The position numbers and the translations under genes were made by a program. The notes beneath the pieces are model-generated. The model was not told the origin of the DNA. It saw only the letters and a list, made by a program, of their open reading frames with translations, and did not search any database. Positions 1-64,000 of a stretch of 64,000 nucleotides of DNA are shown one piece after another (positions within the stretch are counted from its first letter, which is position 1; each line of letters opens with the position of its first letter). The stretch lies in the NCBI GenBank assembly GCA_963971285.1, contig OZ020247.1:27620047-27684046 (forward strand). Reading direction: 5' to 3'. The stretch is from Astropecten irregularis. Taxonomy: Eukaryota > Echinodermata > Asteroidea > Paxillosida > Astropectinidae.

Positions 1-17037
<17,037 letters not shown>

Positions 17038-17329
17038 GATGACTTTGGTACACTTGCTTCCGCATCCACCACGTACATCAAAGATTCACTATCTCTAGCA
17101 CACAAATAGCATGCCAAGTAAACGATTACCTAATTGGTCAATCGCAACAGCTGTACTATGATCCCTATTATATCATACAGCCAATCAAAGAGGTCCTTCT
17201 AGATAGAGTACGGTCTATCTCTGCCAAGTCTTCCTGTTCATCTGTGGCCGATTGAGGGCGTTTGTTGATAAACAAGCTCCAATGTAAACTTCGTCAGATG
17301 ACTGGAATTGAAAGGCAAAAGTAACAAGT
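17038..17329. promoter_or_regulatory. Bidirectional promoter region, CPD / CDIPT-like
   Basis: The start codons of CPD (minus) and the CDIPT-like gene (plus) lie 292 bp apart, so both 5' UTRs and core promoters must fit here unless there are unseen upstream exons. I see no convincing TATA box. A CCAATCA box lies near 17181. A shared promoter is inferred from geometry only. Confidence 0.5.
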
Positions 17330-20300
17330 ATGTCTTGCAAAAGTCAAACGAATATATACTTCTACGTGCCAAATATTATTGGTAAGTACATCGGATGAAG
17401 AGCTAATCTTACACAGGACATTTTAGCCATTAAAATTAGTACTGTTGAGTGTTTGAGAACAGGCCTGGGTACTGACTACTGCAAGTAGGACTATTGGGTA
17501 TTGCACACTGTCACTGTGTCACTTTATCTTTTTTAAGTAGGCCTAGGCCTAGTATAAAAACGCTCTATTACAATACTAATCTGTACAAGAACCACTAGTG
17601 CTTTCTCACAATAATGTAGTCTGTTCCGTGGACTAGAAATAAGTAGAATTTCCTTAATGGATACCAAATGCTATCTATTCTAGGTCTTTTGTGGATCGGT
17701 TAATTTCAACACGGTGCGCCCTATGCTGAAGGGAAAGGGAGCATCTGTTTACTCATTTCTCCATGATCCCTTTACCTTCCCATGATGCTTTGCACTGTTG
17801 TTGGATCGCGATCAGCAATAGACCTCATGGTGGCTGAACAATATGCTTACTAAACTAATGTTTCAAAGGTAAGCCATCCTTTGGATGAACTGACAGTAAT
17901 ACGTACTTCATTCGCCCACAGATTATGTGAGACTGCTGCTTCTGTTAGCATCATGGTTCTGTTTCAAGTATCCTGCTTGGTTCCTGGGACTCTACTTGAC
18001 ATCCTACATTCTGGATTGTAGGTATCTGAGTACAACTTGCCTGTACTACCCTGTCCTTGGTATAATAAACTGTTGTACTTGTAGATAGACCAGGGGCCGA
18101 TTTCACTAATGCTTTGCGATGATCGCTAACTTGCCCAAATCCATTGCTAAATGGAAAATTGCTACGCAAAGTAGCGATCAATTCTCCGATGGATTTGGGC
18201 TTAGCGATGATCGCAAAGCACTTCTAGTGAAATCGGCCCCGGACTTGGTTATGATCATTGTAACCCTTGGTCTGTCACGGCAACAGATCCATGTCATCAG
18301 GATAGACTACAAATTATGCACGTAAGGCCTGTTTCACTGTCAATCTTTGATTTCCTTGCAGTTTTCGACGGTTTCCTAGCCAGACGTCTTCATCAGACCT
18401 CAGCATTTGGAGCTTGGGTAAGATTCAGAGTCATATGTTGCTGGTAAAAGGACCTTTTTTTTTTGCCTTTGAGAATGATCCTACTAGGATCGAAACTCGT
18501 CAGGCCCTCCTAACTCCAAGCATTTGATATACACTGTATTTCCGGTCATTATTTTGGCCAATGAGCAGTTTGCAGAAGTTTATTACTTGTATTGGTAAAA
18601 GAAACTGTAAACAGTGAAATAAGTAATCAGACTAGATACAGATGGCCCTCCCAACAAGTAGACAATGATTGATACACACATGTACAATCATATTTAAGCA
18701 TTGTAGCTAGTATTACCAGTACATACCGAGTATTCATATGTGATTCTTCTCAGGGATATTTTTGTATTTTTGTGGTTTCTAGCTTGACGTGGCCATTGAT
18801 AATCTTGGACGTGGAATGCTTTGGTGCCAGTTATACAGGGTAAGAAATGCTGTCCACCTGCAAATTGTTATCTCATACAGTTGGTTGAACTTGAACTGTT
18901 TATTGAAGGATAGAGAATTCATTTTTTATTAAAATTACTGAAGAAATAGAGAGTTGCCTTTTGGATAAATAGGCTGGCTGATGACTCCAAGTTTCCACTC
19001 AGCTTATAGGGTTACATTTCTTTTAGGATTATAGTTATACAGAAAGATTTGGGCTGAGTAAAGTCAAGGCCCTTTTCCAAACCTTGCCTCCGGCTCCATT
19101 TTGTGAATTCTTTCTAAAATAACGAGTATCAAAATAGAGACTTTTGGCTACTGTTTGGAAGTAGATTCTCTATTATGAACAAGAAAACAGATTCAGCTTC
19201 TATGAAAAGCCACAACCTATATTTCCATCATATGGATGACAGCGCCGGAGCTGGAGCTGGAGCTGGAGCCAGAGCCAGAGCAGAGGTTTGGAAGGGGCCT
19301 AGGATTTCTGGCAGAGACCTCCAAACTATCATTGACCATTGTATATTATTGTCTACTTAATTATTTTGCAGTGGGGATACTTTGTGTCTGCCTTGGAGTG
19401 GTGTACATTTGTTTGTACACATACTGCTGGATCACAGTGGAAGTCCAATTATGGACAAGCACCATGGCTCATCAAGAATGTCATGGCCGACAGTAAGTCT
19501 CAGAATTATAGACTTATTTTTTCGCTTCAATTAACTTTCCAACAATCAGAAATTATGTCTGGCCATCCTAACACAAAGTCAAATGAAGTGATACAATCCT
19601 TAATATCTCTATAAAGTCAAGATCTGTGGATGGAAAACATGGTTGATTGTCTCCTTTTTTTTTATTTGCAGATTTCCGATCCCTGATTGGTTTGTACACC
19701 ATGATCAGTCTTGACCTATTGCCAGTCTGGTTCTACGTATGCAAGTTTGGATTCTATGGCTCAGGTATCTTCCTTCCAAGTATCGTCAAGTATGTTGGAA
19801 TTGGCATCCTTAGTGCAGGGAGGGCGGTTTGCTCTGTAGTAGAGGTAAGGAATGTGAAACCTGTTACACAGGTGATGCTTGATGTATTGAAGTTTAACTT
19901 CCTTATCCTTGAACTCCAAGGTTTAATACCACTTTGTGATTGCCCTATGGCATGTTCTTTAGTCATAGAACCTAGAAGTATTAGGCCACAAGATCTTAGC
20001 CATAGGGGTGTCTGGTTGTCTTGTGAAGACCCTGCTTCAATTGCTATTCACATTATGAGGATATTATGAATGAAACATTTGGACCCTGGTTTTCAGTGCA
20101 AGCTCTCTAAATCCTTCCTGAAACCTTGCAATTGCAGTAGGGCCAGCAGTCCATTTTAATAACTTGGACTATAAAGTCCTGAATCACCAAAATCCTATCA
20201 GTGTTGAAATTTAAGCACATGATGCAATAACCCAGCTTACCCGCATTCTGTGTATCATTCATGTTTTGTTTGACAGGTGTATTGTATCTGGGCTCACATT

Positions 20301-20369
20301 CAGCAGATGATCAGTAGTGATGTCAGTCAGAGGAGTAACAATCTTACACAGGTCAAACCTGAAAGCTGA
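17330..20369 (+). CDS. Divergent phosphatidylinositol synthase-like CDP-alcohol phosphatidyltransferase
   Basis: Exons 17330-17381, 17922-18017, 18362-18417, 18783-18839, 19372-19492, 19672-19844 and 20277-20369 join in phase to 215 aa; human CDIPT has 213. The N-terminus (NIYFYVPNII) parallels human CDIPT (NIFLFVPNLI). Exons 2-4 encode the complete CDP-alcohol phosphotransferase signature DxxDGxxAR(8)GxxxDxxxD, read here as DFFDGFLAR, then GAWLDVAID. Several hydrophobic segments follow, with a polar tail ending in KPES. Known family members join a CDP-linked lipid to an alcohol (inositol for CDIPT) in the ER membrane. All catalytic Asp residues are present, so an active enzyme is likely. Outside the motif it differs strongly from human CDIPT, which is highly conserved in most animals. 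It may therefore be a paralogue with another acceptor alcohol. Substrate is not deducible. Confidence 0.85.
18093..18240. mobile_element. Hairpin MITE with near-perfect arms, CDIPT-like intron 2
   Basis: GGGGCCGATTTCACTA at the left is mirrored at the right by TAGTGAAATCGGCCCC, with long matching arms (GCGATGATCGC). 148 bp. Confidence 0.85.
19068..19300. mobile_element. MITE, family GGGCTTTTCCAAA-CTCGGCTCCGG (copy 2)
   Basis: Same family as 11301-11529, opposite orientation, in an intron of the CDIPT-like gene. Confidence 0.82.
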
Positions 20370-21132
20370 CATCATCATCCTATGAACCCATCTCTTCCTG
20401 ACTCAGGTCATATCCAGGAATCACCGACTGTCTAGGTTGATGTCATGCTGATTCAAAGTCCTTGATACTTACCAGTCTTTACCATAGGGAGAGGGGGGGG
20501 GTTAATGATCAGTAAGTTGAACAGTCAGGACATATCCAGGAATCACTGACTGTCTAGGTTGGTGTCATGCTGATTCCAAGTCCAGGGGTCAATTTCACAA
20601 AGACCTACGGTCAATCGTAACTTGAGTTACGAAGGATAACCCATTGTATCCTACATAGGGCTGCAATGCAACATAAGTCCCATGATTGATAGTAAGTTAC
20701 GATGAGAATGGTGAAATCGACCCCTGGACACTTACCAAGGAGGAGGGGGAGGGAGTTAATGGTCAATAACTTGAACAGTCAGGTCATATCCATGAATATA
20801 ATGATGGGCTTTGCTAGTTGAGAGGGCAGGTGCTCTAGAGAGCGGCGAGCTCCACCCCTTCTTGATGAGCATGCATAAGTCTATGTTGGTGTCATGCTGA
20901 TTCCGATTCCTTGGCACTTACCATATGGGAAGATTATTCATTGCACAGTCATTATTGAATGGGTAAGCAGGCTGTGTAAAAGACGACTGCAGAATGAATC
21001 CATTATTTAGATGTTATCTTGGGGAATAATTAGCCATTCTCTCAAAAATGTATTTTGTACCAACTAAGAGTTCTTCCCTATTTTATTGTGTGGTTTCTTG
21101 TCGGTGAATCAGTACAATCTTCACTTACTGAG

Positions 21133-21480
21133 ATCCACAGTGAGACAGCTAATCATTCCAACTTATATTCCATCAATTTCATGGCCTTTAAAAGTCAGTT
21201 TGATATTGAACATTATTATCATCAGAACCAAATGAATTATAGAATCAATACAACAATCCACAGTGAGACAGCTAATCATTCCAACTTATATTCCATCAAT
21301 TTCACGGCCTTTAAAAGCCAGTTTGATATTGAACATTATTATCATCAGAACCAAAAGAATTATAGAATCAATACAACAATCCACAGTGAGACAGCTAATC
21401 ATTCCAACTTATATTCCATCGATTTCATGGCCTTTAAAAGTCATTTGTATCGTCAAAAGCAACCTAATTTCAGATGTTAC
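21133..21480 (+). repeat. 123-bp tandem repeat (2.8 copies) with open frame
   Basis: Copies start at 21133, 21256 and 21379. Since 123 is a multiple of three, one frame (21055-21486) stays open through all copies and encodes 41-residue repeats after a hydrophobic N-terminus that resembles a signal peptide. There are no introns or recognisable family, so I treat it as a repeat, with a small chance of a lineage-specific secreted peptide. Confidence 0.85.
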
Positions 21481-22210
21481 TTTTGAAGAATACAGATGGC
21501 AGAATAATGCTGCATTGTTGTGGTTTGGCCCGGGTGATCCCTTCAGAGGCTTCTATGGTTTCCCAATGGAAACCCTTAAAAATAGAACATGCATATTATA
21601 AAGTTCACATCTAGACACATTGTGACATTAATTTGATACAATAAAACTCTAGACTCACAGAATAGTCGCATTTTTATCATAATGTATGTAATCTTTCTCC
21701 ACACACAAGTAAACACAACTGCAAAATGCACAAGATGACAATTTATAAACCATTTACTTCTATGTGCTGGTGAACAACAGGGAATTGTTTTATTTCATTG
21801 TACAGTTTGTGCCTAATTATGAATGAAAAGGTTTTTATTGTAGTTCAGAATAAGAGAAATGATTAAATACTTCACTCTTGTATTGATTTGATTTTTAGTG
21901 TAAAAAAAAAAACTTCTACAATAAATGCAACACCAATTGCAATTATAATGTAATTTCTTGAAGTGTCATAGTATTATTTCCAACTAATATTGTCTTTTGA
22001 AAATGAAATCATGAATTATTCATGTAACAAATGAATAATTCATTTGCAATGAACAGCTCATGCAGTTATCATCTTGTAAAGTCGCACCGATATGGGAATC
22101 ACTAAAAAAGGAACTTACCGGTAACCAAAAAATTGAAAAAAAAATTCTGGCACAGCTTCAACTCAATCAAGAGAACCATGATACATATTAAATGCTAGGT
22201 CACCTGGCAA

Positions 22211-22442
22211 CAGAGGCCAATTTCATGGCCTTGCTTAGCACAAAAATTTGCTAAGCATGACATTTCTGTCTTGATAAAAACAGGGTTATAACAACCAAAT
22301 GTCCATGTTGCTCGTGATTGTTCTTTGGCTGTTGTTCGCTGATCATGACTATCAAATTTTTATTTATGGTTTCTTTTATTGGGCAAATCATTTTTTGTGC
22401 TATGCAAATTTTTGTGCTTAGCAGCTCCATGAAATTGGTCCC
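22211..22442. mobile_element. Hairpin MITE, family GGGGCCAATTTCAT (copy 4)
   Basis: Ends are more diverged (GAGGCCAATTTCAT / GAAATTGGTCCC); closest in its centre to copy 3. Intergenic. Confidence 0.78.
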
Positions 22443-23556
22443 AGTTTGGCATGACAGGTTCCTTTCATATAATCAACAACTTATACATATAATACTTGAA
22501 GCTATGCATGGTGGAAGTACTAAAAGGAAGGTAGGTTTGCGGTGACACCATGTTATCTCTTCTGTGAGAGTGTGTGGTTCTGAGAAGAACCAGTGGTATT
22601 ATCTCGGCTTTCCGAACAGTGTGCTCTGTTCATCCTCAGGAGAGTGATTTATACATAATTAAATTTTTATGAAAATTTGTCAAAATTAAGGCTGTGTATA
22701 GTTTCAACTATTATTAAAATGCGCATCAAAGACATCTTGATTACGTACAAGTTTTACACGTGTGTATGCTAGATTCAAGCCTTGTATATTTAAGTTGGAA
22801 AGATTCCAGGATGTTATTATAATGAAGATCACTCGTTGGTATTAAGTATTCACACGTCATTAATAAAAGCAACATAAATGGTTTAAACACATTAATCTCA
22901 GTATCAGAATTCAAGCACTACATTTCCTTCTTCCACTGCTTTAGTTGTGAAGGAACCAAATCTACATGTAGGATATTAAATATCAACAAAACATAATCTA
23001 CACATGCACAGAGTGATAATGAAATCCACTTTACATTTCACTGAAAAGAAAAGACGGCATCCCTTACATAGAAAATGATCGTAGCCTGACACCAGAGAAT
23101 AGGTGGAGCAACAAGCAAATCAAACATGGATGAATTTTTACTTCACTTCTAGTAAAGTTCTTTCACCTTTACTTCTACAATGCAAAACTGAGCTGGATAA
23201 GGGCTTCTCCAGATGTACAAAACTAGACTGCGGCACTCTTTTTCTTTGTTGAAACCTTATTCATGGCGCATCCATTTTGTCACCTTCCTTGTATACCCTT
23301 TGGAAAAGATAATACCAATTCTAAACAGACCAGACTATTTTGAATCCAAGCATCGGTTTGATTGCACTGCTTGGAATGCAGGATGGATGCACCATGAATA
23401 AGACCTATTCAGGAGATTTTGAGCAGATGAAATGTTGTCTCTGAATAAAAACTGGATAACCTCATGACATCTAGTGACTGTCATTTAGTTACATAGCAGG
23501 CCACATATTCCCTTATACAGATCACAATAGTTATGCTTTAGGTTTTATTTCTAGCA

Positions 23557-26500
23557 CTAACTTTTCTCAATTTGGGGCAAGATCTCCGTGATAATTCCTG
23601 TGCCCAGGGTGATGCGACCATCGCGAAGTGTGAATCGTTGACCCACTTCAAGAACCATTTGCTTCTGCAGGGCGAGAGTCAAGTTGACATCCTCCCCTAG
23701 TCAAAAGAACAAAAACGCGAGTCATTTTAAGCTTTTCAATCATGCAGAATGGGTTAATGTGCTACCAGAATTTGAGATCCTTATTGCCATAACCTTCCCC
23801 CATAACAAACCAGAGATGAAATCTGGAAAGCTGGAGAAATCCCACCGGCTGGAAAGAGTCTATCACTCGAGGAAAGCTTGTTAAATGATTGTACTCAATT
23901 TACTTGCAAGTTCCTTTCACCCCTTTTGGAGGGTTGATTTTGTTTCAGTGGATGGTTAATAATTAAAGTGAATATAAAATGCAATATGGACAATGAAATC
24001 AAAAGAATCAATATTTGATTTCAATCAATTTTTTCGCATTTTTTGTTCAGCTTTCTAATCCTCATCACGAATAAATTTTCATTCTAAATTAGGGAGATGT
24101 AGAGGAACTTACCTGGCATAACCATTTCCTTGTCTTCAGGCAGGGTAATTCTTGCTGAAATATCCCAGGTATAGGAGAACATAACTGGAGTGAAATTACT
24201 CACAAATGGCTTGTGCCTTCCTCCTTCCTCTTTGGTCAGAATGTACACCTAAATACAACACAAGAACAACTCAGCAATTAAACTGTTACTCAAGTTCATA
24301 AGGCCTAAAAAAAAAATTGTTGTGTTGCCCTCAGCGACCGACCGTAAAATGCCAAAACTTTGGGTCGGGATTTTTTTTTTCCCTCCGAGTCCTTAAGTAT
24401 AAAAACTCACCATTTTTGACAGAAAATGTAAGATTTAGCAGTAAAAAAAGCATGTCTCCTCAAAACGACCCAAGACCGTTGATTTATAAGCCCTGGTGAC
24501 CATACATCCTGTATTTATTCTTAAATGTTAAGTCGGCAAAAAAAAAAAAAATAATAATAATAAATCGACCGACCGACCCAAAATTTTTATTTTTCCAGTT
24601 GAGGGCAACACAACAATTTTTTTTTAGCCTAACTATGGGCTTTACGAAAACTCGGCTCCGACTCCGGCTTTATTTCTTACATCCATTTTTAAGTAACAGA
24701 TAGGGCCTATACAAATCAAGGTTTTGGGGTACGGCTTTGACGTAGATCTCTATTTCGAACAAGAAAATGGAACGTCAACCTCAGGGAAAATTCACAACCT
24801 GTATTTTCAACCTAAGGCCAAACAAAAAAAATTGTTGTATTGGAGTAACGGAGGTTTGGAAAATAGGGTAGGGCGGGCGGATTTTTTAATTTTTTTATTT
24901 AATTTTTCCTGTATTAGATGCTTTTTTTTCCTGTATATCACAGTATTTGACGAGTCAAATAAAGACAAGAAATTACATAACAACTTTAACCAGTCTGGTT
25001 TCCATCTTTTGCTCCTTTTAAGCTTTTAATCTGCATACAAATTTGCGATTTTTTTTTTAAATTATTTTTTCCCCCCGATTTTTATTTATAAATTTTTTTA
25101 TTAATTTTTTTTGGGTTTAAAATGTCTACGGTCGGGGCATATTTTTGGGTCGGGCGGGTTACGCCAATACAACAATTTTTTTTTTATGGCCTAAGCCCAA
25201 GCTTAATTCATCGTTTCGTAAAGGGCCCTATGATCTGGAAGAGAGCCATCAATGAAATGTGATAATACTATCTTCCTCTAACTGTGCAAACAATCAGAAG
25301 ACTTGGATAGGATACGTCTACAGATATCTGCCTTTGAAAATCTTGTCAAGCTAATGTGCATGGTGACTTTCCATTGATCCTGTGATGGCGGGTCATGTTT
25401 GATAAGGGTACCATACTAACCTGTGCCTTGATATGGTTGTGTGCTTGGTATGTGTTGGGTCTATGTATTGATAAGGGTACCATACTAACCTGTGCCTTGA
25501 TATTGTTGTGTGCTTGGTATGTGTTGGGTCTATGTATTGATAAGGGTACCATACTAACCTGTGCCTTGATATTGTTGTGTGCTTGGTATGTGTATTGATA
25601 AGGGTACCATACTAACCTGTGCCGTGATATTGTTGTGTGCTTGGTATGTGTTGGGTCTATGTATTGATAAGGGTACCATACTAACCTGTGCCTTGATATT
25701 GTTGTGTGCTTGGTATGTGTTGGGTCTATGTATTGATAAGGGTACCATACTAACCTGTGCCTTGATATTGGTGTGTGCTTGGTATGTGTTGGGTCTATGT
25801 ATTGATAAGGGTACCATACTAACCTGTGCCTTGATATGGTTGTGTGCTTGGTATGTGTTGGGTCTATGTATTGATAAGGGTACCATACTAACCTGTGCCT
25901 TGATATTGTTGTGTGCTTGGTATGTGTTGGGTCTGCATAACATCATCCCTCTCTTGATCTGATCTCTCTTGACGTTTCTTACGAGCGTTCCCATCTGATC
26001 TCCAGCCTCTCCCTTATCCAAGATCTTGTGGAACATCTCGATACCTTCACAGAGGAACGAGAAAGGATACACAGTAAGATTGGAGACCCTGGTCTACCTT
26101 CATAATAATAATTATCCTTACTGTTAGTCAGCTGGGTTGCTGAATTGCAAAGGATGCGGCAACAACGTGATCAAGTTGTCGGCGCGGCGACACCCTTGGC
26201 TGCCAGCACACTTCAACCCATTATGATCACGGAGCACAGCCTGAGATCGAAAGTGTTTGATTTTTGTAGAGGGAGGAAAACCGGACAACCCGGAGAAAAA
26301 CCTTGTAGTATAGGAGAGAACCAACGCACATCTCTACTCACATATGACCCAAGCCAGGATCGAACCAGGGCCACATTGGTGAGAGTCGAGTGCCTAACGC
26401 ACTTGCCACCCATGCCCCCAAAGTCTGCCTGGTAGAATATGTAGCCAATTACAGGAATGGTCAGCTTACCAGTGATAACAGACTTGATCTTGGTATCATG

Positions 26501-29500
26501 GCCGATGAATTCAATTTCTTCATTCTTGGTGATGAACCCTCTTTCAACTCGGCCAGATACAACTGTGCCTCTTCCTGGAAAAATCAAACAGAATCAATGA
26601 AATATTTTTGCTACATTTAATGGTTTAACACAAGAAGGGGTGAATGACAAAAGTTTGGACAGGAATGGCTTGAAGACTGAAGAGTGATCTTAAAGGGGAA
26701 ACTATACAATATATACTTGGGCCAACGACCAGTCGCACCAAGGCAATGACCAAGGGCAGGAAGGCAATGACCAGGGGCATCGAGTCGAAGACCAGGGCGT
26801 CAAGGCAATGACCAGGGGCATCAAGGCAATGACCAAGGCCACCAGGGAAATGACCAGTGGCATCAAGGCAATGAGCAGGGGCACCTAAGCAATGAGCAGG
26901 GACACCAAGGCAATGACCAGGGGTAACAAGGCAACAACCACGTGCAGTGTGGCATGCGCAATGACCAGCGTCTAGTCATTAACCTATACCTTCTATTGAG
27001 TAGACTTGCTCAACTGGCATGAGGAAAGGTTTCTCCATATCACGAGGTGGAAGTGGAATCCACTCATCAACAACCTGGAGGAGTTTCTTGACAGATTCAA
27101 CGCCAATCTCCGGACTCTTTCCCTGTTGGATGAGAAAAGAAATAACTGAAGGACTTGAAATGGAGAGACATCCCTCGACTTGAGCAGAAAAAGTTATCAA
27201 AGCCAAGACTAGAACATGTAACTAGTGGAAAAGTATACCAGTGGCCTAGGTGTTTCATACTAGTAAGCAATCTTTGCTTTCAATGCATTGCCGTTCAAAA
27301 GATTGGAACCATTTCCAGGGGTCGATTTCATGAAGCCCTACGATAGATCATAACTCAATTAACGATCGATGGGTTATCCTTTGTAAGAGGTTACAATCCT
27401 TCGTAACAAAGGATAACCCATCGTTTTCCAGATAGGGCTACAATGCATCATAAGTCCTACGATTGATAGTAAGTTACGATGAGTTTGGTGAAATCAACCC
27501 CAGTAGAGATCCTCTCTATGAAGACAAATCAAACCCTACCTCCAGAGCACACAATGCTGAGCCGATGACAATGGGTGTATTTTCCCCATCATAGCCATAC
27601 TCAGACAGGACATCTCTCATCTCAAGCTCAACAAGCTCCAACATTTCATTGTCTACTGCATCAGCCTTGTTGATATAAACAACGATGTGATCTACACCAA
27701 TCTACAAAGGAAAAAACAACAACAACAAATAAAGAAATCTTCTCAAAATCAAAAACACTGTGGGTCGTAGATTCTTTCATATTGTTACATGTAACAGATG
27801 ATTCTTGATTGATCATTACCTGCTTAGCAAGTAACAGGTGTTCCCTTGTCTGAGGCATCTGTCCATCCGTTGCAGCTACTACTAGGATCGCTCCCTCCAT
27901 CTGAGCTGCTCCTGTTATCATGTTCTGTCAGGTAACAAGATTCAGAGAGATTAGTCAAACCCAAGATTGTCAGACGTGATAGAGGGCGGCAAACAGACCT
28001 GCTCGGTATAGGAAGCAGGGAAGTGGAGAGGAAGGAATAATAACAATAATAATAATTTGGGAGGGTGATCATCCTTAATTGCAGCTGGGATGCTGAATTA
28101 TGAAGGATGGTGCTACACGTGACCGAGTTGCTGGCATTCATGGGCGCCCTTTGGCTACCAGCCACATCAACCCATGATCACGGAGCACAGCCTGAGATCA
28201 AAAGTGTTAATGATTTTTGTGGAGGGAGGAAAACTGGAGAACCTGGAGAAAAACCCTCGTAGCATAGGAAAGAACCAATGCACAACTCTACTCACATATG
28301 ACCTAAGCCGGGATTGAACCCGGGCCACATTAGTGAGAGGCAAGTGCCTAACGCACTTGCCACCTATGCCCCCCTATGTAACCTATGTTCCATTACCTTG
28401 ATGTAATCAGCATGACCTGGGCAGTCAGTATGAGCATAGTGTCTATTAACTGTCTCATATTCCACATGTGCAGCGTTGATGGTAATACCACGTTTCCTCT
28501 CCTCTGGAGCTTTGTCAATCTCATCATACTTGTGGTACTTAGCACTGCCCTCGTCAGCAAGAACTGAAAGATGATAAGGTTCAGAGCTTACAATCATTTT
28601 AAGAGGCATCTTGATTAGGAACATTCCTCCATCTGTCAAAATCAAACACTACAGTATCCTCAAGGTACAATGGGAGACTTTTGAGAACCGGTCTTCTAGT
28701 CAATAGCCCATGCGCATAACAACGCCTGCATGCTCACAATGAGAGACTTTGGAGAACGGGTCTTCAAGTCAACAGCGCACGCGCACGATATTGTGAGCAT
28801 GTGCGCGTTGTTTTGCGGGTGCGTGCGCGCTGTTTAGACTAGAAGACCAAGTCTCCCATTGCGTGCATGTGCTCTGTTGACTTGAAGACCCGTTCTCCAA
28901 AGTCTCCCCCATTATTTTGACTTAGTTTGGAAAGTAACCCCAAGTCTGGGCTCTACAGTACTTGGCAAGATTTCACCAAGCAGTAAGATTAATCTTAAGA
29001 TGAGCTGCCAGAATCACCACAGTGATTTGTATTGTGACATCAAACTTTGTAATTAGGATCGATCAAAATTTCAGATTAATCTTAGGCCTCTGGATCCTTC
29101 ATAATACCTCAAGTACATCCCTATGACACGTTATTTGGATTAAGACCAACACAGGTCTTTAACCCAAGAGTAAAGTCACAGTGACTGAGCTCTACAGTCC
29201 TGGATCCTTCAATACAGTGCAATATTACATACTCAGGTTAATCCTGTGTACAATTTACATCAGTAATGAGCAACCAGCGCATCATTCACAGCAGTGTACC
29301 TTTTGTTATGGCCGCAGTCAGTGATGTTTTGCCATGATCTACATGACCGATGGTTCCTATGTTGACGTGAGGCTTCCGACGCTCAAATTTAGCCTTAGTC
29401 TCCACAGCATACAGGGGTGCAGTCACCCTGGTAAAATGCCTGGACTGTAGCAGACATGGCTTGGTGTTCTATCAACAACCGAGAAAGGATTCAGAAAGTG

Positions 29501-32260
29501 ACACAAGTTTTATCATAAAAACAAGGCAGTGTATATTTTGTCGGTACCGGCAATCTTCCTGCAAAAGCTATTTTGCCGTTCCCATTGGCTAAAAGGTAGT
29601 ACTAGAACGTACCTCCGGCAAAATAACCTTTAGAGAAAGAAGGCCGGCATGGCCAACGAGAAGAATACCTGACGGTGCCGGCAAAATATACACATCCTAA
29701 AAACAATCAATTTTGTAAAATTAATAAATTGATACAAAATACAAAAACTAAATTAGTACTGGTAGACTATTTTACCTGGAAATGACTATTTTACTTGGAA
29801 ATGACTATTTTACTTGGAAATGACTATTTTACTTGGAATGACTAAATGAAAATAGTTTCTCAATCTATGTATATCTAGATTCTCACCCTTAAGGCGGTGT
29901 CCAGCAAACCTTGGGTAAGGTTGCTGCGTACACCTGCAAAGAAAAGTAAGAGAGAAAACAAACTTTACAACTTTACAATTGCTGTATGGATGGGCCTAGG
30001 CTAGGGCTACTTCTAGATTTAGAAGGCTACTCCGTGAGCCTTCTTGCACTCTTACTTTTCGGGGTGCCGTAACGCTATGGGTTTTGAAAACAACAATTGA
30101 TAGATGAAATTTTGGTGAAACATTGCAGCACTACCGCCACTCCTAGAACGTGAATTCCCATGAATTATTTTTTTTCCTGATCCTCATACATCCGTTATGC
30201 TTGTGCAGTCTCATTTTTGCAATTGACCCATAACTTTTCGAGAAAAAAAATTAATAATAATTATTATTAATTATTAATAAAATAACAAGTATTTTCTGTG
30301 TCACTCCGCTTGCCAAAATGTCGAAGTTTACCTGCTGCTTGAAGTTGTCTAGTTCGCATGCGCATTATTGGATCTACCATTTTTTGAAGGGGTGCAATTA
30401 ACTTGACTTCACTGGTTCCCTGGTTGATGCATGCATTGAAATGGCTCTTATGTGCATGGATACCAGTTGTTCAAGCTTTATTTTTTTTTGTTTATTGTGG
30501 CTGGCTCCTGCTTGCTGTGTGGTGTGCATGTGGCATGCATGATTTTCATGTCTTCTTCAATGTGCACACCCCTATACAAAAATGTTGTGGCCCATAGTAA
30601 AAAATTTATGAATGAACTCGAAAACAGAAATCTTTCCTCGAGTGGAGTGGCGCAGAGCATAACGGATGTATGAGGATCAAGAAAAAAAATGATTCAGGGG
30701 AATTCACGTTCTAGGAGTGGCGGTAGGTGCTGCAATGTTTCACCAAAATTTCATCTATCAATTGTTGTTTTCAAAACCCATAGCGTTACGGCACCCCGAA
30801 AAGTAAGAGTGCTAGAAGTAGAAGGCTCACGGAGTAGCCTTCTAAATCTAGAAGTTGGCTAGGGCTAATTAGTAATGTAATCATCTTGGCAAAACGAAAT
30901 TAACCAGTGAGGCTCTTATTCCTCCATGACCATGATTTAACTAATGTTAAACTTATGTTCTTCGTGTTGTACATGTACTTGCAAGTTGTAGCCTGTAAAG
31001 GTCGTAAGCACGTACACTACTCGGTAACTGATTGTGCACAATGTCAATGAGAATGACGAAGGTTTCAGGTCAACTCGGTCCGTAACCAACTCGGTCCGAG
31101 TCAACTCGGTCCGTGACCAACTCGGTCCGTAACTAACTCGGTCCATGCCCAACTCGGTCCGTAACCAACTCGGTCCGAGGCCAACTTGGTCCGTAACCAA
31201 CTCGGTCCGTGACCAACTCGGTCCGTGACCAACTCGGTCCCTATGGGAAAATGCACGCAAAAACGTCTGGTAATTTTGTTGCAGCAAAACGAGTACGTAG
31301 TCTCGCAAATTGCGTGAATTTAACTATTTATTTAGGTCTATTTATTTATTTATTCATTTATTATCTTAAAAACATTAAAAGAATGAAAAATACATTGGTC
31401 CATGGGCCTGACAAAAAGTAAAAAAAAAAAAGAAAAAAAAAAAAAAAAAACCTGTCATCAAAAGACGTGCCTTCCCAAACACCTGCCAATTATAAATCTT
31501 ATATTAAATTATGTTATATGTTTATACACAGATTAATTAAAACAAAGCTAAAAAATCAAAAACAAAAACACAAAACAATCATCATTATTATTCATTAATG
31601 GATTTATTAATTTTAAACATAAAAAGCACGTTTTCATAAGGCATTTTGACTTTGTGTATAATTTAATTAATATTTTAATTAAAATTGTATTGTGCCATTT
31701 TATCTAATAATTATGGTATCACCATAATTTATTTCTTCACGGTTTCAGCCACAAGCAAAACATATTATGTTATGATGACATTAAAAAACATTAATGCAAG
31801 TAAGTAGCCTACATGTTGTACACTGCTGCTGCAAACTGCATGGATTCTTGTTTGTGTACGTTTTCCCATAGGGACCGAGTTGGTCACGGACCGAGTTGGT
31901 TTCGGACCGAGTTGGTCACGGCCCGAGTTGGCCTCGGACCGAGTTGGCTTCGGACCGAGTTGGTCTCGGACCGAGTTGGTCACGGACCGAGTTGACTCGG
32001 ACCGAGTTGGTTACGGACCGAGTTGACTGGCACCCATGACGAATACTGAATAGCGCCACCACACCATCACGTTTGAAACTCGAATAAACTGCTCAAATAA
32101 AATCAAACCAAACATATATTTTCATGTGATTCGAGTGTTTTCTAATGCTCAATCATTACATAGAAATTCCTAAAATATCCATAACATTAACAACAGACAT
32201 TTTAAACGGAAATATACCTGCGAATGCGTTACACAATCGGTGCGTTATGAGAGCGGCCAT
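23557..32260 (-). CDS. TUFM: Mitochondrial elongation factor Tu
   Basis: GTPase that delivers aminoacyl-tRNA to the mitochondrial ribosome. Exons in transcript order: 32218-32260, 29887-29933, 29300-29468, 28397-28563, 27820-27924, 27540-27701, 26990-27122, 26470-26574, 25893-26044, 24113-24248, 23557-23696, giving 452 aa, about the human length. Visible GTPase motifs are GHVDHGKT (residues 71-78), RGITI in switch I, DCPGH, NKAD and GSAL. The C-terminus carries the usual domain 2/3 blocks ([28 protein letters not shown]). The first two exons encode a short basic leader lacking acids early on, consistent with a mitochondrial transit peptide. The end of exon 9 and its 5' splice site are repeated eight times in the following intron (see 25401-25935). 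Intron 1 carries two large fold-back structures. Confidence 0.96.
24301..24630. mobile_element. Fold-back MITE, AATTGTTGTGTTGCCCTC ends
   Basis: AGGCCTAAAAAAAAAATTGTT at the left is mirrored at 24606-24630; inner arms carry GACCGACCG. TUFM intron 10 side. Confidence 0.82.
24637..25229. mobile_element. Nested pair of MITEs
   Basis: The outer element has ends GGGCTTTACGAAAACTCGGC and CGTAAAGGGCCC (same superfamily look as 11301-11529). Inside it, 24815-25192 is a second fold-back element with ends AGGCCAAACAAAAAAAATTG and its complement, related to 24301-24630. Confidence 0.78.
25401..25935 (-). repeat. 69-bp minisatellite spanning a TUFM exon-intron junction
   Basis: Eight units on the minus strand. 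Each holds about 42 nt of exon-9 3' end (encoding [14 protein letters not shown]) and 27 nt of intron starting GTTAGTATGG. Donor-equivalent exon ends lie at 25893, 25824, 25755, 25686, 25617, 25559, 25490 and 25421. Spacing is 69 bp except for one 58-bp unit. The first five donors share one reading frame. The copies are nearly identical. Confidence 0.93.
26101..26425. mobile_element. SINE-like repeat, TUFM intron (copy 1)
   Basis: About 325 bp with a GGAGAAAAACC block and, in reverse sense, a box B-like GGTTCGATCCTGG near its end. Copy 2 at 28035-28374 in the same orientation. Confidence 0.7.
26711..26970. repeat. About 20-bp minisatellite in a TUFM intron
   Basis: About twelve imperfect copies of a unit like GGCAATGACCAGGGGCATCAA. 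Confidence 0.8.
28035..28374. mobile_element. SINE-like repeat, TUFM intron (copy 2)
   Basis: Colinear with 26101-26425 over the full length, moderately diverged. Confidence 0.7.
28671..28911. mobile_element. Compound hairpin element, TGGGAGACTTTTGAGAAC
   Basis: Two overlapping hairpins with GAAGACC(C/G)GTTCTC arms. A single compact copy (108 bp) lies at 32961-33068 in AIP intron 1. Confidence 0.8.
29767..29850. repeat. 20-bp tandem repeat in TUFM intron 2
   Basis: Four copies of a unit like ATGACTATTTTACTTGGAA, 53 bp upstream of an exon on the minus-strand gene's downstream side. Confidence 0.8.
30010..30854. mobile_element. 845-bp element with about 190-bp inverted repeats, TUFM intron 1
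   Basis: The arm 30010-30200 and its reverse complement 30656-30854 match almost throughout, including TCCGTGAGCCTTCT and CCGTAACGCTATGGG. The centre has no transposase frame. It looks like a non-autonomous DNA transposon with long terminal repeats. Confidence 0.85.
31071..32026. mobile_element. Fold-back element with tandem-array arms, TUFM intron 1
   Basis: The left arm (31071-31255) is about eleven head-to-tail 15-16-bp units (CAACTCGGTCCGTGAC-like). The right arm (31858-32026) is the same array inverted. Both arms continue inward into a matching non-repeated segment (CCCTATGGGAAAA on the left, its complement on the right). The 600-bp centre is AT-rich and codes for nothing visible. The structure resembles fold-back DNA transposons. 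Confidence 0.85.
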
Positions 32261-32624
32261 GCTTATTACTGCAGCGCAATAGAAAACGCATGCGTAATTG
32301 ATGCACATAAAACAGCCGTTGATTTTTACTAAATTTTCAGATAAAAGTCCCGTTTTGAGAGGTCTAGATTTGTTTTATGGTTTCAAATTAAACAAGTTGA
32401 TGCTATTAAGAATTTAGTTTTATTAAACCTGAGAGGAATAACAATAACAAGTATTTTGTTTATTGAAATGAGCAAAAATGCATAATTAATTAGGCTCATG
32501 GAAAACAGACTGCCACTTGAGGGCGCTAGACACTCGGGACATCTTGGAAATCATTGATTTTGCCCGAAAGTTCCACAAAAGAAGGTGTTCGGTTATCTTG
32601 TATTTTACACTATTTTCAGGAAAA
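32261..32624. promoter_or_regulatory. Bidirectional promoter region, TUFM / AIP
   Basis: 364 bp separate the start codons of the divergent genes TUFM and AIP. The stretch is AT-rich toward AIP and shows no TATA box I would trust. An open frame begins upstream at 32517 in the AIP frame, but the AIP start at 32625 (MERGLGVG) aligns best with the family N-terminus. Confidence 0.5.
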
Positions 32625-34985
32625 ATGGAAAGGGGACTTGGAGTTGGCCTTGGGCCTGATATAAACAAGAGCCTCATCCACCCAGGAAAGGGAGAATTAT
32701 CTGATTATCGAGATGGAACGAAGGTAAACATTGATTATCAAGGAGCAAGATGATGATGGGTAAATTTTGAAGATGGGGAGGAGTTCTTGACAGTATCTTA
32801 ATAAGCCTTATCGCAAATAACGCCTGGTTGATTTTGGACAATAGTCGAAAGGCACTGTGTGAAGGGAAAATGTACAAAATATGCCCCTTTTTCCTTCCCA
32901 TGGGGCCTTTCCACCATTGTCCAAAATCAACCAGGTGGTATTTGCGATAAGGCTTATGTTATGGGAGACTTTTGAGAACAGGTCTTCAAGTCAACAAATT
33001 GTGAGCATGCACGCGTTGTTTTGCACGTGCGCTGTTGACTTGAAGACCGGTTCTCAAAAGTCTCCCATTAACTTGTTGTGGAGCTGGAGGGGTGTACATT
33101 TGGTTTGTGTTGTTGATTTGGATGCGCTCAATTGCAGAATAGGCTACCCCGCCACTCACCTCTCCCTTATTGAAGCTGTGTACATGGTTGTTCTTGACCG
33201 CTCATAATTTGTGCACAGGGCTTTTCAGTGGCGGGTATTCTGCAATTAATCCCAATTTTGTCCTTTACAGTGCATGCAGTACCCCCTGTTTTTTTTATTT
33301 TGGTTTCAGATTTTTTTCTACTACAAAGTCACAAAGTGTAACGAGGAGATGACAGTGATGGATGACAACCGTTCTGAGAAGAAACCATTTGAACTCATCA
33401 CAGGAAAACAGTTCAAACTGGACGTCTGGGAGAAGTGTCTGAAGACAATGAGGGAAGGCGAGGTCGCAGAGTTCATCGTCATGCCCTCAGTAAGTCGAAT
33501 CTAAATGTATTTACTACTGACTTAGTTGTGATGATCGTAACCCTTGGTCTGACAAGGGGACTGGGACCTAAGGTCACAGGCCAGGTCCTTAGGTCCCAGT
33601 CACCATGTCAGACCAAGGGTTACGATCATCGCAACTACTACTGACTATGATTATCTGATAATGATGTTCCAACTAATCGTCATTCAAGTTAGACCTTTAA
33701 ACAGGGTAAACAGGGCTCGGAATACTCTCATACTTCAGGACTGAATTGTATGTCCATCTTTTGCAGGAACTGATTACATTTGCACCAGTCATGAAGAAGC
33801 TTCGTGATATTTCTAAAGGTAAAACTGATGATCATGAGGGTGGGCATTGCTGTGGCATGGCTCAGATGAATAAAGTCGGCTTGGGCTACCCTGACCTGGA
33901 TGCATACCTGAAGAAACCCGAACCCTTGAAGTTCACCTTTGAAGCTGTCCGTATCGAGGAGGAAGGCAAATACAAGAAAGAGGCATGGGCAATGAACGAC
34001 AATGAAAAGAAAGCTGCCCTCCCGATGCTACGCGAGGAAGGCAATCGACTGTACAATGCGAAGCAGTATGCTGCTGCTGCTGAGAAGTATGCAGAGGCAC
34101 TGGGGTGCCTTGAGAACTTACTACTTCATGAGCAGCCAAACAGCCCGGACTGGCTAAACATTGACACTATGAGAATACCATTCCTGCTGAATTTTGCTCA
34201 GTGTAAACTGATGCTGCAGGAGTACTATCAGGTGATTGAGCATACAACCACTGTGCTGACCAAGGATGAAAGTGAGTATATTGCACAATGTCTAAACTGT
34301 AGACTCTAGTTGTCCATTGCATAACCCATAGAGGGCGCTCTTTGTGACTTACTTGTTTTTTTATGGGGTTGCATGCATGTCCCTGTGCATGAATCTTGGG
34401 TTCATTAAAGCAGTGATGAATCATTATAAGCAACACTGTGGACATCCAAATTTGAAAAACAGAAAGAAATAATATTTTTCTTTTGGGCTGATTTTGATCC
34501 GTAAATCTGTGGCTTCATGCTTATCCAGTGCAGTCTTACAGTATGTAAATTGATTTTAATACAATGGAACACCACTATAACAAACATGCCGGGATGCACA
34601 GAAATTGTTTGTTAAATTGGTTGTTTGTTACAGTTAACAATGTGCAGCAGGCATTGTACATGTGTACACAAAAATTGGGAGCCAAGGATGATGTTGGCCA
34701 AATGTTTGGTATAGCGGCGTTCCACTGTGTCAGCAGATAATAACAGTTGAATCAATCTCTTTATGAACAGATAATGTGAAAGCCTTGTACCGTCGAGCAA
34801 AAGCCCATGCAGCATGTTGGGATTTCAGTGAGTCACGGAAGGACTTCAAGATAGCTCTGGAGCAAGATCCCTCGCTGTCTATAACCATTCGTAAAGAACT
34901 CCGTCTCCTGGATGAGGCTGAGAAGAAGAAAGATGAGGAGGATAAGATCAAGATGAAGACTGTGTTTGAGAGGCTCAGCGAGTAA
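32625..34985 (+). CDS. AIP: AH receptor-interacting protein (FKBP-like + TPR co-chaperone)
   Basis: Exons 32625-32723, 33310-33489, 33767-34271 and 34771-34985 join in phase to 332 aa (human AIP 330). The N-terminal FKBP-like domain (about residues 18-160) has the family pattern GKGELSDYRDGTK, DDNRSEKKPFELI and TMREGEVAEF. The linker HCCGMAQM matches the AIP/AIPL1 family exactly in type. Residues from about 175 form three TPR repeats (EEGNRLYNAKQY; FAQCKLMLQEYY; VKALYRRAKAHA), which in the family bind the C-terminal EEVD of HSP90. An acidic/basic helix ends the protein (EKKKDEEDKIKMK). AIP is cytosolic and stabilises client complexes such as the Ah receptor. AIPL1 is a vertebrate duplicate, so this single gene is pre-duplication AIP. 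Confidence 0.93.
32802..32956. mobile_element. Hairpin MITE, AIP intron 1
   Basis: ATAAGCCTTATCGCAAATAA is mirrored by TATTTGCGATAAGGCTTAT, with inner TTGATTTTGGACAAT arms. Confidence 0.85.
33524..33638. mobile_element. Hairpin MITE, AIP intron 2
   Basis: GTTGTGATGATCGTAACCC is mirrored by GGGTTACGATCATCGCAAC; the centre ACTGGGACCTAAGG also pairs. Remnants near 18250 and 47600. Confidence 0.85.
34560..34729. mobile_element. MITE, GTACAGTGGAAC ends (copy 2)
   Basis: Same family as 3921-4100 in inverted order of inner blocks; ends 41 bp before the AIP exon-4 acceptor. Confidence 0.75.
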
Positions 34986-35954
34986 ACATTCTAAAATTGT
35001 ATCATAGCTTCATTTTACTCTAAATATTACAAATCCTACAAACCCTAATTAGACAGACACAGGACTGAAAATCTCAGATATAAACTGTAATATCTAATTG
35101 GGCTGGATAGATCAATTATGTCACTCTGTTGTACTTCCAAGTCCTCAGAAGGTGCACTGCACTGTGTGGGAGAGCCCAGTGGTCGATTTCACAAAGATTT
35201 ACGATTCATCTTTTAGATGAGTTGTACATGTTTCCAAGGTAACTAGCATTGTGACATCACACTTTCAGCAATTAAGATTGATACGCATGTTGCGATCTGT
35301 CTTAGCCTTTTGTGAAATCAAGCCCAGGTATTGTAACATTTATGGTGCTTGATGGCCTAAATTGGTCAAAGTCCAAAGTATGTGCCATCATAGTCAAGGC
35401 GCCATAGCTTCACATGGGGCTTGATGGTCCACCTTGAACTTAGCCCAAGTCCTTGGTATGTGCCACATGCATGTAGATACTGTACACAACTGGCCAGGTT
35501 TGTATTGTTGTGCTAAACAAAATAACAATAATAATAACAGAACATTTATAATGCGCACAGTATCTGAAAAGTTCCATTCAAAGGTGCAGTCATGTTACAG
35601 CTCACAACTCTAAAGGAAATGCATGATGTAATTAATTAATTCATGAATTCATCTCCGGTTTTGTAAAAACTGTTTTAAGGTTTTTAATTTGTTTAATTCA
35701 TTTTTTTGTGCTGTTTGTTGTTCCTTTTCAATTTTGTTTGTAACTATTTCTTCTTCTTTGTTTTGTATTTTTGTTTGCCCTCATGTATGGATTTAAATAG
35801 AATAATAAAAATTAATATCAGACATCAGTAGCACTCTCTAGGAAATCAATTGAAAGAAAACAGTTTGATTCTTTACATTGTTCTTACATTTTAGTGCAAT
35901 ATATATATTTGAAATATACACCAAATTTCATGGTATTGATAAATACAAATCACC

Positions 35955-36187
35955 AGGGGCAAATTTCATAGAGCTGCTTAAGCACAAAAATTTGCTTAAG
36001 CACCAAAAACCTGTGCTAAATACAATCAGTAAGCCAGCCAAAACTTGTAAATGTTATGCTTAGCAAACAATGGCCGAATAAAAGTCAAAAGCAATAAACA
36101 TCTCATGAACATTTGCTTGGTAATCCTGTTTGATCAAGGAAGACTTTTCATGCTTAAGCCTATTATTTGCTCTATGAAATTGGCCCC
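35955..36187. mobile_element. Hairpin MITE, family GGGGCCAATTTCAT (copy 5)
   Basis: Ends GGGGCAAATTTCATAGAGCT / CTATGAAATTGGCCCC; centre like copies 1 and 2. Intergenic. Confidence 0.82.
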
Positions 36188-36865
36188 AGATTGTTTTGTG
36201 GTAATTGTCACATTTTGTCTGGCAACTGAATTTGTGCAGAAGAAGAAGAATCCCCAAATTGTGTTCTTCTTGAGTACATGAACTTGTTGGTCTTAACAGT
36301 TGTTTTTGAAATGGGGCTCTTGAGAATCAATAGAAGTTTGATTGCTGTAGGTCAGTAAATATTCCTCCACATTTTCACGAATTTTCTCAAACCAAGTTAC
36401 TTGTTCAATTCTGCACATTCTTTGTAAATGTTAGGCCTTAAAGTACCCGCCTTATTTTACCAAACTCCGTCCCTATTTGTCAGTTAAAACCATAAACCAA
36501 TAACTCATTTTAAATTGTAAGAATTTTACTTTCACTAATAGTTTATGACTTTTGCTTGTTTGAAATAACTATTGTTTTATTTGTATAAAGATTTACAAAG
36601 GTGCAGTATTCAATAGTAACATGTACGTCTCTTTGTGGAAGTTTGTGCTAAGTTTCTTTCATTGAGAAACACAGGTAAAACTGTTAACTTTATGGACGGG
36701 AAATAATTTCTTAAATAATTGTATTATTTTGATTTGATGTATTGTCACTATTGTGAAATATTAACATATAAAATTATGTTCAACATTTGAAAGTCTTCAC
36801 ATTTATGATTTTCATTTTCAGATAAGTTGATGGCTATAAAAATTCCATTTGAGGTGCACCACCAC

Positions 36866-37432
36866 TAGTCTGGTTCCCTGCCCAAAGATTCCCTGACGAC
36901 TCTTATTAAAAATCTTAGGTCAGGTATCGGCTACGGTTAAAAATAGAACATGACACAGCTGTCATGTCTGCGCAGGCGCGGAAGCTAGTTTTAGCGTTTA
37001 CCGAGAATCAATTTTAGCATTAATTTTTGCACTTTTGTAAGCACATGCAATTTTATCTGGACAGAATAAGAAATCAAAGGGTGGGAAAAAAACCATACAA
37101 CAAACTCCTCAAAAGTGCATAATAGGAAAAGTGCTCTGTTGTATGTGAACAATAATTATGCTCTATTGGGATAACTGTAGCCGGAATGTAACATATTTAC
37201 ATGACGTGTCTTTTCCTAAACTACGTGACCTCACGTGACCTGTCGGAAATAGCCGAAAATACGTTACTATCCGAAGTTGAACGAAAACGAGTTCGTAATG
37301 TTACGGATTTTTCCGTAAAAGGCCAAAACTTGGTCTTTTTGGTCACGTGACCCTCCAGTACACGTAGCCGATACCGGACCCTATATTTGACAGACAATAG
37401 TCTGGCGCTTTTTGGGTCCGGGAACCAGACTA
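36866..37432. mobile_element. 567-bp inverted-repeat element
   Basis: AGTCTGGTTCCCTG is mirrored by GGGAACCAGACT; inner arms share GGTATCGGCTACG-type sequence. Flanks CCACCACT and CACCACCACT may be a target-site duplication. Confidence 0.8.
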
Positions 37433-38520
37433 CACCACCACTTTACACTGGTGGTCCACCAGTGTAAAATGTACAGAGATTGTAAAAAACAATGCAGTCA
37501 AAAACTAGTTATGTGAATAATTGGTACAATTGAAACTTATTGTACCAATTCTTTAAAAACATGCCCATACCCAGAGTTCAAAGCATCTTTCCCCCCCCCC
37601 CACCCTCTCTTTGTTTTAGACTCCACCCCTTTTTTACCTACTGATCATATTAATAGTCCCCCCCCCCCATTTCCCCTGGTTCCACCCCTCCCCACACCTC
37701 TTGACCAACCCCTTGCAGAAAGGCTCTTGCCAGGCTACCTTTTACCACAGTGTATTCTAGACTAGCGCGTGAGGTTATTACCATTTTGCTTATCTTATTT
37801 TTTGAGCAACCCAATCAACTTGGTGTCCAAAGCATGCATCATCATGGAACTTTGAAATCATAACCACCAGACTGGTATGCCTATACATGTACATCATACA
37901 TGTAATAATGTCATTTGGTGTCAATGATGAATAAAGAGGATTTATAGCTTCCAGCTGTATGAATAATTTGGAGTGCTTTGTTTTAATCTTAAATATTAAA
38001 GGTTTTCGTCAAAATTCAGGTTCTAAAAGTTATCAGTTGATTCATACTCATAGAAGAGTTATTAGACTAGAGGAATGGGAATTCGAATAGGTTGAACCAG
38101 AACTAGGTCGCCGATTGGTAGTGGCGTTTACTACTTCCATTTGTCAATTTTTATCTCAACAAGCCTTTCTGCTGTGACTGTTTCAACAGATATTTTCTTA
38201 TAAACGCAACATACTATTTTCTCTAAAGATTATTGGAATAAATGCCCGAATTCTTTCACAGAAAAAAGTTCAGCATCTGAAATAAACGCAATGAGTGAAA
38301 CTTCCCCACAAAATTTGGCCAAATGTCGCTGGTACCGCGTCAGTGTAATGTACATGTACGTGTGTGGCATATGCGTGCGGAATTTTTGTAGGATAATTTC
38401 GTACTGTGCGGTGACGTCACAAGCCAAGGAACCAGCGACATCTTGCACCAGCATCGGAACTTCCAAAACCTTGCCAGTAAATCCGACGTTTTCTGCTCGA
38501 ATTAGTCTTGATTTGCCTCT

Positions 38521-39078
38521 AAGAATGGAAGTATCTGGAGGGAAGTATGTAGCAAGGGGTAGGTATGATTTATTTCTGCAGTAGTTTGATTAATTGTCGT
38601 TTGATGTGTGTGTTTTGCCCACTGGCTGTGGAGTTGTGCCGTCCACGCAATGCACCTTGCGTGTAGCCTATGCGTAATTAATTGTCAAGTACAAATTCCA
38701 ACCACACATTTTATATTATGAATAATATATTCCCATGATTCATTGCCGCCCTATTCTAAAGGTCGAAGGTCGTGGGTACGTTGAGACATGGCTAGTTCTT
38801 TGTCATCATTATCGGCCATTTCAATCAGTGCCGCTGCATCATTTTCAGATGAGGAGTCAACTCGCTGCCATTTTTGAGGCAGATGCAATCTCATTGTGTG
38901 TGATCTGATGCGGGGATTGTAGGGAATTGGACCATAGCTTTGTTCCCTTGTGGTCAGTCATTTTGGCCTTCTTCAGGCCAGATTCATTGTGTGTTCTGGA
39001 CAGTCTCATGTGGACAGGGTTGAGTGCAAAGTGCCAAAGTCCTTGGTAGTTGGTGGCCATTTTGCCCATTGCTAAACA
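38521..39078 (+). promoter_or_regulatory. Putative promoter / 5' leader region of the THAP gene
   Basis: A short ATG frame (38526-38559, MEVSGGKYVARG) ends at a possible donor and is preceded by a TGACGTCA-like site (CRE type) near 38411. It could be an untranslated or alternative first exon of the THAP gene, but I cannot show that it is spliced to it. The rest (38600-39078) shows nothing recognisable apart from the probable 5' UTR just before the THAP start codon. Confidence 0.3.
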
Positions 39079-41527
39079 ATGGGATTGAGTTGTTGTGTAC
39101 CAGGTTGCAATCACAAGAATGGAAGGGAATTGTGCAGTTTATACAATTTCCCAAATGAGAATGATGGACCAGATTGGAAACAGTGGTATGAACTTTGGTG
39201 TGAACGCATTGGGAAATCACAGAGGGAAAGTAGTGGACAGTCTTGGTCGCCAACGACTTGGAGTCGTGTTTGTAGCTGTCATTTTAAAGAGGAAGAACGA
39301 TGGAAACCAAGAACTCGTCAGCCAGGTACGTTTGCCATTTGGACAGAAAAATTATTAAATTTTGAATTAAAAATCTTAGAAAAATCTTAATGAAAAGTTG
39401 TTTTTAATCTACTTTAAGAAAAATCGTTTTAAATTTTTGGAATTGATTCAGTTTAAAAAATTCTTAATTTTTCATCTGAAACTGTCTTCGACTTAAACAA
39501 ATTAATTAGAGTCAATCAATTTACATGTAATTTGATTTTGTTTGTCATGTTTTTGGAAAAAGAAAGTTGTATTCCACTTTCATCTTTTTTGAAATAATTT
39601 CCCCTGACACATTCATTACATAACTCAAAGTACTCAAGTGCATGTGGTTAAAACAAAAACCAACCAAATAAACAAACACCCCAACAAACAAACATGAAAT
39701 TGAGACTGTTATTTTTAAATTAAACTTCACAAATTTTGGTGAAGAGTACTTGTAAATGATTGGTACCTTAAAAGTTTTGTGCAAAGTGAGGAAAAAAAAT
39801 TCATCACGTTTTGATGTTGACTTCTTTTTTTAGGTTTGTTGAAATTTATGTGATATAAGATAACATTATTTCATTGAAAAGTTGACACAATTTACAAGGT
39901 GTAATGAGAAAAAAAAAATTCTGAAAATAGTCAACAATGCTTCAAAATTTATTGGTAAATGAGTACATTCTAATTAATTAAAAACCAAAATATCAATCCT
40001 AAAATGAAAATTTCAATGGTGGTTTTTGACAGGATTGAAATTCCGCGCTCCTGTGTACTTCCCATATATGAGTGGTGCTTCTGGAAGTCGTACAAAGTCA
40101 GAACCTATGAACAAGACTCCGGTATGTAACTGGTCCAACCTTTCCAACAGTATTCAAATTACAGTGCAGTTTAATGATTTGTTTATTTGGGAATTCATCG
40201 AAAAATGAAGAAAACTAAACATGGTTACCATTTTCTTTAATAATTGGATCACTAAGAAAGAAAAAAGTTTGAAGTTGTCATTTTCAGACTCGATTCATTA
40301 TGATAAGTCACTTCATAATTTTACCTTTTCATATTGTTCTTCATTAGGGAGTAGGGGATGACTGATCTTCCTGTATAGAAAAATGCGAAAAAAGGAGAAG
40401 AAATAACAAAACTGATTTGGCTCTTGTTATTATAGGTTTTAATCTTGAATTTTTTCCAAAATTTGAATTCAATTTGTTTCTTGAATTATAATTTTTTCAT
40501 CAGAAATCAATTAAACAAGTTGCCTGAAATTGTACCAAATGAGCCTGAATGTTAAATTGTGCATCTCTGAAACTATCTCTCCTCAGTTGTTGGCTGGTCT
40601 ACGAGTTGATACTGGTATGAAGAGCAGTCTCCTGGCTGGTCTCAATGTCAAGATAGTCCCTGACAAGGTAAGCCAACTTCCTGTCAAATGATCTAGATAC
40701 AAATATATGTGCAGATCTATTAACTAGGATCACCCAGGTTATCCAGGTTATGCATTTCTAAGAGAAGATAATTGGAAAGTTAATTTGGAGTCAGGTTGGT
40801 GTACCGGTTCTTTCCTCGCCTTTCACCTCTGGCGGCCCGGGTTCAAGTCTGGCTCGGTCCACAAGTGGATTAGGTTTTCAGTCCCTACCTGAGTCTGTGG
40901 GTTTTCCTCCCACCTCTCAAACTGTATCTTCTTCTCATCATCTTTCCATAAAAGGTTTCATCAGGCTTTTGAGCTACAGTGCCTAGGGCGCTTTTGAGGA
41001 ATCCTTGGTTTCATAACCAGAAATAGATAATAATTCTAAAAAAGCAATTAATAATACAAACAATTAATTAATTAATAATTCAGTTGGAACAATTTTGTTT
41101 TGTTTGGTTCAACCTTTTTCAGGCATCAGATACATCTTCCAATCAAGATTCCAAACCACAGAGTCCTGCAGCAAGCACATCCACAAACAACGGCCAAGAC
41201 AACGATGTCGACATGAAAGAGGAATCGCGAAAAGAAGCTTCCAAAAGAGAAATACAGGACACAAATACTCAAGAGTTGAGCGCTAAGAAGAGTAAAATTG
41301 AAGACCCAGATGTTGAGATGATAGAAGATGATGATGATGTCGTTAAAGAGAAGCCAAATGCTAACTCTAAGAGCAAGAGCAAGACTCAGAATGCTGATAA
41401 CGATGTTCAGATGATCGAAGAAGATGGGACTTCTGAAGAACCAGTCAAAGAAAAGAAATCTTTGAAGGATTTGGAGTTTAAGCCGACAAATGAACGTCTA
41501 CTTAAGGCTTTGACACAGCGTCAGTAA
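39079..41527 (+). CDS. THAP domain-containing protein with acidic C-terminus
   Basis: Exons 39079-39325, 40033-40121, 40587-40667 and 41123-41527 join in phase to 273 aa. The THAP C2CH zinc-finger starts at the usual position, directly after the initiator Met: MGLSCCVPGC, then W residues and VCSCHF, matching C-x2-4-C-x35-50-C-x2-H with the trailing Phe. THAP domains bind DNA and derive from P-element-type transposases. After the finger, exons 2-3 encode a conserved-looking block (FRAPVYFPYMSGASG) and a doubled motif LLAGLxV. The last exon is low-complexity, acidic and Lys-rich with several DVEMIEDD/DVQMIEED repeats, suggesting a nuclear, interaction-prone tail. I do not recognise the exact orthologue. 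Function beyond DNA binding is not deducible. Confidence 0.8.
40793..41040. mobile_element. tRNA-derived SINE-like repeat, THAP gene intron
   Basis: Begins GTTGGTGTACCGG, with box B-like GGGTTCAAGTCTGG about 45 bp on and an AT-rich tail of AATTAATAA type. Confidence 0.6.
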
Positions 41528-41539
41528 ATCTTTGTGACA

Positions 41540-42235
41540 GTAGTTGTGGATAGTTTGTGAACATGTAGTTGCAGATAGAAGGTAGCTGATAAGTCTGAAT
41601 GCATGGTCATTGTAGGTTGTTGGGAGTTGACCATAGTTGTGGATACATATTAGAGTTGACCATAGTTGTGTTGTGGATACATGAGAGTTAACTCTCCTCT
41701 CTAGTTGTGTTGTGGATACATCAAAGTTGACTCTAGTTATTACTTGTGGATACATGAGAGTTGACTCTGTTGTGTTGTGGATACATGAGAGTTGAATCTA
41801 GTTGTGGATACATGAGAGTTGACTCGAGTTGTGTTGTGGATACATGAGAGTTGACTCTAGTTGTGTTGTGGATACATGAGAGTTGACTCTAGTTGTGTTG
41901 TGGATACATGAGAGTTGACTCTAGTTGTGTTGTGGATACATGAGAGTTGACTCTAGTTGTGTTGTGGATACATGAGAGTTGACTCTAGTTGTGTTGTGGA
42001 TACATGAGAGTTGACCATGTTGACTCTTGTTGTGGATTCATGAGAGTTGACTCCAGTTAACTTGTCATGCGGATACATGAGAGTTGACTATTGTTGCGGA
42101 TACTGTACATGGTCAGCAACAGAAGTTGTTGAATGATATATTGATCATTGTTCAGGATACATGGTTATAGGCAGTTGTTGATATCTTGGAGTCTTGGAGT
42201 TGTGGATACATGGTTGTTAACCATAGTTGATGTTT
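41540..42235. repeat. 32-bp minisatellite in the THAP gene 3' flank
   Basis: About 15-20 copies of a 32-bp unit based on GGATACATGAGAGTTGACT CTAG. Perfect copies lie at 41830-42010 and decayed ones on both sides. It begins within about 15 bp of the THAP stop codon, so it is probably transcribed as 3' UTR. Confidence 0.9.
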
Positions 42236-42465
42236 TTCTAGATGGCTATCACCTGTCATTCTTCCTGTGCTGGTTGGAATTTGTAAAAAAAAAAAAAAAA
42301 AGTGAAGCATCAAGCTATGCAATATGAGGTTCATACATCAATACCCAATGTCTAAATCAGATCAACCCATGACCCAATTGTAATATCTGCTTATCAGAAA
42401 ATATCTGCTGAACAAAAACAGCGTAATACCAATCACAATCAGTATAGATAGGCTGGGTCCCAAAT

Positions 42466-42587
42466 CTCTTGCTGTGACAGCAAATTACACACAAGTCTAT
42501 GGAAACGGCTGCAGTCTCTGGCTAGTGGCTGCTATATAGGTGCATGTGTAATTTGCAGCTGCAGCCAGAGATTTGGAACACGGCCTT
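42466..42587. mobile_element. MITE, TGGGTCCCAAATCTCT ends
   Basis: Arms share AAACGGCTGCAGTC and its mirror GCTGCAGCCAGAGATTTGG. A sister copy at 55612-55733 in an MPHOSPH9 intron. Confidence 0.75.
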
Positions 42588-42594
42588 ACATTTC

Positions 42595-43029
42595 AATAGA
42601 CCGATCCAGTAGGCCACGCCCACCATAGCAACGGCCAAGCAACGACGCACACGCGCGTGCGTAACGTGTCACTATCACCAACACGCGTTGCACGCCCATC
42701 ACCGAAAGCACTTATCTCTATGGGACTCTGGTTTTGGAAAAGTCACAAATGTACGTTTCGTCTCTTACCAGGCCATCGAGAGTCAGAATTACAATGAAAA
42801 TACAAACACCATCAATTTGTACCAGAAATATACTGTACTTGTGAAGTTGTGCTGCATTTGCAGAGGAAGGTATTTATTGTTTTTCCAGTTCGTAAACGTA
42901 AACACTACTGTAATCAATACCGTGATCTCCAGCATGAGATCCCCAAAATGGTTGCTGCAATTGGTGATCCGATTTGCGGCTGTGATTGGTCAATGCAAAA
43001 TAGGGCGGGGCTTAATGGATCGGTCTATT
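42595..43029. mobile_element. 435-bp inverted-repeat element
   Basis: AATAGACCGATCCA and CCACGCCC at the left are mirrored by GGGCGGGGC and TGGATCGGTCTATT at the right. No transposase frame. Confidence 0.82.
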
Positions 43030-43115
43030 GGTACATAAACCTGTTCTTCACAGTTGTGTGTGCCTTTCAAGTCAATACAAACTAACCTCTTTACTGTGTT
43101 TGTGTTTCCCCACAG

Positions 43116-44340
43116 CTAACTCTCCAGCCTTACAGATCATACATACTACATCATCTAGTAATAGCCCTGTGCCAATGAATATGTCTAGTCATACGTCTAG
43201 TCATACGTCTAGTCATACATCTGGAAGCAGTGCTAGTGCCTACAGCTCCCTCGTTCAGATGAACGCTAAATCACAGATACCAGGTAATTATCAACTAAAT
43301 AGGTAATTGTCCTACCTCATTTGTATAGTAGACCTATGTGGTTACAAACAAATTGGATAAATTACAGAAAATTGTTTCAGCCAAACGAACAAAGATAATT
43401 GACTATTAGGACACCACCAACATAGGGCTGGATAGCTCAGTTGATTAATAAAAATTTAAAAGTTTCTTTGTAGCTAAGAGTCTTGTTTATGAAGATTTCA
43501 TCCACATTTGTGTTTTTCTGTGTAATTCCTTCCTCAGTTTTGTCATTATCCAATCGGACTGTTGCCCCTCAGAGCAAATACGCTGAGCTTCTAGCCGTTA
43601 TTGAGGATATGGGTAGAGATATCAGACCTACCTACTCAGGGAGTAGAACAGCCACTGAAAGACTCAAAAGAGGTACGTAATGCAGAAATTCAACTTCATT
43701 AACTTAAAGGCAGTGGGGTCATTGCTTTGATGACCCAGAGTGTTGCCTTGGTGCCTAGGTCACTGCCAGAAGTTATTTTTCTTCAAGCCCAATGTAACAA
43801 CGCTCTCTTTGCCCATTTGTCTCAACAGGTTCATCTTTTTTTGTTTTACTCCTTTCAAACCCTAACTAGCTTGTGATTCCATTCTGCAAAATAACAAATT
43901 ATATGACAACTACATATTTATGTCTGTTGGATGCAGAACATAAGGCTTATCAGAATATGATATAAGATACTTAACTGTGTCACAAAGAAAGAACTTGCCC
44001 AATATTGGCATTTGGCAAAAGGATCATGATCCTAGCTCTTACTACTTTTGAATGAGGAGCTACTTCTGTTTGACCGGAAGTAGAGGTGACAGAGGTCAGG
44101 CAATAATTAACAAAGAAAAAGTGCCCTAATCATGACTTTTGTTGAAAGAATCATGTAAAACAAATGCTTTTCGCTGACGTCGAAAAGGCAATAATAATCA
44201 TTGTACACAACCTTTACTAGTTCTGTCAAATATTTGGCACCTGACAGTGTTCTGTTTGCTTCTTTCTTACAGGAATTGTCCACGCCCGTGCCCTTGTGAG
44301 AGAGTGCTTAGCAGAGACGGAGCGTAGTGCCAGGTCATGA
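43116..44340 (+). CDS. CDK2AP1: CDK2-associated protein 1 (DOC-1) family, first coding exon not found
   Basis: Exons 43116-43283, 43538-43672 and 44273-44340 are in phase. The C-terminal part is nearly the vertebrate sequence: [16 protein letters not shown], then [17 protein letters not shown], then [15 protein letters not shown], ending in ARS like human CDK2AP1. The preceding exon is Ser/Thr/His-rich low complexity (three SSHT repeats). CDK2AP1/2 form a dimer that is a stable subunit of the NuRD chromatin-remodelling complex and were first described as CDK2 inhibitors. Exon 43116 begins with two bases of a split codon, so a start exon must lie upstream (between 41528 and 43100). I could not choose one. 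Confidence 0.92.
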
Positions 44341-46246
44341 TATGATCATCCATTCTCTAAATATTTCCTACTGATCTACATTGAGTGTACATTTATGGTT
44401 TATAAGCTGCCAGGATGAACGGTACTAGATCATGGCAATCATCTTATCTTCCAATATTCTCGTCTGGTTACATCTTACATGCAGTCAACTCTGAATAAGT
44501 AACATCTACTGAACAATTTTATCAGATACCAGTCTTATTCCTAAGGTCCTAGTTCTATTATTTTGCAGACCTCTTACAACAAAAACCTATTGTAATAAAG
44601 ATCCATTATTACAAAGAAATTTACAGAAGTTGACTGCATTGGCTAGCAGTAGCACTGGTCATATGTACAGTAATTGCAATTCAAATATCTCAGAAGTGAA
44701 CCAAATTGCCTGACTAAATCTGCATTTATGTTATGTATTTTTATTTCTGTTCCTGGTAAAATATTACATAAGCATCTGCACAAAGACAAGACCATTAGAA
44801 TGGTGTCGGGATAATACTACAAACCTTGAATTTGGTTCAGAAAGGGACAAGGCCACTTTTCCATTGCAAGGGGCACTTCCATTGGCAAATCATAATGTCT
44901 GTGGAAACATTTGAAGGGGGCACCAAGGCCAAGAACCACACCAATGAAGGCCATGGCCTCCGTTTAATTTGAGGCTTGATACTACAAAATGCATTGAAAT
45001 ATCTTTAAAAATATTTTTAAAGGCTGGAGCTTCACTTTTGGAAGGGCAGGGCCACAAGTCCATTTTTGAGGTCCCTTGTCATTTGATGTTTCCAAGACAT
45101 TTTACAAAAGCCATCTATGATGTAGTTGTCTTTTATGAATTGCATGTGCTTTAACTCTCAACCAGGCCGAGTCATTTACTGGCATGAAAGAAGAAAATGT
45201 ACATCTGCTGTACACAGAACTTGTGCATTATACAAAGATGTGAACTAACGTTTCTATCAACTCATGACATCAAAAATGACTGATTATTCTCTCAATCTTG
45301 ATGTCCTGTAGAATTCATCTACAGAAACAATGCTAAGGTCAGGGCAACCATGGAACTCTTCCTAGCTCCATGAGGCATCAAAGTTTAGAGCCTCCTCAAA
45401 ATGTTATGGCTGTTTTTAGTTTTAAAACGATGGATCTAGAGTATGGTAAATGGTGAAGCTTATAAAACTTCCTGCTTTTCTGTAAAGCACAGATGTTTGT
45501 TAATATTTTTATAGAGTTGCACAAAATTTGCACCAGTGAAATTTGTTAATTGGTTACCTGTTCCATAGTCGCAGCAAGACGACATAAATGTCTTACATAG
45601 TGTTACTTAATGTCTGTGCAAATCTTTGTATTTCTCTGCAGAGTCAGTATTTTCAGCATTTATGTACGTCTCTTCGCTGTCTTGTTAACTTATTACATTT
45701 TCCTGTGGTAAAAGGGGAAGTTAATAAATATTTTGTAAAAACCACAAGATTTGATTGTGCAGTGGTATTTATTTATTTCTGTGTGTATATTAAATTTTTT
45801 TCCAGCATAAATTATTCAGATGAATTAAGCAAATACATGTACAGTATATGTCAAATACACCTGCCCCAAACATGTTTAGCTTGAAATTTATCAAAGTTAC
45901 ATGATTATGATTTTACATTTGACCCATATTCTTATTAAACAAATATGTGTCCTTAAAAGGATGATGGAGAATGATGAAAATCATATACAGATTCAATGTA
46001 CAAATTCCATATTTTTATTCATACAATTGAATGGAGGAGTCAACTTAAAACCAAACACTTAAATAAGAGATGATTTGGGCTGAATTTTTGGAAATCAAAG
46101 TAGGGAATCAATCCATTGGTTTTGATATCATACACTGTTTTGATTTTCCTGGATGGTGTACGCTTTACAGAAATTGTAGAATCATACAGAGGTCAAGATG
46201 TTCTCTCATGGTGAGATATTCGCTCTAGGCTCTGTAAAACTGGAAT
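44341..46246. other. Convergent 3' regions of CDK2AP1 and MTRFR
   Basis: About 1.9 kb without a coding signal or clear repeat. It is probably the long 3' UTR of CDK2AP1 (AATAAA-like signals near 45722 and 45935) meeting that of MTRFR. I see nothing else. Confidence 0.5.
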
Positions 46247-47435
46247 CTAAGTTTCATCATCGTCTTTGTTCAACATTTCTTTCATCTTCTGCAACTTCTC
46301 CAGTTTCACTTTTGTCCGGCGTGTTTTTTCGCTCATCTTTTTTTGATAGGATTTCTTCTGTTGCTGGATGATACTATCGTCGCCATGGTAATGCACATCC
46401 AGTCGTTCCCTCATCAGCTCCCTGGCTATCTTTTGGTTTTCAGTCAGCGAACGTGTCTGGTGACACTAAAACAAAATGAAAAATTCCAGAAACATTACTG
46501 CAAGATTCCTAAAAGATTGAAGTAAAAGATGTTAGAGCAAACAATAGATTATTTGATTTTACCAAAGAATTCACAGAATATACCATATAATAATATGTTA
46601 CATTGTGTCACAAAATGGCTTGAAAGGCACAGGTTTGCAACTGCCTATCCAGTTATTTCAAAGCAACTTTTTGTGGACTTTTTAATTGGCATCCAATTAA
46701 ATTCAGTGATCTCCAGACAAATGAGAATTGTCAAATGACAGAGGAGTTTTACTTGAACCATGTCATTTGTATTTGTGTGATATTTCCAACCATCTTCTGG
46801 AGTTAGGACTCAGGAGGGTGGAAGAAGGTCTCAAAAAAATCAAAAAAGATCAGCACAGATCTTCATACACAGATTAAAATCAAATGGGTAAGTACCTTTA
46901 TAATTATATTAGTGGGGATGTGTTTAAGAACCACACAGTTACTGGTCTTGTTGGTTGCTTGTCCCCCAGGCCCTGATCCTCTGACAAACATCTCCTCTAA
47001 TTCTGTCTCATTCAGCTCCGGCAGTTTCTTCCTAAGTTTAGCTCTCGTCTTGTCCCTTGTTGTAGTTGTTGATGCAGAAGCTTGATTCAAAGTTACTTGG
47101 AGGCACTTTACTTGTAAGAATTGTCTGTGTGTATTTTCCTTCTCTGTGGTAACGGGTCCATAACAGTGTAATGTTTTTGTTGAGATGGACTTCATGCAAT
47201 GTTTATCCAACAACAGGTGTCTTGAAGGCAGGTAACTGGATAACAAGTGACACGGTGGCAGTGTAGATGCTATCTTTCTCCACATAAACATCCTAGCACT
47301 CACAGCCACACACGGGTTTCTCTTCAAAGTCAATGGCAATACCGACCCCAAAACGAGCTGGGGTAATTGACCACTGGACGTTCTCATACTAGTCAATATT
47401 GTTCGGAGTCTGTGTGATGGGAAGTTGTGACTCAT
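46247..47435 (-). CDS. MTRFR: Mitochondrial translation release factor in rescue (C12orf65 type)
   Basis: Exons 46896-47435 and 46247-46465 join in phase to 252 aa. Residues 143-200 match human MTRFR closely, with the GGQ motif at 157-159 inside [20 protein letters not shown], then CHQTRS and a Lys-rich C-terminal helix. The GGQ triggers peptidyl-tRNA hydrolysis in class I release factors. MTRFR acts with MTRES1 on large subunits left with peptidyl-tRNA when mitochondrial ribosomes stall. The protein is about 85 residues longer at the N-terminus than human (166 aa). This part is basic and Ser/Leu-rich and could be a long targeting leader, or translation may begin at an inner Met. It is head-to-head with MPHOSPH9, as in human. 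Confidence 0.93.
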
Positions 47436-49075
47436 AATGGTGGCTCTTGATTTGTGTAAGTTTACTGATCAACCAGGTCACAGATGCGTGAAGCAATAAT
47501 CTGGATAGTAAACAAAATTAGTTCAAGATTGTATAATATTTGATATCAGAGTTCAGTAGATGAGCCAGAGTAGTGATGTGTTTACAATTACAAATTTAGT
47601 TGCAATGATCGTCATAACCCTTGGTTTGTCACAATTCACAGGTCTAGGCCTACGTATTTTGTTTTTATTATTTTGTATTTGCCCCCTTTTTTAAAACCTT
47701 TCCCCCTAGTCACTGAGCCCCCTCTCACACCTAAAAACCCTCAAAATATTGAAAATAGATTTCTGAACTTGTCAAATATCCCAAAATTAGGTAAATTTTG
47801 CAATGGCCGTCAGTGGAATTTTTTCCATAACATTTAATAGAGTTCTTACCAAACCGTGGTCATCGCAGTTAATCGGTCCACCTCGCCGAAGCTTAACTTT
47901 TCGGTCGAAACTCGGCTGTTTTGCCCCGCATTCATCGTGTTCCATGGGCGCTGACATCTTGAATTTATGTCTGGATTCGTTTGTTGGTATTTCCTATCGC
48001 CAGTGAGTAAGTTGCGAATTTGTCTAAGATATGCGCTGATTGGCTATTGCGCCGTATGGTGGAATATTTCATCCAATCACCTATCTCGTAATGAAGCAAA
48101 TGAATATCAACAGCATTCTTCATGGTGCGAGCGAGCGGCAGGTTGTTGATTGGGTTCGAGATGGCTAATTAATCGAGTTAATTAGTCAGTGGATCTAAAC
48201 TGTTGATGAAGTTAGAGCTGTGCTGTAATATATGGCATTCCTTCCTCCGTGCTTTGGCATCGGATTCATTTCATGTGAAGTGTAAGTTTAGTTTCTGCCC
48301 GGCGTAGTAGGCCTAGGCTAACGTAACTAACGTCAACATTATTTGACAACTTGACTCAGTCACAGACATACAAAATGATACAGTCCACAGCACAGTGCTA
48401 GCTGTATCATCAGTGTACATGTTTATGAGTGTATGATCATTCATAATGACACTGTTACTTGTTGCGATGATCGTTTATCCTTGATCATCACAACAACGGT
48501 GGTTGTAAAGTTTGGGACCCCTGTCATGCCTGTGTTTTTATCACACGCTGGAACGACCGTAAATACGTTGACGTTGTGTTTCACATGTTGATATATAATA
48601 AAACACAGGAGGGTGGAACCCAACCTTTACAATCACTGCAACAACTGTAGGGCCTACATGTTTTTGTCACTGGACTGTAACGTCAGGCAGGTTAATCACA
48701 AAGCAAGGTTCATAAATTATTATTATTATTATTAAAACTGGCCTATTTATTAATGAATAATGTAAATTGAATTAATTGTGTTATTCTCGGAATCAGCAAG
48801 TTTATACTCGTCTCTACATAAGACAAAATATTTGCATAATCAATCTTTTCTTAAAATGATTCTGCAGTGCTTTTGACATTGGTAGTGAGTGTCGGGGTGA
48901 AAACAAATTAAAATTTCAGATTTGAGGGTTTAAGGAATGGAAGAAGAAAGGCAGTTAAGACAATGAAACAAATGAATATGTAAATTTTGAATTGAGTGGG
49001 TTGCTTAAAATCGCAAAGTTAGACTCAAAAGGTTTTTGCTTTCTAATTTCAGGGTCCGAGTCACGGTGAAGTAAG
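47436..49075. promoter_or_regulatory. Divergent spacer between MTRFR and MPHOSPH9
   Basis: 1.64 kb between start codons. A splice acceptor (TTTCAG at 49047-49052) lies 24 bp before the MPHOSPH9 ATG, so a non-coding first exon of that gene is expected upstream, probably near 48000-48300. Parts of dispersed repeats (an AACCCTTGGT motif near 47620 and a related one near 48470) are visible. No coding signal is seen. Confidence 0.45.
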
Positions 49076-52000
49076 ATGGCTACTTCCATGATAGAGACTG
49101 AGGGAGCTGCTTCAGGTAACAAGGAAGATGAAGATATTTATATACCAGTAGATGAAGATGACATTGACTCTACTGATGCAGAAACAAGCTCATGGGAGAG
49201 TGAACCCAACACCACCAGGAGTTCCAGACAGTACCATCCGATTAAAGGTGAACAGACAATCTTAGATGTCCATGACAATGCCGATAGAGATGATGATGAT
49301 GAACAACTCCTGTTTAATGGGGACTATATTCCTGGAAATATGGGCACCGAGGATCAGGAATTGCTGTCCTCACAGTATTTAAGGAGTACGTTTGGACTTG
49401 ACGATGCAGAGAGACTGGATAGTCATCATATTATTCAGGATATTCTAGATTCCAATGAACAAACAGATGAAGATGCTGAATTCCAAAATAGAAGCCAGAT
49501 GAACGGTCAGGCTGCTGGAAGTAGCGTTGATGAGGCTGGTGATCATTTCCCAGAGAAAGATGAGCAAACTGACGGGGATGTTATAGAAGAACTTGACCTC
49601 ACTAAGGAACCCAGATCCATGTTTGACGGAGGACCAGGTGGGATGCCACAGGCCCAGTTTGTATTTGTGCCGTCACTTCAGTTTGGAGGAAGTTCTTTTG
49701 ATTCTCTGATGATGGGTCTGCTATCCAGCGATGGCGATGGAGTAGAGAATGATGCAGATGTGTCCAGCCAGTCAGAAGCAGAAGGAGCAAACCAATACCA
49801 GGAGCAACTCCAGGATCTTCCCAAGACGACTGGAGGAAATGAACAGGAGAGATGGGAGTACCTGTTTGGGATGCTCGAGCAGCAGCACAGGCAGCAGGTG
49901 ATTCTCCAGAGGGAGCATCATGAGCGACAGGTCAAGCTCTTGAAGATACAGCTTGCTCGTCTGACTGAGGAGCAGGAGGACCTCATCACTAAGCAGCACC
50001 AGGAGCCCCTTGGTCCAAAGTCAACACCAAACAACAAAGAACATGAAGTTATCACTGATGATAATTCTTCCGATCAAGAAGGAAGCCTTAGTCTCAAAGA
50101 TTCCCAGAAACAACTGAGAAGAAGTCCAAATGGACGAGAAACATCCAAGACCCAGGACGGGACAGGTGTGTTGGCAGATCATTCATCAAGAGATGGCAGC
50201 AATGAAGACTCAAATTCTGCTTCAGAAGACAGTGAAGGAACCTTAGAGGGGTCCATTGAAGGCGCCAGTGAGACACTAATGACAACTTGGTCTGACGTGG
50301 TTGAACAGAAACAAGCAGAGAATGAGAAAGAGATGACGTCCAACAAGGAGATGGGGATGTTGAAGACAGACATACAAGATAACAAGTCCCATGTTTCACA
50401 GGCAGACGACGACCGCTTCATTGCTCTGCAAAAACACTTTGCTAAACAGCAGCAACAGTTGGAGGAGCAATACACAATCCAGGTAAGAGAAGAAATTATG
50501 GGACTATGAATGATGGATGAGTTTATGAATTGGCAAAGGCAACAACTTATATCCTTCACAACTGATTTTCTTTTAGAAATGCTTGGAGTTAGGAGGGCCT
50601 GACCAATCTTAGCTACCTCTACCGTCCAACCCCCCTCCTTTTGTACCGATCCTCTCATCCATTCATGTGTGTTTCTTTCACTTGCATGTTCTTCTCCTTC
50701 GTCATTCAGCCTTTGAGAAAGATCCTGCTAGGATCGAAACAAGTCAGGCCCTCCTAACTCCAAGCATTTGATATATTTCAGGTCATTTTGGCTGATGAGC
50801 AGTTTGCAGCAGTTTATTACAAGTTGTATTTCTTTTAGCAATATTAGACTTTTAAAGCATCTTTTAAATGTTGGCCACCAGGTGAGGCATATGCAGCAGC
50901 AGTGGTCTGGATTGCAGCAGCAGCAGCAGGAACAACAAGAGATTCTCCGACACCTTCTATCACAACAACAGGAGAGAATCAATCAGCAGCACAGGGAGAG
51001 GATGTCTCAAGTTCCACTTGACCCAAGAGACCACGATTTAAACGGTGAGTTAGTCAATATGAACCCTAACCCTCTACACCTACCGTACAACACAAGAGCT
51101 GCTTACCACACACTACCACAGTCACCACAGGGGGAATGGATATTAACCCTTACCCTCTGCACCTACCACACAAGACAAGAGCTGCTTACCACACATTACC
51201 ATAGTCTCAACAGAGGGACTGCATATTAACCCTAACCCTCTACACCTACCGTACAAGACAAGAGCTGCTTACCACACACTACCACAGTCACCACAGGGGG
51301 AATGGATGTTAACCCTAACCCTCTGCACCTACCACGCAAGACAAGAGCTGCTTACCACACATTACCACAGTCCCCATATGGCAACTGGATCATAAATACA
51401 TAAACACATACTACACTGCGGTGTGTGTGGTATGCAGGATACTACAAATGTGGTATGGAGGTTGGTTAGGGTTAATCAAACATGCTGTTTTATTTCAATT
51501 CTTTCAGGGTAAATGAGTGGCACTGAAAGTGAACTGCATGAATTACCTTGATGTGATTTTATTTATTTTGTTCTTGTTTCCCAGGAGCTGAGAATAGAAG
51601 TAGCCCAACATCTGATGATACTAGCATGTCATGTTCTGACTTCACTTATTGGAAGCAGCCCGAGCATGATACCTATAAGGCTCTCCCTGACCTATCAGCT
51701 GATGATGTTACTAGAGATCAGGTACTAGACATCTGTTTCTACCGTATTCTTTCTGCAAATAAGTACAGATGTCTTTCTTATGGATTTTAGTTAAGACGAG
51801 AGAGGTTCACACATCGTCAGGTTCCTGCTGCAGATGTTGAAGCTTACTGATGAAGTCAATGGACTGTCAAAATGGACAAGTTTTCAATTCTAGACATTTA
51901 ATAATAATAATAATAATGCAGGATTTATTATGCGCACATTTTCTGGATAATACCATGCAAAGGCGCAGGTCTGAGAAGGTAAAAGATGGAAAGCAAGATT

Positions 52001-55000
52001 GAAAAGATGTATCTTTATATTTAAGTTGAATACTCAGAAGGTTTGTTATGATATCCCACTCCGTTGCTTTTTCCTGACAGGGAAGCCCTCAACCAGTCAA
52101 CACACAGCAGCTGCGAGACTCATCCCAGCAGCTACAACAGCAGCAACAGCAGCAGCAGCAACAGCAGCAGCGATCACCAAATGTCGCTGGTAGCCGGCCG
52201 TCAGCAGCAGCACAGCATACATCACTAAAACCTAGTGGCCAAAGATCACCTGATCTATCGGGTCAAAGTTCATCACCAAGACGATCAGCTGATGATGTTG
52301 ATATAGGGGAGGATGCACAACACACATCCAGGTATTAATCTCAGTTACTTTGAATCCTAATCAGTGTTGTAGTCGAGACCTGGAAGTCCGAGACCAAGAC
52401 CAAGATGGAGACCTGCTTCTTCGAGACCTGAGACCAGGGCTTCAAGACCGAGACTTTTGCAGGTCGAGACCAAGACCGAGACCGAGACCGCCAAAAAAGA
52501 TCTCAAGATGGTCTCGAGACCAAGACCAGGTCTCGAGACCTACAGCACTGATCCTAATGCTGACTGATATCTCAGTGTTCTATGAAATGTTTGGCATCCT
52601 TCCAACAATTCAATGGTCAAATTTGCTATGTTCCTTTCTCCAGCCTGAGACTGAATTTAAGAGAGAAGCATGCTCGTCATATTGCCGATTTGAAAGCTTA
52701 CTATGAGGGTGAGATCAAAGACTTGCAGAGTAAGCTGATGGAGGTTGCTTCTCTACAAGACCATTCCCCGGACAAGGTCTTGAAACGAACCAATCAGAAG
52801 CTACAGAACAACTGTATTAAGCTGGAAGCAGCGCTGAAATCAGCCAACAGGTAAAGGCGTTTACAGGAAGCAGCTATTTCAAAGAAAAACTGTTCAAGAC
52901 AAGTCAATTGGTTTCAGGATCAGCAATTAACTTGTATTAAGTAGACTGTTAAAAATACTGTGACTTATGGAATGGCTGGCCACAGGGCTTCTGTAGTTCC
53001 AAAGTGTTTTTAATGCCTATGTTGCTTAGGATAAATTTTCACTTGGGAAGAGACTAGTGGCAAGTCTATATCTGTCTCATGTTCATTGGCCAGTTGATTT
53101 AGCTGTTGCCAAGCAAACCTTATCTGTAGGAATTGTGCAGATGTTTGATTGGAAAGATTTTCTTTTATTTCAGTCGGATTGAAGACTTAGAAGATACAGT
53201 AAAGGCTCTTGGAGCAAGACTGGTAAGGCAGCCTCATCTTTCACTTAGGCACAGTTTTTTTGGTTTTGCTTCTTTTTAGTCTGTGTGTAAAAATGATGAT
53301 TTTCAGGGTGGGGAGCAGAATAATCCTTCTAATTGATAAAAGATGATCAATACAAGTAATAAACTGCTGCAAACTGCTTAGGCACAGTTTCTAGTTTTTC
53401 TCCTTTGTGCATGTAAAGGTTATGATTTTCCATTTTGTGATTGTTGGCCACAGAAAGGGTTGGGAGCAGAATGATCCTTATAGTTAAAACAAATGATGAG
53501 ATACTTACTGTTTGCAAGTCACAGGATATTAAAGAAATTGACCATTAATTGTACAACCCTGGTAGGTCAAGTTCTTTGTACAACCTAAAATTAAATTTGA
53601 TTCACATTTCATTTTGAGTTCACGGGTTTAATAGTTAGGTGGTTTACAAATGTGGGAAAAACGTTATCAAAGTAACGCAATGTGTTGTGTTGCTGGTAGC
53701 TACGTTTTGGCTGGTGGAACTGTTATATAGCCTTCATGAGTCAACTGACTGGTTTGTTTCCATCCTGTGTAGGATGATACATACAACAGTACTGATTCCT
53801 CTATGGCTAACCTCTATCAGAAAGTCAATGACTTCAAGCAACTATGCAGACACAAGGAACTAGATATCCAATCACTGGAGAAGAGAAATAGAGAACTACA
53901 AACATCATTGCACCAAGCTTACCAGGTGAGGGCAGCAGACACCTACAAGTATCTGAACTTGCTGGGAGTTAGGAGAGCCTGACGTTTCAATCCTAGCAGG
54001 ATATCTTTCAAAGGCTAAATTACTACATTACTAGTACCTGGGCTGGATTTCACCAAACTTTAAGATTAATCTCAAGATGAGTTGTCAATATCACCATAGT
54101 GATTCGCATTGTGACATCACACTTTGCTTAGCAATTAAAATTGGTTCATGATTTAAGATTGATCTTAGTGCTTGATGAAATCGACCACTGAACCTGTTTG
54201 GCATTTTTTCATCAGTGCATTTTTTCTTAGGTGACTTTTGTGATAATTAAACTTAAACTTACATGCATGTCTCCTGATGATGACTTGAGCAGGCTAGTCA
54301 AAACGTTGAGACCTAACGAGAAGTATGACATAATAGGAAGTGCGATAAATACTACAAACCGAATATCACGTGGTGTTACCGCAAACCAATCCACATACTA
54401 ACTGCTACCATGCAAAACCTCAAATCTTCCCAATAAACTTATGTGGTCAACTAATTTTTCTCATCAGCTTCAAGATGCACAAGCAATGGATGAGCATCGA
54501 GATCAAAAACTGCTGAAAAGAGTAAGTGATTCAAATTTACTGGGCTATGGGAGGATTTTTTATCTGAAAAAAGTTGTGAATAAGCAGAATAAAGGAATAC
54601 AAATTTATAGTGTTAAATGGAAATTCTTTCATCACTTTCTTCTTAATTTATTTAAAATAGCTGCAACATACACCTCTTGTTTGATCATCTTTTTCCTAGG
54701 TGCTGTCCGAGTATAAAGGTCTTGCTGAGAAACATGAAATAACCAAAGAACTACTCCACAATACGGAGACACAACTGTATGAATCCAAAGCTAAGATCTG
54801 CGACTTGACGAGGTGAGTTCATTTGGGGGAAACTCACAACAACTCATAAAGAATGGAGCACATAGAAATGAGAAATATTCTTTAAAACTGGAAGGTGAAA
54901 CCTTAATCCAAGAGACAGCCTTAGAAGTCTAAATGAAAATACTGAACATTGAGAAAGTTTGGTTCAAGAATTATATCATCTCTTATGAGTAAATTGACTT

Positions 55001-58000
55001 TAACCATTGTCAGGTCAACCTTGCCTAGTCTAGAATCTAGAACCAAAAAGGCATAGTACATTGTTATGAATACTTTCAATAGATGTGACTGCATTTTAAC
55101 TTGATACCTAGTAGGGTTATACCTTTACAGCTCAACTGACTGAGATAAACTGGAATGGTGGGGGGTGATTGGTTCACTTTCATTTGGGCAACACGTGACA
55201 AAATGATGAATTCAGGGCAATATGAGTACAGAAGATGCACTACGTGCACGTGATATACGGGTGGTGTGAAGGAGTCCAGCTCTAGACAATGTGATTGCCA
55301 TACCGGCTGTGACAGAGTAATGAACCGTTGAAACTAACAATCTATAATCTTGCATCTTAATGTCCTAGTTTCTTTGACTCTTCTTGCAGAACGCTGGCAC
55401 ATCTGGAGTTAGATGTCAAGCGTATGGATCTAGATAACTCTTTCTCAAGGAGACAGAATCTTCCCAAGTCACTTAGGTTAGATATCATTATATAAATATA
55501 TCCTACTGTAATCAGTGTAATAAAATCACCCGCATTCCTGTACAGATTTGAATTTAACTCTTTCTCCAATTGTTACCAAATTGTTTACAAAGATAAGGTC
55601 GTGACCCAAATAACTGGGGCTGTGACCGCGAATGACACACATGTATATGGAAACGGCTGCAGTCACTGGCTAGTGGCTGTCATAGATGCATGTGTAATTT
55701 GTGGGTGCAGCCAGAGATTTGGGACATGGCCTAATATTAGCCTTTGAGAAAGATCCTGCTAGGATCAAAATATCAGGCAATCCTAACTCCAAGAAGTAAT
55801 GTGAATTTGGTATAATTTTCCAGATTTATTTTTAGAGAGAGAGAAGGGTGGGGCCCATATTTTTGTTATGTTCTTTATATCGTTCTTTATGGCAATGTCT
55901 TGTCCCTTGTGTTATTGTTATTGAAATTGATTTATACTTTCAGTGGGACCAGTCTAAGGTCTGATACCAGACTAAGTACCAACGCTGCCACTATGACACC
56001 ACCAGACAAAGACAGCAAACAGGACCGAAACCAGACATCCCAGAGTGACAATGATATCAACAAACTCCTGGACTCATCTGGCATGGAGTCCTCGTATCTT
56101 AAACTTTCTGTGGAGGAAAGGAAGTTCCTGAAACCCAGCACCAATTACAACGTGATTACTGGTGAAGAGATAAATACAGAGAGGGGTGTGGAAGGTCTAG
56201 TGTCCTCGTCAGATACAGAAAGGTACGTAGGAGATGATTCCGTCACTTATTGTCCGTGGGCCTTTCCAAACACGGCTCTGGTTCAGGCTCCGGCTTCTTC
56301 TCTGTCATCCAAATGCTGGAAATATAGGTTGTGGTTTTTCATTGAAGCTGAATCTGTTTTTTCTTTTTCAAACTAGAGAATCGACTTCTGAACCACAGCT
56401 AAAAGCCTCTTTTTTGATAACCCTTGTTTTAGAATGGATTCATGAAATTGATCCGGAGCCGGAGCCAAGGTTTTGAAAAGCCCCTGTGTTTCCCCTCATC
56501 TTCTTCTGCTATGCCCTGGGTCAAACTCCATGGCTCTATTTACTGTAAGCTACTCTCAAGCTGATTTTCTCTTCCATGTTATTATACAGCATTTCAACCC
56601 AACCAGAAGATGACTACAAGTCTGCTCCTGGTCGCCCTAGCAACCTCGCTGTGCCCTTTGACACTGACACGGATGAAGAGCGCCCTCTATCACCAATGAT
56701 GAAAGCAGCGCGGCAGTTTGATTTCTGGAAAGCTGAGGAGAGCATGAATGCAGGGAGCGGTAAGGGACTTCTGAGAAATACACCAAATGGGACGTACCTC
56801 GCAGATAGAGATGAAATTCATAGCCCAAGTTCTGATTATCATAACCATAGCGATAATAACTCTATGCATTCTCAGGAACACAAAATCTCACCATCGGATG
56901 GGAGATTAGACATTGGTCCTTTGACGTCAGATGCGAGCATTCATATCTGGCCGGAGCCAGAGCCAGAAAGGAAACGATCACCAGTCTCAACAAGCTCATC
57001 TAATCTTGGCACAGCCTTGGCACATAGCTCACCTAAACAGCTTGCCAGGCAGAGTTTAGCCAAAGCCATGAAACCTAAGGATCATGATATATTCCCAGTC
57101 AAAGGCTCCAAGGATACCTACCACCAAGAGACCGGCTCATGGAGCCCTCGTACTGAGGCTAGACACTCTGGGGACATACCGCCCTCTGTTCATTCACGGA
57201 CAGGGAAGGAATCTCCAAGAAGACAGTTGTTTGCCAACGAGAAGAAAGATTACAAACCAAGAGGGAAGGATGGAGTTACGTCGCCCTCTACAGGTAAGAA
57301 ATAGTAAACTTTTTTAAAGTTTTTTTTTTAATTTTAATCATCAATTAACCACAAGGGAAACTGACTGAATTTAAAGTCATTGAAAAGTGAACAAAGAAAA
57401 AAGAAAAATTGACTGGAGCGGCGACCTCCTGAATACTGTACTGGCGCTCTACCAACTGAGCTATCCAGCCATGCGTTGGTGGTGTCCCTAATAGTCAATT
57501 TGTTTATAATAAACCCAACAAATTAATTTCATTTGTAATCTTTGTGCTATTCTTGAATAGGAGATAACTCAGCCGATTCAGTTTTGGCCAAAGTACGGTC
57601 CGGTGACGTTCAGACGAGAGCAGAATGGGAGGTAAATGACGCCCTCCCCCAACGTGGCCACTCCCCTAAGGTATTGTACCCCTAACCCCCTAGGCCCATG
57701 TACTAGGAAGCATACTAAACCAAACATACTTCAACAGATGGTCACAGGTTTGGTCGGGTTTGGTACTGAACCTGACATACTTCAACAGGCTCCAGCTGTT
57801 GGAGTTTGATTGAATTTGTATAGTATGGTCTGTATGCCTTGATGTGTTACTGTATATACACTGTCCCAAACCACACAGAATGCCACAATGCCTTTCAACA
57901 AAAGGCCACAGTGCCTTTCATCACACAAGTGCACCAGTAAAACTGTACTGTAGGCCATGGGTCGCCTTACCCACAAACAAAATGCCAGTGCACTGCCACA

Positions 58001-58966
58001 AACTCCAACACTTGTTTCTACAGGTCTCATGCTTTACTTCCCCAAACCTGTCAGAATGAATCAGTGTACTCCTGGACCTTTGGTACTGACTGAAACAAAG
58101 TCCAACAACAGGTCCATACTGTTTGGTACCAAATAAGCCAAAACTCAACAGAACTGCCTGTTGAGTTTGAGTGGTTTTGGGCTGTTAGGGTTCTTATTAC
58201 ACAAGTCCCTACTTACACTGTAAGTGTTATATCACATGGCTCCAAAAGAACAACACAAAAATCTCATGCACTAGGGTATTTGACTTCATGCTTGTTGCAT
58301 AGAGTTCTGTATGTTTTGAACAGGAAGTAGTTGATACTTACATAAACGGATTTGACCTTTGATATTTTCATTTCTAAGGAAATTATGTGTGTGACGTTGT
58401 ACATTTATTACATGGCCATTTAAAGGTATATTACTTGATTGGTAGGTCACAGAACAGCACTCACACTTTGTCTGATTGAACATGTACATGAAATAATAAA
58501 CCTGTGAAAATTTGAGCTCAATCGGACATCTGAGTCACAAAAATAGCGAAAACCTGACTCAATTTTTCTTAAACATAAAGAATGGTTTTGATCTTACCCC
58601 GAGATCTAAACTGTCTCCGGTCGTTGTTTTAGTAATTTCTGGATAAATACTCAATTTCAGGCGGAAATATTTTAACGGTATGTTTCTACCAGCACCATCT
58701 TCATACTCTGAAAGTTATACGTAAATCTGTGAACATTTCTGTTTGGGTATGTTACTAATCCTGTACTGTACCTTTAATTGATGAAGTTTTTCTACCAAAG
58801 GTGAAATTTCAATGACCTGCGCTTGATGTATCATATCTAGTAGACTTTCTGTAGTCCTTTGTTAACTTTTTTGTCACAGAATCGAACAGAGACTGGACAT
58901 GATATAATCCAACGCATCAATCATCACCAGAAGAAACTAGATGAACTCATGTTGGAAAAAAGACAG
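49076..58966 (+). CDS. MPHOSPH9: M-phase phosphoprotein 9, coiled-coil centrosome protein (3' end outside window)
   Basis: Exons 49076-50482, 50882-51044, 51585-51721, 52081-52331, 52644-52850, 53174-53222, 53773-53925, 54468-54521, 54700-54812, 55390-55476, 55944-56222, 56590-57293, 57561-57631 and 58880-58966 join in phase to 1254 codons. Residues about 259-305 (WEYLFGMLEQQHRQQ and on) resemble the human block WLQLFNLVEKQCQEQ. Later exons give classical coiled coil (HIADLKAYYEGEIKDLQSKL; LEKRNRELQTSL). The N-terminal 250 residues are acidic and disordered. Two Gln-rich stretches occur (exon 2, and about 11 Gln in exon 4). Human MPP9 works with the CP110-CEP97 cap on the mother centriole and restrains ciliogenesis. 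Assignment rests on that similarity plus location beside MTRFR and CDK2AP1. The reading frame is open after exon 14, and downstream exons lie beyond 64000. Confidence 0.85.
50579..50820. repeat. Dispersed repeat with GGAGTTAGGAGGGCCTGA ends
   Basis: Reads toward an AGATCCTGCTAGGATCGAAA core and a GCAGTTTGCAGCAGTTTATTA tail. Related pieces at 3670-3850, 12110-12230, 18470-18590, 53360-53390, 53960-54020 and 55738-55795. Confidence 0.75.
51055..51385. repeat. About 85-bp tandem repeat in an MPHOSPH9 intron
   Basis: Four copies marked by ACCCTCT(A/G)CACCTACC near 51065, 51152, 51237 and 51320. It starts only about 12 bp after the exon-2 donor. Confidence 0.85.
52361..52551. mobile_element. MITE, TCAGTGTTGTAGTCGAGACC ends
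   Basis: Right end GGTCTCGAGACCTACAGCACTGA mirrors the left; the centre is repeats of CGAGACCAAGA. MPHOSPH9 intron. Confidence 0.8.
54049..54188. mobile_element. Hairpin MITE, AAGATTAATCTTAAG type
   Basis: Inverted-repeat element in an MPHOSPH9 intron with ends GGATTTCACCAA / TGATGAAATCGACC. Related one-sided or decayed copies at about 14095-14230 and 28967-29090. Confidence 0.7.
56258..56484. mobile_element. MITE, family GGGCTTTTCCAAA-CTCGGCTCCGG (copy 3)
   Basis: Starts 36 bp after the donor of an MPHOSPH9 exon; same ends and centre as 11301-11529. Confidence 0.82.
57380..57503. mobile_element. Partial tRNA-like element, MPHOSPH9 intron
   Basis: One arm of the family at 6164-6410 plus the spacer ending CCCTAATAGTCAATT. 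The second arm is missing. A further remnant lies at 43397-43443 in CDK2AP1 intron. Confidence 0.7.
58419..58776. mobile_element. 370-bp MITE with TTTAAAGGTA ends (copy 2)
   Basis: Same element and orientation as 13209-13578. Confidence 0.82.
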
Positions 58967-59840
58967 GTACACCAGTCTATTACCTTCTACTAATAATTAA
59001 CCCTTATTATTAATATGTGTCCAACAGTATGACATGAATGTTAAACTGATCATTTCTGTACCATTTCTTATGTTTGTAATATTCCTTTACTTGTCTGAAT
59101 TATAATATTTTTGTGCCACGTTTGCCAAACTTCCTGGCTAGGGGATAGGGAGCTGCTAAATTGTCAGGATGTAGTGTGTTTGGTGTAAGTGGTACGTTAG
59201 TTAGCACGAAGGGAAAGCCTGTTTCAGTGACTTTCTTTCATGGCACAAGCTTAGAGCATACACTACTACTAACAGATGCTCAACCTGAGCACAGGCTGCC
59301 TTTAACATGGGATTGGTGACTCAGTTTATTCAATCTCTGTTTCTTTAAAGTGCTTGCCCACTACATTGACAGAAAACGATGACAGCAACAAGTTATGAAA
59401 ATAAAAGATGCTTTTCTCGATTCTTATGACTTTAAATAGAGGAACTAGTGTCCGATTATAAAGGCTGATTCATGCTGCTGAAAATGACATGATTGATTTG
59501 ATCGGATAGGCGTTTTGAGTCTGTAAGTTTGCAGACATTTTCCTGCTCATTTTATCATCTGTGATGTAGTAGTATGAAAAGGGGGTTATCATTCCAAACC
59601 CCATTTTCACTCACTCCACTCCACATTTAACTGCCACATTCAAAATAGATTTCATCTCGCCAATTTTCACCCCCCATTTCACAAATCTCAAAATATCCAA
59701 AATCAAAATCAAAATGCCTCATTTTATCGCGAAAAAAAAAATGTTGTAAATTTAAAAAGTTGTAGATTGGAATGTGAAAAAAAATGAGAAAAAATAGAAA
59801 TTTTTTTTATAAAATATTAATTTATATTATTATAAATAAG
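58967..59840. other. MPHOSPH9 intron and left flank of the polymerase element
   Basis: Unique-looking intron to about 59570. From about 59577 composition shifts to AT-rich with A- and T-runs, so the left boundary of the inserted element probably lies between 59570 and 59760. Its terminal repeat cannot be confirmed without the other end. Confidence 0.4.
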
Positions 59841-62800
59841 ATGGATCGAGAGAATAATCAAACGCCGCGTCGTGTAATTGCGAAGGGATATAACAAATGG
59901 AAAAAAAGAGAACTAGAAAGATTTGTTGAATCTGAAAGAATTCCATTTATACAAAGCCTTGGATCTACTCGAAATGATTTGATACGTGTAATTGAAAGTG
60001 CGGGGCCTGTTAGACCAAGAGGATATAAAAGTTGGAGTAAATCAAGGTTAGAAATTTATATTATACAAAATGATTTGTTTAATTTATTAAACCGACGAGT
60101 AAGAAATACTCGCCAACATTATATTAGTTCGATTAAAAGTTTTCAAAACCAATTTTTAAACTTAAATACAAAAAAAATTGAATATCTTAGAGAATTAACA
60201 AGAAGATTTAACCTTGATGTTACACCAACTGGTTATAGGGGACAAATAATAAGACGAGACTATGTCAAAGCAATTAAAGATTATGTTGCACCGACAACAA
60301 TTAACGAAGCAATTAACTGGAGAGGAACTAGACGTTTTAGAAACAATTTGATAAATTTAGAAATGAGGCCACAATCAAATTACCGAGATATAACAATATT
60401 TTTCAATCAGCATCGTGGGGATATTGTAAAAAAGGTAAAATCAATGTTTAGAGAACATGGAGCCTTTAAGATTCAATTTGCTATAAAAATAACCTATGGG
60501 AAAACAACAACGGGAAGTCTTATTGATTTTACTGTTAGAAGTGGTCAAGGACTTATTTTAAGTGAAAGTGAAATAGTAAATGAGGTAAATAAAAATATTG
60601 GAGAATTAATACACAAAGTCGAAAATAATAATTTACAAGATTCGGATTTAGTTTTAGATAAAATAGAAGTGTTTTATATGAATTTTGGTAGATATATCTT
60701 TGCTAATGTTGGTTCTTATCTAGAATTACCTCCATTTATTAAAAACAAAAATGCTGTTGTTAATGTGTTAAACAAAGACGATCAATGTATTAGATGGGCA
60801 ATAAGATCAGCATTAGAACTGTATACTGACAAGGTTAAAGAAAATAAGAGGAAAAATCCGGCTTATCAAATTAAGGAGGCAAGACCAAGCACTTATAAAT
60901 TAGATGATGGTTTAAACTTTGATGGGATAGGTTTTCCAACCCAAATAAATCAAATATCTAAAATTGAACGGCAAAACAATTTTAATATTAATGTGTTTTT
61001 ATTAGATTGCGATAATGATAAAGAAGGAGATTTACCTACTCCTCATCGTATCTCTGAACAGGAAAACGATATTTCGATAGATTTATTGTTAGTTCATAGG
61101 GATGGGAAGAACCACTTTTGTTGGATCAAACATTTTTCAGCCTTATTTTTTATGGCCACGACTAAACATAAATGTAAATCATATTACTGTAGGAGATGCT
61201 TATCGCATTTTCAAAAAGAAGATAAATTAAAATTGCACGAAGAAATGTGTAAGGGAATAGTAAATCATCCATCACAAGTAGTACTTCCTGAAGAAGATGA
61301 AAACATTTTACAATTCAAAAATTTTAAAAATATACAAGATGCACCATTTGTGATTTATGCTGATTTTGAATGTATCTTAGAAAAAGTAAACAAAAAACCA
61401 ACCGCAAAATCACAAATATTAGCTATTCATAAACCTAGCGGATATTCTTACGTTGTGGTAAGATATGATGGAAAACTAATGAATCAAAAAACGTATAGAG
61501 GAGCTGATGCCTCTAAAGATATAATTTATTCTTTGTTTAAAGAACAAGATGAAATTAAAAAGATATTTGATAATCCCAAAGAATGTGAATATGTTGATGA
61601 AGAAATAATAAAAAATAGTAACCGTTGTTGGATTTGTGAAAAAGAAATAAAAATAAATTCTGATCAAATGTGTCAATGTACGAATCCTAAAAAACCTAAA
61701 ACCAAAGAAGAAATATCAGCAAAAACATTTATAAATGCTAAAGGATATACAGAATACCTGTGTTTAACGTGCAATAAAAAAATTAATAACTTTAGAAAAG
61801 TTAAAGATCATTGTCACATCACAGGAAAGTTTCGTGGAGTTGCACATGCACATTGTAACCTAAAACTTAAAATAACAAATCGAACACAAATACCGGTCAT
61901 TTTTCACAACTTAAAAAATTATGATGGGCATTTGATTATGCAGGGGGTAGGAGCATGTATTGAAACATTAAATAAAACGATTAAGAAAAACGAAACTCGA
62001 AAGAAAAAAATTGAAACTACTCTATCTAAATTGTTAACTAAACAAGAAAAACTTGAAAATCATAAGAAAGAACTGCGAGAAAATCTTAACAAAGAAAAAA
62101 AAGAACGTGAGTGTTTTAATGAGTTACGTCGAGAAATAAGAAAAGATAACTCAAAAATAAAATTATTTGAAGAAAAGTATGGAATGAAATTTTCAAAAAG
62201 CAAAAATATGAAACTCAATCAAATAATGATTGGTTTTCAACGTGAATGTGTAGAAAAAATAAAACTAAATAATAAAAAACTAAAACTAAACAAAGACAAA
62301 TTAACAATGATTAAAGATTTATGGTTAAAAGAAGAAGATGAGATAATGTATCATCAAGCAAAAAAAAGTGTATTTGATAATATATTTTGTATTCCTCAAA
62401 ACAGTGAAAAATATATTTTAATTGGGTTAGGTGGATTACGTTTTATAGATTCTTTTAATTTTATGGCAGAGTCACTCGATAAATTAGTCAAAAATTGTCC
62501 TAAAGATGAGTTTAAGTTATTAAAACAACATTTTAACAATGATAATGACATAACGCTGTTATTACAAAAGGGTATTTATCCTTATGAATATATGAATTCT
62601 TTTAAGCGTTTTGAAGAACAGCAACTCCCACCAAGAAAATTATTTTATAGTCATTTAAAACTCGAAGATATCACGCAAGAAGAATATCAAAGGGCTCAGG
62701 ATGTTTGGAAAACCTTCAACTGTAAAACTTTGGGTGATTATCACGATTTATACGTGACCACCGATACGTTATTATTAGCCGATGTGTTTCAAAATTTTAG

Positions 62801-64000
62801 ACACACCTGTAAAAAAACCTATCGTCTAGATCCCGCGAATTATATCACCGCCCCAGGGTTAGCCTGGGACGCGTTATTAAAACATAGTAAAATAAAACTA
62901 GAACTTTTAACGGATATAGATAAATATTTATTTTTTGAAAAAGGAAAAAGAGGTGGTTATTCTAGCGTAGGACAATGTAGACATCACGAAGCAAACAACA
63001 AATATTTAAAAGATTATGACTCTAAGAAAGAATCGAGTTATTTACTTTATTTAGACGCAAATAATTTATACGGTTGGGCGATGAGTCAACCGTTACCCGT
63101 TGGCGGTTTTGAATGGTTATCAGAAAACCAAGTTAAACAATTTTCAACCGATCATATTTTAGGTTTAGAAGATGACTTTAAATATGGATTTATGTTAGAA
63201 GTTGATCTAGAATATCCCAAGAAACTTCATGATTTACACAATGATTTACCTTTAGCCCCGGAAAACATAACCGTCTCTAAAGAATGGTTTAGCCCGTATC
63301 AAAAAGAATTACTCTCGAACAAAGTAAAAGCCTCGTGCGAAGATAAACTCATTGCAACATTATATCCTAGAAAAAAATATGTCGTTCACTATAAATCCTT
63401 AAAACAATATTTATCGTTTGGATTGAAACTAACTAAAGTACACCGCGTTTTACGATTTGAACAAAAAACTTGGATGAAATCTTACATCGATAAAAATACT
63501 CAACTTAGAACATTAGCAACCACGGATTTTGAAAAGAATTTTTATAAACTAATGAACAATTCTGTTTTTGGTAAAACGATGGAAAATGTTCGAAATAGAA
63601 TAGATGGTAAGATCCTTATCGATGATAACACCGAAAAGTCGGCTAAAAAAGTTGCTAAACTTGTTAGTAAACCTTCATTTAAAACAGCAAATATTTTTAA
63701 AAATTTTAATATAACTTTTTTTGAAAAGTATAAAACAAAAACGGTTTTAGATAAACCCATCTATTGCGGTGTTAGTATTTTAGATTTAAGCAAATCTTTA
63801 ATGTATGATTTTTATTACAATCACCTGAAGAAAACTTATAAAAATAATATCAAACTCATGTATACTGACACAGACAGTTTATTATGCATCATTAATACTG
63901 ATGATGTTTATGATGATATTAAAAAAGACACGAGTCTCTATGATTTATCAAATTATAAAACCAATCATCCATTATACGACCCAATAAATAAAAAAGTGAT
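59841..64000 (+). mobile_element. Polinton-like element fragment: protein-primed family B DNA polymerase
   Basis: An intronless, AT-rich reading frame running to the window edge (at least 1386 codons). Order of parts: a long N-terminal region, a C2H2-like zinc finger, 3'-5' exonuclease motifs, a Cys/His cluster, a long charged coiled-coil insert, and polymerase motifs A, B and C (the last as YTDTDS). I checked codon phase at three distant landmarks and it agrees, so this part looks whole. The family is the polymerase type carried by Polintons/Mavericks and related virus-like elements. Capsid, integrase and ATPase genes would lie beyond the window. Base composition differs sharply from the neighbouring host exons. 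Good preservation suggests a recent insertion. It seems to sit in an MPHOSPH9 intron in the same direction. Confidence 0.85.

Follow-up and report, generated by a model that had tools for sequence, protein, structure and literature searches.

The window, the whole 64-kb stretch of DNA that was analyzed, contains no N and carries on its minus strand a gene for mitochondrial EF-Tu (TUFM), nine exons of which could be located. Eight of them (Ea to Eh) lie between about 29381 and 24113, and the C-terminal exon extends from about 23696 to 23560 with a TAG directly after it; leader exon(s) upstream of Ea were not located. The exon that ends in the repeat array described below (GIEMFHK...NNIKAQ, 25893..26044, 152 nt) matches mitochondrial EF-Tu and is bordered by an AAG acceptor before 26044 and by the sequence CAG/GTTAGT (donor 1) after its last base at 25893. 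It is joined in frame, via ...NNIKAQ, to the next exon (24113..24248), which has a TAG acceptor before its first base at 24248 and a GTAAGT donor from 24112. Both junction positions, 25893 and 24248, coincide with those of the preliminary description. The number in the name "exon 9" given there is not confirmed: this is the seventh of the nine exons located.

Two further features were seen in and near the gene. Copies of about 290 bp at 26129-26419 and 28082-28373, 84% identical and each in a TUFM intron, look like a dispersed repeat that is perhaps tRNA-derived. About 1 kb past the TUFM stop, an Rfam match to the Histone 3' UTR stem-loop lies at 22552-22596 on the minus strand, scoring 34.1 where the gathering threshold is 34.

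Anatomy of the repeat array

At the end of the 25893..26044 exon, TRF reported a tandem repeat with a period of 69, 8.1 copies and 93% matches (25390-25934). Read on the minus strand, a full unit comprises 42 nt of exon (AGACCC...CACAG) and 27 nt of intron (GTTAGT...ACAT). TRF and the mapping of the donors thus bear out the proposal that the 69-bp unit joins the exon end to the start of the intron and places eight donors in a row. Unit 1 (25866..25934) holds the true exon end of 42 nt and 27 nt of intron, with the first intron base at 25892. It is followed by unit 2 (25797..25865, donor at 25823) with an A>C change at -15, unit 3 (25728..25796, donor at 25754) with A>C at -17, unit 4 (25659..25727, donor at 25685), whose exonic letters equal those of unit 1, and unit 5 (25590..25658, donor at 25616) with A>C at -8. 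Unit 6 (25532..25589, donor at 25558) measures 58 bp, 11 bp less than the others, and shifts the frame. Unit 7 (25463..25531, donor at 25489) again has the exonic letters of unit 1, and unit 8 (25394..25462, donor at 25420) carries the same -15 change as unit 2 and diverges after +22. The spacings between successive donors are accordingly 69, 69, 69, 69, 58, 69 and 69.

All eight donors read CAG/GTTAGT, and a 29-nt core from -7 to +22 is invariant. The variable positions within units number three (-17, -15 and -8), all of them A/C and all in the exonic part. The donor sites had been described as near-identical; their cores are identical throughout, and unit 8 differs from the others after +22. 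This pattern of variation fits copies that are recent or homogenized, while the 58-bp unit and the -15 variant common to units 2 and 8 suggest past turnover. When the last 60 nt of the exon were aligned to the downstream intron, the score was 84; none of 200 shuffled introns reached at least 84, the best of them scoring 27. The motif GACCC occurs at both edges of the array, and on the intron side it may represent a ninth unit that has degenerated. An origin by microhomology is not claimed from this motif, as shuffled 20-base edges shared at least 5 bases in 502 of 2000 trials.

Donor strength, reading frames and protein consequence

U1 pairing energies, computed with the U1 5' end, were -10.1 kcal/mol for each of the eight donors. 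These are the best of the 89 GTs between exon start and acceptor, the next being -9.2 at 24410. The donors of the other TUFM exons gave -5.6 to -9.8 (Ea to Ef) and -12.1 (Eh), and of the 3676 GTs on the minus strand of the entire window, 25, the array's eight included, reached -10.1 or better. By U1 pairing, all eight copies therefore look competent. With core and energy the same at every copy, the core gives donor 1 no advantage, and upstream context and exon length might explain donor choice where the core cannot. The purine fraction of the 70 nt before unit 1 was 0.69, compared to 0.53 and 0.51 for units 2 and 3, the only others compared. An exon ending at donor 1 would measure 152 nt, one ending at donors 2 to 8 between 221 and 624 nt.

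RNA structure was considered as a means of masking or exposing a donor and was set aside. Units 1, 2 and 5 folded alone were no more stable than their shuffles (z of 0.85, -0.15 and 0.99), and RNAplfold accessibility was low at all copies (0.0007-0.027). Since the other TUFM donors cover a range of 0.0002-0.076, which includes these values, accessibility picks no donor; donor 1 was slightly above most copies, with donor 6 higher at one of three settings. Recursive or nested splicing within the array was likewise rejected: the CAG preceding GTTAGT lies in a pyrimidine-poor context (fractions of 0.37-0.42 at three copies). The best AG in the array had a pyrimidine fraction of 0.63, and the seven true TUFM acceptors 0.63-0.84.

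Translation of exon, array and next exon showed that donors 1 to 5, when joined to 24248, leave the frame open with 0, 23, 46, 69 or 92 added residues, whereas donors 6 to 8 shift the frame and meet stops. This agrees with the earlier reading of the frames, as does the insertion point, which lies just before the first residues encoded by the 24113..24248 exon. The substitutions in units 2, 3 and 5 each alter a residue in the frame of donors 2 to 5, and that in unit 8 alters one in the shifted frame. As all four changes alter residues, there is no sign of coding constraint, four being too few for a test. By our own estimate (1/3 x (61/64)^9), about 1 in 5 duplications of this kind should yield a unit that is divisible by three and holds no stop, so that an open frame alone is weak evidence. 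A coding array kept in frame by selection is thus not needed to account for these observations.

The donor-1 product (97 residues, from the array exon and the next exon) aligned without gaps to 1d2e, a mitochondrial EF-Tu that we take to be the bovine protein. Query and chain spans were equal in 59 of the 60 PDB sequences listed, which belong to the EF-Tu family, include many near-duplicates and are mostly bacterial EF-Tu; the one unequal span was that of 1jny, an elongation factor 1-alpha. With the donor-2 product, 58 of 59 rows showed the PDB match broken into two separate stretches. The exon junction presumably lies close to the start of EF-Tu domain 3, in the first strand of that domain, and an insert of 23 to 92 residues at this point would probably disturb the fold.

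Exon-end copies elsewhere in the window

Each exon end was compared with the sequence next to it. For 16 exons, the terminal 60 nt at either end were aligned to the adjoining 688 nt outside the exon, with 200 base shuffles each, and the 3' end of a further exon (the 5404 exon) was aligned to 90 nt of its own intron. The scan covered two minus-strand regions, with some exon edges approximate and one "3' end" being a stop codon. A copied 3' end was found in 2 of the 17 exons tested, the TUFM array exon and the 5404 exon, and in both cases none of 200 shuffles reached the score; for the next-best 3' end, 6 of 200 did. Among the 5' ends (n = 16) the lowest counts were 4, 9 and 10 of 200 shuffles, which is not strong given 33 tests. 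A near-range self-comparison of the window yielded 12 clusters, one of which (5257-5404) is the copied exon end.

This second case is a decayed copy of 72 nt (5257..5328, minus strand) within a 113-nt intron (5333-5221) of a gene that we take, from its sequence, to be carboxypeptidase-like. The stretch 5328-5257 copies exon bases 5417-5347; the copy stops 13 nt short of the exon end and has no donor. Among 986 pieces of 113 nt drawn at random from the window, none reached its alignment score of 73, the best scoring 25. The exon before the intron ends at 5334, and the exon from 5220 keeps the frame (...ASADGFTSESQ...). A second copied exon end in the same window indicates that boundary duplication recurs in this genome, and the 5221-5333 intron is possibly a stage of intron gain or of a boundary shift.

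At 51057-51376, an 83-bp array of about 3.9 copies starts 12 nt downstream of 51045, the putative donor in a plus-strand frame; the donor lies outside the repeat, so the boundary is not spanned. Minisatellites with units of 122 and 114 bp (7747-8416 and 12427-12792) lie between exons of carboxypeptidase-like genes and include no copy of a neighboring exon end in the flanks scanned. A long open frame at 59778-63998 reaches the window end and appears to resemble a DNA polymerase of type B, as in Polinton-like elements.

Relation to known systems and likely use of the donors

Tandem repeats of comparable structure, termed mirage minisatellites, are described in two amphioxus studies (PMC3087553, PMC3902484) for Adh3, the globins BflGb6 and BflGb9 and troponin C, with similar repeats in PGBD5. 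Their units span the exon-intron boundary, and many of them, though not all, hold splice signals; those of Adh3 measure 10-72 bp. Both studies describe the mirages as not interfering with regular splicing. In PMC3087553, mirage clusters are reported as length-unstable, BflGb6 occurring in two haplotypes with 6 and 3 units and the Adh3 mirage showing somatic instability, and mirages are considered possibly general in cephalochordates. Like these repeats, the TUFM unit spans an exon-intron boundary, its copies keep their splice signals at equal U1 energy, and more than one gene is affected, although the second case is decayed and lacks a second donor. It differs from them in its host gene and in having eight units with identical donor cores. 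We assign the TUFM array by its structure to this rare but already described kind; the cases considered from these studies are all from cephalochordates, and the amphioxus data serve as an analogy. Two cases within a single 64-kb window would fit a cephalochordate host.

A study on human segmental-duplication genes (PMC2812944) reports variable internal tandem repeats, some at an exon-intron boundary, that can alter gene structure. There the repeats are taken to have created introns or extended exons of recent paralogues, whereas TUFM is a conserved housekeeping gene. In the Rogers model, as cited in PMC3087553, tandem duplication across an intron-exon boundary copies splice signals. Of intron gain by this route the TUFM array gives no sign, its acceptor-like sites being pyrimidine-poor, with the best of them level with the lowest true TUFM acceptor. 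Most of the 5221-5333 intron consists of copied exon sequence. A literature search on TUFM and minisatellite found no TUFM mirage. In viral_contigs, an exact 23-base pattern had 0 matches and the 97-residue query gave 3 pattern matches with no confirmed relative.

The reading that we favor, at a probability of about 0.72, is that of a mirage minisatellite formed by duplication and expansion, with donor 1 the source of nearly all mRNA. Tandem duplication would first have affected a short stretch spanning the 5' splice site of a single TUFM intron, and slippage or unequal exchange would then have enlarged the array until the same strong donor stood in eight copies. For nearly all mRNA the spliceosome would most likely use donor 1, copies 2 to 8 being spliced out as the first part of the intron. 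Donor 1 should be preferred because it alone stands directly after the exon body and gives an exon of ordinary length, as exon definition would have it; it combines the gapless protein match, the shortest exon and the highest upstream purine content of the units compared. By analogy with the amphioxus genes, the TUFM transcript probably splices normally despite the array, and the unit number likely varies between individuals. The array itself would be near-neutral, with at most minor products leaked.

Competition for U1 among the donors is possible, and the strongest rival, which we consider improbable though ahead of the others, builds on it. Several donors would be used, mRNA from donors 6 to 8 would enter nonsense-mediated decay by virtue of the stops in their products, and the array would reduce TUFM output to a level set by the unit number. 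The equal strength of the eight donors by U1 pairing, matched by none of the other 81 GTs, speaks for such leakage. Work on human genes (PMC5585400) further indicates that SRSF1 can favor the donor nearest the acceptor and hnRNP A1 the opposite; a placement effect of the SRSF1 type could here point to donor 8, and thus to frame-shifted mRNA. Against this stand the normal splicing described for amphioxus mirage genes in PMC3087553 and PMC3902484 and the expectation that selection should act against any marked loss of so essential a protein. A related view, which we hold unlikely, takes the array for an allele-variable splicing rheostat: U1 on many identical donors would shift the choice along the array, and unit number would tune productive mRNA against in-frame extended and frame-shifted, decayed TUFM mRNA.

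An expansion in the assembly, with fewer copies in the genome, is about as unlikely as the rheostat. Assemblies readily go wrong in this way at tandem repeats, an amphioxus globin mirage is noted as aberrantly assembled in a supplementary caption of PMC3087553, and the substitutions inside the TUFM units are all A>C. Yet individual units have substitutions of their own, one is 11 bp shorter, the end of the array diverges, one change is common to units 2 and 8, and an array of about 540 bp can be spanned by a single Sanger or long read. Least probable, in our estimate very much so, is that the length isoforms suggested in the preliminary description are functional, with donors 2 to 5 inserting their 23, 46, 69 or 92 residues close to where domain 3 begins. 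The open frames and strong donors would permit them, but nothing favors their function: the PDB matches show no net length change at the insertion point in all but one of those listed, the unit substitutions replace residues, and a stop-free unit in frame is expected at the frequency estimated above.

Eight donors that share one 29-nt core within a conserved gene amount to a natural competition experiment, in which the donors are distinguishable only by position, exon length and flanking context. The array thereby bears on the roles of exon definition and acceptor proximity in donor choice; the two rules point to different donors, so that nature here sets one cleanly against the other. Together with the decayed copy in the neighboring gene, the window may show two stages in which splice-site duplications arise and fade, a view that bears on intron gain. 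If the host lies outside the cephalochordates, the known range of mirages would widen.
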